Assembly: GCA_029256105.1 (NCBI GenBank)
Contig: JAQSYO010000004.1
Location: 62,001-126,000 of the forward strand
Length of the DNA: 64,000 nucleotides
From: Herbinix sp.
GTDB lineage: Bacteria; Bacillota; Clostridia; Lachnospirales; Lachnospiraceae
Reading direction: 5' to 3'
Shown here: in pieces, positions 1 to 64,000 of the stretch
Layout of the letters: every line of letters begins with the position of its first letter
Numbering within the stretch: position 1 is the stretch's first letter
The notes under the pieces: model-generated
Seen by the model: the letters and a program-made list of their open reading frames with translations, nothing else
What the model was told of the DNA's origin: nothing
Database searches by the model: none
Translations under genes and position numbers: made by a program

Positions 1-654
1 AGTATCAACTACACGTTGTCCAGTAACTAACGGTTTATCTGGAGACAACTTTTGCTTATATGGTCTACCAATACGTACCGGCCATTTTTGCATTAAAGTA
101 ATATTCACTGTCGTGCCATCACCTTTTTCAAGGACAGCAACGGTATCAAGTACAGTGAAATCACCTTCATTGATTGATTTGATTATACCATTTATTTGAT
201 ATGGAATCATGATTTTCTGTGTAACAATATCAGTTTCCTCAACGGTACCGATAATATCTCCAGCTTCGACTACATCTCCAACTTTTACAGTAGGAATAAA
301 ATGCCACTTTTTATCTCTCTTTAAAGAGGGTATTTCCACACCTCTCTTTAAGTTGGTACCGGTAGCTTCCATGATATCTACTAAAGGACGTTGGATACCA
401 TCGAAGATACTTCCAATAAGTCCAGGTCCCAATTCAACGCTTAAGGGTGTTCCGGTTGACTCAACCGGCTCACCAGGTCCTAAGCCGGAGGTTTCCTCAT
501 ATACCTGAATGGAAGCCTGGTCGCCATGAATTTCAATTATTTCGCCGATCAGTCGTTGATCACTAACACGAACTACGTCAAACATATTCGCATCACGCAT
601 TCCTTCTGCAACAACCAAGGGACCGGCAACTTTCTTTATAGTGCCTTTGCTCAT
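1..654 (-). CDS. ntpA: V-type ATPase subunit A, N-terminal part (cluster 1)
   Basis: Catalytic nucleotide-binding subunit of the V1 head; only the first 218 codons are in the window and the gene runs off the left edge. The visible part carries the beta-barrel and the bulge domain typical of subunit A (PGLIGSIFDGIQRPL near residue 80) and stops at TGQRVVDT, just before the expected P-loop. The ATG at 654-652 has GGAGG eight bases upstream. It follows subunit F in the same direction after a 155-base gap that holds a small hairpin (about 731-753). Subunits B and D would be expected to the left. The identity is secure; intactness of the rest cannot be seen. Confidence 0.95.
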   Translation of the reverse strand, partial: MSKGTIKKVAGPLVVAEGMRDANMFDVVRVSDQRLIGEIIEIHGDQASIQVYEETSGLGPGEPVESTGTPLSVELGPGLIGSIFDGIQRPLVDIMEATGTNLKRGVEIPSLKRDKKWHFIPTVKVGDVVEAGDIIGTVEETDIVTQKIMIPYQINGIIKSINEGDFTVLDTVAVLEKGDGTTVNITLMQKWPVRIGRPYKQKLSPDKPLVTGQRVVDT

Positions 655-809
655 TATTAACCTCCATTTGCAAGATTAAAATCGTTAATATAATAAGGAA
701 TTTCCTATGCCATTCATTATTACATTATCCAAGAACTCAACTTGTTGAATTCTTTCATCACCTGCTTTTTTTGTTATGATAATTTAAAACTCGCTAAGCT
801 TGTTGTTAA

Positions 810-1133
810 TTACACCTCATTATTAAATATTATATCAGATCCAACCGCACGCTCTACGGATTTTTTTACATTTCTCATACCTTTTCCAGTATTGCCTGAC
901 ACACCTGGAATCGGTATAATAGCTGGTAAATAATTCGCTACATAACGGTCAATTTCTAATTCAAGCTCTGTCTGCAAGCTTTCCGTAATATATATGACAG
1001 CATATTCGCCTTCTGCTAAGGTTTTTAAAGTTTTCGCTGCTTCTTCGTGCTCTGTCACCGGATATGTCTCCAGTCCCAAAGCTGCAAACCCATAAATACT
1101 GTCACGCTCTCCTATTACAGCTACCTTATACAT
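810..1133 (-). CDS. ntpG: V-type ATPase subunit F (cluster 1)
   Basis: Small central-stalk subunit that sits with D in the rotor of the V1 sector (NtpG in the Enterococcus hirae naming). It has 107 residues, the usual size. The N-terminus MYKVAVIGERDSIYGF and the IYITE segment near residue 50 are characteristic of the Rossmann-like subunit F fold. The start overlaps the end of subunit C by 8 bases, which suggests translational coupling. It lies between subunit C and subunit A, as in the E. hirae ntp operon. Confidence 0.93.
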   Translation of the reverse strand: MYKVAVIGERDSIYGFAALGLETYPVTEHEEAAKTLKTLAEGEYAVIYITESLQTELELEIDRYVANYLPAIIPIPGVSGNTGKGMRNVKKSVERAVGSDIIFNNEV

Positions 1134-2094
1134 ACATTTCCCTCAATCTTTCCCGGATAGAGTCATCTGATATATCATTTCTCTTACCCGAAAGCAATAT
1201 CCGTACCGTTTTAATCTCATTCTCTCTAGCTAAAATATACGCTGCCAAAGGCGAGATCGTGAACGGGTTATATTTCTGTGGACGTATATGTTTGATAATC
1301 AGATTGTCACTCCAACGTTCAAAAGCGGACGGTGATTCCTTCAAAGCAGAAACTGCATCCGCATAAACAGTGTTTAACAAATACTGATATATTGCCTCCG
1401 CACCTTGTAAGGCAGCAATTGTCAATGAACTTTTATTTAAGCTTTCACATTCCGCGAGAGCCCGTTCAAGGAACTCTTTACCCTTACCTGTCTTACAGCT
1501 TCTGATAGCGATATTAATATTGGCTACGGCTACCTTAAGTTCTGCGTATTGTGAGAATAATTTGTTATTCGATTCCTTACCCTTTTTCAGCATCGTTTCA
1601 AGTGCGGCTTTGTCAATAATTACATCACACAATTGGCTGTCACCGGTATGCATCTGTACCTGATAAGCCTCTTCGGAACATAAACGCATATGTTCAGGAA
1701 GTGCTGTAAAATTATGTGCCTTGACTGCGTTAACAATAACCTCCGGTGCTACAGTTCCTTGTGATATAAAAATATCATTGAAATTCGAATCTGTATACAC
1801 CTGCTTTATAGCTGCTTTTAGATTGTGAAAGTCATTGCTGTACAGAAAGGTATTAAATACGGATAAATCCTCCACCAGTTCGCTAATAAGCTCCCAGGTT
1901 TTTTCCCGTTCTACATAAAGTAACTGTTCCGCATTTTCTTCACCTGATTTACCCCAACCTTTATCGGTAAGTAAACGCAGGCATTCCTTTTCACTTTTGC
2001 AGTTCATTAATTGATCGATATCTGATTTATCCAATAGCGAGTTCTCTTTGGATCGGATCCGTGCAACTGCATATGTGTATTGCTTATCAGCCAT
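1126..2094 (-). CDS. ntpC: V-type ATPase subunit C/d (cluster 1)
   Basis: Socket subunit joining the central stalk to the proteolipid ring (archaeal/bacterial subunit C, eukaryotic d). At 322 residues it is close to the usual length and begins with the typical YAVARIRSKENSLL. It is an alpha-helical protein with no signal peptide or membrane segment. It sits 25 bases after subunit E and overlaps subunit F at its end. Its cluster 2 counterpart (7533-8570) is only distantly similar, so the two clusters are not a recent duplication. Confidence 0.92.
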   Translation of the reverse strand: MADKQYTYAVARIRSKENSLLDKSDIDQLMNCKSEKECLRLLTDKGWGKSGEENAEQLLYVEREKTWELISELVEDLSVFNTFLYSNDFHNLKAAIKQVYTDSNFNDIFISQGTVAPEVIVNAVKAHNFTALPEHMRLCSEEAYQVQMHTGDSQLCDVIIDKAALETMLKKGKESNNKLFSQYAELKVAVANINIAIRSCKTGKGKEFLERALAECESLNKSSLTIAALQGAEAIYQYLLNTVYADAVSALKESPSAFERWSDNLIIKHIRPQKYNPFTISPLAAYILARENEIKTVRILLSGKRNDISDDSIRERLREMYV

Positions 2095-2119
2095 GTCATC
2101 ACCCTCTCTCCAGTCATTT

Positions 2120-2716
2120 CTAATCGAACAGTAATGTGTTTACTTTATCCTGCAGTTCTTCTTTTAATGCACTAAATAATGCATCAAAAGTACAATTTTC
2201 TTCGATATCACCATAAATTAGAAGGAAACCTCCCTCAACTGGTGCGCTTTCCTCTGAAACCGTTAGAGATGCTGCCGGTTTATCTGACAGTGCTTGTTTT
2301 AACTTTGTTTCAAAATCTAGTGATAACCGTTTTTTGTCAACTGCTGAAAAAAGCAACTTGCCCGCTTTATCATGGGCATATTTCTTTACTATTTGAATTA
2401 TAATATCCGTATACTCGGAGTCTGGTAATTTAGCCAATGAATTTCTGGCTTTTGAAATGATGTTGCTGATGATCTGTTGCTTTGTATCAAGGATTGTTTT
2501 CTTTTCTTGTAGTGCTGCTGCAGATTCTGCACGGCTTATTACCGCTTTTATATCAGCTTCGGATTTATCAGCTATTTGAGCACACTTTTTTAAGGCGTCT
2601 TCTTTGGCAGCCTCAAGAATCTCATCGGCCTCCTGTTTTGCCTGAGCAATGACTGTTTCCACTCCTGCCTCGGCATCCGCCTCAATCACTTTCAATATCT
2701 TTTCTAATCCAGTCAT
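2120..2716 (-). CDS. ntpE: V-type ATPase subunit E (cluster 1)
   Basis: Peripheral-stalk subunit that pairs with G/H to hold V1 against Vo. It has 198 residues. The first 100 residues are a charged, Ala/Glu/Lys-rich coiled coil (for example EADEILEAAKEDALKKCAQ), followed by a globular C-terminal domain with the GGFLLIYGDIEENCTF element conserved in the family. It lies 19 bases downstream of the proteolipid gene. The call rests on the family pattern and operon position. Confidence 0.92.
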   Translation of the reverse strand: MTGLEKILKVIEADAEAGVETVIAQAKQEADEILEAAKEDALKKCAQIADKSEADIKAVISRAESAAALQEKKTILDTKQQIISNIISKARNSLAKLPDSEYTDIIIQIVKKYAHDKAGKLLFSAVDKKRLSLDFETKLKQALSDKPAASLTVSEESAPVEGGFLLIYGDIEENCTFDALFSALKEELQDKVNTLLFD

Positions 2717-2735
2717 AGCTTAACTCTCCTAACTG

Positions 2736-5226
<2,491 letters not shown>

Positions 5227-5284
5227 AACTAATACACCTCCCTCGCTTTCTTAATAGTCGTAAATTTTTGTCGATAATACAATG

Positions 5285-5596
5285 TCATTTAATAACAGTT
5301 GAGAGAACAAAATCTATTACAGTCTCTTCCTTTCTCTGTGCCATTTCTTTCATTAAAAGGACTTCGCTTTCAGCTTTTAACTTAATAGCTTCCATCATTT
5401 CAATGCCTCGCTCATTTGCTAATACCAAATTACGTTCCGCTTTTTCTAGGGCTTCCTTTGTCATAGAAGTAATCATAGTCTTCGCTTTCAACTGTGCTTC
5501 AGAAAGAATTGTATCTTTTTTCTGTATTGCTTCTCTTTCCATCTGCGCAGCGTTTAACTCTGCTTGGCGAACAGCTTGTACTGTTTCTTTTGCCAT
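5285..5596 (-). CDS. ntpF: V-type ATPase peripheral-stalk subunit G/H (cluster 1)
   Basis: First gene of the operon, 103 residues, almost entirely charged coiled coil (AELNAAQMEREAIQKKD and onward), matching the NtpF/G/H stalk subunit that pairs with E. The ATG is preceded by GGAGGTGAGTGA. A strong promoter lies 50 to 80 bases upstream. Coiled-coil sequence alone is weakly diagnostic; position at the head of an operon in the order F-I-K-E-C-G-A, identical to E. hirae ntp, makes the call firm. Confidence 0.85.
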   Translation of the reverse strand: MAKETVQAVRQAELNAAQMEREAIQKKDTILSEAQLKAKTMITSMTKEALEKAERNLVLANERGIEMMEAIKLKAESEVLLMKEMAQRKEETVIDFVLSTVIK

Positions 5597-5645
5597 TCAC
5601 TCACCTCCAAAATACATGATATTGGTAATAATGTATAACAAAATG

Positions 5646-5674
5646 ATTATAACTGATAATAATATAATATTCAA
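5646..5674 (-). promoter_or_regulatory. Sigma-A-type promoter of V-ATPase operon 1
   Basis: On the minus strand, TTGAAT (5674-5669) and TATAAT (5651-5646) are separated by exactly 17 bases. This places the start of transcription about 45 bases before the first gene, ntpF. Seen directly; activity is inferred. Confidence 0.75.
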
Positions 5675-5799
5675 CATCTTATCATTATTTATCACGTTTT
5701 TTTCGTCATTTTGACTATATTTTTTTAACTTCCTTGAATTATTGAGTTCACACATCAATTTTTAAGCAAATTACTTTAATTGTTTATACATTTTGTAAA

Positions 5800-5862
5800 A
5801 TAAAAAAGCATTTCTAATCATTGTATGTTGTATCAACATCAATCAGAAGAAATGCTTTTATC
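5800..5862 (-). terminator. Intrinsic terminator, possibly bidirectional
   Basis: A 12-base stem (5804-5815 with 5848-5859) closes a loop containing a second small TGTTG/CAACA hairpin. On the minus strand the stem is followed by TTTTTTATTTT, and on the plus strand by TTTTATCTTTTT. It lies downstream of the decayed LacI-type gene and upstream of the ntp promoter, so it insulates the ntp operon. Confidence 0.75.
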
Positions 5863-6199
5863 TTTTTGTTTACCAAATTTACCTTTTACACTACCAATTG
5901 CGAACTTGGCACCGATTATCTTAAAGAGCTCATGTTTGTATGTATTTAATAACTCCCCGTCATCCTATATCTTTACAAGTTTTAAACTCTACAAGTAACC
6001 GTAACCTTTCCTATTTAATAGGAATAAAAACTTCTTTCTTGCTTAATTTACCCCTCCTTTTCTTAAACTATTACTTTCTTAGCCTTAGTTGACTTACATA
6101 CTTTCCGATAATTACTTTTCCTTCTACAAACATCTTCTCGATAATTGACGCCCTTGAATTTTAGTTATAGGAATCAATTTTCGGTAGCTCCTCTCCCCA
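5863..6199. other. Non-coding spacer
   Basis: No open frame with a plausible ribosome binding site is present. It may contain the eroded 3' end of the LacI-type pseudogene that follows, but no LacI motif can be recognised here. Confidence 0.5.
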
Positions 6200-6640
6200 G
6201 AGCTCCGGAGTCCTGTTGTAAAGTCATCAATTAGTTCCAGTACTTGAAGATAATAATACAAGTAATCACTACTCCATCCATACCATGGTATTTTCTGAGT
6301 TCATAATAGAACATGTTTTTTGTCCTGTATGTCTGCAGATAAATATTATATTATAACCGCTTCACCCTTCTCAACCTTAAACCAACCATAACTTTGGTAA
6401 AATATTCATGTGTTAATCCGTTTTGTGCTTCTTCCACGAATAAATGTTCCCAAGTGCTAGGTACGATAGATTTTAAGACTTAGACGGAAGAATACGGGAA
6501 GTAGCCCATCTCTTTCGCAACTCTTCTTACATTTTCTATGGCAGCCTGTGTTATATCATTATAATCATATAACGATTTGTTTACAGCGATTATCCGAAAA
6601 CACACATATGATTGAAACGTCTTCAATAGAAACCTCGTGT
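6200..6640 (-). pseudogene. Decayed LacI-family transcription regulator
   Basis: Pieces of one LacI-family protein can be followed in shifting frames. An AAGGAG site at 6648-6643 is followed by VSIEDV..IICVFS (start of the DNA-binding helix-turn-helix). After a frame change comes NKSLYDYNDITQAAIENV and RRVAKEMGYFPYSS (rest of the headpiece and hinge). After an in-frame stop come LFVEEAQNGLTHEYFTKVM, then YNIYLQ, then YHGMDGVVITC and VLELID, which match the first half of the sugar-binding domain. Stops and at least two frameshifts break it, and the C-terminal half is unrecognisable. It lies between the two V-ATPase promoters. The family is clear; the former target is unknown. Confidence 0.75.
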
Positions 6641-6986
6641 AACTCCTTATACTTATATATTTTATCGGATATACACTTAAACGTTTTCTTATTATTACAT
6701 TTAGCACATTATACAATCATACTTAATTATTTTTCCTTTATATATAATATATTACCATATTTATTTAATAATTTTAATTAATTTCAAATATCTCACTGTC
6801 ATAATGTATATTATTTGAATTATGTACTGTTTATTTACTCAATTTATCTTAAACCTTTTCGGAAATTAATGCAAGTGATTTTTACTTTTTTTATCAAAAA
6901 TCACTTAATCGTTTTCTTTGGGTGATTTATATAACATTTTTTATATATTAGTTCATATTTTTACTCTAAATTGTACATATTCACTA
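6641..6986. other. AT-rich spacer
   Basis: Very AT-rich. No gene or clear RNA structure is seen; it separates the regulator remnant from the promoter of V-ATPase operon 2. Confidence 0.5.
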
Positions 6987-7014
6987 TTGCAATTCATTCA
7001 AAACGATGTATTAT
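6987..7014 (+). promoter_or_regulatory. Probable promoter of V-ATPase operon 2
   Basis: TTGCAA (6987-6992) and TATTAT (7009-7014) are spaced by 16 bases, about 38 bases before the ATG of the first gene. The -35 is a four-of-six match, so confidence is moderate. Confidence 0.5.
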
Positions 7015-7051
7015 TATCATGTATAATTGTCGATTGATAGGAGGTCAAGGT

Positions 7052-7363
7052 ATGGAGAAAGTTATTAGTCTTTTGTTTGATATAGAAAGAAAAGCAAATC
7101 AAATCATTGAACGCGCTAACGATGAAAAGAACGAACTATATGAAGAAAACGAAAAGACTATTGCTCAGATGGAAGCCAGTATTGCGGAAGAAAATAATTT
7201 AAAAATTAATGCAATCATGGAGCAGGCTGAAAAGGAATTAGAGCAAGAAAAAAAACAGTTAATTGAAAGTAGTGATAAGCAACTAAAAGATCTTGAGAGT
7301 AATTATAAGCAGAATCATGATGCTTTGGTAAACAAAGTATTTCAAACCATAATTCATATATAA
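7052..7363 (+). CDS. V-type ATPase stalk subunit G/H-like coiled-coil protein (cluster 2)
   Basis: A 103-residue protein beginning MEKVISLLFDIERKANQI, almost wholly Glu/Lys/Gln-rich coiled coil, and the same length as the first gene of cluster 1. The ATG at 7052 is chosen because GGAGGTC lies just upstream; a longer frame exists but has no binding site. It heads the second V-ATPase operon, followed after 169 bases by subunit C. It should pair with subunit E in the peripheral stalk. The function is inferred from position and coiled-coil character. Confidence 0.75.
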   Translation: MEKVISLLFDIERKANQIIERANDEKNELYEENEKTIAQMEASIAEENNLKINAIMEQAEKELEQEKKQLIESSDKQLKDLESNYKQNHDALVNKVFQTIIHI

Positions 7364-7532
7364 TCATCTTAAATATTGTGAAAAAAAAGTCAATCAATAT
7401 TTATATCTCACAATTCATCCATTCATTCATTAACTCTTGGATATTTAATATTATTTTTTAATTAAATAAACCGAAAATTTATCTTTTCACATTTAAAATT
7501 AGCCCGTTAAAATCGGGTATCTGGAGGTTGCA

Positions 7533-8570
7533 ATGGATTCTACTCTTTCTTATAGTGGTATTAATACAAAAGTTAAAGCCATGAGTCCAAAACTCATCAG
7601 TCGAGATGACTTTCAGAAAATATCGAACATTGAAACCGTTGCTGACTTTATAGCCTATTTAAAGAAGCATCCCGGTTATGGTGAGTTATTTCAGAAATAT
7701 GATGAGCGTGAGATTCACCGCGATGAAGCGGAACGCGTATTTATCAACGGACTTTATATGGATTACACAAAAATCTATCGTTTTGCTAATGATGGACAAC
7801 GACAGGATTTGGAGTTAATCTTCTTCCGTTACGAAATTAATGTACTAAAAGCCTGTATCCGACTAGTTCATAATCATGAAAACGAAATTGATTTATCAGT
7901 ATTCCTTCCATTTTTCAGTAAGCATTCTCAGATTAATGTAGCTGCACTATCTTCTTCACGGTCGATAGATGAATACATTCTTAACTTAAAAGGAACTGAG
8001 TATTATGACATGTTAGCAAAATTGCATAATAAGACGGGTTTAACTCCTTTTGATTATGAAATGACCTTGGATGTATACTACTTTACAAAGTCCTGGAGAT
8101 TGAAAGAAACACTTTTGAGTGGAAATAGTAAAAAAGCATTTACCCAGCGGATGGGAACAGAAATTGATTTACTTAATATTATGTGGATTTATCGTTCGAA
8201 AAAGATGTATGATATGGGTACTGCTGAAATCTTAACCTATTTAATACCGGTTAATTATAAACTAACTATATCACAGTTAACTAAATTGGTCGGAGCTGTT
8301 ACTATTGATGAGTTTTTAAATTTACTTAGTACTACACGCTATAAATCTTTCATTCCTCATTTGAAAAATGGTACCATGGAATATGAGTATACTAGAAGAA
8401 TAAATAAGATTTTTTTATTTAATATGACTCGTTATCCCGCTTCCATGGCTATTGTTAATTATTATCTTTTCCGCAAGGATATGGAAATAAGTCAGTTAAC
8501 TTCTGCGTTGGAATGTATCCGATACGGTTTAGATCAAAAGAATAGGCAGGATTATATTTTACAATTATAG
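7533..8570 (+). CDS. atpC: V-type ATPase subunit C/d (cluster 2)
   Basis: Helical socket subunit linking the rotor shaft to the membrane ring, 345 residues. The N-terminal SYSGINTKVKAMSPKLIS and IYRFANDGQRQDLELIFFRYE around residue 90 are typical of this family. GGAGG precedes the ATG. It lies 17 bases before subunit I. It is divergent from the cluster 1 subunit C and belongs to the variant found in the second V-ATPase type of some Clostridia. Confidence 0.88.
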   Translation: MDSTLSYSGINTKVKAMSPKLISRDDFQKISNIETVADFIAYLKKHPGYGELFQKYDEREIHRDEAERVFINGLYMDYTKIYRFANDGQRQDLELIFFRYEINVLKACIRLVHNHENEIDLSVFLPFFSKHSQINVAALSSSRSIDEYILNLKGTEYYDMLAKLHNKTGLTPFDYEMTLDVYYFTKSWRLKETLLSGNSKKAFTQRMGTEIDLLNIMWIYRSKKMYDMGTAEILTYLIPVNYKLTISQLTKLVGAVTIDEFLNLLSTTRYKSFIPHLKNGTMEYEYTRRINKIFLFNMTRYPASMAIVNYYLFRKDMEISQLTSALECIRYGLDQKNRQDYILQL

Positions 8571-8587
8571 AACTGGAGGTGTGAAAA

Positions 8588-10489
8588 ATGATTGAGAAAA
8601 TGAGGTTTCTCAGTATAACCGGACCAAAGAACGACTTTGACCGGGTTGTAAATAAGTATCTAACCAAATATGATATTCATTTGGAGAATGCTCTAACAGA
8701 GCTAAGTACCTCCTATAACTTAAAGCCTTTTGTTGAGATTAACCCGTATAAGGAATTAATCACCAGATCAGAAGATTTAGTAAAAAAACTAGATCATGTT
8801 GATATTGCGACAGGTGCTATGATGTCCGCAGAGCAAGCAGCTAACGTTATTAATGCAGCCTATGCTACTCTATCGGATTTAAATGTAAAAAAACATGAAC
8901 TAAAAAATCAGAGACATGAATTAAATGATTTATTAATACAGATTGAACATTTCCGACATTTGGAATATGATGTTCATAAAATAATTGATTTAAAATTTAT
9001 TAAATTCCGTTTCGGTAAGGTACCTCATGAATTCTATACCCGCTTTTCAAAATCTGTTTATGATAATTTAACAACCGTTTTTTATGAATGTGAACGGGAC
9101 CGGGATTATGTTTGGGGTGTATATTTTGTTCCAGCGGTAGATTCCGTTAAAATTGATGCAATTTATGCTTCTCTTCATTTTGAAAGAGTTAAATTACCGG
9201 ATGCCTATGAAGGTACTCCAGAGGAATCGTTTAATTCAATAATCGCTAAGATAGCTGAGATTAATATCGAATTAGATGGAATTTACGCAGTTATTAAGGA
9301 AAGACTCAATAGTGTGGCAGATGAATTAGCTCTTGCTCACAACACCGTATCCATATTATCCAGTAATTTTGAAGTTCGTAAATTGGCTGCCTGTACGAGA
9401 GAAAAGGGAAAAAGCGATGTCTTCTATATTATATGCGGTTGGATTGCGGAAAAAGATTCACATGCTCTATTGAAAGAGGCTGAAACAGACAATTTAGTTT
9501 ATTGTGTTTGTGATGACGGACAACTTGACGATGATAAAAAACCACCGACAAAATTAAAGAATATTAAATTATTTAAACCATTTGAAATGTTCATTAAAAT
9601 GTACGGTCTCCCTGCCTATAATGAAATTGATCCAACCTCATTCGTTGCAATTACCTATTCCATTATCTTCGGCATCATGTTTGGAGATGTTGGTCAGGGA
9701 CTCTTTCTTGTTGTTGGCGGTGCTCTCCTTTACAAGCTTAAGAAAATGAGTATTGCAGCAATCATTTCCCTAGCCGGTGTGTTCTCCACTATCTTTGGAG
9801 TTTTATATGGAAGCGTATTTGGATTTGAGGATTGGATAAATCCTGTCTGGCTTTCACCTAGAGAGAATGTTATGACTATGTTATTAACTGCAGTCGGATT
9901 TGGTGTTTTTCTTATTTTAATTGCTATGTTCATTAATATTGTGAATAGTATTAAGGCAAAGGATTGGGGAAAAGTGCTTTTTGATACAAATGGAGTAGCC
10001 GGATTGTTGTTCTACGGCGCTTTGATTACCAGTGTAGTATTAGTTTTTACAGGTCATGCTTTACCTGGTGCTATTATAATGTTTATCTTTTTTGCAATAC
10101 CGTTATTACTTATATTCTTCAAAGAACCATTGACTCATATCATTGAGAAGAAATCAAGGATCTTTCCAGAACACAAAGCAATGTTTTTCCTAGAATCTTT
10201 CTTTGAGTTATTTGAAGTATTATTAAGCTATTTAACCAATACAATCTCCTTTCTCCGTGTCGGCGCATTTGCATTAAGCCATGCGGCAATGATGGGTGTT
10301 GTAATGCTCTTATCCGGAGCAGGAACTGATAGCCCTAATCTTATAGTGATTATCCTAGGTAATATTATCGTAGCTGCTATGGAGGGGTTAATTGTTGGTA
10401 TCCAGGTACTTCGTTTGGAGTATTATGAGATGTTCAGCCGTTTTTACAAAGGTTCCGGAAAAGAATTTAAGCCTTATAAAGGCAAATAA
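8588..10489 (+). CDS. atpI: V-type ATPase subunit I/a (cluster 2)
   Basis: Stator subunit with 633 residues: a cytoplasmic arm of about 340 residues, then some seven membrane helices. The conserved FGIMFGDVGQGL (first helix of the membrane part), TNTISFLRVGAFALSHAAMM (with the ring-facing Arg) and EGLIVGIQVLRLEYYEMFSR near the C-terminus are present. GGAGGTG precedes the ATG. The last motif is the LRLEYYE form usual in A/V-type subunit I; cluster 1 has NRLQYVEFF here. Confidence 0.93.
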   Translation: MIEKMRFLSITGPKNDFDRVVNKYLTKYDIHLENALTELSTSYNLKPFVEINPYKELITRSEDLVKKLDHVDIATGAMMSAEQAANVINAAYATLSDLNVKKHELKNQRHELNDLLIQIEHFRHLEYDVHKIIDLKFIKFRFGKVPHEFYTRFSKSVYDNLTTVFYECERDRDYVWGVYFVPAVDSVKIDAIYASLHFERVKLPDAYEGTPEESFNSIIAKIAEINIELDGIYAVIKERLNSVADELALAHNTVSILSSNFEVRKLAACTREKGKSDVFYIICGWIAEKDSHALLKEAETDNLVYCVCDDGQLDDDKKPPTKLKNIKLFKPFEMFIKMYGLPAYNEIDPTSFVAITYSIIFGIMFGDVGQGLFLVVGGALLYKLKKMSIAAIISLAGVFSTIFGVLYGSVFGFEDWINPVWLSPRENVMTMLLTAVGFGVFLILIAMFINIVNSIKAKDWGKVLFDTNGVAGLLFYGALITSVVLVFTGHALPGAIIMFIFFAIPLLLIFFKEPLTHIIEKKSRIFPEHKAMFFLESFFELFEVLLSYLTNTISFLRVGAFALSHAAMMGVVMLLSGAGTDSPNLIVIILGNIIVAAMEGLIVGIQVLRLEYYEMFSRFYKGSGKEFKPYKGK

Positions 10490-10551
10490 AGAAAATCTGT
10501 TATACAAATTAAATTAAAAATTATTTAATCAAACTTTAGGAGGAAATTATC

Positions 10552-10974
10552 ATGGCAACTAAAATTATTATCATTATTACTTTATTATTAAGCATCATCA
10601 TTCCTTTTGGATCATTCCTTTTCTCTAAGAAAAGTAAGGGTGGTTTAAAAGCATCTATCGGATTTAATGTATTTCTGTTTTTTGGCACCTTAGTAATTGC
10701 AAATGTATTAATGTTCAATGGCAAAGTATCTGCTGCTGAAACTACAGCAGCTGTAGCAAATACGACAGACAGCTGGAGATATATCGCAGCTGCTCTTTCC
10801 ACTGGTTTATCCTGTATTGGTGGTGGTATTGCGGTAGCTTCTGCTGCTTCTGCTGCTTTAGGTGCAATCAGTGAGGATGCTTCCATCATGGGTAAGTCCT
10901 TAATCTTTGTAGCTCTTGCAGAAGGTATTGCACTTTACGGTTTGATTGTATCCTTTACCATCTTAGGAGCTTAA
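10552..10974 (+). CDS. atpK: V-type ATPase proteolipid subunit K, variant ion site (cluster 2)
   Basis: Rotor-ring subunit with 140 residues and four hydrophobic segments (about 4-24, 37-55, 78-105, 115-138). Only the last hairpin carries an ion-binding carboxylate, Glu124 in VALAEGIALYG. The Na+ ligand set of cluster 1 (LPGTQGIYG and the Gln of helix 3) is absent; helix 3 is instead GGGIAVASAASAALGAI. Residues 1-60 look like a degenerate hairpin or signal-like leader with a VSA-AE junction at 59-63. A single carboxylate per protein and no Gln ligand point to H+ rather than Na+, by inference only. AGGAGG precedes the ATG. Confidence 0.88.
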   Translation: MATKIIIIITLLLSIIIPFGSFLFSKKSKGGLKASIGFNVFLFFGTLVIANVLMFNGKVSAAETTAAVANTTDSWRYIAAALSTGLSCIGGGIAVASAASAALGAISEDASIMGKSLIFVALAEGIALYGLIVSFTILGA

Positions 10975-10984
10975 TTTGGAGGTA

Positions 10985-11063
10985 GCGTGATAAAAATTAT
11001 CACGCAGTAAAAGACACACTGTGTCTTTTACAATCATTTGAGTACGTGCTTAAAGCACGTACT
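10985..11063 (+). other. Three consecutive hairpins between subunits K and F
   Basis: Perfect stems of 9 bp (10985-10993 with 10997-11005), 11 bp (11007-11017 with 11021-11031) and 10 bp (11041-11050 with 11054-11063) follow one another with almost no gap. The sequence GGAGGTAGCGT occurs both before the array (10979-10989) and after it, where it is the binding site of subunit F. None is followed by a T-run, so they are not typical terminators. They probably shape mRNA stability. Confidence 0.75.
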
Positions 11064-11077
11064 TCGGAGGTAGCGTT

Positions 11078-11386
11078 ATGCGTATGTATCTTATCAGCGA
11101 TAATGTTGATACTTTTACCGGTATGAAACTAGCAGGTGTAAGCGGTGTTGTAGTCCATACAAAGCCGGAATTAAAGGATGAATTGGAAAAAGTGCTTACA
11201 GATAAGACGATAGGCATTATTCTTATTACAGAAAAGTTAAGCAATATGTTCCCCGATATAATCAATGATGTAAAACTTAACAGAAGAATTCCTTTAATTG
11301 TAGAAATCCCGGACAGACATGGGACCGGTCGTAAACCGGATTTTATTACCTCCTATGTAAATGAAGCCATTGGTCTGAAATTATAA
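11078..11386 (+). CDS. atpF: V-type ATPase subunit F (cluster 2)
   Basis: Central-stalk subunit of 102 residues, beginning MRMYLISDNVDTFTGMKLAG, with the GIILITEKL beta-strand and helix near residue 50 that typify the family. GGAGG lies seven bases before the ATG. Here F precedes E and A, unlike cluster 1 where F follows C, so the gene orders differ. Confidence 0.9.
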   Translation: MRMYLISDNVDTFTGMKLAGVSGVVVHTKPELKDELEKVLTDKTIGIILITEKLSNMFPDIINDVKLNRRIPLIVEIPDRHGTGRKPDFITSYVNEAIGLKL

Positions 11387-11538
11387 TTACTTAATATTGG
11401 CAAGTAGAATTATCAATTCTATTTATAGTGAATCGCTTAACAATCCGTTATAAATAGACTGTAATTCAACTTGTATTAGGAGATGCGGTAATCTTAGATT
11501 ATTACAGGCATTATCTCCTGGAAAGGCTTGGTCAAACA
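11387..11538 (+). other. Structured spacer between subunits F and E
   Basis: A 10-bp inverted repeat, TCTATTTATA with TATAAATAGA, occupies roughly 11421-11457, and an imperfect hairpin with AGGAGAT and ATCTCCT arms occupies 11478-11519. No T-run follows either. They may modulate translation or stability of the downstream message. Confidence 0.5.
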
Positions 11539-12105
11539 ATGACTCTTGATGAAAAATTAGATCATTTTTATTCATCGGTAATCGAAAGTGCTACGAATCA
11601 AAACATCGAAATTGTTGAAGATTACAAGAAAACTCTTCAAAAGAATTATGATGAGCGCAAAGATGCAGCCCTGCGTAAGGCTGAGGCGAATTACCGTATG
11701 GCATCCGATAATATCATTCGGGAAAGAAATCGTAAATTATCTGCAGAATCAATGGAAATCCGACGTAAAGTTTTAGATAAAACTGCAGAGGTTTCGGAAC
11801 GAATATTTAGTGATGTAAATCTAAAATTGGAGGAATTCATGAAAACCTCCGAATACGAAGAATTATTATGCACACAAATTAAAAATGCTAGTAGTTTTGC
11901 AAAGGGGGATGCGATTTCCGTTTATATTAATCCCACTGATGCACAGAAAATATCAACCCTAGAAGAAAAAACAGGTGTTTCCCTTACAGTAAGCAACCGT
12001 GATTTTATTGGCGGTACTCGTGCTGTAATTCCTTCCCGCAGTATTCTAATTGATAATTCATTTCTGACAAAATTGGAAGAAGCAAAGAGTTCCTTTACTC
12101 TTTAA
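11539..12105 (+). CDS. atpE: V-type ATPase subunit E (cluster 2)
   Basis: Peripheral-stalk subunit of 188 residues. The N-terminal half is a charged helix (KKTLQKNYDERKDAALRKAE), and the C-terminal half is globular with FIGGTRAVIPSRSILIDNSF, the family's usual end. GGAAAGG lies about 12 bases before the ATG, a rather long spacing. It precedes subunit A by 26 bases. Confidence 0.87.
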   Translation: MTLDEKLDHFYSSVIESATNQNIEIVEDYKKTLQKNYDERKDAALRKAEANYRMASDNIIRERNRKLSAESMEIRRKVLDKTAEVSERIFSDVNLKLEEFMKTSEYEELLCTQIKNASSFAKGDAISVYINPTDAQKISTLEEKTGVSLTVSNRDFIGGTRAVIPSRSILIDNSFLTKLEEAKSSFTL

Positions 12106-12131
12106 GACTATGAAAGGGAGAGTTCGGCCTT

Positions 12132-13898
12132 ATGAATTTAACAGCAAAAATATTTGGTATTAACGGTCCCATCGTATATGTAGGTCAAAACCAAGCCTTC
12201 AAAATGGGGGAAATGGTTTTAGTAGGAAAGGATAAACTGGTTGGTGAAGTAATCGGTTTAACCACCGCAAGAACTACGATTCAAGTATACGAGGAAACCA
12301 CAGGATTAAAACCAGGTGATGAAGTACATTCCACCGGTGCTCCTATCTCTGTTACACTAGCACCTGGAATCATAAGTAATATTTTTGATGGTATTGAACG
12401 ACCATTACAGGAAATTGCTAAAAAATCAGGTACTTATATATCCCGAGGTGTTAGTGTAGAGTCCTTGGATACTAGTAAACTTTGGGATGTTCATGTCACT
12501 GTTCAGCCTGGTGATAAGGTCTATGGTGGAACAATCATAGCAGAAGTTCCAGAGACTAGAGCGATTGTCCATAAATCAATGGTTCCCCCAGACATCTGTG
12601 GAACAGTAACCAAGGTAGTGCCAGATGGTAAATATACCATTAGTGATACAATTGTTACAATCGTTGATAATAAGGGGCAAGAAAAAGAGCTTTCTTTAAC
12701 ACAGAAATGGCCAATTCGTGTACCTAGACCTACAGCGAAAAGATATTCCTCTGACCGACCTTTAGTAACTGGGCAGAGAATTCTAGATACCTTGTTCCCT
12801 ATCTCAAAAGGTGGCACTGCTGCTATTCCTGGAGGTTTCGGAACAGGTAAAACCATGACACAGCATCAGCTGGCTAAATGGTGTGATGCAGATATTATCG
12901 TATATATTGGTTGTGGCGAGCGTGGTAATGAAATGACAGAGGTGCTTGAGGATTTTACGAAATTAGTGGATCCTAAGTCCGGTAATCCTCTGCTCGATCG
13001 TACAACTTTGATTGCAAATACCTCTAACATGCCGGTTGCTGCTCGTGAAGCAAGTATTTATACCGGAATAACTTTAGCTGAATACTACCGAGATATGGGT
13101 TATCATGTTGCTATTATGGCGGATTCCACTTCCCGTTGGGCTGAGGCTCTTCGTGAATTATCCGGTCGATTGGAAGAAATGCCTGCCGAAGAAGGATTTC
13201 CTGCATACCTCGCTTCCAGACTATCTGCTTTCTATGAAAGAGCCGGTTTCATGCAAAACTTAAACTGGACAGAAGGCAGTGTATCCATCATTGGTGCTGT
13301 ATCACCACAGGGTGGTGACTTTTCGGAGCCAGTTACACAAAATACGAAACGTTTTGTTCGCTGCTTCTGGGCACTGGATAAATCCCTTGCATATGCAAGA
13401 CATTTTCCTGCTATTCAATGGTTAACCAGCTATAGCGAGTATCTTAATGATCTGGCACCTTGGTATACTAAGAATGTTGGTGAGAATTTTGTAGAATGCC
13501 GTAATCAAATCTTAAGTCTGCTTACACAGGAAAGTCAATTAAATGAAATAGTTAAATTAATTGGTAGCGATGTTCTTCCTGATGATCAGAAATTGGTACT
13601 TGAAATTGCCAGAGTAATTCGTTTGGGTTTTGTTCAGCAGAACGCTTATCACCCTTCCGATACTTATGTACCTATGATAAAGCAACTTAAAATGATGGAG
13701 ACAATTCTTTATCTCAACTCGAAATCAAAGCAATTGATTGACCGTAATATGCCAATGTCATTATTAAAAGAAAATACAATCTTTGATAAAGTTATTTCGA
13801 TTAAATATGATATTGCAAACGATGAATTAAATAAATTCGATGATTATAAAGTAATGATTGATACCTTCTATGATCAAATCATGTCAAGGAATGCTTAG
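12132..13898 (+). CDS. atpA: V-type ATPase catalytic subunit A (cluster 2)
   Basis: Catalytic ATP-binding subunit, 588 residues, full length. The Walker A P-loop GGFGTGKTMTQH lies near residue 237, followed by IVYIGCGERGNEMTEVL (catalytic Glu) and MADSTSRWAEALRE (Walker B and arginine-rich strand). The bulge domain lies at residues 110-190. AAGGGAG lies before the ATG. It forms the alternating A3B3 head with the next gene. Confidence 0.97.
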   Translation: MNLTAKIFGINGPIVYVGQNQAFKMGEMVLVGKDKLVGEVIGLTTARTTIQVYEETTGLKPGDEVHSTGAPISVTLAPGIISNIFDGIERPLQEIAKKSGTYISRGVSVESLDTSKLWDVHVTVQPGDKVYGGTIIAEVPETRAIVHKSMVPPDICGTVTKVVPDGKYTISDTIVTIVDNKGQEKELSLTQKWPIRVPRPTAKRYSSDRPLVTGQRILDTLFPISKGGTAAIPGGFGTGKTMTQHQLAKWCDADIIVYIGCGERGNEMTEVLEDFTKLVDPKSGNPLLDRTTLIANTSNMPVAAREASIYTGITLAEYYRDMGYHVAIMADSTSRWAEALRELSGRLEEMPAEEGFPAYLASRLSAFYERAGFMQNLNWTEGSVSIIGAVSPQGGDFSEPVTQNTKRFVRCFWALDKSLAYARHFPAIQWLTSYSEYLNDLAPWYTKNVGENFVECRNQILSLLTQESQLNEIVKLIGSDVLPDDQKLVLEIARVIRLGFVQQNAYHPSDTYVPMIKQLKMMETILYLNSKSKQLIDRNMPMSLLKENTIFDKVISIKYDIANDELNKFDDYKVMIDTFYDQIMSRNA

Positions 13899-13964
13899 GT
13901 TTTAAAGGATTAAGAAAAAAATTTTTGATCCTTATGTAATAACTTGAAAGGAACAGGTTTTATT

Positions 13965-15359
13965 ATGTCAATAGAATATTTAGGACTAAGTGAAATCAAC
14001 GGCCCCTTGATCGTTCTTGAGGGTGTTCGAGATGCCTCCTTCGATGAAATTGTAGAATTAACCGTAGAAGGAAATAAAAAGAAATTAGGACGTATTGTAG
14101 AATTATATGAGGATAAAGCAGTTATTCAGGTGTTTCAGGGAACTGAGGATATGTCCTTATTCAATACACATACAAAGTTAACCGGTCATCCGATGGAGGT
14201 TGCATTATCTCCTGAGATTCTTGGCCGCGTATTTAACGGGGTCGGCCAGCCGATTGACGGACTTGGCAATATCGTTTCAGATACGAAGGCAGATATTAAC
14301 GGACAGCCTCTAAATCCCTGCTCCAGAGAATATCCAAGAAACTATATTAAAACCGGTATCTCTGCTATCGATTGTTTAACAACATTAATCCGTGGTCAAA
14401 AGCTTCCAATCTTCTCCGGCAACGGTCTACCTCATGACCAATTAGCGGCTCAAATTGTAAAGCAGGCCTCACTAGGTGAAGATTCTGATGAAGAATTCGC
14501 TATTGTATTTGCAGCGATGGGTGTTAAACATGACGTTGCTGATTTCTTCCGCAGAACCTTTGAAGAAAGTGGCGCAAGCTCCCACGTGGTAATGTTTTTA
14601 AATTTAGCGAACGATCCTGTTGTTGAACGACTTATAACTCCAAAGGTAGCTTTAACCGCTGCAGAATATCTTGCTTTTGAAAAAGGAATGCACATTCTGG
14701 TAATTCTTACAGACATGACCTCCTTTGCAGAAGCAATGCGTGAGGTTTCTTCCTCTAAAGGTGAAATTCCAAGTAGAAAAGGTTACCCAGGTTATTTATA
14801 TAGTGAACTTGCTACTCTCTATGAGAGAGCAGGTATTGTTCATAACTGTAATGGTTCCGTAACACAAATTCCAATTCTTACAATGCCAAATGATGATATT
14901 ACACATCCGATTCCGGACTTAACCGGATATATTACCGAGGGACAAATTGTTCTTGACCGTGCACTGCACCAGAAATCAATTTATCCTCCCATCAGTATTC
15001 TTCCTTCTCTTTCTCGTCTTATGAAGGATGGTATCGGTAAAGGATATACACGTGAGGATCATCAAGATTTGGCGAACCAACTCTTCTCTTCTTATGCTCG
15101 TGTGGGTGATGCAAGAGCTTTGGCAAGCGTTATCGGTGAGGATGAATTATCTCCTCTGGATAAGAAATACTTAAAGTTTGGTGCAGCTATGGAACAGGAA
15201 TTCCTCTCGCAGGGTCGTGTTGAGGATCGTACCATTATCCAGACCTTAGATAAAGGATGGCAGTTACTAAACATCCTACCGAAAGAAGAATTAGACCGTA
15301 TTGATACAAAGATATTAGAGAAATATTTTACACCTAACAACGAAGCTGTAAGCGAATAG
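13965..15359 (+). CDS. atpB: V-type ATPase subunit B (cluster 2)
   Basis: Regulatory, non-catalytic head subunit, 464 residues. It aligns throughout with the B family: [18 protein letters not shown] replaces a P-loop, and [14 protein letters not shown] and [13 protein letters not shown] carry the nucleotide-contact Ser/Arg region. The ATG at 13965 is chosen over an upstream TTG at 13944 because the family begins [22 protein letters not shown] lies upstream at a slightly long spacing. Confidence 0.96.
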
Positions 15360-15369
15360 AGGTGATACC

Positions 15370-15993
15370 ATGAATCCGAATACCTTCCCCACTAAGGGCA
15401 ATCTAATAATAGCAAAAAATTCTCTGAAGCTGGCAAAACAAGGTTACGAGTTGATGGATAAAAAGCGTAATATATTAATGCGTGAGCTAATGGAATTAAT
15501 TAATGAAGCCAAGAATGTCCAGCTTGAAATTGATAGTACCTTCTCTTCTGCTTATCTTGCGCTTCAAAAAGCGAATATTGAGATGGGAATTTTGAATGTA
15601 TCAGAGCTGAGTAATACGATACCGGAAGAAAATTCCATTGAGATTAAGCAGAGAAGTATTATGGGTACGGAAATTCCCTTGGTTGAATTTAATAACTCGG
15701 TTAGTAAACCCACGTATGCCTTCTTCCAGACTAAATTATCTCTGGATGAAGCTACAAAGCGTTTTGTAAAGGTGAAGGAACTAACAATCCGATTGTCCAT
15801 GATTGAGAATTCAGCTTATCGGTTAGCTACCAACATTAATAAAACGATGAAACGTGCAAATGCTTTAAAGAATATTACTATACCTAATTATACTACTCTT
15901 ATGATTGAAATCCAAAATGCTCTGGAGGAAAAGGAACGAGAAGAATTTACAAGGTTAAAGGTAATAAAGAGACGTAAAACTGCTACACAGTAA
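15370..15993 (+). CDS. atpD: V-type ATPase central-stalk subunit D (cluster 2)
   Basis: Rotor shaft of the V1 sector, 207 residues and nearly all helical. The diagnostic start NTFPTKGNLIIAKNSLKLAK and the later RVKELTIRL-like and RRANALKN-like elements (here FVKVKELTIRLSM and KRANALKNITIP) are present. GAGGTG precedes the ATG and only 10 bases separate it from subunit B. It is the last gene of the operon, with a terminator 80 bases on. Confidence 0.94.
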   Translation: MNPNTFPTKGNLIIAKNSLKLAKQGYELMDKKRNILMRELMELINEAKNVQLEIDSTFSSAYLALQKANIEMGILNVSELSNTIPEENSIEIKQRSIMGTEIPLVEFNNSVSKPTYAFFQTKLSLDEATKRFVKVKELTIRLSMIENSAYRLATNINKTMKRANALKNITIPNYTTLMIEIQNALEEKEREEFTRLKVIKRRKTATQ

Positions 15994-16074
15994 TGTTACC
16001 GTCAAATTTAATTAAAGATCAATACTAAATTTGATTAAATTATTATTTATCCAATTTGATATTTCTGTAACATA

Positions 16075-16124
16075 AATAACCCTTCGAACGGAATAAGATC
16101 AATTCCATTTGAAGGGTTATTTTG
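16075..16124 (+). terminator. Terminator of V-ATPase operon 2
   Basis: AATAACCCTTC pairs with GAAGGGTTATT, extended by GGAAT/ATTCC in the loop, and TTTTGAT follows. It is 80 bases after the stop of subunit D. Confidence 0.85.
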
Positions 16125-16522
16125 ATAACAGCGTTTCAGCAAATCCGTTAAAAACAACTGGTAAAAGATACTAAATATTTTTTTATAATAAGGTGTATAT
16201 TATCTTAGTAAAAAGACATAATAATTATCAGATACGACGCAAGAACTTAACTTGCATGATGATCACAGACCTAATACGAATAAGTTCGGTCGTATCTAAA
16301 AAAAAGAATAGATGAGTTTGTAGTTTCGTCTCAGAATTACAAACTGCAAGAGTTTCTTGTATGATTAGGAGATGATAGCTTTTGGACAGTTTAATTAATT
16401 TAGAAAGCTTTGGTTTTTCTTCAGTTTGATAAACTAAAGTTAAGTTAGTCAAAAAGAAAGAAAGTAATTGTAATATCTCAAAATCGGATTGAATGATTGC
16501 ATTAAAAAAACTGAATAATGAG
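16125..16522. other. Gene-free spacer
   Basis: About 400 bases with no recognisable gene. A 74-codon minus-strand frame (16228-16452) has no family resemblance and no good binding site. Confidence 0.5.
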
Positions 16523-16576
16523 ACAAAAGTGGTAAAAGCAGGAATATTAATTTATTCCTGCTTTTACCACTTTTGT
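16523..16576 (-). terminator. Perfect 24-bp inverted repeat, probable terminator
   Basis: Arms 16523-16546 and 16553-16576 are perfectly complementary with a 6-base loop. On the minus strand, GTTTTTTT follows about nine bases after the stem, so it could end transcription of the MscS-type gene to its right. The perfect length is unusual for a plain terminator. Confidence 0.6.
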
Positions 16577-16664
16577 TCCATGAGATATAGTTCTATTAGA
16601 TACTGTACTATGAAATATTGTTCTATGAAATATTGTTCTATTAGATATTGTTCTATGAAATCAT
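16575..16664. repeat. Six tandem 15-bp repeats
   Basis: Six head-to-tail 15-base units run from 16575 to 16664, with consensus GTTCTATGAAATATT and alternation between ATGAAAT and ATTAGAT forms. They lie between the long hairpin and the stop codon of the MscS-type gene (16672), so they would be transcribed in its 3' untranslated tail. Units differ at one to four bases. Confidence 0.85.
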
Positions 16665-16671
16665 TTTAATT

Positions 16672-17949
16672 TTAGTCTTGAATTTCCGTGGGAACTGATG
16701 CTTCTCTGGAGATTGTAATTCCTGAACTTATCTGTTTTACATCAAACCCGGTGGGATTCTGAAAGATACGTAGGCCGAACTCTTCTGCTATTGAGAAGAT
16801 GTGATCAAAAATATCTGCTTGAATGCCTTCATAATGCTCCCATTTCGTATCATCCGTAAATGCATATATTTCTAATGGAAGACCATTTTCCCCTGGTGGT
16901 AACTGACGAACTAATTGCGTCATTCCTTTATGAAGCCGTGGATTATTCTGTAAGTAGTACTCTATATAAATGCGAAAGGTTCCGATATTCGTCATATGCT
17001 TCCCATTAATATACGTATCGGTATCAGCGTTGTATCTTCGATTATAACTTAGTAATTCGTTTTCTTTTTCGATGATATAATCTTTAAGATAATTAATTTT
17101 TTTAAATTTATCGATCATTTCGGGGGTACAAAAACAGATACTATTAACATCAATATAAATGGATCGTTTTATTCTTCTACCACCGAATTCGGTCATACCT
17201 CTCCAGTTCTTAAAAGAATCTGATACAAGTGCATAGGCAGGTAATGTAACAATGGTTTTATCAAAATTCTGAACCTTAACTGTATTCAGGGTTATATCAA
17301 TAACATCACCGTCAGCACCATACTTCGACATCTCAATCCAATCGCCGATTCGAAGCATGTCATTGGAGGTTAATTGAATGCCTGCGATAAAGCCCAAGAT
17401 AGAATCCTTAAATACAAAAGAAAATACAGCAGCCAAGGCACCAATTCCACTCAGTAGCACTAATGGATTTTGATCCATCAGGGTACCAATGATTACAATT
17501 GCAATAATAATATATAAAATAATTTTTGCTACCTGCAATAAACCCTTAATTGGTCGTACCTTCGAAATCGGGTAGGTTCGGTAGATATCATTTACCGCAT
17601 CTAGCATAGCACTAATCACAAAAAGTGAGATAATAGAGATATAAATAGCAGCGCCTCTACGGACTAGTCCATCTATATTAATAAATGCCGGTGCAAAGAG
17701 ATAGACGATGATTCCAGGAAGAATATTTGCGATCCATGTAAAAACCTTCCGTTCTAATAAAATATTATTCCATTGGTGCCTATTTCTGCGTATGATACGC
17801 GCGACAAGTTTTAAAATAATTTTTTTTGTAATAATATTTCCTATGATACACAGGATAATAATTAAAAAAACTAATAATGTATACGATAAATAAATCGCAA
17901 TACTTGCGTCAATTCCATAATCAAGTAGTAATTCACCGATATAAGCCAT
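16672..17949 (-). CDS. MscS-family mechanosensitive channel, YbdG-like
   Basis: Membrane channel that opens under osmotic membrane tension; 425 residues. About five membrane helices occupy the first 190 residues. The pore helix region reads LLSGIGALAAVFSFVFKDSI, followed by the MscS beta domain (LRIGDWIEMSKYGADGDVID, then TLPAYALVSDSFKNWRGMTE). The length and the GDWIEM and KNWRGM motifs match the E. coli YbdG (MscM) branch rather than the short MscS. It stands alone, diverging from the P-type ATPase across a 306-base spacer. Confidence 0.9.
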   Translation of the reverse strand: MAYIGELLLDYGIDASIAIYLSYTLLVFLIIILCIIGNIITKKIILKLVARIIRRNRHQWNNILLERKVFTWIANILPGIIVYLFAPAFINIDGLVRRGAAIYISIISLFVISAMLDAVNDIYRTYPISKVRPIKGLLQVAKIILYIIIAIVIIGTLMDQNPLVLLSGIGALAAVFSFVFKDSILGFIAGIQLTSNDMLRIGDWIEMSKYGADGDVIDITLNTVKVQNFDKTIVTLPAYALVSDSFKNWRGMTEFGGRRIKRSIYIDVNSICFCTPEMIDKFKKINYLKDYIIEKENELLSYNRRYNADTDTYINGKHMTNIGTFRIYIEYYLQNNPRLHKGMTQLVRQLPPGENGLPLEIYAFTDDTKWEHYEGIQADIFDHIFSIAEEFGLRIFQNPTGFDVKQISSGITISREASVPTEIQD

Positions 17950-18255
17950 TCCTTCACCGTTCCCTTTCTTCCACTTTATACAATTTTATTTTACTATTCT
18001 AACCCAGTTATGTCAAATATATGGTACTCCAATAATTATTTTGATTATTTTACTAATTTAATAAAATTTTCCTCTATTAAAAAATTTAGTAATTCTAATT
18101 AAAATATAATGCCAATAATTCCATATTATGATATACTTACTCTACTGTCCTGCTGTAATGTACATAAAACCTATCGTTTAAAGCATCTGCAAGGCATAAG
18201 AAATATATTATTAGGAACTATAATTAAAAGCAAGATTAATGAAAGAGGTGTTTTT

Positions 18256-20913
18256 ATGTGGTTTTCCAAATCACAGAATGAAGTGTTGAAAGAATTGGGA
18301 GTCAATCCTGCCGTTGGACTTACAGAATCAGAAGCAAAGCAGCGTTTAGAAAAATACGGCATGAACAAATTGAAAGGGAAACCAAAAAAGAGTCTTGTTT
18401 CTCTATTTCTATCTCAATTAAAGGACATGCTAATCTATGTCCTATTGGCAGCTGCAGTTATCACCCTGATTATCGGCGAATATGCTGATTCCATCATCAT
18501 CTTACTGGTTATTATTTTAAATGCAGTTATTGGTGTATTTCAGGAGTATAAGGCAGAAAAAGCAGTGGAAGCCCTGCAGAAAATGACAACTCCCAAATCG
18601 GTTGTAAGACGTGATGGAGAAGTGAAAGAGATTAATTCAGAAGAAGTAGTACCCGGCGATATCATCATACTTGATGCAGGACGATTTGTTCCCGCCGATT
18701 TAAGATTAATCGAAAGTGCGAACCTACAAATTGAAGAATCCGCTCTCACCGGTGAATCTGTCCCTTCCTCGAAGGATGCATCGAAGTTATTTGAGGATCC
18801 AAAGACACCGATAGGTGATAAAGCCAACATGGCTTTCCTCTCCACTTTGGTCACTTATGGTCGTGGTGAAGGCGTCGTAGTTGCAACTGCAATGGAAACA
18901 GAAATAGGTAAAATTGCAAAGATTTTAGATGATGATAATGATGAAATGACACCACTCCAAAAAAGATTAGATGAGCTTGGAAGAATTCTCGGCTTTTTGG
19001 CAATCGGCATCTGCGCTCTCATCTTTATTATCGCATTAATTCAAAAACGTGATTTATTTGAGATGTTTTTAACCGCAATCAGCCTGGCTGTAGCTGCAAT
19101 TCCAGAAGGTTTGGCTGCAATTGTTGCGATAGTACTTGCTCTAGGTGTTACCCGAATGTCCAAGATTCATGCAATTGTTAAGAAATTACCCGCAGTAGAG
19201 ACCTTAGGTTCTGTCAATATTATCTGTTCTGATAAGACAGGTACATTAACACAGAATAAAATGACGGTAGTAAAACAATATACCCTAAACAATTTAGTTG
19301 ATATATCAGGAACCGATGCTAATTTAACTGCTACTCCTGATGAAAATGAGCTTGTAAGATCTTTGGTGCTCTGTTCTGATGCCACCTATGTGAATGGGCA
19401 GGGAACTGGTGATCCGACAGAAATCGCTTTGATAATTCTAGGTGAAAAATTCAATCTTACCAGATCAGAAATAAATAACAAACATAAACGAGTATCAGAA
19501 AATCCTTTCGACTCCGACCGTAAACTGATGTCTACTTTAAATGTTGAGGGTAACGGATACCGCGTTCATACAAAGGGTGCCATTGATAACATACTTAAGT
19601 TATCAACAACCGCTTTAGTGAACGGACAAAAAGTTCCCTTAACGAAGGAAATGAAAACAGATTATCTTCGTATGACAGAGAATATGTCAGATTCAGCGCT
19701 TCGTGTTCTGGGTGTAGCCTTTAAAGATACAACCGAAATGATTGCTCCTGAGGAAATGGAGAAGGAGCTTACTGTTATTGGTATTGTTGGTATGATAGAC
19801 CCTCCACGATTGGAAGTAAAAGACTCCATTCATGAAGCTAAGTTGGCAGGTATACGTCCAATTATGATAACCGGTGATCATAAAAATACAGCCGTAGCTA
19901 TTGCAAAAGAATTAGGAATAGCAGAATCCATTGAACAAAGTATCACAGGTGCAGAAATCGATGAACTATCTGATGAAGATTTTGCGGCTCACATCAATGA
20001 TTATCGAGTATTTGCCAGAGTATCTCCGGAACACAAGGTGAAGATTGTCAGAGCTTTTAAAGCACAAGGTAATATCGTTTCTATGACTGGTGACGGTGTT
20101 AATGATGCTCCTTCCCTAAAATATGCGGATATCGGTGTTGCAATGGGTATTACCGGCACCGATGTAGCAAAAGGTGCCAGCGATATGATATTGACCGATG
20201 ATAATTTTACAACTATCGTTCATGCAATCGAGGAAGGTAGAAATATTTATAATAACATTAAAAAGTCAGTAATCTTCCTTCTATCTTGTAACTTGGGTGA
20301 AGTAATAACAATATTTATCTCCATCCTGTTAAACTGGCCGGTACCATTGATTGCAACTCAGATTCTATGGATTAACCTAATTACAGATTCACTACCTGCA
20401 ATTGCGTTAGGAATTGATCCCGGTGATAAGGATGTGATGAAGCTGAAGCCGAGAAATCCGAAGGAAAGCTTCTTCGCAAGGGGTGCAGGTTTAAGAGCCG
20501 TCATAGGTGGCGTTTTAATCGGAATCTTTACTTTAGCAGCCTTTTATTATGGGTTATGGGAGCATGGTTATGTGCTAGGTTCCGGTGCTGTTCCAGAAGA
20601 GGCACTACCTTACGCTAGAACAATGTCCTTCGTCGTACTGGCAGCTTCCCAGTTATTCTATTCCTTCTCCATGAGAAGTACAACAAAGTCCCTATTCAAG
20701 ATTGGTCCTTTCTCTAACATCTTTTTAGTAGGATCATTGATCGTTGGTATGTTATTGCAACTAGTAGTTATATCCGTTCCTGTTCTAGCCAATGCCTTTG
20801 GTGTTCATAACCTGACTCTTCAGGATTGGGCTTTGGTCCTGGTATTTGCATTGATACCACTCATAGTTAACGAAATAATAAAAACCTTTATGCGTTCGAA
20901 CGAACACAAATAA
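18256..20913 (+). CDS. P-type Ca2+-transporting ATPase (PMCA/SERCA-like)
   Basis: Cation pump of 885 residues. The actuator has TGES, the phosphorylation site is CSDKTGTLTQNKMT (Asp326), and the hinge has TGDGVNDAPSLK. Ca2+-site motifs are readable: AAIPEGLAA in helix 4, SCNLGEVITIF in helix 5, and NLITDSLPA in helix 6. In helix 8 the spot of SERCA Glu908 seems to be Met/Arg (QLFYSFSMRS), as in the Listeria pump LMCA1, which moves one Ca2+ per ATP; this alignment is by eye. The ATG at 18256 with AAAGAGGTG upstream is preferred over a longer frame. No clear promoter was found in the 306-base divergent spacer. Confidence 0.92.
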   Translation: MWFSKSQNEVLKELGVNPAVGLTESEAKQRLEKYGMNKLKGKPKKSLVSLFLSQLKDMLIYVLLAAAVITLIIGEYADSIIILLVIILNAVIGVFQEYKAEKAVEALQKMTTPKSVVRRDGEVKEINSEEVVPGDIIILDAGRFVPADLRLIESANLQIEESALTGESVPSSKDASKLFEDPKTPIGDKANMAFLSTLVTYGRGEGVVVATAMETEIGKIAKILDDDNDEMTPLQKRLDELGRILGFLAIGICALIFIIALIQKRDLFEMFLTAISLAVAAIPEGLAAIVAIVLALGVTRMSKIHAIVKKLPAVETLGSVNIICSDKTGTLTQNKMTVVKQYTLNNLVDISGTDANLTATPDENELVRSLVLCSDATYVNGQGTGDPTEIALIILGEKFNLTRSEINNKHKRVSENPFDSDRKLMSTLNVEGNGYRVHTKGAIDNILKLSTTALVNGQKVPLTKEMKTDYLRMTENMSDSALRVLGVAFKDTTEMIAPEEMEKELTVIGIVGMIDPPRLEVKDSIHEAKLAGIRPIMITGDHKNTAVAIAKELGIAESIEQSITGAEIDELSDEDFAAHINDYRVFARVSPEHKVKIVRAFKAQGNIVSMTGDGVNDAPSLKYADIGVAMGITGTDVAKGASDMILTDDNFTTIVHAIEEGRNIYNNIKKSVIFLLSCNLGEVITIFISILLNWPVPLIATQILWINLITDSLPAIALGIDPGDKDVMKLKPRNPKESFFARGAGLRAVIGGVLIGIFTLAAFYYGLWEHGYVLGSGAVPEEALPYARTMSFVVLAASQLFYSFSMRSTTKSLFKIGPFSNIFLVGSLIVGMLLQLVVISVPVLANAFGVHNLTLQDWALVLVFALIPLIVNEIIKTFMRSNEHK

Positions 20914-20921
20914 TTAAGCGA

Positions 20922-20972
20922 ATGGAACCTATAAAATAGATGATTTTATCTAGCTTATAGGTTCCATTTTTA
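20922..20972 (+). terminator. Terminator of the P-type ATPase gene
   Basis: ATGGAACCTATAA pairs with TTATAGGTTCCAT and is followed by TTTTTAAT, nine bases after the stop codon. Confidence 0.9.
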
Positions 20973-21016
20973 ATATGATCCATATTCAATTTATATTTAA
21001 TAATAAAATTACGTAC

Positions 21017-21742
21017 CTACATGATTTTCTTTTTAAATTTCTGATAAAGAAATAGAATCCATCCAAACGAAGTGATAAGACCGATTACCATAAAAAGTAT
21101 CTGCTTTTCCAGCACAAACTTTGCTACCCAGAAGGAGGGTAACAAAAATAATACATATTGTATATTCCCCGTAAGGAAAAAAGGTGCCGGTAATCCTAAA
21201 AACAACAAACCGGTAAGCTTTGATATTGCCATACCTTCCACCTTGTTACTCGATATTGCTACAACTAATAATGCTTCTGTTAAACCAAGAAATGACATCA
21301 TAAAAGCAATTATTAAAATAGTACTAAAGGAAAGTTCAGTTAAACAAAAGATACGAAGGATTACTATGGATACAACAGCTGCAATCATTGCTGGTATTCC
21401 AAGTCGTGAAATCAGATATCCTTTCTTTCCAATTGGTGTTACTGCTAGATACTTGGAAATTCCATCATCAATTTCTCCTAGAATGACATAGGCAGCTGCA
21501 AAACAATATAAAAGCGGTGTCATAGCACCCAAGAAGAGGTCTATAAGAAGGTAATATGGTGGCAAAAGATCAGGCATGCTAAGATATTGTATAAGAAGAC
21601 TTTGCACAAAGGGTACCCCATACAAAAGGAAGAAACCGCATAAAACCGGAGCCACACAAAGTAATATTAGCATGGCATCTTTAAATAATTGATTTAAAAA
21701 TTGTAGAAAAGAAATCATAAGAATTTTGCCACGATAGGTCAT
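21017..21742 (-). CDS. ABC exporter permease, second subunit
   Basis: Integral membrane protein of 241 residues with about six helices, lacking soluble domains, typical of ABC-2-type permeases. The start MTYRGKILMISFLQ is chosen because its ATG overlaps the stop of the preceding permease as ATGA and has AGGAGGTG upstream. Two unlike permeases and one ATPase in a TetR-led operon resemble the fluoroquinolone/drug export ABC systems of Firmicutes. The substrate is unknown. Confidence 0.78.
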   Translation of the reverse strand: MTYRGKILMISFLQFLNQLFKDAMLILLCVAPVLCGFFLLYGVPFVQSLLIQYLSMPDLLPPYYLLIDLFLGAMTPLLYCFAAAYVILGEIDDGISKYLAVTPIGKKGYLISRLGIPAMIAAVVSIVILRIFCLTELSFSTILIIAFMMSFLGLTEALLVVAISSNKVEGMAISKLTGLLFLGLPAPFFLTGNIQYVLFLLPSFWVAKFVLEKQILFMVIGLITSFGWILFLYQKFKKKIM

Positions 21743-22422
21743 AGCTTCACACCTCCTACACTTAAGAACATTTTCTTTACTACACCATGGGTAATCCAAT
21801 AAATAAGTACAAGCCATCCAAATAACATTAATAGTAATTCAGGCTGCAATTCCTTTTCCCCTGTCAGTAACAAAAGGATACTACAGCCAGGGTGCAGCAA
21901 TAAATAATCCTTTCGATATCCAAAAAGATAAAGCATAGGCGGTATAAAACAAATTAATTCAAAAGGTACTGTTGCTATCATAAACTGATTTAAACTATTA
22001 ATTTTAGCAGCAATCATCAAACCGATTAAAGAGAATAATGCAGATCCTAGAAATGTCCCAAGCAATACACTCATTACATGGTCGGTTCCTGTTATAATCG
22101 CAATTATTCCTCCTACCAAAGTTCCGATTAGTCCCAACGATATTACTTTCGAAAGGATGTATTCCGATACCTTTACGGGCGAAACAGCAATCGAGTTTAA
22201 TACCATTTGACTTTTTTCCAATAATACAATTGCACCCATAAAGAATAATCCCATCGCTGCAGGATCTGAGTAGATAAGAATGGTAATTGCCTTGTTTCTC
22301 GCCACCTCCGGCAATGCATGTATAAGTAGAACATAAAATATGGTAAAAATCGTATATACGAAGTAGAAACCATATTTAATTTGAAATTTGATATCACCAA
22401 TAACTAAATTACGTATTCTCAT
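21739..22422 (-). CDS. ABC exporter permease, first subunit
   Basis: Membrane protein of 227 residues with six predicted helices. The run IVLLEKSQMVLNSIAVSPVK followed by SEYILSKVISLGLIG is the ABC-2 permease coupling region. The stop and start codons overlap its neighbours by 4 bases on both sides (ATPase gene upstream, second permease downstream), so the three are translated together. The substrate cannot be told. Confidence 0.82.
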   Translation of the reverse strand: MRIRNLVIGDIKFQIKYGFYFVYTIFTIFYVLLIHALPEVARNKAITILIYSDPAAMGLFFMGAIVLLEKSQMVLNSIAVSPVKVSEYILSKVISLGLIGTLVGGIIAIITGTDHVMSVLLGTFLGSALFSLIGLMIAAKINSLNQFMIATVPFELICFIPPMLYLFGYRKDYLLLHPGCSILLLLTGEKELQPELLLMLFGWLVLIYWITHGVVKKMFLSVGGVKL

Positions 22423-23264
22423 TGTAACACTCTCCCCGTTACTTCGATAAAAATATCATTCAAGGTTGGTTCGCTGCTATGAATGGATCTGATTTTATTT
22501 GCTTTTAGCAAGGCATGAAGTTCCAAGTCCTCACTCGTGTTATTAAGAAAACATTCCTTACTTATTTCTTGTCGATCATAATAGGTGTAGACAATTTTTG
22601 AAGCACCTTTTGACATGATAAGGTTGTGCGGGGTATCCAGTGCTTTTATCTTACCACCCACGATGAACGCTACTCTATCGCATAATTCTGCCGCATCTTG
22701 CATATTGTGTGTCGTTAATATGATTGTCTTTCCTTTTGCTTTTTCTTCCAAAATAATATCCTTCATATCCCTGCTATTGGACGGATCTAAACCACTGGTG
22801 GGCTCATCTAAGAATAAGATATCCGGGTCATGCAGCAGTGCTTTGATGAAATTTAAGCGTGATTTCATGCCTTTGGAATATTCGGATACTCTCTTATCTG
22901 CATCCTGCGATAATCCGACCCTTTCAAGCAAATCCTCTGAAGCCCTTAATTTTTTGGAATAAAGTGACCCAAAGAACTTTAGATTTTGTCTCGCTGTTAA
23001 TTTTTCATACAAGCTTGGAAATTCAAAGTCGACTCCTATGTTCTCATAAAAGGTATCTTTATGTTCTTTACTCTCAACATTATCGATTACTGCCATTCCT
23101 GAATACGCGGTAATTAACCCGGTAAGTATTTTTTGCAATGTACTTTTCCCTGCACCGGAGGGACCTAAAAACCCAAATATCTCACCTCGGTCCACTTCAA
23201 AATTAATATTTTCTAGAAATGGATGCTTGGTATAACTAAATGCTAGATTTTTCACTTTAATCAT
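22419..23264 (-). CDS. ABC exporter ATP-binding subunit
   Basis: ATPase of 281 residues. Walker A is GFLGPSGAGKST, the signature is EYSKGMKSRLNFIKALL (a degenerate YSKGM form, usual in drug and Na+ exporters), and Walker B is DILFLDEPTSGLD, with LTTHNMQDAAELCDRV as the H-loop. The ATG at 23264 (MIKVKNLAFSY) with GGAGGAG upstream is used. It overlaps the end of the TetR gene by 8 bases. The C-terminal domain of about 60 residues is of the DrrA type. Confidence 0.93.
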   Translation of the reverse strand: MIKVKNLAFSYTKHPFLENINFEVDRGEIFGFLGPSGAGKSTLQKILTGLITAYSGMAVIDNVESKEHKDTFYENIGVDFEFPSLYEKLTARQNLKFFGSLYSKKLRASEDLLERVGLSQDADKRVSEYSKGMKSRLNFIKALLHDPDILFLDEPTSGLDPSNSRDMKDIILEEKAKGKTIILTTHNMQDAAELCDRVAFIVGGKIKALDTPHNLIMSKGASKIVYTYYDRQEISKECFLNNTSEDLELHALLKANKIRSIHSSEPTLNDIFIEVTGRVLQ

Positions 23265-23868
23265 TTTTCTCCTCCTCAAAAATCTGAAGCATAAGACCAC
23301 GAAGCATTAAACGCATTGCATCATCAAAGATGTTAATCCCAATCTCTCGTTTGTATAGCATTGTTAAAAAAATTCCTCGGAACGCACCACTATAAGCCTC
23401 GATATTTATATTTTTCTTTTCCTTCAACGGTAGAAATGAAAAGAACTGCTCTATGCTAAAATTATCGTGAGCTAAATGCTCCTTCACAGTCTCTTCCGGA
23501 AGCTTTCGCATTAATGCTTCCAATTCTCCATTCATAATCACCGACAATAAACCAGTATTATTCACTTCTTGATAGAGTCGTAACATAAAATCTGTTAATT
23601 GATCCACCGTTAAATTCTCTAATATTCCCTGCAGCTCCTGTAAAAGTTTTTTCTGTATCTCGTTATGAAGATCATTGATCGCATCAAATAATAAAAGCTC
23701 CTTGGATTCATAAAAAAGATAAAACGTTCCTTTCGGGATATTCACGCGCTTTACTAATTCATCTACTGTTGTTTTTTTTATTCCATATGTGGAAAGACAT
23801 TTCAAAGCCTCTTCTTTTAATCGCATTACAATATACTCTTTTTCATTATCTGAAAACTTCTTTGGCAA
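23257..23868 (-). CDS. TetR-family repressor of the ABC exporter operon
   Basis: Regulator of 203 residues with a clear N-terminal helix-turn-helix: VDELVKRVNIPKGTFYLFY (residues ~37-55). The C-terminal ligand domain is not specific. The start is probably TTG at 23868 (PKKFSDNEKEY), which has AGGGG eight bases upstream; a GTG nine bases earlier overlaps that site. It is the first gene of the four-gene operon and faces a palindrome overlapping its own promoter, so autorepression relieved by a drug-like ligand is likely. Confidence 0.88.
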   Translation of the reverse strand: MPKKFSDNEKEYIVMRLKEEALKCLSTYGIKKTTVDELVKRVNIPKGTFYLFYESKELLLFDAINDLHNEIQKKLLQELQGILENLTVDQLTDFMLRLYQEVNNTGLLSVIMNGELEALMRKLPEETVKEHLAHDNFSIEQFFSFLPLKEKKNINIEAYSGAFRGIFLTMLYKREIGINIFDDAMRLMLRGLMLQIFEEEKND

Positions 23869-23893
23869 GTTTCGCACCCCTTTTCGTAATGTT

Positions 23894-23945
23894 TGACTAT
23901 CTTTGTATTATTAGTCATTATATTCCCGAATAATTATGTTGTCAA
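23894..23945 (-). promoter_or_regulatory. Consensus promoter with TetR operator
   Basis: On the minus strand TTGACA (23945-23940) and TATAAT (23922-23917) are 17 bases apart, a perfect sigma-A promoter. A palindrome TGACTA...TAGTCA (23894-23917, arms 6 bp or more) starts at the end of the -10, where a bound repressor would block initiation. Confidence 0.8.
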
Positions 23946-24017
23946 TACAGATTTTGATTGAAATTATGAAAGAAGCAGTATACTATGAAAATAACAATAA
24001 AAAAGGGGTGCATGTAA

Positions 24018-24557
24018 ATGAATCAAACAGATAATTTAAAAGAAATCTATCTTGCCGGTGGTTGTTTTTGGGGTACGGAGAAATATTTATCCAATATTAA
24101 TGGAATCATTCGTACTGACGTCGGATATGCCAATGGAAATACAGAAAACCCAAGCTATGAAGAGGTTTGTCATAAAAATACCGGCCACGCCGAGACGGTA
24201 AGGGTCTTCTATAATCCAAATTTAATCCGCTTGGAATTTATATTAACTCTATATTATGATGTTATAGATCCCACTTCGGTTAACCGTCAAGGTGGTGATT
24301 CCGGAACGCAATATCGAACCGGAATATATTATGTTGATGCACTGGACTTAGAAATAATTCAAAAATCCATATCAGAGCTTCAAACAAAATACGAGAAACC
24401 AATTGCAATTGAAATATTACCTTTAAAAAATTATTATATTGCCGAGGAATACCACCAGAAATATCTGGACAAGAATCCAACTGGCTATTGCCATATAAGA
24501 AAAGAAAAATTCGAACAAGCGAAACAAGCGAAGGATTTAGCTGTGGACGGATTATAA
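24018..24557 (+). CDS. msrA: Peptide-methionine (S)-S-oxide reductase
   Basis: Repairs oxidised methionine. It has 179 residues and the catalytic [12 protein letters not shown] (Cys16), followed by [16 protein letters not shown] and the [17 protein letters not shown] stretch, all diagnostic of MsrA. A ribosome site AAAAGGGGTG lies upstream. It is transcribed away from the TetR operon from the same 150-base spacer. No msrB domain is fused. Confidence 0.96.
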
Positions 24558-24573
24558 ATTTTAACTTAAACAT

Positions 24574-24625
24574 AAAAATGATTATCCCTCTTCTCTCGTA
24601 AGTCAGGATAATCATTTTTTGATTT
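24574..24625. terminator. Bidirectional terminator between msrA and glycerate kinase
   Basis: AAAATGATTATCC pairs with GGATAATCATTTT, with A-run and T-run on the two sides, between convergent genes. Confidence 0.88.
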
Positions 24626-24650
24626 TATTATTTAATTGCTTCAGAATATA

Positions 24651-25787
24651 TCACTTTACAGTAACCTTCATATATCGCATCAAGTTATCTACCGTTAAGA
24701 ATAGATCTTGTTTCGCTCGCTTTTTTGCATCTTTATATTCAACCGCCACACGGTTAATACTGAAAATACCGCTCACACCTTTTTCATATGCTTCTTCAAT
24801 CCCCTCGTCAATATCACCTACGATTGCGATTAGAGGAACGTTTGCTTTTTTTGTCCGTTTTGCTATTCCGATTACCACTTTACCTCGGATACTTTGTGTG
24901 TCTATCTTTCCTTCACCACTCAGGACATAATCTGCATCCTTTAATAACTCGTCAAACTTAACGGTATCAAGAACCGTCTCAATTCCCATCTGTAGGGATG
25001 CACCAAAAAATGCTACCATTCCACAGCCCATACCACCGGCTGAACCAGCTCCCTTGACCTCCGCCACAGAAAGCTTCAGATCCTTTTGCAAAACTTGATC
25101 TAGCTTTTTAAGTCCATCATCTAACTCCTTTACCACTTCCGGAGAAGCACCTTTCTGGGGAGCAAATATATAAGCTGCACCTTTTTCTCCAAACAGTGGG
25201 TTATCAATATCACACATGGCTATCAACTCGATTTCTTTCAAAGACGGGAGAAGCTTTGAGGTATCAATATGCTCAATATCTTTTAATGTACCTCCAACTG
25301 GAACAAAGGAATTACCATTTTTATCGGTGAACACTACTCCTAACGAGGCTGCCGCACCGGCTCCCGCATCATTAGTACAGCTTCCACCAAGTCCCATAAT
25401 AATTTTTTTACATCCACGTTGTATTGCATCTTCCATCAATTGTCCGACTCCGTAAGTAGTTGTTATCTTTGGATTTGGATTGTCTTCTACGAGCGGTAAG
25501 CCTGCGCAGGCTGACATTTCAATCACAGCAGTCTGCCCATTATCAATGATACCGTAAAAGGCTTCCATATCATTGAAGAAAGGTCCCTTTACTGTTACAG
25601 TAACTCTATCTCCACCCATTGCTCTTAAAAAAGCATCCACACTGCCTTCTCCGCCGTCCGCTACTGGTATTGATATGATATCAGCATCAGGGTAGGTCTG
25701 ACGTATCGCTTTTTCCATGATAGAGCAAATTTCTTCCGAGCTCATGGTACCTTTAAAGGAATCCGGAATTAACAAGAACTTACTCAT
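24651..25787 (-). CDS. Glycerate kinase (GarK/GlxK family)
   Basis: Phosphorylates D-glycerate, feeding it to glycolysis; 378 residues, the normal length. It begins KFLLIPDSFKGTMSSEE, with PVADGGEGSVDAFL at residue ~42 and GLGGSCTNDAGAGAAASLG at ~125, both family signatures, and SGEGKIDTQSIRGK near residue 295. It follows a GntP-type permease in the same direction after 114 bases containing two hairpins, so it probably acts on glycerate or a compound entering by that permease. Confidence 0.95.
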   Translation of the reverse strand: MSKFLLIPDSFKGTMSSEEICSIMEKAIRQTYPDADIISIPVADGGEGSVDAFLRAMGGDRVTVTVKGPFFNDMEAFYGIIDNGQTAVIEMSACAGLPLVEDNPNPKITTTYGVGQLMEDAIQRGCKKIIMGLGGSCTNDAGAGAAASLGVVFTDKNGNSFVPVGGTLKDIEHIDTSKLLPSLKEIELIAMCDIDNPLFGEKGAAYIFAPQKGASPEVVKELDDGLKKLDQVLQKDLKLSVAEVKGAGSAGGMGCGMVAFFGASLQMGIETVLDTVKFDELLKDADYVLSGEGKIDTQSIRGKVVIGIAKRTKKANVPLIAIVGDIDEGIEEAYEKGVSGIFSINRVAVEYKDAKKRAKQDLFLTVDNLMRYMKVTVK

Positions 25788-25805
25788 AAGTTGCCCTCCT
25801 TATTT

Positions 25806-25869
25806 ATGATGGGACGGTAAATTACCCGCCCCATCATGGTTGTTATTTTGTTATGTCGGCAGGGCCGAC
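25806..25869 (-). other. Two hairpins between permease and glycerate kinase genes
   Basis: A strong stem ATGATGGG.../...CCCATCAT (25806-25837, about 15 bp with one mismatch pair) sits just upstream of the kinase ribosome site, and GTCGGC/GCCGAC (25855-25869) precedes it. Neither has a T-run, so they more likely protect or process the mRNA than end it. Confidence 0.6.
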
Positions 25870-25901
25870 CATTTTATTTTTATTGTCAGTAATATCTCTT
25901 T

Positions 25902-27299
25902 TTAGCGGAAAATTAATGTCAAAAGGAAAATTTCAAGTATTGCAGCTACACCCATAACTAAGGTCATAACGGTCTGTGTCTTATATCCTTTGTCCGGTGT
26001 CATAGCTCCAAAGTTCGTTACAACCCAGAAATAGCTGTCATTTGCGTGGGATACTACCATTGCACCAGCGCCGATAGCCATAACAGTAAGTACTGTTAAA
26101 ATTGGTGAATTAAGACCAAGTACCGGTAACATCGGAGCTAAAATACCTGCAGTTGTAGTAATCGCAACTGTTGATGAACCTTGTGCTGTTTTTAATATAG
26201 CTGCTAATAAGAACGGGAAGAAAATTCCGATTGCCTGGAATGCAGTTGCATTATCCGTTATGAAGGTAACAAGACCGGATACCGCAATAACTTTACCAAG
26301 TACACCACCGGCTGCTGTTACAAATAAGATAGGTCCAACAACCTTTAGGGTATCATTTGTCATCTCGGAAAACTCGTTCATTTTCTTCGTAGAAGAAAGT
26401 GTAATAACACCAAAGATAGTTCCGACTGCCAACGCTATAATCGGAGTTCCTAAAAATGTAAGTAACTGCGCAAGAAAACCTGTCATTTTTATCATGGAAA
26501 CAACAGAGGATATGCCCATTAACAGGATTGGAACTAAAATCGGAGAAAGTGACATAAATGCGTTCGGAAGCTTTCCGAAGCTCTTAACTAATTCATCATA
26601 GGATTGAACAATCTCTCCACTTTCCATACCTGCTTCATCATTTGCTTTTACTTTCTTACCAATGAATTTAGCATAAAAATAACCAGCAATTAAAGGGAAT
26701 ATGGAGCAAAGAACACCCATTCCGATTACTAATAAAAGATTGTCACCAGCACCCAATGTATTTGCTGCTGCTATCGGGCCAGGAGTAGGGGGAATTAAAA
26801 CATGTGAAACATATAAACCGCCTGCCAAAGCAACTGTCATAGCAACGCTTGAGGACATCGTCTTCTTTACCAATGCCTTACGTATTGGGTTAAGAATTAC
26901 AAATCCACTGTCACAAAAAACCGGGATGGATACTACCCAACCCATTAGTAATACTGCAAGTTCCGGTCTCTTTTTGCCTACTAATTTTACAGTCATATCG
27001 GCGAGCTTTAACGCAGCTCCTGTTTTCTCGAGAATAGTACCAATTAAAGCACCAAGAATAATTACAATACCGATACTGGTAAATGTACCGCTAAATCCTG
27101 CTCCAATTACGGTTGCTAATCCCTGAGTCTGGACAACACCATCTACCTTTACATCAGTAAGTGGTATTCCCGCTACTAAACCTAATAATAAAGATACACT
27201 CATAATGGATAGGAAAGGATGAATCTTTAGCTTTGATATAGCTAAAATCATAAGGATTATAGCTATTATAAAAGCAATAATTAATGATATACCTGACAT
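25902..27299 (-). CDS. GntP-family gluconate/glycerate-type permease
   Basis: Proton-coupled carboxylate permease with 465 residues and about 12-14 helices. Typical GntP stretches are GWVVSIPVFCDSGFVIL, SHVLIPPTPGPIAAANTLGA and VVSHANDSYFWVVTNFG. The ATG at 27299 (MSGISLIIAF) has GGAGG eight bases upstream; a start five codons earlier would lie inside that site. With glycerate kinase downstream and a CdaR-type regulator upstream, glycerate or a sugar acid is the probable substrate. Confidence 0.92.
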   Translation of the reverse strand: MSGISLIIAFIIAIILMILAISKLKIHPFLSIMSVSLLLGLVAGIPLTDVKVDGVVQTQGLATVIGAGFSGTFTSIGIVIILGALIGTILEKTGAALKLADMTVKLVGKKRPELAVLLMGWVVSIPVFCDSGFVILNPIRKALVKKTMSSSVAMTVALAGGLYVSHVLIPPTPGPIAAANTLGAGDNLLLVIGMGVLCSIFPLIAGYFYAKFIGKKVKANDEAGMESGEIVQSYDELVKSFGKLPNAFMSLSPILVPILLMGISSVVSMIKMTGFLAQLLTFLGTPIIALAVGTIFGVITLSSTKKMNEFSEMTNDTLKVVGPILFVTAAGGVLGKVIAVSGLVTFITDNATAFQAIGIFFPFLLAAILKTAQGSSTVAITTTAGILAPMLPVLGLNSPILTVLTVMAIGAGAMVVSHANDSYFWVVTNFGAMTPDKGYKTQTVMTLVMGVAAILEIFLLTLIFR

Positions 27300-27327
27300 A
27301 ACAAATACCTCCATTTATAATATTGAT

Positions 27328-27356
27328 ACGACGTCGTTTAATGTAATATCATTATA
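27328..27356 (-). promoter_or_regulatory. Candidate promoter and operator of the permease-kinase operon
   Basis: TATAAT lies at 27356-27351 on the minus strand, with a poor -35 (TAGACG at 17 bases). The perfect palindrome ACGACGTCGT (27328-27337) lies between it and the gene. A weak -35 fits control by an activator such as the neighbouring CdaR-like protein. Confidence 0.45.
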
Positions 27357-27464
27357 AATCGACCTGGGGCTGTCGTCTATGTTATCGGAGCTAAAAAAAC
27401 ATTGCTTTAATTGTTATAGTGCCCATGGAAATAGAATTTCACGAAGTATTTTTGTTAGATTTCA

Positions 27465-28616
27465 CTAAAAAATCATCTTATCTCTCTCATCCTGATAAAA
27501 ATGGATTGCATTATAAAACAAGGAGGAATATCGTATCGATCTGGGATCATACCCCGTTCTTTCCCTAATTTTGTTCAATTTATACTGGAGTGTATTTTTA
27601 TGGATAAACAATCGCTGGGCTGCAGCAGCAATGGAGCCTTCCTCTTCATAGAAAATATTTAGTAGTCCTATCCACTGATCAATTTCTTCCAATGTGCAAT
27701 CTTTAAATATTCGGGTGATATATTCCCTTTTTATATTACTGGACAACTCACTTTGAAATATTTCCATCGTAATACTGGTATATAACCGAATACCCTTCTG
27801 CGGTGACCGCAAGGAAGTCTTTAATGCTTTTACCGCTTTTATAACGCTATTATGAATGAAGGCATATCCCTCACAATTCGAATCTATACCACAGCAGAAC
27901 TTAATCCGATATCTGGATTCAATCTCCTTCTTCATGTGTTCTGCTAACTTAATCATCTCAAGATCAGAACAATCCTCTATGGCACATAATAATTCCATAC
28001 CACTTTTTAAAGTGATACTATTCTTATCTTCACGGACTAGGTCAATTATTATTTTTTCTGAGGAATCAATTATACTCTGCTCCTCAGCAGTATTATGCTC
28101 TAATGTTATAAAGGATACCGCCATTATTCTTCTCGGCAAGGTAATATCTATCTGCATGGAATTTCCATGCTTAACAAACTGTGGAGTAATGTTTTTGGAT
28201 TCACCAAACATCCATTCATCGAGATAGCGTTCCTTAATACGTTTATCTCTATCTTTTTGTTCCTTATAGTACTGATCAAGAATCAGAATTTCGGTCATCT
28301 TCTTAATAATCTGTCCGTATTTAGATACTTCCTGATACGGTCCCGTAACCCCAATTACTCCAACAATCTCATCCTGAAAGTTTATCGCAAGGTTAAGACC
28401 CGGGCGTGCACCTTCATATTCTCTCTCACTTTTTACAACTACTTCTTGTAATTTATGGTCAATTAATTCTTTCGCAGCAGCATGGAAATCACCAATTCGG
28501 TTCACATCAGTGCTTGCAATAATAACACCATCTGCATTCATCATATTTATCTTCTCGCCGATAATCTTACTGATTTCCTGAACAATATAGGTTGCATTTC
28601 TCTTGGATATATACAT
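27465..28616 (-). CDS. CdaR-family carbohydrate-diacid regulator
   Basis: Transcription regulator of 383 residues. The N-terminal half is the diacid-recognition domain (MYISKRNATYIVQEISKIIG, then NMMNADGVIIASTDVNRIG and GLNLAINFQDEIVGVIGVTG). The C-terminus is the PucR/CdaR-type helix-turn-helix (GSIAAAAQRLFIHKNTLQYK, then IRERTGYDPR). E. coli CdaR activates glycerate, glucarate and galactarate genes; here it directly precedes a GntP permease and a glycerate kinase, so it should activate them in response to glycerate. The gap to the permease gene is 165 bases. Confidence 0.92.
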   Translation of the reverse strand: MYISKRNATYIVQEISKIIGEKINMMNADGVIIASTDVNRIGDFHAAAKELIDHKLQEVVVKSEREYEGARPGLNLAINFQDEIVGVIGVTGPYQEVSKYGQIIKKMTEILILDQYYKEQKDRDKRIKERYLDEWMFGESKNITPQFVKHGNSMQIDITLPRRIMAVSFITLEHNTAEEQSIIDSSEKIIIDLVREDKNSITLKSGMELLCAIEDCSDLEMIKLAEHMKKEIESRYRIKFCCGIDSNCEGYAFIHNSVIKAVKALKTSLRSPQKGIRLYTSITMEIFQSELSSNIKREYITRIFKDCTLEEIDQWIGLLNIFYEEEGSIAAAAQRLFIHKNTLQYKLNKIRERTGYDPRSIRYSSLFYNAIHFYQDERDKMIF

Positions 28617-28633
28617 TTGGTATTAACCTCCCA

Positions 28634-28651
28634 TCTTGCTGGGCAGCAAGA
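28634..28651 (-). promoter_or_regulatory. 18-bp palindrome upstream of the CdaR-type gene
   Basis: TCTTGCTG and CAGCAAGA are perfect arms around two bases, immediately before the ribosome site of the regulator. It may be an autoregulatory operator or a small hairpin in the leader. Confidence 0.4.
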
Positions 28652-28833
28652 AGCCTTCTGCTTTTCAACCACAGAACTTTTGATATTGATAAAGTAAGTA
28701 ATAATATTATATCCTCATTCCGTTTCTATCTTTCTGACTATGTTAACGCATTATATAATCTCTTCGCTTATTTTGTGATTTCCTTTTATATTTGAGTTTT
28801 ATTTTTGTCGGTTACATCCTCCGTTAAAACTCC

Positions 28834-30024
28834 TTAATCTTGAACTTTATCTATGGATAATAATTTTTGATATGTTTTATCTATCATTAAAGCGCCTAAC
28901 GGTGCTGTAAATATTATTGATAATACGGCAACCGTAAGTACTTTATCACCACAAGCCAAACCCATAGCAAGCGGAATTGCGCCGATGGCTGCCTGTACTG
29001 TGGCTTTCGGACTGTACGCCAACATACAAAAGATACGTTCCTTCCTCGATAATTTTGTTTTTAAAAGACAGAAGAATACTCCAACCATTCGAAACATAAG
29101 TGCGCCAACGATTACAACCATGGCTATTAATCCGGCAGATATCGCATACTGCAAATCTACAGTTGCACCTACAAGTACAAATAATATAACTTCTGCGGCT
29201 ACCCATAATTTATTAAATTTTTCGGATAAGCGTTTTGCCAATATGTCATAGGTTTTATATAACGTAGCAGCCATACTCATAATTGCCAGCAACCCGGACA
29301 TCGGAATAATTCCACTGAGACGATGTTCCAGTTCAATCAGCAAGAAACTAACACCTAACATGATTAAGACTTTTGCAGAATCCCGCATATGAATTTCTTT
29401 AAAGAATTTTGATAATATTAACCCGGCAATAATGCCGATATACAAGCCAACCACAATAGAAATAGGTATCTGTACAAAACTCTGTACTGAAACCTTAGTA
29501 CCGGTTGCCAATGAAGTAAATGCAGTAAATAACACAATGACAAACACATCGTCAACAGAAGCACCGGCCAAGATAAGCCCTGGAATACCATTTTTTGTTC
29601 CATAGCCTTCTTCCATTAATCGAAGCATTCTTGGTACAATGACAGCTGGTGATACCGCTGCAACTACTGCACCCATGATAGCAGCTTCAAGAATTGTCAT
29701 ATTTAGTAACCTTGGTGCAATTAAGACAATTCCCAATATTTCAAAACAGGCAGGAACAAAACACATTAGTATTGCAGGTCTTCCTACCTTTTTTAAATCC
29801 TCCATATCAAGCGATAAGCCGGCTCTGGTTAAAATAACGACTAAGGCTAACTGTCGCAAATCAGCCGAAACCAGAAGTATCTTATCATCCAATAGATTAA
29901 GTGCAAAAGGGCTTAATATCATTCCGGTAATCAGCATACCAAGTAAACTTGGAAGTTTCAATTTATGAAATATTGAACCTAATAGTAACCCAAGTAAAAA
30001 AATCATTGCCAAGCTAGTTAACAT
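28834..30024 (-). CDS. CPA2/Kef-type cation:proton antiporter, fluoride-controlled
   Basis: Membrane antiporter of 396 residues with about 11-13 helices and no C-terminal TrkA domain. Readable CPA motifs are LLLGSIFHKLKLPSLLGMLI, VILTRAGLSLDMEDLKKVG, and GAVVAAVSPAVIVPRML with the paired polar residues of the unwound helix, plus AGASVDDVFVIVLFTAF with Asp-Asp. GGAGGAC precedes the ATG. Its leader is a fluoride riboswitch, so the cell treats this protein as part of fluoride resistance; the transported ions are not evident from sequence. Confidence 0.92.
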   Translation of the reverse strand: MLTSLAMIFLLGLLLGSIFHKLKLPSLLGMLITGMILSPFALNLLDDKILLVSADLRQLALVVILTRAGLSLDMEDLKKVGRPAILMCFVPACFEILGIVLIAPRLLNMTILEAAIMGAVVAAVSPAVIVPRMLRLMEEGYGTKNGIPGLILAGASVDDVFVIVLFTAFTSLATGTKVSVQSFVQIPISIVVGLYIGIIAGLILSKFFKEIHMRDSAKVLIMLGVSFLLIELEHRLSGIIPMSGLLAIMSMAATLYKTYDILAKRLSEKFNKLWVAAEVILFVLVGATVDLQYAISAGLIAMVVIVGALMFRMVGVFFCLLKTKLSRKERIFCMLAYSPKATVQAAIGAIPLAMGLACGDKVLTVAVLSIIFTAPLGALMIDKTYQKLLSIDKVQD

Positions 30025-30050
30025 TTAATAGTCCTCCATTTTTAAAATAA

Positions 30051-30135
30051 AAAAGCTGATTCTCCCGCGTTTATCGCAGAAGTCATCAGCTTAAAAGCAG
30101 TTTAGGCATATGCCATGGGAGAACTTCATTCCCAC
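30051..30135 (-). promoter_or_regulatory. Fluoride riboswitch (crcB motif) with terminator
   Basis: Minus-strand leader. P1 is GGGAATGAAGTTCTCCC, followed after a short GGCATATGCC hairpin by AAACTGC...GCTGATGACTTCTGC. The loop GAAGT can pair with ACTTC as the pseudoknot. This is the layout of the Thermotoga petrophila crcB-motif aptamer (GGGCGATGAGG, AAACTGCC, GGCTGATGGCCTC). The aptamer spans about 30135-30074. A terminator, AAGCTGAT...ATCAGCTT then TTTT, spans about 30094-30045 and shares the AAGCTGAT strand with the aptamer's P3. Fluoride binding should prevent termination, an ON switch. Confidence 0.9.
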
Positions 30136-30142
30136 TCACTAT

Positions 30143-30171
30143 AATATAACAATCCACTGTTCTTCTGTCAA
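30143..30171 (-). promoter_or_regulatory. Promoter of the fluoride-controlled antiporter
   Basis: TTGACA (30171-30166) and TATATT (30148-30143) on the minus strand are 17 bases apart, which puts the start of transcription at the first bases of the riboswitch. Confidence 0.8.
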
Positions 30172-30363
30172 CAGAAATTAAATAAACGAATTTCTGAAAT
30201 TATAAGAATATATGAATCCTAAATCTAAAACATTTAATTCCAAATTTAAGTTGCAAAAGGTATTTATTTACAGCTGGAAGTTCAAGTACTAGGTTATAAA
30301 ATCGAAATACTATGCTCTTAAATCATACAATAAATCAAAATGATAATCTTTCCTGTTTTACTC

Positions 30364-30427
30364 TTGTAATTTGTAACTTATGACTATATAATAGCATTAA
30401 AGATTGTAAACAATGCACAATCTTTAA
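30364..30427 (+). promoter_or_regulatory. Phosphoketolase promoter with 11-bp inverted repeat at the start site
   Basis: TTGTAA (30364-30369) and TATAAT (30387-30392) are 17 bases apart. A perfect inverted repeat, TTAAAGATTGT (30397-30407) with ACAATCTTTAA (30417-30427), lies over the expected transcription start, a good place for a repressor. The protein that binds it is unknown. Confidence 0.65.
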
Positions 30428-30483
30428 ACAAATAACAATTCATTTTTTTAGTCATCCCCGTTTAACTAGAAAGAAGGTGGAAT

Positions 30484-32862
30484 ATGATTAATAATAATTT
30501 AATTCCTGAGAAACTCCCCCTTACGGAAGAGTATTTAAGGAAAATGGACGCTTATTTTCGAGCAGATAATTATTTATCTGCCGCACAGTTGTATCTACTT
30601 GATAACCCACTCTTACGTGAACCACTAACTCTACAACATATAAAGAAAAAAATTGTTGGGCATTGGGGTACCGTACCAGGTCAAAATTTCGTATACGTTC
30701 ATATGAACCGTATTATTAAGAAATATGATCTTAACATGATTCTCATATCTGGACCCGGACATGGCGGTAATTTCTTTGTAGCTAACACCTATTTGGAAGG
30801 AACCTATAGTGAAGTATATCCGAATGTAAGTCAAGATATTGAAGGAATGACAAAGCTTTGTAAGCAGTTCTCTTTCCCTGGTGGTATCTCAAGCCACGTT
30901 GCTCCGGAAACCCCTGGTTCAATTAATGAAGGTGGCGAACTAGGCTATTCTCTTGCACATTCCTTTGGTTCTGTATTTGATAACCCTGATTTAATCACAA
31001 CCTGCGTCGTCGGTGACGGTGAAGCAGAGACAGGTCCTCTGGCCACTGCCTGGCACTCGAATAAGTTTTTAAACCCTGTGACAGATGGTGCTGTACTTCC
31101 TATCTTACATTTAAATGGATATAAAATTAGCAATCCGACGATTTTTTCTCGAATTTCACATGAGGAAATCGATAACTTTTTCCGTGGATGCGGTTGGAAA
31201 CCTTATTTTGTTGAAGGTGACGATCCAATGACGATGCACAAAATAATGGCGGAGACACTTGATATTGTAATAGATGAAATTAAAGAGATTCAAAGAAATG
31301 CTCGTGAAAACCATGATCTTTCTCGTAAAATGTGGCCTATGATTGTACTTCGTACTCCAAAGGGCTGGACTGGTCCTCAAAATGTAGATGGTAATCAAAT
31401 TGTAGGATCCTTCCGTGCTCATCAAGTACCAATTTCTATGGAAAAGCCGGAGCATTTGGAGTTATTAAAGGAATGGTTGTTAAGTTATAAACCAGACGAA
31501 TTATTCGATGAGAAGGGTAAACTGTTTCCTGAATTAGCAGAATTAGCTCCCAAGGGAAATAGGCGAATTGGCTCAAATCCCCACGCAAATGGTGGATTAC
31601 TGCTTCGTGAATTACGCCTTCCTGATTTTCGTAAATACGGCATTGATGTTCCAACACCTGGGTCCTTTGAAGCACAGGACATGGTGGAGCTTGGTGCTTT
31701 TGTAAGAGATATATTTGTATTGAATAAAGAATCCCGTAATTTTAGAATCTTCGGACCGGACGAAACCATGTCTAACCGACTTGGTAAAGTATTTGAAGTT
31801 GTAAATCGTGGTTGGAATGCTGATACCTATGAATCAGATGAATTCTTATCCTTTGATGGTCGAGTTATGGATTCTATGTTAAGTGAGCATATGTGTGAAG
31901 GATGGTTGGAGGGATATTTATTAACCGGACGCCATGGTTTCTTCTCAAGTTATGAAGCCTTTATCCGTATCATTGACTCAATGGCTGCTCAGCATGCCAA
32001 ATGGTTAAAGGTGTCCTCCGAGTTACCTTGGAGACAAAGTATCTCTTCCCTCAACCTAATTCTTACCTCAAATGTATGGCAGCAGGATCATAATGGCTTT
32101 ACACATCAAGATCCCGGCTTCTTAGATCATATTTCCAATAAGAAAGCAGATGTAGTTCGGATCTATCTCCCACCGGATACTAACTGTTTATTATCAAGCT
32201 TTGATCATTGCATCCGTAGTAAAGATTATGTAAATGTATTAGTGACCTCAAAACATCCGAGACCGCAGTGGTTAACGATGGAACAGGCTATCAAGCATTG
32301 TACCCAGGGTGTTGGTATCTGGGAATGGGCAAGTAATGATCAGAACGATGAACCTGATGTGGTTATCGCTTGCTGTGGTGACACACCAACCTTAGAGGCT
32401 TTGGCAGCGGTTACGATATTACGTGACAATTTACCTGATGTCAAAATAAGATTTATAAATGTTGTCGACTTGATGAAATTGGAATCACATTTCAAACATC
32501 CACATGGATTAAATGATACTGACTACGATGCTTTGTTTACGAAGGATAAGCCAATTATTTTTGCTTTCCACGGATATCCTACCATGATCCATGAGTTAAC
32601 TTATTACCGCGCAAATCGTAATTTGAAAGTATTCGGTTATCAAGAAGAAGGAACCATTACTACTCCCTTTGATATGCGTGTTCAAAATCAAATTGACCGT
32701 TTCCATTTGGTTCAAACGGTAATTAACAGTCTTCCACAGCTAGGTAACCGTGGTGCATATTTGCTTCAAAAGATGCGTGATACTTTGGTTGCTCATAAAC
32801 AATATATCTCGGAATATGGACTTGATCTTCCCGAAGTACGCGACTGGAAATGGACTTTATAA
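30484..32862 (+). CDS. xfp: Xylulose-5-phosphate/fructose-6-phosphate phosphoketolase
   Basis: Thiamine-diphosphate enzyme that cleaves xylulose-5-P (and often fructose-6-P) with phosphate to acetyl-phosphate. It has 792 residues, full length. Characteristic stretches are [52 protein letters not shown] and the ThDP motif [24 protein letters not shown] precedes the ATG. It stands alone between its promoter and terminator. Sequence alone does not settle whether fructose-6-P is used. Confidence 0.97.
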
Positions 32863-32872
32863 CTATCTATCA

Positions 32873-32920
32873 AAAAGAGAACAGGAATGATTTATATCTT
32901 CATTCCTGTTCTCTTCTTAT
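32873..32920. terminator. Bidirectional terminator after xfp
   Basis: AAGAGAACAGGAATGA pairs with TCATTCCTGTTCTCTT across a short loop, with A and T runs on the two sides. It separates convergent xfp and the MerR-type gene. Confidence 0.9.
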
Positions 32921-32925
32921 AAAGC

Positions 32926-33690
32926 TTATACATTCATCCCAGTATAAATCAACACCGCATCTCTTAAGAACGCTGCCATACCTGGTTGCTTCTTATCATA
33001 GAAGGCTGTGAAGCGTTCATCATCCACATACATCTGAGCAACACCTGCATGAGCCTCCTTGCTGTAGCTCCCCCATGCAAAGGATATCCACTGGCGATGT
33101 AAATCAGCAGTTTTTTGCCCTAGCTCTCCTGCCGGATCACCAGTAGCAAACGCTACTTCTAAGGTATCCAGTACTTCCTGACTTAACTTCTCAAACTCAG
33201 CATGCTGCTCCTGTGTCATGTTAAGCATTTGTTTGTTGGAGGCATCCACCTTCTCATCACCATACTTTTCTCTAATTTCCTTACCATACTTTTGTTCATT
33301 ATCTTCAACCATTTTTTTCTTAAAACCTTCGAATTTTTCTTTATCTTTCATATTAATTATTCCTTTCTGATATTCTATTGTCTTCTCTACATTTGCGATT
33401 AACAAATCAATTTGTTTCCTTTGCGCAAGGAGTTTCATAAGATGATCATTTAGTGCTGCAGTTTCATCAAAGGCTCTAGAAGTCACAATCTCTTTAATCG
33501 TATCCAAATTGACTCCCATCTCCCGGTAGAGCATAATTTGCTGTAAACGGTCCACCTCAAACTGGCCATAGATGCGATATCCTGATGAATTAATTCTTGC
33601 CGGCTTAAGAATTCCAATCTCATCATAATACCTTAGTGTCCTCGTGCTAACTCCTGCCAAGCTTCCTAGCTTTTGCACTGTATATTCCAT
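32926..33690 (-). CDS. MerR-family regulator with TipA-type ligand domain
   Basis: Regulator of 254 residues. The N-terminal MerR helix-turn-helix and wing read VQKLGSLAGVSTRTLRYYDE and KPARINSSGYRIYG. A dimerisation helix follows (~75-115), then a C-terminal TipAS-like domain (QEVLDTLEVAFATGDPAGEL...HRQWISFAWGSYSKEAHAGV). Such proteins bind thiopeptide or other drugs and remodel long-spacer promoters. No transport gene is adjacent; it is the only gene behind its own MerR-type promoter, suggesting at least autoregulation. Confidence 0.93.
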   Translation of the reverse strand: MEYTVQKLGSLAGVSTRTLRYYDEIGILKPARINSSGYRIYGQFEVDRLQQIMLYREMGVNLDTIKEIVTSRAFDETAALNDHLMKLLAQRKQIDLLIANVEKTIEYQKGIINMKDKEKFEGFKKKMVEDNEQKYGKEIREKYGDEKVDASNKQMLNMTQEQHAEFEKLSQEVLDTLEVAFATGDPAGELGQKTADLHRQWISFAWGSYSKEAHAGVAQMYVDDERFTAFYDKKQPGMAAFLRDAVLIYTGMNV

Positions 33691-33712
33691 GTTTCCACCT
33701 CCTTACAAGATT

Positions 33713-33743
33713 AGTGTATACCTTTACGTTACGTTAATGTCAA
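33713..33743 (-). promoter_or_regulatory. MerR-type promoter with 19-bp spacer
   Basis: TTGACA (33743-33738) is followed 19 bases on by TACACT (33718-33713). The spacer holds ACGTAACGT. Long spacers of 19-20 bases are the mark of promoters activated by MerR proteins. A 17-base reading with TATACA (33720-33715) is also possible. Confidence 0.55.
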
Positions 33744-34070
33744 TACATATTTAAAATATTTTGTAAAATGAAATAGTAGCTTCTTGATTGTATGAGTAAA
33801 TTAGTGTATCAAGATTTATTATTTTATTTTACAATAACAAAAAAGAGACAAACAATGTTGTCTCCCATACAGAAATACTTTATCTTTACGCACATCAGAG
33901 ATATTACAATCGTGAAAGTTTACCAATTGAAGCTTTGCTTATTTATGTTATTTTCAGTAGTCAGAGAATAACCTAACAATAATTGCTTCAACATAGCAAA
34001 CGGCCGTTGCCGATGCCATTCCACCATCTACAAATATCCCACCCACAATGTTATGACAGAACCTTTGCTT
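33744..34070 (-). terminator. Spacer with terminator of the EAL/GGDEF gene
   Basis: On the minus strand GAGACAA pairs with TTGTCTC at about 33844-33864 and TTTTTTGTT follows, a terminator about 200 bases after the EAL/GGDEF stop. The rest of the stretch shows no gene; a 21-codon frame starting at 34015 is too short to support. Confidence 0.6.
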
Positions 34071-35822
34071 TTATTTGTTTAAAAACATTGCAAGCTTCTT
34101 TTGTTTTGTATCTCTTTTCTTTTTTGCTAAAAATTCAGTGAACTCATATACATCTCTAAATTCATACGAAAAATTATTTACTACGACTGATGTCAAGGTT
34201 GTTAATGGAAATTGCTCCGTTACCCCCCTGCGGTTTACCGTTGTGATATAGCCATTTTGAACATCGATAGGATTATAAAATAACAATACATTCGATTCAA
34301 ATTGTTCGATTATAGCATCAAAATAATCCTCAGCGACAATTCCGTTCATTACTACAATAAAATCATCACCACCGATATGGCCGATAAAATTTTCCTTTGG
34401 TATAACCTCTTTTAAAATATTAGCTAGTAATTTAATTACCAAATCTCCGCATTCAAACCCATAGACATCATTAAATGCCTTAAAATTATCGATGTCAATA
34501 TAGGCCACACTATACTCCATATTACATTTCAAACAAAGATTTAATCTTTGTTCAACTATCATATTTCCCGGTAACCCTGATAAAGGATTCTGATGCTTTG
34601 CATTATCGACTTCAATTTCTGTTGTCTTCTGAAGTAAATCTTTGATTGTGACCGTACCAATGTATTTACCGTTATCTGTGACCACAATAAAATCATATAG
34701 ACTATCGAGGGGACGAGACATCGCTAAGTAGGACACAGTACTAATCGGGGTTTGATGATCCACATATAAAAAATTTTTATCCATTAATTCTGAAACCGGT
34801 TTGTTCTGATACAAGGAAAATCCGTAATGTCCACTCATTTTTAATGCTAATTTCTCGTAAGTAATAATTCCAAGAGGGATTTCATCTTCAACTATACACA
34901 ATCCAAAGAAATTGGGATTTTGCTTAAAAATAGTGTAGACATAATCGGAGGAAACATTAGGCGATACAATTCCGGTATAGGAACAAATATTTCGAATATC
35001 GGCATATGTAATATTACTTATATGAAGTTGATTGTATGTCGCGTTAATTGTAAGAATAACTTGTAGAATTTCATTCTTAATTTCATATATTTCAGTCGAT
35101 GGTTTTTGTATGTAATATCCTTGCCCGAACTGAACCCCTAGTTTGGCTAAGGTAGTAAATTCGTCAAAGGTTTCTATCCCTTCCGCAATCAAACTGATAT
35201 TGGAGGCTTTCGATAATTCCACCATTCCTTTTACCAACGCATATTTCAAGTTGTCTGAGTCGATACCACGAATCAGCTTCATATCAAGCTTAATATAGTT
35301 TGGATTAACATCACTGATTAAATTCAGTCCAGAATAACCGGCGCCTGCATCATCAATTGCTATTTTATAATTCTGGCTTCTATAATGATCGATTGTTGAT
35401 AAAAACCCACTCATATCTAAGATAACGTTTCTTTCTGTTATTTCAAAGATGATATTTTGCGGTTCAATTTGATATTGCATAAGAAATTCTCTGGTAAACC
35501 CTTTAATAAAGTTTTCATCGTGCATTATATTAGGGTTAACATTTATAAATAACATTTTATTATAGGGAGGAATCATGAACTTAAAAGCAGCTTCTAATGC
35601 TTTGGTTCTACAAAGCTGCTCCAATTCCCATAACCGGTTATATTCTCCCGCTAAGCTAAAAAGCATTTCTGGATTTTCAATTTCCGATTCACAAGTAATT
35701 CTACTCAGAGCCTCATGTCCCAAAACACTACCATCCTTCAAGGATATGATAGGCTGAAATACGGTTCTTATCTGTTTGTTTTCGATTATATACTCAAGTG
35801 CTTCTCTTCTCTCGTCTGACAT
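34071..35822 (-). CDS. EAL-CBS-GGDEF cyclic di-GMP turnover protein
   Basis: Cytosolic protein of 583 residues. The EAL phosphodiesterase domain (about 10-250) keeps its metal and catalytic residues: HEALSR, FEITERN, IDDAGAGYSGLN, IKLD, IAEGIET and GYYIQKP. A pair of CBS motifs spans about 280-400 (ending YIGTVTIKDLLQ). A GGDEF domain (about 410-560) follows, with HIGGDDFIVV, a variant usually still active as cyclase; no RxxD inhibitory site is seen five residues before it. The ATG at 35822 follows GAGG by seven bases. The CBS pair may make turnover respond to nucleotides. There are no membrane segments. Confidence 0.92.
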   Translation of the reverse strand: MSDERREALEYIIENKQIRTVFQPIISLKDGSVLGHEALSRITCESEIENPEMLFSLAGEYNRLWELEQLCRTKALEAAFKFMIPPYNKMLFINVNPNIMHDENFIKGFTREFLMQYQIEPQNIIFEITERNVILDMSGFLSTIDHYRSQNYKIAIDDAGAGYSGLNLISDVNPNYIKLDMKLIRGIDSDNLKYALVKGMVELSKASNISLIAEGIETFDEFTTLAKLGVQFGQGYYIQKPSTEIYEIKNEILQVILTINATYNQLHISNITYADIRNICSYTGIVSPNVSSDYVYTIFKQNPNFFGLCIVEDEIPLGIITYEKLALKMSGHYGFSLYQNKPVSELMDKNFLYVDHQTPISTVSYLAMSRPLDSLYDFIVVTDNGKYIGTVTIKDLLQKTTEIEVDNAKHQNPLSGLPGNMIVEQRLNLCLKCNMEYSVAYIDIDNFKAFNDVYGFECGDLVIKLLANILKEVIPKENFIGHIGGDDFIVVMNGIVAEDYFDAIIEQFESNVLLFYNPIDVQNGYITTVNRRGVTEQFPLTTLTSVVVNNFSYEFRDVYEFTEFLAKKKRDTKQKKLAMFLNK

Positions 35823-35863
35823 CAACAAACCTCTTTTGTTTTTGTTCTTATTTTAGCAGATAA

Positions 35864-35912
35864 AAATAGATTTTACGTACTTAGAATGGTAAATAGTAGG
35901 TAAAATCTATTT
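35864..35912 (-). terminator. AT-rich hairpin, probable end of the trp operon
   Basis: AAATAGATTTTAC (35864-35876) and GTAAAATCTATTT (35900-35912) are perfect 13-bp arms; on the minus strand TTTTTATC follows. It lies 79 bases beyond the last trp gene and in front of the EAL/GGDEF gene. Confidence 0.65.
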
Positions 35913-35990
35913 AAATCTATCAATTATTAGCAGGCATATTAGTCTTGTAATTTATCTACTGTGATATTTTAAATTATTTGCTGGAGTCTT

Positions 35991-37034
35991 TTATTTTTCA
36001 AAATTCTTATAGGAATGCGACGCTTCAATAAATTGGTTAAGTTTATTCTGCGCCAAACCACTGTCAAGAATTTCTTTTGCCAACTTAACACCGTCTTTTA
36101 AACTTTCCGCCTTATCTCCTATCATGAGAGCTCCTGCTGCGTTAAGTATCACAGCCTGACGACGTGGTCCTTTATTCTTTCCGGAGAATACATCTTTAAT
36201 CATTACTGCATTTGCTTCCGGCGTTCCAGTTGCAATATCATTTAACTTACATCTCGTTAGTCCCAGATCTTCCGGGATAATCTCATAACTTGTAATAATA
36301 CCGTTCTTTAACTCGTTCACCTTAGTCTTGCCAAGGAGTGATATCTCGTCCATTCCATCTTCTCCATGAACAAATAATGCTCTGGAATAGTCAAGTGAAA
36401 CAGCTACTTGGGTTACAATATCTAATAAATCAGGTTTGTATACGCCCATTACATGTCTCCTTGCTCTTGCCGGATTAATCAACGGCCCGATTATTGTATA
36501 AAAGATTGTTTTAATTCCCAAGTCCTTCTCTGGATGTATCATTTTACGCATAACCGGGTGAAATAACGGAGCATAGAGGAACGCCATTCCTACCTCTTCT
36601 ATCTGTTTTTCAACACTTCTGGGGCTTTGATTAATCTGAATTCCGAGTGCCTCCAGCACATCCGCACTACCGGATAAATGAATACTGGATTTACTACCGG
36701 TTTTGGCAACCTTAATTCCTGCTGCGGCTGCAACGAAAGCGACGGCAGTTGAAATATTAAAGGTACTTAACCCTCCACCAGTACCACAGGTGTCCATCAA
36801 TTCTCCTTCTACGTTAGGAGTTATCGGAATACAATAATCCCTCATTGCTTTGGCAATTGCTGAGATTTCTATAAGGGTCGGCCCCTTCATTAATAAGGCT
36901 ACCTGAAAACTCATAATCTGAATATCACTCATCTCATCCTTATGAATGGCTGAGATCATTCCATAGGCTTCTTCTGCGTTTAATTCCTGTCCTGCATTTA
37001 ACTTCTGCAAGAGTTCATTAATCATTCCTGCCAT
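35991..37034 (-). CDS. Second TrpD-like phosphoribosyltransferase at the end of the trp operon
   Basis: Homolog of anthranilate phosphoribosyltransferase, about 347 residues and full length, but clearly different from the trpD at 40685-41692. The PRPP loop is present (CGTGGGLSTFNIST). The next loop reads AKTGSKSSIHLSGSADVLEA where standard TrpD, including the other copy, has AKHGNRSVSSKCGSADVLEA; the His, Asn and Arg that contact anthranilate and PRPP become Thr, Ser and Lys. GIKTIFYTIIGPLINPA and VHGEDGMDEIS are conserved. It follows trpA with overlap; starts at 37034 or 37025 (ATGA overlap) are both possible. It may use another acceptor or be a low-efficiency second TrpD. Confidence 0.85.
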   Translation of the reverse strand: MAGMINELLQKLNAGQELNAEEAYGMISAIHKDEMSDIQIMSFQVALLMKGPTLIEISAIAKAMRDYCIPITPNVEGELMDTCGTGGGLSTFNISTAVAFVAAAAGIKVAKTGSKSSIHLSGSADVLEALGIQINQSPRSVEKQIEEVGMAFLYAPLFHPVMRKMIHPEKDLGIKTIFYTIIGPLINPARARRHVMGVYKPDLLDIVTQVAVSLDYSRALFVHGEDGMDEISLLGKTKVNELKNGIITSYEIIPEDLGLTRCKLNDIATGTPEANAVMIKDVFSGKNKGPRRQAVILNAAGALMIGDKAESLKDGVKLAKEILDSGLAQNKLNQFIEASHSYKNFEK

Positions 37035-37804
37035 GCGATACAAGCCCCTTTCATGCTCTGAACATAGTTCTCTACGTAAGGAACACAATCTTTGCCATAC
37101 TGTGCAACTATTTTCACAATAGCACTTCCAACGATTACACCATCCGAGATTGCAGCCATTTTTGACGCCTGCTCTGGAGTTGAAATACCAAATCCAATGG
37201 CACAGGGAATCTTTTTAATCTCTTTTACAAGGTTAATCATTTCTTCTAAATTAGAACTGATTTCACTTCGAATACCGGTAACCCCCATGGAGGAGACACA
37301 GTAAATAAAACCTTCCGCTTCCTTTGTAATCATATGTATCCGTTCCTTCGAAGTAGGTGCTATCATAGAGATTAGTGTAATTCCATTTTTATCACAATAG
37401 GGTTTTAACTCTTCTTTTTCTTCAAAGGGTACATCTGGTACGATTAAAGCATCTACCCCTGCTGCTTTACAATTCTCCATAAATCGTTCCGTCCCATACG
37501 TATATATTGGATTAGCATAGGTCATAAATGCTATCGGGACATTGCATACTTTTCGAATGCTCGTAACCATAGTAAATATTGTATCTGTCGTCACTCCTGC
37601 TGCTAAAGCACGATAATCTGCCTCTTGAATAATAGGTCCTTCTGCAACGGGATCAGAAAATGGTATCCCAAGCTCTATCAAATCAGCTCCCGCCTCCGCC
37701 ATACGAAGAACCAATTGCTCCGTAATTTCGATACAAGGATCACCTGCCGTCACAAAGGGGATAAATGCTTTCTTATTATGAAATACCTGCTCTATCCTAT
37801 TCAT
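37022..37804 (-). CDS. trpA: Tryptophan synthase alpha chain
   Basis: Cleaves indole-3-glycerol phosphate to indole, passed to TrpB. It has 260 residues. The catalytic region reads [19 protein letters not shown], with the catalytic Glu and Asp, after [23 protein letters not shown] and [11 protein letters not shown] bind phosphate. The ATG at 37804 has GGGGGG nine bases upstream. It overlaps trpB by 8 bases and the second trpD-like gene at its end. Confidence 0.97.
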
Positions 37805-38981
37805 ATATTTGTACCCCCCTGTACCGCGCAATCGCAGCAACATCCTTATCTCCCCTGCCGGATAGATTAATAACCATGATTTGATCCTTTCCCAAGGTAG
37901 GAGCTAATTTCCTTGCATATGCTACAGCATGCGCACTCTCAATTGCCGGAATAATTCCTTCCATACGAGCAAGATACTCGAAGGCATCGACTGCCTCCTG
38001 ATCCGTGATAGGAACATATTCAGCTCTGCCGGTATCATGGAGATAAGAATGCTCCGGACCAACACCTGGATAATCAAGTCCGGCTGAGATGGAGTAAACT
38101 GGTGCAATCTGACCGTATTCATCCTGGCAAAAATATGATTTCATTCCGTGAAAGATGCCGAGGGAACCGGTTGATATTGTAGCTGCCGTCTTATCGGTAT
38201 CCACGCCAAGTCCTGCTGCCTCACATCCAATTAATCGAACGGATGCATCTCCAATAAATTCATAGAACAATCCCATGGCATTACTTCCCCCACCTACACA
38301 AGCCAGCACAACATCCGGTAACTTACCTTCTTTCCTTTTCAGCTGTTCCTTAACTTCCCTACCGATAATACTCTGAAAATCACGTACAATCGTCGGAAAT
38401 GGATGAGGCCCCATAACAGAACCTAATACATAATGTGTATCCTCCACACGCTTTGTCCATTCACGCAGAGTCTCATTCACTGCATCCTTTAAGGTCTGCG
38501 TACCGGATGTAACTGCATGAACCTTTGCTCCCAACAGCTCCATACGAAATACATTCATCGCCTGACGATCCGTATCTTCCTTACCCATGAAAATCTCGCA
38601 TTCCAAACCAAGTAATGCTGCGGCTGTCGCTGTTGCAACTCCGTGTTGACCAGCACCTGTCTCTGCTATTACTCTTGTCTTACCCATCCGCTTAGCAAGA
38701 AGCACCTGTCCAAGAACATTATTAATTTTATGGGAACCGGTATGGTTTAAATCTTCTCTTTTTAGATATATCTTCGCTCCACCCAAATCTTTCGTCATCT
38801 TCTCTGCGTAATATAACAAGGATGGCCTACCAGCATAATTCTTTAATAAATCATCCAACTCGTTACAGAAGCTATCGTCATTTTTATAATGATTATAAGC
38901 TTCTTCCAACTCAATTACCGCATTCATTAAGGTCTCCGGTATATATTGCCCTCCGTGTACACCAAATCTTCCATTTGACAT
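37797..38981 (-). CDS. trpB: Tryptophan synthase beta chain
   Basis: PLP enzyme joining indole and serine, 394 residues. The PLP lysine lies in [10 protein letters not shown] (Lys85), followed by [17 protein letters not shown] (catalytic Glu) and the phosphate loop [17 protein letters not shown] near the end is also family-typical. AAGGAG precedes the ATG, just after a small ACCGCTGAAAGCGGT hairpin. A 214-base spacer with a terminator-like hairpin separates it from trpF. Confidence 0.98.
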
Positions 38982-39124
38982 TAATAACTCCTTTCCACCG
39001 CTTTCAGCGGTACAAATAACTTAGGATAAGACACTTACGTGACTTTTTATAGATGAATTATGTTCGGCATCTTCACTCTAACCAGTATTGCCACACAATG
39101 GTCACAATACTGATGAATACCTGT

Positions 39125-39191
39125 AAATATAAGAATGAATTTCCACTGGAATTCATTCTTATATTTGCTAAAAATTCAGCCATGCTGAATT
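39125..39191 (-). terminator. Long hairpin and terminator-like hairpin inside the trp operon
   Basis: Between trpF and trpB, AATTCAGC/GCTGAATT followed by TTTTTAGC (39191-39171 on the minus strand) looks like an intrinsic terminator, and just beyond is a perfect 17-bp inverted repeat (39125-39141 with 39150-39166). They could lower expression of trpB, trpA and the second trpD relative to the first five genes. Confidence 0.6.
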
Positions 39192-39195
39192 TTTT

Positions 39196-39807
39196 TTACA
39201 TACTCCTTACTTTCGTTACAATATCAAGAACCTTATCTTGATCCTTCCAACCCTCTGTCTCAACTCCACTACTTACATCAATACAATATGGATGAGCTAT
39301 TAAAATAGCCTTTTTAACATTATCAGTGCGAATTCCTCCTGCAAGAAAAAAGGGTTTGTTTATCTTAGTAATCATGGTCCAATCAAAGGCTTCACCTATT
39401 CCACCATACTGATCTTGCTTATAAGCATCCAAGAGTAAATAATCACAAGGTAATTTACTTGCTATCGTAATATCCTCCAAATTGCGTACCCTAACTGCTT
39501 TTATAATTGGATTAGATATCAGGGTTTTTAATTTGAGAATATAATTCATATCCTCCTCTCCATGCAGTTGAACAATATCAATAATACCTGAAGTACACAA
39601 CCGTATAATATGGTCAATATCATCGTTTACAAAAACGCCTACTGCTTTGATATCAGGATTCAATAATGCTTTCAATTCTTCAGCTATGCTATCGTTCACC
39701 TGTCGCTTACTATTTGCAAATACGAAACCAATATAATCCGGAAGTACCGTATTAACCATATCGATATCTACTTTTCTTGATAACCCACAGATTTTAATCT
39801 TTATCAT
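39196..39807 (-). CDS. trpF: Phosphoribosylanthranilate isomerase
   Basis: Converts PRA to CdRP; 203 residues forming a (beta/alpha)8 barrel. It begins IKICGLSRKVDIDMVN with the catalytic Cys, and has YIGFVFANSKRQV, VQLHGEED and the phosphate site FFLAGGIRTDNV, then IDVSSGVETEGWKD. It is a stand-alone gene, not fused to trpC, with a 53-base gap after trpC. Confidence 0.96.
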   Translation of the reverse strand: MIKIKICGLSRKVDIDMVNTVLPDYIGFVFANSKRQVNDSIAEELKALLNPDIKAVGVFVNDDIDHIIRLCTSGIIDIVQLHGEEDMNYILKLKTLISNPIIKAVRVRNLEDITIASKLPCDYLLLDAYKQDQYGGIGEAFDWTMITKINKPFFLAGGIRTDNVKKAILIAHPYCIDVSSGVETEGWKDQDKVLDIVTKVRSM

Positions 39808-39860
39808 TTCGGTATCCTCCCGAACTATATTTCTAACGGATCAAAACTACTATATAATAT

Positions 39861-40658
39861 TTAATATCCTTTTAATTTGGAAAGTAGTTCTTTCTTATTG
39901 CTACTACGCATTAATGTCTCCCCGATTAATACGGCATTCACACCTACTGCTTTTAAAGCTGCGATGTCCTGCGCTGTTTTTATTCCACTCTCAGCAACAA
40001 AGATAATATCCTTAGGTACCAAACTACGTAATTCTATACTATGATTAATATCTACTTCAAAGGTTTGTAGGTTACGATTATTTACCCCAATGATTCTTGC
40101 ACCAGCCTCGATTGCGGAAAACACCTCATCCTTCGAATGTGCTTCCACCAAAGCAGATAATCCCAATTCATTGCTAAGTGCTAGGAATTTCTTCAATGTA
40201 CTTGTATCCAGTAAAGAACATATGAGTAATACCGCATCGGCCCCGATTAACTTTGCTTCATAAATCTGATATTCATCGATCGTAAAATCTTTACGAAGTA
40301 CTGGGATATGCAACTGGTCACTTATCTCCTTTAAGTATCGATCCTCGCCTTTAAAATACTCCGGTTCCGTTAATACTGATATTGCATCAGCTCCAGCCGT
40401 TTCATAATCCTTTGCAATATCAAGATACGGAAAGTCTTCCGTTATAATCCCTTTTGAGGGAGAGGCTTTCTTCACTTCACAAATAAAAGTGAGCTCCTTC
40501 TTTCTTAAGGCTCTTTCGAAAGCAAAAGCATCACGGTTGTGAAAGCTTCGAACTCCAGCGCCATCATATATGATTGCTTTTAATTTCTCCAATGGAAGCT
40601 TATCCTTCGCATTTGAGACTCTGTTTCGACTAGACTCTGCAATTGTATCTAGTATCAT
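39861..40658 (-). CDS. trpC: Indole-3-glycerol-phosphate synthase
   Basis: Closes the indole ring from CdRP; 265 residues. Signature stretches are FICEVKKASPSKG (catalytic Lys), ISVLTEPEYFKG, VLRKDFTIDEYQIYEA, IGVNNRNLQTFEVD and FVAESGIKTAQDI. It follows trpD after 33 bases within the operon. Confidence 0.97.
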   Translation of the reverse strand: MILDTIAESSRNRVSNAKDKLPLEKLKAIIYDGAGVRSFHNRDAFAFERALRKKELTFICEVKKASPSKGIITEDFPYLDIAKDYETAGADAISVLTEPEYFKGEDRYLKEISDQLHIPVLRKDFTIDEYQIYEAKLIGADAVLLICSLLDTSTLKKFLALSNELGLSALVEAHSKDEVFSAIEAGARIIGVNNRNLQTFEVDINHSIELRSLVPKDIIFVAESGIKTAQDIAALKAVGVNAVLIGETLMRSSNKKELLSKLKGY

Positions 40659-40684
40659 ACGTTTACCTTACCTTCCTATGTTCA

Positions 40685-41692
40685 TTATGCATTGGATAAT
40701 TTAATAAATCTGTCCAACTGCTCCATTGCTTTACCACTATCTATGGTTTCCGCAGCCAGCTTTACACACTTTCTTAAGGTAATATTATTATAAGACATAT
40801 ACAGACAGATTGCCGAATTCAGAAGTACGATATCCCTCTTTGGTCCTTTATCACCCTTTAAAATACTTCTTGCGATATTAGCATTCAAAGTAGGATCGCC
40901 ACCAACCAAATCCTCCGGTTTACAATACTCAAACCCAAATTGATGCGGGTCTAGAAAGAAGCTGTTTACCTGTCCTTGGTTCACTTCACATACGGTTGTC
41001 TTAGCACTTAAGGATACCTCGTCTAGCCCGTCATGACCATGTACTACCATAGCTCTCTTTACACCAAGATTAGCAAGTACTCTGGCCATCGGTTCCACCA
41101 AACTCTCATCATATACGCCTAATAACTGCAGGTTAGCATTCGCTGGACTTGATAGTGGCCCAAGAATATTAAAAATGGTTCGAACGCCTAATTCTTTTCT
41201 AACCGGCGCAGCATGTCGCATGGAAGAATGATAGATGGGAGCAAATAAAAAGCATATTCCGATTTCTTTTAAAATACTCTCACTTTTTTCTACCGGTATA
41301 TCAATCTTAACCCCCAACGCTTCCAGCACATCAGCACTACCACATTTACTAGATACACTACGATTACCGTGCTTTGCAACCGGAACACCTGCAGCGGAGA
41401 TAACGAGAGCGGAAATGGTTGAAATATTAAAGGTAAAGGCCTCATCACCACCGGTACCAACAATGTCAAGAACATCCCCTTCATGCTGTAGCTTTAAACC
41501 AATCTTTCTCATACTCATAGCACAAGCAGTTATCTCATCAATCGATTCTCCCTTCATACGAAGCGCTGTGATAAAGGATGCAATCTGCGCATTCGTTGCA
41601 TTGCCACTCATAATTTCATCCATAACAGACTTTGTCATATCTAAGGATAGATCTTCTTTATTTAGTATCTTATAAATTGCTTGCTGAATCAT
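40685..41692 (-). CDS. trpD: Anthranilate phosphoribosyltransferase
   Basis: Transfers phosphoribose from PRPP to anthranilate; 335 residues. The canonical loops are intact: DIVGTGGDEAFTFNIST and AKHGNRSVSSKCGSADVLEA, with VHGHDGLDEVS later. The start MIQQAIYKIL at 41692 has GGAGG five bases upstream; it overlaps the end of trpG. This copy is therefore the expected working TrpD, in contrast to the divergent paralog at 35991-37034. Confidence 0.97.
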   Translation of the reverse strand: MIQQAIYKILNKEDLSLDMTKSVMDEIMSGNATNAQIASFITALRMKGESIDEITACAMSMRKIGLKLQHEGDVLDIVGTGGDEAFTFNISTISALVISAAGVPVAKHGNRSVSSKCGSADVLEALGVKIDIPVEKSESILKEIGICFLFAPIYHSSMRHAAPVRKELGVRTIFNILGPLSSPANANLQLLGVYDESLVEPMARVLANLGVKRAMVVHGHDGLDEVSLSAKTTVCEVNQGQVNSFFLDPHQFGFEYCKPEDLVGGDPTLNANIARSILKGDKGPKRDIVLLNSAICLYMSYNNITLRKCVKLAAETIDSGKAMEQLDRFIKLSNA

Positions 41693-42272
41693 AATTGCCT
41701 CCATTTCCTATCTGTAAGAAATTTTTCATGATCACTTCACCTTGCGGTGTTAATATTGATTCCGGATGAAATTGTAATCCATAGATATCATAATTCCTAT
41801 GTTTGATTGCCATTACTTCTCCATCGTCATCCTCCGCAATTACCAGAAGTTCATCCGGGAGTGTGTCCTTCTCTGCAATCAATGAATGGTATCTTGCTGC
41901 CTTAATCATCGGTGGTAATCCATGAAATATACGACTACCATTTGCAATATGGATATTGCTCTGTTTTCCGTGCATCAATCGTTTTGCTAGCGTAATTTGT
42001 GCTCCAAAGGTTTCGCAGATGCCCTGATGACCAAGGCAAACACCAAGAATAGGAACCTCACCCTTTATATTTTCTATTAATTGTTCGCAGATACCCGCGT
42101 CTTTCGGGTAGCCCGGCCCAGGCGATATAATAATATGGGTTGGTTTTAATGCTCTAATTTCCTCTACTGTCCTTTCATCATTACGGATCACGTGGATATC
42201 ACCACTAATACCTCCGGCTAACTGCACTAGATTGTAAGTAAAACTATCGTAATTATCGATTAATAATATCAT
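41670..42272 (-). CDS. trpG: Anthranilate synthase glutamine amidotransferase
   Basis: Component II, supplying ammonia from glutamine; 200 residues. Class I amidotransferase motifs are LLIDNYDSFTYNLVQ, ISPGPGYPKDAG, GVCLGHQGI (catalytic Cys) and LQFHPESILTPQG (His, Glu). The start overlaps the trpE stop as ATGA. It may also serve folate synthesis as in Bacillus, but no pab gene is nearby. Confidence 0.97.
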   Translation of the reverse strand: MILLIDNYDSFTYNLVQLAGGISGDIHVIRNDERTVEEIRALKPTHIIISPGPGYPKDAGICEQLIENIKGEVPILGVCLGHQGICETFGAQITLAKRLMHGKQSNIHIANGSRIFHGLPPMIKAARYHSLIAEKDTLPDELLVIAEDDDGEVMAIKHRNYDIYGLQFHPESILTPQGEVIMKNFLQIGNGGNYDSASNL

Positions 42273-43729
42273 AGCTCATCTACCTCACTTGCTCTCATAA
42301 TCGCTTCTATCACAGCTTTGGCTTTATTCTCTGATTCTTCGTATTCCTTCTCCGGAACACTATCTGCAACAATGCCGCCACCTGCCTGAACATATACCAT
42401 GTCGTTCTTCTTTACCGCCATCCGAATCGCAATGCAAGTATCCATGTTGCCGGTAAAATCAATATAGCCGATTGCTCCACCGTAGATGCCTCTTGGTGCT
42501 TTCTCTAATTCCTCAATGATTTCGCAGGCTCTAATCTTTGGAGCTCCGGATAAAGTACCAGCCGGGAGAATTGCTTCTATCGCATCCAATGCATCCTTTT
42601 CCTTTTTAATTGCACCTTCAACCTCAGAGGTTATGTGCATAATTCTTGAATAACGCTGGATTCTCATATAATCGGTCACTCGAACACCACGATATTCCGA
42701 TATTTTACCAACATCATTTCTGGCAAGATCCACCAACATATTATGTTCGGAGAGTTCCTTTTCGTCTGCAAGTAATTCCCTCTCAAGCGCCTCATCTTCT
42801 TCCTTATCCATACCTCTCGGTCTGGAACCGGCTATCGGGAAGGTAGATAATTTTCCATCCTTAAGTCTTACTAAAGTCTCCGGTGAGGTGCTAATCAACT
42901 GAACATCGTCATTTTGCATAAACACCATGTATGGAGAAGGATTGGTTGTTCTTAATACGCGATATGCATTTAATAGATTATCTTTATAATCCGTCTCAAA
43001 CCTTCTTGATATTACTGCTTGGAAAATGTCACCATTTACGATATGTTCCTTTGTCTTATCAACCATATTGCAATACTCTTCCTTCGTTACATTGCAGTGA
43101 AAGGATGGCTTGCTTTCGATGTGCAGTTTTTCAAAAGGAACCTGTTCCGTAATAAAGCGGGTCAAAGCTTCAATATCAGATACAGCTTTACCATAATTCT
43201 CAAGTACTTTATCCGTCCTCATATTTACTACAATACTTATTTTTTGTTTCAGGTGATCATAAGCAATCACTTTGTCAAATAGCATTAAGTCAAAATCATT
43301 AAATTCACTTGGCTTAATTTTTAATACCGGCTCTGCATAACCAATCATTTCATAGGAGAAGTAACCTACCAATCCGCCAGTAAAAGGTGGCATTCCTTCC
43401 AGCTTCGGGGCTTTGTATTGCTCCAAAAGTGTTCGTAGTACCTCAAACGGCTTTTCCGAAGGGATTACTTGCCTCTCTCCGCTATCAATTACTACTTCCT
43501 TGTTTTTGCAGGTTACATGAACGATTGGATTAAAACCCAAGAAGGAATATCTTCCCCATTTTTCACCGCCTTCAATACTCTCAAGTAGATAATACTGTTG
43601 ACTAATTTGGGATATCTTACGGAGTAATGTAATCGGTGTAATAATGTCAGCATAGATTTCTTTGCAAATCGGTAGGATACGATACTCTTTTGCTAATAAT
43701 TCAATTTCGTTACAGCTTGGTGTTATCAC
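42269..43729 (-). CDS. trpE: Anthranilate synthase component I
   Basis: Makes anthranilate from chorismate; 486 residues from the GTG at 43729, which has AGGTG six bases upstream (a GTG nine bases earlier coincides with that site). The feedback-inhibition motif LLES is present in [20 protein letters not shown], so Trp inhibition is likely. Chorismate-binding motifs are [43 protein letters not shown] and [12 protein letters not shown]. It is the first gene of the operon, after a T-box leader. Confidence 0.97.
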
Positions 43730-43852
43730 TATAATCACCTATTTTTCATTGATGGGATGAAAAATTCCTTTCTTTTAGTTTTATCTACTTATTTTTGTAG
43801 CCGTTGTCAGGAAAGTATCGATTCCTTTATTAGGTAATACACTTTTTTGGGT

Positions 43853-44137
43853 ATAAAAAAAAGCCCTTATCCCTGTAATTATACAGGGACAAAAGCTTTA
43901 AACTTCTGCGGTACCACCCGGTTTGATGTATTATTATACATCCTCTCATTTTGCATACCATCATATGCACCCCACTGATAACGGAAAGGGTTCCCGTAAG
44001 CGCCTACTCTCTAAGATTTCGGGCTTCCCTCACAAGTCCATTCAGAATTACCTTTGTAACTGCATTCCCACCAACAGCAGCTCTCTGTATACAATAAGTC
44101 AATCTTACTCTTCTTGCTCAACAGTTTATTAATATTT
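43853..44137 (-). promoter_or_regulatory. T-box leader, tryptophan-specific, upstream of trpE
   Basis: The minus-strand leader ends with the T-box AACCGGGTGGTACCGCAG (43923-43906), whose GGTGG/ACCGC context pairs with an uncharged tRNA tail. A terminator follows: GTCCCTGTATAATTACAGGGA within a longer stem, then eight Ts (43897-43853). Stem I contains GAATGGACTT with the specifier codon UGG at 44040-44038, so tRNA-Trp is sensed. AGTAGGCGCTTACGGG is the conserved end of Stem I. Low charging of tRNA-Trp should allow read-through into trpE. Confidence 0.95.
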
Positions 44138-44143
44138 ATACAG

Positions 44144-44173
44144 ATTATAGCAATGGACAATTCACTTTGTCAA
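44144..44173 (-). promoter_or_regulatory. trp operon promoter
   Basis: TTGACA (44173-44168) and TATAAT (44149-44144) on the minus strand, spaced 18 bases, lie just before the T-box leader. Confidence 0.8.
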
Positions 44174-44264
44174 GTACAATATTTAAAATTAATTATTTCA
44201 TATTAAATCTAAAATTTCATTTTGCATATTAATACACCTTTGTAAAGAATTGATGCTTTTATTG

Positions 44265-44293
44265 TTGACATACCAAACTAAATAAGTTATATT
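44265..44293 (+). promoter_or_regulatory. Promoter of the MpsC-like gene
   Basis: TTGACA (44265-44270) and TATATT (44288-44293), spaced 17 bases, lie about 25 bases before the GGAGGTGATG ribosome site. Confidence 0.7.
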
Positions 44294-44319
44294 AAAAACA
44301 CTTGGAGGTGATGTATTTT

Positions 44320-44685
44320 ATGACCAAAGGGCAATTAGAAGCAAAACTGAGTGAAGCAGTCAGCAAATTTGAATTAGAATATATGGGCAGAGGACCAAAA
44401 CTAATCCGGACCTATATAATTTGTGACATGATTATTATAAGGCTTTCCGGTGTCTTAAGTCCTTCTGAGCAAAAATTAACGGATAATCCGCAGGGAATCG
44501 AATTATTTAAAAAGGTACGGTCATCCTTATTTGAAGGAGGGAGAGGATATCTGGAAACATTGATTACTGAGATAATTGATGTAGCCATAATCAGCACCCA
44601 TTCTGATATTAGTACAAAAACTGGCGAGAAGGTTATCGTTATAACAACGGATAAAAACATGGAAGAATTAATTACAACAAAATAA
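44320..44685 (+). CDS. MpsC/DUF2294-family small protein
   Basis: A 121-residue single-domain protein with no membrane segment. MTKGQLEAKLSEAVSKFELE at the start and RGPKLIRTYIICDMIIIRLSG match the DUF2294 family, also named MpsC after the staphylococcal membrane-potential-generating system. The ATG at 44320 is preceded by GGAGGTG. The family's molecular role is not settled, and no mpsA or mpsB neighbour is present, so no function is claimed. Confidence 0.75.
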   Translation: MTKGQLEAKLSEAVSKFELEYMGRGPKLIRTYIICDMIIIRLSGVLSPSEQKLTDNPQGIELFKKVRSSLFEGGRGYLETLITEIIDVAIISTHSDISTKTGEKVIVITTDKNMEELITTK

Positions 44686-44770
44686 GTTCGGAAGACAACA
44701 CAAATTAACCGCTATAAAGTAGCTTATACCAAGTAGCCCTACTTAAATGAAGCAAGTTAAGTTGTAAGTA

Positions 44771-44840
44771 AGCCGATATCTTGGGAGGAATCTAAAGGTA
44801 TCGGTTTTTTTATATATTAAAGGAGGTAAATCCTCCCAAT
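44771..44840 (+). promoter_or_regulatory. Terminator and alternative hairpins before purE
   Basis: A stem CCGATA...TATCGG followed by TTTTTTTAT (about 44773-44811) can end transcription of the MpsC-like gene. TTGGGAGGA inside its loop (about 44781-44789) can instead pair with TCCTCCCAA (about 44832-44840), and that second strand can also pair with AGGAGG (44821-44826). The three foldings exclude one another, like an attenuator, but no known riboswitch core is recognised. Confidence 0.5.
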
Positions 44841-44856
44841 ATAAAGGAGAATAATG

Positions 44857-45360
44857 ATGAGTAAAAAAGTAGCAATTCTTATGGGTAGTGACAGTGATCT
44901 TCCAGTAGTAAAAGGTGCAATTAATACCTTGAAAAGCTTCGGTATTACAGTAGAAGTACATGTTACTAGCGCACACCGTACCCCAAAACAAGCCTGTGAT
45001 TTTGCATCCAATGCAAAGGCAAATGGATTTGGCGTAATTATCTGTGCTGCTGGTAAAGCAGCACATCTTGCAGGAATTATTGCAGCGCATACTACACTTC
45101 CTGTGATTGGTATTCCGATTAAATCTTCTACCCTCGATGGAATGGATTCTCTTCTCTCCACAGTTCAGATGCCAAAGGGTATTCCAGTTGCAACCGTTGC
45201 CATTGATGGAGCTGATAACGCAGGAATACTTGCAGCACAAATGCTAGGTATCCACGATGAAGAAATCAGCCACAAATTAGACAAATTGAAACTTGATATG
45301 GTTGAGGAAGTATTAGCAAAGGATGAGAAATTACAGACTGAAATGTGGTGGAAAATTTAA
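44857..45360 (+). CDS. purE: N5-carboxyaminoimidazole ribonucleotide mutase
   Basis: Purine biosynthesis enzyme converting N5-CAIR to CAIR; 167 residues. Class I PurE motifs are present: ILMGSDSDLPVVKGAINTL, VTSAHRTPKQACDFA and IICAAGKAAHLAGIIAAHT (where class I usually has GGAAHLPGM), then GMDSLLSTVQMPKGIPVATV. The ATG at 44857 has AAGGAG seven bases upstream; an ATG one codon earlier is possible. No purK or other pur gene is adjacent. Confidence 0.95.
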   Translation: MSKKVAILMGSDSDLPVVKGAINTLKSFGITVEVHVTSAHRTPKQACDFASNAKANGFGVIICAAGKAAHLAGIIAAHTTLPVIGIPIKSSTLDGMDSLLSTVQMPKGIPVATVAIDGADNAGILAAQMLGIHDEEISHKLDKLKLDMVEEVLAKDEKLQTEMWWKI

Positions 45361-45525
45361 ATAATCGTTTAGTCTCATTCAATATCGAGAAATGTGAATA
45401 TTAGTAAATTACATCACGGACAATATAGTAATGATTAAGCGAATTTAAGAACAATAAATATGACTAAAAAAGACTAAATAAGAACAGGATGCAGAATTGC
45501 GTAATTCTAAGAAATGGAGTTGTAC

Positions 45526-47403
45526 ATGAGCGAATACTTAAACAGATTTATTTTGGCAGACGAAGTAAAGAACATTTTAACAGGCAGCAAAAAGGTTATC
45601 TTCCCAAAGACAAGGATGGAATTAATTGATCTTGCACTCGGAAGCAAACCTAGTGACAACTTTGAAGTTGCATATGATGTAAAAGGGAAAGGTTTGGTTG
45701 TAGAAGCTGATGTAACCCGTTGTAAGAACGGTGTTGCAATCAATTATATGGAAGATTATATGCGTCGCCGTGATCCGGATAGTCTTGTAATCGGTGATAA
45801 TTTAGATACGGATAAACCCAGATATAAGGATCTTTATGAGAAGGAGTTTGAACCTCTTCGTATGGAAACCTTCGAATGGTTAACAAATGAAGAATTAATT
45901 GCTCTTCCCTTTAAAGCAGGTGGTTATCAATATGGTTATGACGCCCTCCTGATTGCACCGGTAAATGCAGCTTTTTTTGCTTGTGGACTAGCTGATTTGC
46001 AAGGATTTTTAGGTATTGATGAGGTTCCTGAGGCTTTTCACCCGAAAGCAATCGTATATCTTGCACCACCGTTTCGCCATACTCATTTCGATGGAAAACA
46101 AATTGTTGTCCATAATCGTCTGGAAGAGGTACATGAGGTATTCTCCTATAATCTCTATCCTGGTCCAAGTGCAAAAAAAGGTATCTATGGTGTACTCCTT
46201 AACATCGGTGAGCGTGAGGGTTGGGTAACAGCGCACGCATCCACTGTTAAAGTTATAACTCCTTATGATAATGAAATTGTAATTATGCATGAGGGTGCTT
46301 CCGGCGGTGGTAAAAGTGAAATGATCGAACCAGCACACCGTGCGGCGGATGGACGACTTGTCTTAGGTGAAAACCTTACAACCGGAGAAAAATATTATCT
46401 TGATTTGTCAGAATCTTGCGAGCTTCGTCCGGTAACAGATGATATGGCTCTTTGCCACCCTAAGATGCAAAATGATAGCAAAAAGCTTGTAGTATCGGAT
46501 GCAGAAAGCGGTTGGTTCTTAAGGCTTGACCATGTAACCAGTTATGGTACTTCTCCACAATATGAAAAGATATTTACACAGCCCACAGAACCTTTGGTAT
46601 TCTTTAATATACAGGCAGTTCCGAAAGCAACTTGTCTGGTATGGGAACACACCCTGGATTCCGATGGTACTCCATGCCCGAACCCAAGAGCAATACTCCC
46701 TAGACGACTTGTACCGGATATTGTAATGGATCCTGTTGAGGTTGATGTTCGAAGCTTTGGTGTTAGAACACCTCCTTGTACTAGAGAAAATCCATCCTAT
46801 GGTATTCTTGGCATGCTCCATATCCTCCCTCCGGCACTTGCTTGGTTATGGAGATTGGTAGCACCTAGAGGATATAATAATCCTAGTATTGTTAGTGGTA
46901 AGGGAATGATAAGTGAAGGAGTTGGTTCCTATTGGCCTTTCGCTACCGGTAAGATGGTGAAACAGGCGAACCTGCTATTAGATCAAATCATCAGCTCCTC
47001 TAGCACAAGATATGTTCTTATTCCTAACCAGCACATCGGTGTTTATAAGGTAAGCTTTAATCCGCAATGGGTTGCCAGAGAATATATTGCAAGGCGAGGA
47101 AGTGCCAAGTTCAAACTCGAACATTTGAAAGAAGCTCGTTGCAATCTATTAGGTTATGGTCTAGAATCATTAAAGGTTGATGGCCAATATATCAGAAGGG
47201 CCTTCCTTCAGCCAGAGAGACAGCAAGAAGTTGGTACCGATGGATATGATAAAGGTGCTGAAATTTTAATTGATTTCTTTAAAAGAGAAGCTTCCAAGTT
47301 TAATACGGAGGAATTAAATCCTTTGGGCAAACAAATTATTGAATGTCTACTTCGCGATGCCTCTTTGCAGGAATATATCGATTTAATCCCGATGAGATTT
47401 TAA
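45526..47403 (+). CDS. DUF4914-family protein with a PEPCK-like P-loop
   Basis: Uncharacterised soluble protein of 625 residues. A kinase-type P-loop, HEGASGGGKSEM, lies at residues 257-264 (Gly257 to Ser264), in the style of phosphoenolpyruvate carboxykinase and HPr kinase. Other conspicuous stretches are LVIGDNLDTDKPRYKDLYEK, APPFRHTHFDGKQIVVHNR and PSIVSGKGMISEGVGSYWPF. The length and overall sequence fit DUF4914. The ATG at 45526 has GGAG six bases upstream. Nine bases separate it from the next gene, a permease, so the two form an operon. It probably binds or hydrolyses a nucleotide; the substrate is unknown. Confidence 0.78.
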   Translation: MSEYLNRFILADEVKNILTGSKKVIFPKTRMELIDLALGSKPSDNFEVAYDVKGKGLVVEADVTRCKNGVAINYMEDYMRRRDPDSLVIGDNLDTDKPRYKDLYEKEFEPLRMETFEWLTNEELIALPFKAGGYQYGYDALLIAPVNAAFFACGLADLQGFLGIDEVPEAFHPKAIVYLAPPFRHTHFDGKQIVVHNRLEEVHEVFSYNLYPGPSAKKGIYGVLLNIGEREGWVTAHASTVKVITPYDNEIVIMHEGASGGGKSEMIEPAHRAADGRLVLGENLTTGEKYYLDLSESCELRPVTDDMALCHPKMQNDSKKLVVSDAESGWFLRLDHVTSYGTSPQYEKIFTQPTEPLVFFNIQAVPKATCLVWEHTLDSDGTPCPNPRAILPRRLVPDIVMDPVEVDVRSFGVRTPPCTRENPSYGILGMLHILPPALAWLWRLVAPRGYNNPSIVSGKGMISEGVGSYWPFATGKMVKQANLLLDQIISSSSTRYVLIPNQHIGVYKVSFNPQWVAREYIARRGSAKFKLEHLKEARCNLLGYGLESLKVDGQYIRRAFLQPERQQEVGTDGYDKGAEILIDFFKREASKFNTEELNPLGKQIIECLLRDASLQEYIDLIPMRF

Positions 47404-47412
47404 TCATTCGCT

Positions 47413-48645
47413 ATGAAAATAAGACTATTTAACTCCATAAACATCAGACCGATTGATTTCGTACCTGCCTTCAGCGGGTTAATAGGGAAAACCGCACTTG
47501 TAACCTCCTTCGCTGTTGTTTGGGCTACAGAATTAAATATAATTAACCCCAACTTTGTATTTGAGAATGTTCGGATTGAGATGATTATTGGAAGTATAAT
47601 TACGCTTTTAGCTGCTTTACTAATGAAAGATACAGCACCTTCCGGTACCCTCGCTCCCTTAATTGTAATGGTCCCTACCATGGTTAATTACGGAGTTCAT
47701 CCCTTTATCTTAAGTCTTTTGGTTGGCATCGTAGGTATTATTAGTATAAAAACAAATTTATTTCAAAAGTTAATCGCATTATCAGGTGCAATTAGTAAAA
47801 CAAGCCTCACTTTGACGATTGGAATAGCGGGTATTCTTTTATCCATAAAAAGTTTAGTTGCTTTCTTTGGGAATAAGCATACTCCTTTATTCCTGATTAT
47901 GATCGCTTTGGTGGCTGTCTATCTTCTGCTACTCAAATGGAACAAACTATGGCTTATCATACCGGTAGCCGCTGTGATCTCCTTATTAATTTCCACAGCA
48001 TTTGATATTTCTATCGGTAATGTCACTACGATATCCTTACCCTCCTTCAATCCATCTTATTGGTGGAATGAGATGTGGGGAATAGGATTTGGCTTTGAAC
48101 TACAAACCATACTAAAGACACTCCCTTTTGCTTTCTTTGTCCTTCTGCTTTGGGCTGTCGATACCGTATCAATTACTTCAATGCTTGATGCAACTTATCA
48201 GGAGCAGGATAAACGTGAGGAAATCAATCTTAATCGATCCTTTACGATCACTTCACTTCGTAATATGATTGGAGGACTTTTGGGAGGAGCACAGACGAGT
48301 GCCTTGTGGCGTAGCTTTTTAATTCCATTATTTATCGTAAAAAGACCGTTACGTCCCGCATCAATTATTCTGGGATTCCTTGGTATTATAGCTGGTTTTA
48401 CTGCAATACCAATTAAAGTATTGTCATTTCCTCCTCTCATCTGGTCCGTCCTTTTATTTGGAATATTTTTACCCTTTGTAATGGTAGGATTAAAAAATCT
48501 TGGATCCTTAGAAAAACTTACACAAAAAATTATAATAATAATGTTTTCATTATTAGGTGTACTAATCAGTCCAATTGTAACCTGGTTAGGTGCAGTTTTA
48601 TATGAAAAGCTTATAATAAAATTTGATAAAAAGCTGGAAACATAA
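47413..48645 (+). CDS. Uncharacterised permease-like membrane protein (DUF3360-like)
   Basis: Integral membrane protein of 410 residues with about 11-12 hydrophobic helices. DFVPAFSGLIGKTALVTSFA near the start, DTAPSGTLAPLIVMVPTMVN at ~80 and NMIGGLLGGAQTSALWRSF at ~285 recall the xanthine/uracil- and SulP-type fold, closest by eye to the DUF3360 group. It begins nine bases after the DUF4914 gene without an obvious ribosome site, so translation may be coupled. The substrate is unknown. Confidence 0.65.
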   Translation: MKIRLFNSINIRPIDFVPAFSGLIGKTALVTSFAVVWATELNIINPNFVFENVRIEMIIGSIITLLAALLMKDTAPSGTLAPLIVMVPTMVNYGVHPFILSLLVGIVGIISIKTNLFQKLIALSGAISKTSLTLTIGIAGILLSIKSLVAFFGNKHTPLFLIMIALVAVYLLLLKWNKLWLIIPVAAVISLLISTAFDISIGNVTTISLPSFNPSYWWNEMWGIGFGFELQTILKTLPFAFFVLLLWAVDTVSITSMLDATYQEQDKREEINLNRSFTITSLRNMIGGLLGGAQTSALWRSFLIPLFIVKRPLRPASIILGFLGIIAGFTAIPIKVLSFPPLIWSVLLFGIFLPFVMVGLKNLGSLEKLTQKIIIIMFSLLGVLISPIVTWLGAVLYEKLIIKFDKKLET

Positions 48646-48648
48646 TAA

Positions 48649-48747
48649 GTCCCCCAACTACATTTGATATGTTCCCTTTGGTAGACAGTTAAAATAGTAA
48701 AAACTGTTTACTATAAGGAAGAGCATATTAAATGTTATTGGGGGCTT
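48649..48747. repeat. Long imperfect palindrome of about 97 bp
   Basis: CCCCCAA (48651-48657) pairs with TTGGGGG (48738-48744), and pairing continues inward through TACATTT/AAATGT, ATATG/CATAT and TTCCCTT/AAGGAA to an AACTGTTTACTAT-type inner stem. It directly follows the permease stop and ends CTTTCTT, so it may serve as terminator, but the length and nested arms also fit a miniature inverted-repeat element. Confidence 0.6.
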
Positions 48748-48830
48748 TCTTCTGCAATATACATATTGTTTCTATACGAGTTGTAACTATTTCTAATCGT
48801 TTCTTTTCTCTTGTTCAATGAAAGGACTAT

Positions 48831-49292
48831 CTACTTAATGATTTTTAACCCGTCCTGATACCTCTCCAGAAAATCCTCTACGGTAATCTTTCTGGAAAGC
48901 TCTGCAATCAAATCATATGGAATGTCATCCACCTTTTTAAAGCGGATACAACTTTTTCCCATATCAAGCTTAGTTTTAGCATTCTTAGAATATTCCTCCC
49001 TGAACCAGGATAAGATCTCCGGATATATATATATTCCCATATGATATACAGCAATATAATTCTTCTGCGACGCTATACTTATAAATGGCACGGGATCCTT
49101 AGGATTACAGTGGTATCCTGAAGGATAAATACTATGAGGGATTACATAACTAACCATTCCATAAGACATGGTTTCTTTAAACCCAATTGGAAGATTCTCA
49201 TTTATTATTTTTCTTAACATCATCATAGCCATCTTTCTATCTTCCGGTAACTGGCTGATATATTCTTCCGGACTATTTGCTTCAATATTCAT
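48831..49292 (-). CDS. DUF1801-family protein
   Basis: A 153-residue soluble protein. The YISQLPEDRKMAMMMLRKII start, GFKETMSYGMVSYVIP, and SIASQKNYIAVYHMG followed by GKSCIRFKKVDDIPYDLI are the conserved pieces of DUF1801 (YdhG-like). Members have been linked to iron handling in Bacillus, but the activity is not defined. It is monocistronic, on the opposite strand to its neighbours. Confidence 0.85.
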   Translation of the reverse strand: MNIEANSPEEYISQLPEDRKMAMMMLRKIINENLPIGFKETMSYGMVSYVIPHSIYPSGYHCNPKDPVPFISIASQKNYIAVYHMGIYIYPEILSWFREEYSKNAKTKLDMGKSCIRFKKVDDIPYDLIAELSRKITVEDFLERYQDGLKIIK

Positions 49293-49668
49293 CCCATCTA
49301 CCTTCTTTCCTTCGACTTCAAAATCCTTCTGCTAATAAAATAGTTTTAATTTATATTTCCATTTACTTTTTTTCGATGAAATTCTCTAAGTAATTTATAT
49401 TATACTATTGGGTTAATAAAAATACAAGAACATCCGTTCATTCCTCTAAGACTGTAAATCTATTTTTTTTAGACATAGTTTCTTAGAATTTGTTTCTAAG
49501 TATTAGTTTTTTAGTATTAGTTTTATGAATTTGCTTCTTAGAAATAGCGATTCAAATATATTAGTACTTGAATAAAACCTTGTAAGTAACAGACAATACC
49601 ATATATACATTTTCTGCAATCGATTGTCATTATTTGCACTTTATAGTAAAATAGAGGTGTCACTTAGT
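49293..49668. other. AT-rich gene-free spacer
   Basis: About 375 bases with short TTAGTTTTTTAG- and TTCTTAGAA-type repeats around 49480-49550 but no supported gene or RNA. Confidence 0.5.
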
Positions 49669-49788
49669 ATGATAGAAAATAACCCTATTATGTATGATAA
49701 TATGACCTTAAAGGTAAAATGCAGAAATTGCAGATATTATAATCATAATTACAATATTGATGAAGGAGTTGAAGTAAATGGCTATTGA
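49669..49788 (+). CDS. Possible small Cys-containing protein
   Basis: A 39-codon frame starting MIENNPIMYDNMTLKVKC with a CRNC pair (CxxC) at residues 18-21 and AGAGGTG nine bases upstream of the ATG. Its end overlaps the start of the VOC gene by 11 bases, so it may be a leader or coupled peptide. The length is near the limit of what can be trusted. Confidence 0.35.
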   Translation: MIENNPIMYDNMTLKVKCRNCRYYNHNYNIDEGVEVNGY

Positions 49789-50191
49789 AGTATATATTAA
49801 TTTTAATAAGAACTGCCGCGAAGCAGTAGAATTTTATGAAAAAGTTTTTGAAACAGATCAGCCTAAAATAATGACTTTTGGTGACATACCTTCTGATCCC
49901 GCATTTCCACTTAGTGAGGAGGATAAAAAATTAATTATGCATACCTTTCTTACTATTGAAGGCAGCAAAATAATGTTTTCCGATGTTCCCTCCGGAATGC
50001 CTTTTGTACAGGGTAACAATATAAGTCTTACCGTGGGATTCAATAACATTGATAAATTAAAATCTGTTTTTAACCGATTAAAAGAGGATGGAACGGTAAC
50101 AATGGAGCTTCAAGAAACTTTTTGGAGTAAATGTTATGGCTATCTTATTGATAAGTTCGGAATTGGTTGGCAATTAGTAATAAACGAGTAA
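49778..50191 (+). CDS. VOC-superfamily protein, PhnB-like
   Basis: A 137-residue protein of two beta-alpha-beta-beta-beta modules. MAIEVYINFNKNCREAVEFY and ETFWSKCYGYLIDKFGIGWQ, with HTFLTIEGSKIMFSDVPSG between, match the PhnB/3-demethylubiquinone-methyltransferase-like branch of the glyoxalase/bleomycin-resistance superfamily. GAAGGAG precedes the ATG. These proteins are often annotated as glyoxalases, but the substrate is unknown. A strong terminator follows. Confidence 0.88.
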   Translation: MAIEVYINFNKNCREAVEFYEKVFETDQPKIMTFGDIPSDPAFPLSEEDKKLIMHTFLTIEGSKIMFSDVPSGMPFVQGNNISLTVGFNNIDKLKSVFNRLKEDGTVTMELQETFWSKCYGYLIDKFGIGWQLVINE

Positions 50192-50210
50192 ATTAAATAA
50201 AATTCATTTA

Positions 50211-50273
50211 AAACTTGAAACGAATGGAGCTATGTTATTCCTACTACCTAGCTCCATTCGTTTCGAGTTTTTA
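50211..50273 (+). terminator. Terminator after the VOC gene
   Basis: AAACTTGAAACGAATGGAGCTA pairs almost perfectly with TAGCTCCATTCGTTTCGAGTTT over 20 bp and is followed by TTTTAAA. Confidence 0.9.
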
Positions 50274-50464
50274 AACCAGTCTTAAGCTTTTAATTTTATC
50301 TTCTCGTAATTCGCCATATAACTTCGAATCTAAATGTATGGTACTTATACTAATAGAACCTTATATTTGCTGATTTTTTATTCAACCGTTTCCGTAAATT
50401 ATTAATTACCGAAAACAGTTTGTGAATTCCATGGTCGAGCATGAAGTCTCCCAATTTTACGGCT

Positions 50465-50785
50465 TTATTTTCTGTTATTACCTGTATACCTCTCCATCCC
50501 ACCCCGAACATTTACAACCTCATAGCCTGCTCTGGAAAGTGTTGATGTTGCCCCTGAGCTTCTTCCACCTGACTGACACATAATATAATACTTCTTGCTT
50601 TTATCAAGATATTTCTCTGGGTCTGCAAGTAACTGTGTCATCGGAATATTCTTAGCTGTCTTAATACATCCACGTGCACATTCAAACGGTTCTCTGATGT
50701 CAATCAGATTAATTTCATTTAACATATTATCAATTTCGCTCATATGAACCGAATTACCATCATTTCTTTGAAATAGTGAAAACAT
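50465..50785 (-). CDS. Single-domain rhodanese
   Basis: A 106-residue rhodanese domain. INLIDIREPFECARGCIKTA is the first half, and the active-site loop YIMCQSGGRSSGATSTL holds the catalytic Cys; VVNVRGGMERY closes the domain. The ATG at 50785 has AAGGAG nine bases upstream; a TTG two codons earlier is too close to that site. It likely carries sulfur as persulfide; its partner is not apparent from the neighbours. Confidence 0.92.
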   Translation of the reverse strand: MFSLFQRNDGNSVHMSEIDNMLNEINLIDIREPFECARGCIKTAKNIPMTQLLADPEKYLDKSKKYYIMCQSGGRSSGATSTLSRAGYEVVNVRGGMERYTGNNRK

Positions 50786-50876
50786 AATCAAGTTCTCCTT
50801 TAAAATAATATCGTTGTTTTGTTTATACCATAATCACTAATCGAAGTATGTGATAAAATTACATAGAATAATTTAC

Positions 50877-51971
50877 CTAATTGCCAGAAATGATTTTTTT
50901 CACTTCTTCTTCCTGTTCAAATAAGACGCAACCACCTTGATGCTCCCTAAGTAGAAGATCGTTCGATGCTAATTTTTTAAATAATGGAGAATTTAATGCT
51001 CCAACTAAGGTACACTCCCTAATATTCGTATCCGAATATGGTGAAAAGGGGCATGGTTCTGCATTTCCATTCGCATTGATATGAAAAAAACCTCTTCCAG
51101 CTGCTATACATCCACCTGAGGTCTTCTCGTCCCCAGGAAATGAAACGATTATCATATCCATATATTGCAAACGTAACCTTCGTAATTTTCTATCCAATTC
51201 TTCCCTGTTTTTCTCTGACAGAGTTAGATCCTTTGTAGATTGATCTACTGGAACATGTTCTACAAAAATTGCTGCTTTACAACCTCTTTGATAAATTTCT
51301 GATAGAAAAGAATCATTTGTCACATTAAGAAGGTTTTCCCTCGTCACTGTAATCGAAACTCCAAAGAAAATTCCCTTCTCCTTCATCTTCTCCATAGTAT
51401 GAAGGAGATTTGAATATATCCCCACACCTCTACGAGCATCCGTAAACTCTTCTTCCCCCTCGATACTTAAAACAGGCAAAAGATTTCGATTTTTATAAAA
51501 TAATTTAAAATAGTTTTCATCAAAAAGGGTTCCGTTCGTAAATATAGGAAACATAATTTTTTTGTAATCTGCGGCAGCTTCGATAACTTCCTTCCGAATA
51601 AACGGTTCTCCTCCGGCAACTAATATAAAACTTATCCCTATTTGTGATGCTTCATGAAATATTCGTCTCCATTCAGTTACACTAAGGATTTCTTTTCCTC
51701 TTTGCTCTTGGCGCAAATTGTTTTCTCTGTCATAGCAACCTTTACAATGCAGATTACAGCTCTTTGTAATGCTACAGATTAGAAATGCTGGAATATGTTT
51801 TCCTTTTTTTAAATAATTCTTTCTGATTACGGCTGCCCTTTTACAATCTAATGTAAATTTTGCAATATATAAACACTCCTTAAGGTTCTTTAATGAAGCT
51901 TTAAATGCACTTTTCACAATTTTATCAATACCGTTTGTTAGATATGCTTCTAACTTAAATTCCGAATACAT
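50877..51971 (-). CDS. Radical SAM protein with Cys-rich C-terminus
   Basis: A 364-residue enzyme. The [4Fe-4S]/SAM motif is CNLHCKGC (Cys72, Cys76, Cys79), preceded by a 60-residue N-terminal extension, with VAGGEPFIRKE as the SAM-binding GGE. The C-terminal third has Cys residues in SGGCIAAGRGFFHINANGNA, EPCPFSP, REC and GGCVLF, resembling a SPASM/twitch auxiliary cluster. The closest general type is the MoaA/PqqE-like radical SAM protein; no peptide or cofactor substrate gene is adjacent. It lies 85 bases upstream of rhodanese in the same direction. Confidence 0.87.
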   Translation of the reverse strand: MYSEFKLEAYLTNGIDKIVKSAFKASLKNLKECLYIAKFTLDCKRAAVIRKNYLKKGKHIPAFLICSITKSCNLHCKGCYDRENNLRQEQRGKEILSVTEWRRIFHEASQIGISFILVAGGEPFIRKEVIEAAADYKKIMFPIFTNGTLFDENYFKLFYKNRNLLPVLSIEGEEEFTDARRGVGIYSNLLHTMEKMKEKGIFFGVSITVTRENLLNVTNDSFLSEIYQRGCKAAIFVEHVPVDQSTKDLTLSEKNREELDRKLRRLRLQYMDMIIVSFPGDEKTSGGCIAAGRGFFHINANGNAEPCPFSPYSDTNIRECTLVGALNSPLFKKLASNDLLLREHQGGCVLFEQEEEVKKIISGN

Positions 51972-52127
51972 AGGTATTCTCCTTTTTCATATTAAATTGG
52001 TATTGGGTAAATAGTGAGTCCAGAATCAGGATTAATATTATCCAATAATAAATATTATATGTGCAAGATTTGTTAAATTCAATATTATATTGTAAGTCTA
52101 ATATATTTCTAATTCTAATTTAATAAA

Positions 52128-52178
52128 ACCCAGATATCATGCTTATTAACACACGCATATTCTGGGCTTTTTATTAAA
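52128..52178. terminator. Hairpin with T-run between divergent genes
   Basis: CCCAGATATCATGC pairs with GCATATTCTGGG, followed by CTTTTTATT on the plus strand and TTTTATT on the minus strand. It lies between the starts of two divergent genes, so it cannot end either. The rest of the 390-base spacer (51972-52361) shows no gene. Confidence 0.7.
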
Positions 52179-52361
52179 TTTCTAGTTATGATTTATTTAT
52201 GTATCCAGTTAATTTCTCGTTATGCTTCTCGTGGACTACTTTACCTAACTATGCTATACTTACTAAATAAAATCAAATGTAATATTCTATCTTAAGTAAG
52301 ATTTTATAGGATGAAATATTCTTTCACAAGTAAGATTTCAAAATAAGAAAGGTGATTTACG

Positions 52362-53717
52362 ATGCTTAACACTGACAATTTTATAATATCGGATTATCTA
52401 GGTAAAACCTTTTCCTGCCGTTGTGGAAAGGAACATTTCGTACCAATCGTTTCAATAATTATTGAACCGGAGGCTTTGAATAAGTTACCGGATATGATAT
52501 CCTCCATTGGCTGTAAAAAACCCTTCCTCGTTTATGATTTGACTACATATTCGATAGTAGGCCAAAAGCTTCAGGAACTTATAAAACTTATCAAGATTCC
52601 CTACACCTCCTATGTCATAAAGGATGCTGAGCCGATACCGGATGAGAAGGTCCTTGGCGAAGTCTTAATTCATTTTGATCCAGCCTGTGACTTTATAGTA
52701 GCCGTTGGAAGTGGCACTATTAACGATCTTTGCCGTTTTCTCAGCTTTAAACTAAATCTTCCTTATATGATTATTGCTACTGCACCTTCCATGGATGGTT
52801 TTGCCTCCAATGTCACTCCTCTTATCGTAAATCATATGAAAACAACTTATGAAGCACATACTCCTTATGCAATACTTGGAGATACTTCCATCTTAAAGAA
52901 TGCACCCATTAAAATGATAGCAGCGGGAGTCGGTGACATCTTAGGAAAATATACTTGTCTCACCGATTGGGAAATTGCGCATTGTATCAACAATGAATAT
53001 CGCTGTAATGAACTCGTTACTATTGTTAACAGATCCATACAAACAGTAATTGATAATATTGAGCTTGCGAAAAGTAGAGATTCAAAAGCAATCAGTGGTA
53101 TCATGGAAGGTTTAGTTCTTTCTGGGATTGCGATGAGTTTTGCCGGAAATTCGAGACCTGCCTCCGGTAGTGAACATCACCTTTCCCATTACTGGGAAAT
53201 GATGTTTTTATTTCAAGGGAAACAACAGATCTTACATGGTACGAAGGTAGGAATCGGTACTGTTGCAGTATTAAAAGCATATGAATTATTGTTCGAACGA
53301 AAGGTTGATTTTACAAATGCTGAAAGCATAGCATTAAGTTATTCCCAGAAGGATTGGGAAACGCAGATGAAATTAACTTACTTTGACGCTGCTGATTCTG
53401 TAATAGCTCTAGAAAAAGAAATAGGTAAGAATAATCCAATTAACGTTTTGCCTCGCCTGAAACAATTAGAGAAGAATTGGGATGAAATTAAAAAAATAGC
53501 ACAACGTCTACCATCCGCTGATGCTATTCGTAATCTACTATCCTCCCTTGATGCACCTGCAGATCCTATGGCTGTTGGCATTGATAAGATAACCTTTATC
53601 AATAGTTTTTTAGTTGCGAAGGAATTAAGAAATAGATATGGCTTATTACAGATTTTATTTGATTTGGGATTGACACAAGAAATTGCAGAACAAGTATGGG
53701 AGTATTTTCAGCAGTAA
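52362..53717 (+). CDS. sn-glycerol-1-phosphate dehydrogenase family (AraM/EgsA)
   Basis: NAD(P)-dependent, metal-dependent dehydrogenase of the AraM group, which reduces dihydroxyacetone phosphate to sn-glycerol-1-phosphate; 451 residues. Motifs: VAVGSGTINDLCRF (nucleotide loop), ATAPSMDGFASNV, the metal ligands in AAGVGDILGKYT, ASGSEHHLSHYWEM and LHGTKVGIGT. An N-terminal CRCGKEH is present, as in many AraM proteins. AAAGGTG precedes the ATG. In Bacillus it makes a heptaprenylglycerol-type lipid precursor; no partner gene lies nearby. Confidence 0.92.
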   Translation: MLNTDNFIISDYLGKTFSCRCGKEHFVPIVSIIIEPEALNKLPDMISSIGCKKPFLVYDLTTYSIVGQKLQELIKLIKIPYTSYVIKDAEPIPDEKVLGEVLIHFDPACDFIVAVGSGTINDLCRFLSFKLNLPYMIIATAPSMDGFASNVTPLIVNHMKTTYEAHTPYAILGDTSILKNAPIKMIAAGVGDILGKYTCLTDWEIAHCINNEYRCNELVTIVNRSIQTVIDNIELAKSRDSKAISGIMEGLVLSGIAMSFAGNSRPASGSEHHLSHYWEMMFLFQGKQQILHGTKVGIGTVAVLKAYELLFERKVDFTNAESIALSYSQKDWETQMKLTYFDAADSVIALEKEIGKNNPINVLPRLKQLEKNWDEIKKIAQRLPSADAIRNLLSSLDAPADPMAVGIDKITFINSFLVAKELRNRYGLLQILFDLGLTQEIAEQVWEYFQQ

Positions 53718-53743
53718 TAATATATTGATATTTTTAATAAGAA

Positions 53744-53845
53744 AAGAGTGGTTATGTAGTGCATCTCAAATGTTAGGTAAGATACGTAATCTCACGTGAT
53801 CGTTACTTCACCTAATCTATTGAGCTTCACTACTAACTCACTCTT
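53744..53845. repeat. Long imperfect palindrome of about 102 bp
   Basis: Outer arms AAGAGTG...GTAGTG..CTCA and TGAG..CACTAC...CACTCTT are co-linear, and the inside continues with TTAGGT/ACCTAA and GTAA/TTAC around CACGTG. It lies just past the AraM-type stop. It has no T-run at its right end, unlike a terminator, and could be a miniature mobile element remnant. The rest of the 359-base spacer is empty. Confidence 0.6.
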
Positions 53846-54076
53846 ATGCAATTTTGCATTGCTTTTCACTTTAATCAATTCTCTATCAAGACACTCAAAT
53901 GCTTATAAATATAAGTATTCCATTGAAAGTAAAATAAATTTTGTTATCCGGATATCTCAGGAAGAGCTTCCGACTTGTAAACTAAATTCACCTGCTTCTG
54001 CTTTTAAGCACATTCGACTTTGCCACCATAATGCCGCTCAATGACATCTAAAATATTATATTAGGTATTTATATTA

Positions 54077-56422
54077 TTATTTTAGATTACAAATTATTGT
54101 ACCCATTCCAGTCGGTGTGATTATGGTATTATTATCTTTAATAATAAAACTTCCGTTTTCTACCTGTATAACATCATTTACGTTGACCAGCACCACGGTA
54201 AAGCTTTTAGAAGTATTTACATCAATGAGAATGTTCTTATCCCTTTTCGAAATCTCAGCACTTAATGAAATCTTTGCGTCCTTATCATACACTACAGTTG
54301 TAGAAGGGACATTTTCTATCAATTCGAAGGCTTTTAGAGTAACACCTTCTGCATAATCATAAACAGCATCCTCTTCCTTCGCTCCTATAGCAATAACACT
54401 TCCCTCTTTTACCATCAAAGGAATACTTAGATAATCATGCTTCTCTTTATACCAACGACTACCCGTCTTCACCTCTTCAGTAAAAAAATCGGTCCATTTA
54501 CCCTCCGGCAGATAATAATTTGCACTACCTTCGTCGTTGAATATCGGTGCTACTAGTAAGGAATCCCCTAAGATATACTGTTTGTCTAGATATGCACAGG
54601 TAGGATCATTGGTGTATTCCATCACCATACTTCTCATCGAAGGAATGCCAAGCTTTGAGGTCTCAATCGCATTGCGAAACAGATACGGCATCAAGGAAGC
54701 CTTTAAACGTGTAAAGTATCGCACCACTGCAACAGCTTCTTCATCATATGCCCACGGCACACGATAGGAAGAACTGCCATGCAAACGAGAATGCGTGGAT
54801 AACAAACCAAAGGCACACCAACGCTTATATACATCCGGTGTTGACGTATTCTCAAAACCGCCAATATCATGGCTCCAGAAGCCAAAACCTGACATGGTGA
54901 GGGATAAGCCGCCTCGTAAGCTTTCTGCCATGGATTCGTAATCTGACCAGCAATCACCGCCCCAGTGTACCGGGAACTTCTGTCCACCTACGGTTGCGCT
55001 TCTTGCAAATAATACTGCTTCGCCTTTCCCTCGTTTTCTTTCCAGAAGATCAAATACCGTCTTGTTATATAAATAAGTGTAATAATTATGCATTTTCATT
55101 GGATCTGACCCGTCATAGTAAACTACATCCGTCGGTATTCTCTCACCAAAATCTGTTTTAAAGCAATCTACTCCCATATCAAGTAATGCTTCCAGTTTAG
55201 ATGCAAACCATTGACAAGCTTTGGGGTTCGTGAAATCAACAATTGCCATACCCGGCTGCCACATATCCCACTGCCAAACATCACCGTTCGGACGTTTGAT
55301 AAAGTAACCGCCTGCTACACCCTCTTCAAACATCGCAGATTCCTGGCCAATATAACTATTAATCCAAACACAAATCTGTAAACCTTTCTCTTTTAAACGC
55401 TTTAGCATACCGGTAGGATCAGGGAATACCCTAGAATCCCAAGTAAAATCACTCCAATGAAACTCTTTCATCCAGAAACAATCAAAATGGAACACCTTCA
55501 GAGGAATTCCTCGCTCATACATGCCATCTACAAAGCTATTTACTGTCGCTTCATCATAATTCGTGGTAAAGGAGGTCGATAGCCAAAGTCCAAATGTCCA
55601 GGCCGGAGGTAAACCTGGTTTGCCGGTTAAATCCGTATAATGCATCAATACTTCCTTCATGGAAGGACCGTTGATCAAGAAATAATCCAACCCCTCACCC
55701 GCAACGGAAAACTGTACCTTCTTAACATTCTCGGAACCCACTTCAAAGGAAACCTTCTCCGGATGGTTCACGAATACACCATAACCTTTATTGGAGATAT
55801 AAAATGGTATATTCTTATAAGATAATTCTGTAGAAGTTCCGCCATCCTCATTCCACATTTCAACATTTTGTCCATTTTTAATAAACGGAGTAAAGCGTTC
55901 ACCCAAACCATAGATTAATTCACCAACCGAAAGCGATAGACGTTCCCTCATATAAGTATCCTGTAATCCTCCATCATCATAAGCTAAGCCCCTCCAATCC
56001 GTCTTCACATAGGCTAGATCACGGGAACCACTGTCGGTTATTTTTTCGTTATCTCTATAATAGGTCATCTTCCAATTGGATTTATTAATTTCCACACGAA
56101 GACTTCCACTGGATACCTTTAGGAAATCCTCCAGATCCTCAACTTGGAGATTACTCTTTTTATCAATTTCTATATCGAATACGGGCGTCTTCCTCTGCAC
56201 TCCCCTATAATGATCGGTTTGTATCCGTAATACCTCCGGTATTGGAGCTGAAATCCGTATGGTCAGATTTACTCCACCTAAGGTATCTCCTCTGTGATTG
56301 ATGTTATGTGTCGGTGCGCATATCGTTAACTGCTTCTCATCTCTTTTCGTAAAATATACCTGCGCAGGAGAAAATACCTCTGTTCCTTCTCTCTGCATCC
56401 AACATCCGTTACTAAACTTCAT
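54077..56422 (-). CDS. yicI: Alpha-xylosidase, glycoside hydrolase family 31
   Basis: Cytoplasmic enzyme removing alpha-1,6-linked xylose from the non-reducing end of xyloglucan oligosaccharides; 781 residues, no signal peptide. Motifs match E. coli YicI: nucleophile in CFKTDFGERIPTDVVYYDG (Asp424) and acid/base in HWGGDCWSDYESMAESLRGG (Asp490), 66 residues apart as in YicI (416 and 482). PLKVFHFDCFWMKEF, with its substrate-binding residues, is also typical of the alpha-xylosidase subgroup. GAGGAGAGGG precedes the ATG. It follows a sugar ABC transporter operon but after a terminator, so it may have its own promoter in the 257-base gap. Confidence 0.95.
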   Translation of the reverse strand: MKFSNGCWMQREGTEVFSPAQVYFTKRDEKQLTICAPTHNINHRGDTLGGVNLTIRISAPIPEVLRIQTDHYRGVQRKTPVFDIEIDKKSNLQVEDLEDFLKVSSGSLRVEINKSNWKMTYYRDNEKITDSGSRDLAYVKTDWRGLAYDDGGLQDTYMRERLSLSVGELIYGLGERFTPFIKNGQNVEMWNEDGGTSTELSYKNIPFYISNKGYGVFVNHPEKVSFEVGSENVKKVQFSVAGEGLDYFLINGPSMKEVLMHYTDLTGKPGLPPAWTFGLWLSTSFTTNYDEATVNSFVDGMYERGIPLKVFHFDCFWMKEFHWSDFTWDSRVFPDPTGMLKRLKEKGLQICVWINSYIGQESAMFEEGVAGGYFIKRPNGDVWQWDMWQPGMAIVDFTNPKACQWFASKLEALLDMGVDCFKTDFGERIPTDVVYYDGSDPMKMHNYYTYLYNKTVFDLLERKRGKGEAVLFARSATVGGQKFPVHWGGDCWSDYESMAESLRGGLSLTMSGFGFWSHDIGGFENTSTPDVYKRWCAFGLLSTHSRLHGSSSYRVPWAYDEEAVAVVRYFTRLKASLMPYLFRNAIETSKLGIPSMRSMVMEYTNDPTCAYLDKQYILGDSLLVAPIFNDEGSANYYLPEGKWTDFFTEEVKTGSRWYKEKHDYLSIPLMVKEGSVIAIGAKEEDAVYDYAEGVTLKAFELIENVPSTTVVYDKDAKISLSAEISKRDKNILIDVNTSKSFTVVLVNVNDVIQVENGSFIIKDNNTIITPTGMGTIICNLK

Positions 56423-56619
56423 AGTCCCTCTCCTCGCTTAATAAAAATTGAGTTTATATTATTAATATATTTGGATTAGAATAAACACAACATAAGTGTA
56501 GTTATATTAAATTAATTCCATTTACCATAATATCACTGTTACCACTTCTAACAATATAGAAATATTATAAGAAATAAAATGTGTTATTTTCTCATTTCAA
56601 TGGCTTATTACCTTTTTTA

Positions 56620-56676
56620 TTAAAAAGAGGATATCCCACCCTTCTCAATTTCAAGATTTATGAGATACCCTCCTTT
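56620..56676 (-). terminator. Terminator after the solute-binding protein gene
   Basis: On the minus strand AAAGGAGGGTATCTC pairs, with G-U pairs, with GGGATATCCTCTTTT and a T-run follows. It begins right behind the shifted-frame stop at 56680, which supports that stop as the true gene end. Confidence 0.75.
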
Positions 56677-56679
56677 AAA

Positions 56680-56817
56680 TTATTGTAATGCTAATAAAGC
56701 TTCTTCTTTTGCCTTTCTCTTGTCGGCCTGTTCCAAACACCATGCAACACAAGTGTCATAGCCGTACTCTTTTGCTTTAGCCTTGAATTCATCAAGAAGT
56801 GAGTTGAATTTCTGCAT
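56680..56817 (-). pseudogene. Displaced C-terminus of the solute-binding protein
   Basis: In the frame next to the solute-binding protein's end, the sequence reads FNSLLDEFKAKAKEYGYDTC and VAWCLEQADKRKAKEEALLALQ, then stops. This is how such lipoproteins normally end (a Lys/Glu-rich helix with GYD and W residues). Removing one A from the AAATT run at 56807-56811 would join YAKNDAE directly to FNSLLDEF. It could also be read as a 45-codon gene, but no ribosome site lies in front. Confidence 0.75.
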
Positions 56818-58456
56818 CGTTCTTTGCGTAGATTAATTGCCAGGAATAAGACTTAACACATTCAGCCACCTGTGCCCAGGTTGTATTAAGGTCATCATCT
56901 CTGGTGTCCATGGTAAATCCAGAGCCTAAAGAGATTGCCATTTTGTCTGCTAGATAGTTATCAGCTGATAAGAAGCCTGTGTGGTCCTTCCACGCCTGCT
57001 CAGCAACTGTTGATGGCTGAGAATTATAACTTTCCCAGAACAGATAATTGTAGGTTTCTCCATTCCCTTCCGGATTAACACTATCTCGGCTCCAGGTAGT
57101 ATTATTCCACTTAACCTGACCATCCTCATATGCACCACTGAAATCTCCGGTTAACTCTGTTGTTATATCTTTTTGGCAAGCAAGTCCCTGCTCGGTTAGG
57201 TATGCCTTTCCCTGCTCATTATAATCCCAGTTAGCACCTTTCGGACCATAGAGATTGAGCATTACTCCCTCCGGTGTGGACATATAATTAATAATTGCCA
57301 TACATAATTCAGGATATTCTGTATTAGCACCTATTGCCCAAATTCTGTTACCACCAAAGATATTCAGACCATAGGTAAGAACTTTCATATCATCAGCTGC
57401 CAATGCATACATACCCTTACCAGCGGAAGTATGCGCTTCGGTATTATATAAATCCCTACCTAAGAAGGTAAAGATATTAAAGAACGCAGCACCGTCTTGA
57501 TATGCATTTAATGCATCATCATAGGTCTGAGTCATAGAATCTGGATCTAATAAGCCTTTTTGATTTAAAGCATTGTAGAATTTCAAGCTTCTGATATACA
57601 TACTATTATCATCAAGTATAGGCTGTGCTTTCTGAGTATTAACATCGTATAAAGTGAAGCCAAACTCATCATAACCATATAAAGCGGCGGTTGCTTTCAC
57701 GTACATCACCATGTCGCCGTCCCAATCCTTGAATAAGGATACACCATAAGTCTGTGCTCCTGAATCAGATTTCGGATTAGCCTTAACCATGTCAGCTATT
57801 ACATCAACATAATCCTCAATTTTAGTTACTTTCGGATAACCCAGCTGTGCATAAAGATCCCAGCGGATATCCGGATGATAAAAGAACATACCATGCTCCG
57901 TAGTGGAAGAACCAACATCATAACCATAACCATATACGGTTCCATCCGATGAAAGTCCTGCATTCTTATCTAATGTATTTTGCATATTTTCGTTAATATA
58001 AGGGCCGTAGGTTGCAACAAGCTCATCCTCATTCCAATCAAACAGCATATCTGCATCAATCGCCTGCTGATACTCATCGGTATCATTACCAAACAGGATG
58101 ATATCACCAAGATTTCCTGATTCCATACGGGTTGCAAATACACCTTCCGGTGCGTTAACAATATTCAATTTTACATTGAATTTATCAAGTAATACTTTTG
58201 CAAACCATCCAAGCTGTTCCCCATTATAGTTTGCTAATTGACTAAAAACAGTCAAGGTTACTGTCTCATCCGGTATAATATCAGCGAGTGCGTCTGTTTC
58301 TTCTTCCGCTACCGGAGCCTGTGTTGCGTCAACTGCAGGTGCCTTCGTCGGATCTGTGTTTGGTACGTTTTCTTCCTTGGTTGAACAACCAGCCAGGCTA
58401 AAACATACGAATGTTAAAACAAGGATGATTGAAATCAATCTTTTTACTTTCCACAT
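56792..58456 (-). CDS. Extracellular solute-binding lipoprotein of an oligosaccharide ABC transporter
   Basis: A 554-residue lipoprotein: basic start, hydrophobic core and lipobox SLAGC with Cys24, then an Asp/Glu/Thr-rich linker. LTVFSQLANYNGEQLGWFAK and IINYMSTPEGVMLNLYGPKG are typical of the LplA/YtcQ-like family 1 proteins that serve LplB/LplC permeases. GGAGGAAG precedes the ATG. The present frame ends abruptly in YAKNDAEIQLTS, and the usual C-terminal helix lies in another frame just beyond, so the gene appears frameshifted near 56810. The lost part would be about 40 residues. Its ligand is probably a xyloglucan-type oligosaccharide. Confidence 0.9.
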   Translation of the reverse strand: MWKVKRLISIILVLTFVCFSLAGCSTKEENVPNTDPTKAPAVDATQAPVAEEETDALADIIPDETVTLTVFSQLANYNGEQLGWFAKVLLDKFNVKLNIVNAPEGVFATRMESGNLGDIILFGNDTDEYQQAIDADMLFDWNEDELVATYGPYINENMQNTLDKNAGLSSDGTVYGYGYDVGSSTTEHGMFFYHPDIRWDLYAQLGYPKVTKIEDYVDVIADMVKANPKSDSGAQTYGVSLFKDWDGDMVMYVKATAALYGYDEFGFTLYDVNTQKAQPILDDNSMYIRSLKFYNALNQKGLLDPDSMTQTYDDALNAYQDGAAFFNIFTFLGRDLYNTEAHTSAGKGMYALAADDMKVLTYGLNIFGGNRIWAIGANTEYPELCMAIINYMSTPEGVMLNLYGPKGANWDYNEQGKAYLTEQGLACQKDITTELTGDFSGAYEDGQVKWNNTTWSRDSVNPEGNGETYNYLFWESYNSQPSTVAEQAWKDHTGFLSADNYLADKMAISLGSGFTMDTRDDDLNTTWAQVAECVKSYSWQLIYAKNDAEIQLTS

Positions 58457-58509
58457 ACATACTTCCTCCTCATAAAATATAAATTATTGATAGCACAAAT
58501 GCTAAAAAC

Positions 58510-59472
58510 CTAACCCTTCACTGCACCTATCATGATGCCTTTTTGAAAATATCTTGATAAAAACGGATATACACATAGGATTGGTATAATGGACACCATT
58601 GCTACTGTGAATTTAATTGTTCTTCCACTTAATGCATCCGCTATCATAGTATCTGATAATATTCCACCCTGTTTCATTGCTGCAGCAAGGTTATTTGCTT
58701 TATTAAGATATACATATAATACATATTGTAAGGTTTGTAGCTGTGGTTTGTTTCCCATTAAAATCATAGCGTCGATAAAGGAATTCCAATGTCCCAGAGC
58801 ACCAAATATGGTAATTGTCGCCAGTATTGGTTTGCAAAGTGGAAATATGATTTTCCGAAATCTGAGTAGATAACCTGCTCCATCAATGGAAGCACTCTCC
58901 TCTAATTCAGCTGGGATTGATTCTATGTAAGTCTTAACCAAAATGATATTATAAGGTGCCACAATAGCGGGTATGATATATCCCCAAAAGTTATTCGTTA
59001 ACCCCAGCATGGACATATTAAGATACCATGGGATTAAGCCAGCATTAAAATACATCGTAATAATCAGAAAACGGTACCAGAATCTTCGTCCCCACATCTC
59101 CTTTTTCGTAACCAGATAACCGCAGAAGGCCGATGCAATAACCATCAGTATTGTTCCGATAATTGTTCTTGCTACGGTTACTAGAACTGCTTGACCAAAA
59201 TTATCTACTCTCCTTAAAGCAAAATAATTATCCAGATGAAACCCCTTTGGAAGGAGGGTAATCAGTCCTGCATTGGCAAGTTCATTGTTACTGACCGTGT
59301 TAATGAAAATATAATAAAACGGAAGGAAGCAAACAATAGTAAACAGGGCAAAGAACGCATAATTTAATATATTAAAAATCACATCACCTGGGGTTAAGAT
59401 AATTTGTCTTCGCCTTCTCTTTATACGCTTCTCGATTTTTTCATCATCATTTTTCATGTCTTGGATTTTCAT
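58510..59472 (-). CDS. Oligosaccharide ABC transporter permease, LplC/YtcP type
   Basis: Inner-membrane permease of 320 residues with a charged 30-residue N-terminal arm and six helices. The EAA coupling loop reads ELEESASIDGAGYLLRFRKI, and LITLLPKGFHLDNYFAL and the end QKGIMIGAVKG are hallmarks of the LplC/CUT1 second permease. GAGGAG precedes the ATG by six bases. It follows the first permease by 14 bases and precedes the binding protein by 53. No ATPase gene is in the locus, so a shared MsiK-like ATPase must serve it. Confidence 0.94.
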   Translation of the reverse strand: MKIQDMKNDDEKIEKRIKRRRRQIILTPGDVIFNILNYAFFALFTIVCFLPFYYIFINTVSNNELANAGLITLLPKGFHLDNYFALRRVDNFGQAVLVTVARTIIGTILMVIASAFCGYLVTKKEMWGRRFWYRFLIITMYFNAGLIPWYLNMSMLGLTNNFWGYIIPAIVAPYNIILVKTYIESIPAELEESASIDGAGYLLRFRKIIFPLCKPILATITIFGALGHWNSFIDAMILMGNKPQLQTLQYVLYVYLNKANNLAAAMKQGGILSDTMIADALSGRTIKFTVAMVSIIPILCVYPFLSRYFQKGIMIGAVKG

Positions 59473-59486
59473 GTCATTCTCCTCCC

Positions 59487-60938
59487 CTATATAATACTTT
59501 CTTTACGTATCAGTTTTGATAAACCATTTGCAAAGAACAAAAGTATAACACTGATTATCGATTTTAACATGCCCACAACCGTTGCTAGTGCTATATTGGA
59601 AGTACCTCCGGTACCAAGACCCAAGGTGTATACATATAAATCAAGAACTTCAATTGTTGATTTATTAGCCGCATTCTTAAAAACATAATACTGTTCCATT
59701 CCGTTATTTAAAATACCGGCAATCGCAAGCATCAAGAGAACAAAATATGTTGGTAATAAGCCCGGCACTGTGATATACCACATACGCTTAAAACGTCCGG
59801 CACCATCAACGGTTGCTGCTTCATATAATTGTTGGTCAATTCCACTAATGGCTGCAAGGTATATAATTGCGCCCCATCCCAGACCTTTCCAGATCCCCCA
59901 TGCAAGCATTTTAGCCCAGATATTGTTACCGTCCAGTAGAAAATTTATGCCGGTATCGATGATTCCCATGTCAATTAAAAGCCTGTTCACCAAACCATCT
60001 GTTGCAAATATCGCAAAGCCAAACGCATAGACAAGTACCCAACTTATAAAGTTTGGTATTGTAGTAATCGTCTGAACCACCTTTCGGTATCTCTTCACCT
60101 TTATCTCCGAAAGAAATATTGCGAAGGCCATAGACATCCATGAAGTAGCAATTCCAAGTCCACTCATTGCTAAGGTGTTCTTCATAACTCGGACAATATC
60201 ATTTCTGGAAGACGAATTTTGAAAAAGATATGTAAACCACTTAAAACCAACAAAAGTATCGCTGTTAAGATCTCGTCCCGGCTTATAGTTAAATAATCCA
60301 TACCTCCATCCCCATAACGGAAGGTATGCAAAGATAAAACTTAAAACAATAAAGGGAAGCATAAGTAAAAACAAAAAATATTTTTGTTTCATCTCGTATT
60401 TTGCATCCTTAGGTGGCTTATCCAGGAACAAAAATGTGACCAATGCAACGATTGCACATATAATCAGTAGCACAAGCAGTATCGGTAATCCGAAGGGTAT
60501 ACTGGGCTCAACCTTTTTTAAATTGCTGCTCATCGTAAATGAGTTGTAAGCAGAAAAGATTCCTGCTAAGGAACCGGCACCGATTAAGCTACAAAGGAAG
60601 ATGATTAAGGTACTTACTTTCTTAAGTTTAATCTCTCCGAGTGTCAGACAACCTGCAATACCAGATAGTACGATGCAAATACCGGCAATTAGGGAAGAGC
60701 GACTTAACGCGATTACTGCCGAACTAGAAACCCAATCCTTAGCCATAGCTCTTTTAAATCCTGACGCTAATGTAGTATAGGAAAACCCCGCAGTAAAAAA
60801 GGAGATATTTTTATTAACTAAGTCACTGATCTTGGCAGGATTAAGAAAAGGCAGGAACATACTTATAACAACAAATGCGACTAATATGCGAACAATTATT
60901 AGTAACGTATTTACTTGTGAAGCTCTTGTATTATGCAT
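59487..60938 (-). CDS. Oligosaccharide ABC transporter permease, LplB/YteP type with N-terminal extension
   Basis: Permease of 483 residues. The usual permease domain starts near residue 180 (KQKYFLFLLMLPFIVLSFIF) and contains LPLWGWRYGLFNYKPG and the EAA loop QLYEAATVDGAGRFKRMWYI. Ahead of it are some 175 residues with about four more hydrophobic helices and a long outer loop, not present in the roughly 300-residue LplB/YteP proteins. AAGGAG lies eight bases before the ATG at 60938. It is first in the transporter unit, after a 108-base gap that holds direct repeats. Confidence 0.9.
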   Translation of the reverse strand: MHNTRASQVNTLLIIVRILVAFVVISMFLPFLNPAKISDLVNKNISFFTAGFSYTTLASGFKRAMAKDWVSSSAVIALSRSSLIAGICIVLSGIAGCLTLGEIKLKKVSTLIIFLCSLIGAGSLAGIFSAYNSFTMSSNLKKVEPSIPFGLPILLVLLIICAIVALVTFLFLDKPPKDAKYEMKQKYFLFLLMLPFIVLSFIFAYLPLWGWRYGLFNYKPGRDLNSDTFVGFKWFTYLFQNSSSRNDIVRVMKNTLAMSGLGIATSWMSMAFAIFLSEIKVKRYRKVVQTITTIPNFISWVLVYAFGFAIFATDGLVNRLLIDMGIIDTGINFLLDGNNIWAKMLAWGIWKGLGWGAIIYLAAISGIDQQLYEAATVDGAGRFKRMWYITVPGLLPTYFVLLMLAIAGILNNGMEQYYVFKNAANKSTIEVLDLYVYTLGLGTGGTSNIALATVVGMLKSIISVILLFFANGLSKLIRKESII

Positions 60939-61002
60939 TATGCACACTCCTTTAGCATTGTAATCTTTAAATATATTTTACCTATATATTACAGAAGATA
61001 AT

Positions 61003-61032
61003 ACCCTAATATATTGATATAAAACACCCTAA
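61003..61032 (-). promoter_or_regulatory. Direct repeats upstream of the transporter genes
   Basis: TTAGGGT occurs twice (61032-61026 and 61009-61003 on the minus strand), 23 bases apart, each inside ATTAGGGTxTT. A poor -35/-10 (TTAGGG, 17 bases, TATAGG) could begin at the second copy. Two direct sites about two turns apart next to a weak promoter fit binding by an AraC-type activator such as the response regulator encoded beside it. Confidence 0.5.
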
Positions 61033-61046
61033 TTTTTAGATTAAAA

Positions 61047-62564
61047 CTATTTGTGCTTATATTCTTTCGGGCTGATTCCAACGTTCTTTTTGAATTTAGA
61101 ATAGAAATAATCGATGTTACTGTAACCAACCTGTTTCGATACCTGATATACCTTCAAATTAGATTCTAATAATAACCTTTTTGCATTCTCTATTCGAATT
61201 GTATCAAGAACATTATTAAAGCTCTCTCCCATCTCCTTCTTAAATACCTTGCCTAGGTAAGCGCTATTATAATTAAATATTTTCGCTATCCCCTCCAGCT
61301 TTAAATCCTGATCGTAATTTTTCTCTATATATGCAATCATACGTTTAACAACTACATCCGTTGTGGAGGCTCCGATACAGAGAGTCGCTTTTTCACAATA
61401 GTCAGCCACCATTTCCAATAAGCCCTCAAGACTTTCCACACGCTTAATCCCATCGATAAACTTCTCAAAATTCGGGAAATTCTCCTTTTTGCTCTCATAT
61501 CGGCGTTGCAATACACTGTGAAGTAAAACCATATTATGAATTACTAAAACCTTAACCTCCGATTCCTTCATCAACTCATTTTTGTAACTATGATTTAATT
61601 CCTTCATTGTCAGATGGATGGCATCCACATCACCGATTTCTATAAGGCTGCAGAGGCGGTCCATAAAATTGTTAGCTGAATTGATTCCGATTTGGTTTAA
61701 AATCTCAATATTCACAGAATCACTGTCCTTATATAAGAATTCATATTCGGACAAAAGCTTCGCGCATTCATAGGAAAAGCTCAAATCCTCCCAATAGGCA
61801 ACATTATGGCTGATTGCTATGAAAAAGCCTTCTCCAAAAGTTCGCTTTACCCGTTCGTTATTCTTAACCAAGATTGTTAGAAGCTCTTGATAAGAGCGTC
61901 CTTTGCAGATTAAAACCAATTTATCATCCACTATGATCTTATCAACATGTACCAAATCCTTATAAATAAGCTCCTCACGTTCCTTCGCCCTATTTGAATC
62001 ATTTTCTAGATAGGTTGACTTCGTACTTAATATCGCTGTGCAAAAGGAATGATAATTAAAATCCATTCCATAAAGCTTAATCTCCTTACGTAAAGTATCT
62101 TTATCTGCTGAATGCATTAACAGGCGATATAATACCTCCTGTCTTGCCTTTAATTCGCTTAAGGTATAATAGTCATCCAGATTTTTCTTGGCATCCAATT
62201 CTTCAAGTACCTCTTGAACGTTGTTTAAAAGTTCATCCTCATCAATTGGTTTCAATAGATACGCCCGTACGCCTAGCGAAATTGCAGATTTCGCAAAATC
62301 AAAATCTGAATATCCGGTCAGAATAATAAACTTGCCCTCAAAACCTGCTTTTTTTGCTTCTCTTATAAGATCAATACCACTCATTCCCGGCATTTTTACA
62401 TCAACAAGGACAAGGTCCGGTGAATAATCAAGTACTTTTCTTAAGCCGTCCTTACCATCCATACCTTCTGCACATAGCTCAAAATTATAATTTCCCCATG
62501 GAATTAGCTGCTTAATTCCTGCTCTAACCACCGGTTCATCATCAATTATCATTAATTGATACAT
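61047..62564 (-). CDS. Response regulator with AraC-type output, YesN-like
   Basis: A 505-residue regulator. The receiver domain has LMIIDDEPVVRAGIKQ, the phosphorylated Asp55 in LVLVDVKMPGMSG, and KP in LKPIDEDELL. A middle region of about 250 residues is typical of YesN. The C-terminal AraC helix-turn-helix pair reads LEGIAKIFNYNSAYLGKVF and VYQVSKQVGYSNIDYFYSKF. The ATG at 62564 has AAAGGAG five bases upstream. It follows the sensor kinase after 21 bases. It should activate the adjoining transporter and hydrolase genes. Confidence 0.95.
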   Translation of the reverse strand: MYQLMIIDDEPVVRAGIKQLIPWGNYNFELCAEGMDGKDGLRKVLDYSPDLVLVDVKMPGMSGIDLIREAKKAGFEGKFIILTGYSDFDFAKSAISLGVRAYLLKPIDEDELLNNVQEVLEELDAKKNLDDYYTLSELKARQEVLYRLLMHSADKDTLRKEIKLYGMDFNYHSFCTAILSTKSTYLENDSNRAKEREELIYKDLVHVDKIIVDDKLVLICKGRSYQELLTILVKNNERVKRTFGEGFFIAISHNVAYWEDLSFSYECAKLLSEYEFLYKDSDSVNIEILNQIGINSANNFMDRLCSLIEIGDVDAIHLTMKELNHSYKNELMKESEVKVLVIHNMVLLHSVLQRRYESKKENFPNFEKFIDGIKRVESLEGLLEMVADYCEKATLCIGASTTDVVVKRMIAYIEKNYDQDLKLEGIAKIFNYNSAYLGKVFKKEMGESFNNVLDTIRIENAKRLLLESNLKVYQVSKQVGYSNIDYFYSKFKKNVGISPKEYKHK

Positions 62565-62585
62565 ACCTGCTCCTTTCAAAGGAAT

Positions 62586-63677
62586 TTACTGTCTGATATC
62601 TTCTGGTATTTCTATCGTAACCATAGTGCCCTTATTTTCTTCACTTTTAATCGATATGCCGTATTCTTCGCCATATAGTAGTTTAATTCTTTGATTTACA
62701 TTACTAAGTCCGATATTACTGCGGTTCAGCATCTTGAAATCATTCAGGCTCTCCTTGATTTCCTCTAGTTTATCTCTCGACATACCAATTCCATCATCAA
62801 TTACCTCAATTACCAGATGGTCCTTATTACTTACGATTATCTGGATTTGACCCTCACCTTCCTTTGTCTCCAGTCCATGGATAAAGGCATTTTCGACCAC
62901 CGGTTGGATAATCAATGGCATAATTTTTAAATCTTCGATATTACCTCTCTGATCAATTTGATAATGGATTCGGTCCCCAAACCGGTATTGCTGTATCTTC
63001 AAGTAATACTCCACAAGCTCCAGCTCGGATTTTAAGGTAACCAACTTATCTCCAACCTGAATATTTCTGCGCATGATCTTAGCAAGCATTTTAACCAGCT
63101 CTTCAATGTCGGTCTCTCCATTACAGCGAGCTTTCATGCGGATTGTCTCCAATGTGTTATACAAAAAGTGAGGATTGATTTGACTAGCAAGCATTTTGAA
63201 TTCTACATCCTTTTGCCTGCTATTTAGCTTTTCCTTTTGCATCTGCTCCTCATATACCGTTGTAATTAACTTCTGGATACTATCCATCATAATATGTAGA
63301 TCATCATATAATTCACTAATTTCGTCTGTTTCCTCAGATTTCGTGGCAATCATAAAATCACCTGCAGCTGCCTTATGGAGTTGTTCTTTAAATTCATTCA
63401 ACCGTTTGATAAAATAGCTGGAAAATACAGCGATTAATATTAATGAGAGGATAATACTTCCTGTTATCATCAGTATACTGATGATATTCTGCGCTTTTAA
63501 TAGTTGTTCCATATCACCCTTGCTCGACTGATATATCAGCGCCTTTTGTGTGCTATAACTTAAGTAGCTAAATAGAAGCAGCATCGGTATGATTTGGCAG
63601 AAGATATAGATAATGAAAATACGTTTCACTAATTTAGTTCTATTCGCATTATTGATTAAATCCTTTAACCGTTCCAT
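62586..63677 (-). CDS. Sensor histidine kinase, YesM-like, with almost no sensor domain
   Basis: A 363-residue membrane kinase. Two helices (about 17-40 and 65-90) enclose only some 25 outer residues, whereas YesM-type kinases usually have a 200- to 250-residue extracellular domain. A HAMP segment follows (~90-140), then the His kinase box MLASQINPHFLYNTLETIR (His170), the N box IIQPVVENAFIHGLE and the G boxes EVIDDGIGMS and NIGLSNVNQRI. The catalytic part is intact. It lies 38 bases after the GH95 gene. Signal sensing may be through the membrane, the binding protein or the cytosol. Confidence 0.94.
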   Translation of the reverse strand: MERLKDLINNANRTKLVKRIFIIYIFCQIIPMLLLFSYLSYSTQKALIYQSSKGDMEQLLKAQNIISILMITGSIILSLILIAVFSSYFIKRLNEFKEQLHKAAAGDFMIATKSEETDEISELYDDLHIMMDSIQKLITTVYEEQMQKEKLNSRQKDVEFKMLASQINPHFLYNTLETIRMKARCNGETDIEELVKMLAKIMRRNIQVGDKLVTLKSELELVEYYLKIQQYRFGDRIHYQIDQRGNIEDLKIMPLIIQPVVENAFIHGLETKEGEGQIQIIVSNKDHLVIEVIDDGIGMSRDKLEEIKESLNDFKMLNRSNIGLSNVNQRIKLLYGEEYGISIKSEENKGTMVTIEIPEDIRQ

Positions 63678-63715
63678 TTTCGATCCTCATATTTTCTGTA
63701 TGAATTTTATAGTGA

Positions 63716-64000
63716 CTAATCTACTGTAACTAAGTAGATACGATCCTTAAGCATGTGGAAAATCAATTTATTACCCTCCATATGATAATCTACTTCATTA
63801 CCCCAACTATCACGAATACAATAATTCTGATAGACCGCTTTCATAACACAGTTACGATCTGTTACGGATAATATTCTTGCCTTTACAAGCTTATTATTCG
63901 TCCATTCCATATCTACTGTAAATCCGCCTCTCGCTCTCATTCCGGTCACCTTGCCATTCTTCCAGCCACTCGGTAATGCCGGCAAGAAATTAAGTTCTTC
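63716..64000 (-). CDS. C-terminal end of a GH95-type alpha-L-fucosidase (partial)
   Basis: The last 94 codons of a gene entering from the right edge. [20 protein letters not shown] followed by [20 protein letters not shown] is the C-terminal beta-domain typical of GH95 (1,2-alpha-L-fucosidase / alpha-L-galactosidase). The catalytic domain is outside the window. It lies 38 bases upstream of the sensor kinase in the same direction, so it belongs to the same locus and fits a role on fucosylated xyloglucan. Related (alpha/alpha)6-barrel families end similarly, so the family is likely but not proven. Confidence 0.75.

Follow-up and report, generated by a model that had tools for sequence, protein, structure and literature searches.

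A fluoride riboswitch-linked antiporter of the NHA (SLC9B) clade as a candidate third kind of bacterial fluoride exporter

Introduction

Why does a fluoride riboswitch precede a gene that encodes neither of the known bacterial fluoride exporters? The question is raised by a locus in the window, by which we mean the whole 64,000-nucleotide stretch of Herbinix sp. DNA analysed here. The original prediction held that a crcB-motif riboswitch controls a Kef-like, CPA2-type antiporter, and that the cell thereby links either cation/proton exchange or an unrecognised anion export to fluoride. A 2024 review counts two fluoride exporters in bacteria (PMC11139923). Fluoride riboswitches and their association with antiporters are both of known kinds, and the association is not new, because it is already in print (PMC11139923, PMC11477304). 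The published riboswitch-linked Na+/H+ antiporters, including Clostridioides difficile CD0657, likewise lie behind fluoride riboswitches; there they are read as serving pH homeostasis or are listed beside a CLC. A single fluoride riboswitch of C. difficile stands before a CLC gene and an NhaP-type antiporter gene (PMC11477304). The passages of these two papers considered here contain no family assignment and no exclusion pattern for riboswitch-linked antiporters, and titles and abstracts of the open-licence literature yielded no proposal that fluoride is exported by a CPA or NHA protein. What is new here is the distribution, namely that the antiporter largely avoids genomes with Fluc or CLC-F.

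Results

The leader combines a fluoride aptamer with an overlapping terminator

The whole locus reads on the minus strand. Its first element, a promoter-like site (30143..30171), TTGACA and TATATT separated by 17 nucleotides and with TG before the second hexamer, matches the consensus at 11 of 12 positions and was the top of 16 sites in the scanned region (7.8 expected). It abuts the aptamer, ending immediately 5' of it. The aptamer (30070..30142) matches RF01734 over model positions 1-64 of 64, scoring 48.2 bits (E 2.8e-10; gathering score 34), and is the sole match to this model within the 4.8-Mb window genome. The covariance-model search thus bore out the identification of the leader as a fluoride riboswitch, and P1, the AAACUGC/GCUGAUG core and the GAAGU/ACUUC pseudoknot strands that had been claimed for it are all readable in the sequence.

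A predicted intrinsic terminator, comprising a hairpin (30092-30053) and a U tract (together 30042..30092), uses the aptamer 3' strand GCUGAUGACUUCU as its own 5' arm. This arm runs from AAGCUGAU to ACUUCUGCG, and the hairpin continues into UUUUUUAUUUU. The leader fold has a free energy of -32.2 kcal/mol (z -3.46), and none of 200 shuffled sequences was equally stable, which together with the sequence reading supports the terminator sharing the aptamer strand as originally proposed. A simple terminator scan of the region did not list the hairpin, so its assignment rests on the fold. By fold and sequence, terminator and aptamer appear mutually exclusive, as is expected of an expression platform. 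An ON switch is therefore expected, in line with the logic stated for the crcB motif (PMC2864571), and the window leader would behave accordingly. A ribosome-binding site, TGGAGG (30033..30038), is readable 8 bases 5' of the ATG.

The window contains a second regulatory leader, a T-box at 43882-44130 (minus strand; 119 bits, above the Rfam cut-off), upstream of a minus-strand row of open reading frames (35991-43738) that, judging from one translation, looks like a tryptophan operon.

The gene encodes a bacterial member of the NHA clade

The gene behind the leader (28834..30024, minus strand) encodes a protein of 396 amino acids. Residues 12-380 match PF00999 (E 4.1e-41; 141.5 bits against a gathering score of 26.2), which is the sole Pfam match, and the protein stops at residue 396. 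Neither PF02537 (Fluc/CrcB) nor PF00654 (CLC-F, further marked by GREGT/V and GEVTP signatures) was matched in the Pfam search, in agreement with the earlier view that the gene encodes neither exporter. The nearest same-strand gene begins 217 bases downstream, where a regulator, a GntP permease and a glycerate kinase resemble a glycerate-use cluster. Because the next gene is this far off and opens an apparent cluster of its own, the antiporter gene is probably transcribed alone.

There is no C-terminal RCK domain, and the Kef-like label proved imprecise. Kef identity was rejected: TIGR00932 scored 41.4 bits against a cut-off of 238.3, and no Kef chain was found among the nine PDB sequences with an E-value of 0.01 or better. 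Likewise, membership in the CPA superfamily stands, but the NCBIfam CPA2 model and the potassium/proton antiporter models remained far under their cut-offs, and the protein instead falls into the NHA clade. A profile built from 29 antiporter members from the window's family (A1) and searched against PDB sequences had NHA2/SLC9B2 on top (206.7 and 203.8 bits), followed at a distance by MjNhaP1 (65.7), PaNhaP (50.9) and NapA (38.8 bits). An AlphaFold model made from 42 sequences (alignment A4; pLDDT 83.8, pTM 0.81) shows helix breaks at residues 122-125 and 337-341. In Foldseek, it obtained its lowest E-value with NHA2, at a TM-score of 0.78-0.81 and 29-31% identity; the TM-scores of NhaP were slightly higher (up to 0.85), at 19-22% identity. 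The prokaryotic Na+/H+ antiporters NhaP and NapA thus have the fold in common with the window protein, but are far weaker matches by sequence, with about 18-22% identity. Taken together, profile and fold similarity to NHA2 (PDB 7b4l, 7p1i), the animal Na+/Li+-H+ exchanger, place the window protein in the NHA (SLC9B) clade as a bacterial member.

The residues of note in the window protein are E95, S125-P126, D158, D159, R312, Y337, K340 and T342. In a profile alignment read by eye, D277-D278, Glu214, Arg431, Lys459 and Thr461 of bison NHA2, whose roles are described in PMC8850199, correspond to D158-D159, E95, R312, K340 and T342, all of which are invariant across the 29 members of A1. AVSPAV, too, is common to NHA2 and the window protein, in addition to these residues, of which the Lys and the Thr belong to the helix break. 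They differ in that Trp456 of NHA2 is Tyr337 in the window protein, that the window gene is under a fluoride riboswitch, and that the extra N-terminal helix of NHA2 is absent, the profile beginning at chain residue 115-142. Since this helix is reported for mammalian NHA2, it is not a test of clade membership. Because the residues for Na+/Li+ exchange are kept, nothing in the sequence shows a changed substrate. The AVSP motif was considered as a mark of a new substrate and rejected, because NHA2 carries it too.

The riboswitch-antiporter pair recurs in relatives

In a sample of 200 genomes of the window's family, each with a different genus code, RF01734 matched in 46 and exceeded the cut-off in 42. 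In 40 of these 42, the same strand carries an orthologue (or the remnant of an orthologue) of the window gene downstream, at 18-294 bases and in one case at 1982 bases (G046). In the latter genome, an open reading frame for a group II intron reverse transcriptase/maturase sits between riboswitch and antiporter gene (L070 3152-4543, minus strand). Two of the 40 linked genes are remnants (G008, L024/L200; G131, L020/L173), both behind above-cut-off riboswitches, and 7 of the 63 antiporter match rows of the family search contain at least one internal stop. The remaining two riboswitches precede the known exporters: in G091 the gene for the Fluc/CrcB channel, an unrelated family (PF02537) of about 120-150 amino acids, follows directly, and in G102 the gene for the fluoride/proton antiporter CLC-F, likewise unrelated (PF00654), occupies the place of the antiporter. 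As separate curiosities, G082 has two tandem antiporter genes (L199), and two tandem fluoride riboswitches precede a single antiporter gene in G164 (C21:141735-141942).

The antiporter was found without a riboswitch in 21 of its 61 family carriers, and a search at relaxed threshold at these 21 found none; they include one locus whose upstream side runs off the contig (G063) and one with a remnant only (G169). Fluoride control thus appears dispensable for some members, and it could be argued that the window's aptamer, too, has decayed or been re-tuned and no longer responds to fluoride. We consider this very improbable, given a score of 48.2 bits with all core elements present, the overlapping terminator, the adjacent promoter-like site and the recurrence of this layout in many relatives.

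The linkage extends beyond the family. A covariance model of 28 antiporter leaders, one CLC-F leader and one CrcB leader (R1) detected a riboswitch 27-223 bases upstream in 62 of 80 named loci (the top 80 of 562; six of them duplicate places of the 200-genome set). Of these matches, 54 reached at least 41.9 bits and 8 were weak, four of them above the Rfam cut-off and four below, including three Brachyspira loci. In 55 of the 62 leaders, aptamer and terminator overlap just as they do in the window. At a further named locus, L212, a riboswitch lies 2.2 kb upstream, heading a gene row, which also contains a GGGtGRT-family gene. Here (L212 1217-4679) and at L226 (3207-5204) the antiporter gene adjoins a universal stress protein gene, which at L226 is followed by a second riboswitch (38.2 bits). 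Among the best 30 of the 55 carriers in a class-wide sample, R1 matched upstream in 28, twice weakly; two of the 30 repeat the 200-genome set and two repeat named loci.

In a plasmid collection, near-full-length relatives of the antiporter were detected in ten records. All six that were examined (36-58% identity) have an RF01734 match above the cut-off upstream; they come from Acetoanaerobium, Peptoclostridium, Ilyobacter, Cetobacterium, Picosynechococcus and Leptolyngbya and thus span Clostridia, Fusobacteriota and Cyanobacteriota. On the Peptoclostridium plasmid, a CBS-domain gene stands between riboswitch and antiporter. The two plasmid-borne cyanobacterial homologues behind fluoride riboswitches, L375 (538 amino acids) and L377 (541 amino acids), keep E95, R312, K340 and T342 and have Ser for D158 and Asn for Y337; they also have Glu for V124 and a longer C-terminus than the window protein. 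A different kind of plasmid match is represented by 345 of 362 records, mostly from Escherichia and Klebsiella, at 60-80% identity to the window protein. In the one inspected (L372 6022-6570, NZ_ON209143.1), the annotation gives a "cation:proton antiporter"; this fragment, with about 60% identity to window residues 206-393, adjoins rmtB on an Enterobacter plasmid.

The antiporter largely avoids genomes with Fluc or CLC-F

The window genome (98.54% complete, 7.48% contamination) yielded no CrcB match and no CLC match. Among the 200 genera of the family, 61 carry the antiporter, 57 near full length at no less than 48% identity and four partially; a family search at E 1e-20 added nothing beyond these 61. 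Fluc was found in 41 genera, any CLC in 112 and CLC-F in nine, the last being called by the GREGV and GEVTP signatures as given in PMC11139923. Of 124 CLC stretches fetched, three without a CLC segment and 11 segments without the GREG motif were counted as not CLC-F, and the motif check left out five short fragment rows. No genus combined the antiporter with Fluc (12.5 expected) or with CLC-F (2.7 expected), and none combined Fluc with CLC-F (1.8 expected). For the antiporter with either known exporter, 0 stood against 15.2 expected (hypergeometric 4e-10, with genomes treated as independent). As a control, other CLC classes co-occurred with the antiporter at about the expected frequency (GREGP, 12 versus 8.5; GREGA, 19 versus 22.6; any CLC, 32 versus 34.2). 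The exclusion persisted in the 164 genomes with a completeness of 90% or more and a contamination of no more than 5% (antiporter 44, Fluc 37, overlap 0 versus 9.9 expected). The 21 carriers without a riboswitch also lack Fluc and CLC-F in every case. However, 89 of the 200 genera have none of the three, so that it is not unusual in this family for a known exporter to be missing.

Two further candidates were set aside. The third CLC class (GREGA, with GEIVP where read, e.g., L057 and L292), present in 74 genera of the 200, was considered as a possible hidden exporter of fluoride; its co-occurrence with both the antiporter and Fluc is near expectation, and the window genome has no CLC match of any kind. 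A weak RF01734 hit (29.8 bits) in G068, a genome with Fluc, does not stand as a counter-example, because the genes after it, by their translations, resemble cobalamin-synthesis genes.

In the class-wide sample of 331 genomes (antiporter at E 1e-40; Fluc above cut-off, with a weak fragment in G291 excluded), 55 genomes carry the antiporter and 60 carry Fluc, with an overlap of 0 against 10.0 expected (p 5e-6, again treating genomes as independent). For CLC-F, 30 of 45 matches at E 1e-80 were motif-checked and eight were accepted, one of them (G441, with GREGA/GEVTP) by score. In G545, one of these eight, a CLC-F gene adjoins a divergent antiporter gene (326 bits), and the riboswitch there faces the antiporter. 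Of the 80 named carriers, 50 were tested, picked for taxonomic spread and none of them from the 200-genome set. Neither Fluc nor CLC-F was found in 43, and a known exporter was found in seven: Fluc in Parabacteroides, Rikenellaceae and Fibrobacter, where the antiporter gene carries an internal stop, and CLC-F in Anaerotignum, Erysipelotrichaceae, Fibrobacterales and Clostridium nigeriense. For comparison, according to the review over 85% of the strains surveyed have an exporter (PMC11139923). Outside the window's family the exclusion is thus strong but not absolute.

It is conceivable that lineage and niche produced this pattern as a side effect, with related anaerobes having inherited either one gene or the other, and that the role of the antiporter in fluoride defence is minor or different. 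The counts treat genomes as independent, many genera have none of the three genes, and a quick gene tree, which intermingles taxonomic families at low support (of 48 inner branches, 10 are starred and 18 open), does not prove transfer; its open forks leave room for such an account. We nevertheless regard it as improbable, considering that nine families, and the genera g259, g265 and g291, contain both kinds in separate genomes, that the class result persists without the window's own family (p 1e-5), and that for the control CLC classes of the 200-genome set no such exclusion is seen.

Discussion

We show here that a fluoride riboswitch of the window's family predominantly precedes an NHA-clade antiporter gene, and that this gene and those for the known exporters were never found together in the 200 genera of the family. 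Read from the sequence, the locus comprises a riboswitch, an overlapping terminator, an adjacent gene and an NHA-like protein. The original interpretation is thus partly supported, and of its two alternatives we favour an unrecognised anion export over cation/proton exchange, on the basis of the distribution relative to Fluc and CLC-F. Fluoride-riboswitch control together with carriers that mostly lack Fluc and CLC-F suggests that the antiporter may be a third kind of exporter, and we put the probability that it represents a third fluoride-exporter family, beside Fluc and CLC-F, at roughly 60%.

In this proposal, the locus would be a one-gene fluoride defence unit. A rise in cytoplasmic fluoride would fold the aptamer, which would withhold GCUGAUGACUUC from the terminator and allow transcription of the antiporter gene. 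The NHA-clade antiporter would then itself export fluoride, standing in for Fluc or CLC-F. Replacement of the known exporters is suggested by the distribution, and exchange of fluoride with protons is a putative activity. One-to-one symport of H+ and F- would equal diffusion of HF and expel nothing, and we infer that antiport or the membrane potential would be needed. Most likely, an elevator mechanism would carry cytoplasmic fluoride out and external protons in. At a guess, the acidic pair and R312/K340 might handle H+ and F- in the elevator cycle.

Several observations bear on such an activity. Deep relatives in Fusobacteriota and Cyanobacteriota retain the riboswitch. The outward cavity of NHA2 is reported not to have the strongly negative surface seen in other exchangers (PMC8850199), and Drosophila Nha1 has been proposed as an H+-Cl- cotransporter, as reported in PMC9174904; the weakly charged cavity and the Drosophila proposal make anion transport on an NHA scaffold plausible. 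Against it, the latter paper found no such change in human NHA1 and doubts chloride binding there, and the residues for Na+ and Li+ in NHA2 appear to be kept in the window protein. Replacement of D158 and Y337 in the cyanobacterial relatives, the genera with none of the three genes, the carriers without a riboswitch, and the co-occurrences in seven named carriers and in G545 also count against the exporter reading.

The main rival assigns the antiporter a role as a Na+ (Li+, K+)/H+ exchanger that is induced by fluoride and restores cytoplasmic pH and ion balance after entry of HF, with fluoride export being performed by another protein or unneeded in such niches. Riboswitch-linked Na+/H+ antiporters have been interpreted in this way in print (PMC11139923), such a role agrees with the conserved ion-site residues, and C. 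difficile provides a precedent with CLC and antiporter in one riboswitch operon (PMC11477304), as do the seven of 50 named carriers with a known exporter alongside. A helper of this kind, however, ought to accompany exporters, and no known exporter was found with it in any of the 61 carriers of the family, nor Fluc in any of the 55 of the class sample. Moreover, the sole fluoride riboswitch found in the window genome precedes the antiporter, in a genome where neither CrcB nor CLC was matched. We therefore consider the pH-helper role less likely, though the strongest competitor. Since the antiporter holds the riboswitch position of Fluc and CLC-F and avoids their genomes, it behaves as an alternative exporter and not as a helper. 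Its NHA identity, together with its avoidance of genomes with known exporters, makes a third exporter family our best reading. That this family, built on the NHA/SLC9B scaffold, is switched by riboswitches in Clostridia, Bacteroidota, Fusobacteriota and Cyanobacteriota and replaces Fluc and CLC-F is a broader claim, for which we see even odds.

If true, the exporter reading would account for how many gut anaerobes without Fluc or CLC-F defend themselves against fluoride. The review names Spirochetes and Fusobacteria among exporter-poor groups (PMC11139923), and antiporter carriers occur in both (Brachyspira; Ilyobacter and Cetobacterium), the scarcity being the review's statement at group level and the Brachyspira riboswitches staying under the Rfam cut-off. 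The reading of riboswitch-linked antiporters would change, and a superfamily known for transporting cations would include an anion/proton exchanger. Small bacterial homologues, among them that of the laboratory cyanobacterium Picosynechococcus sp. PCC 7002, would allow the contested halide activity of animal NHA proteins to be tested, and the handling of halides may then be an ancient property of the clade to which human NHA2 belongs.
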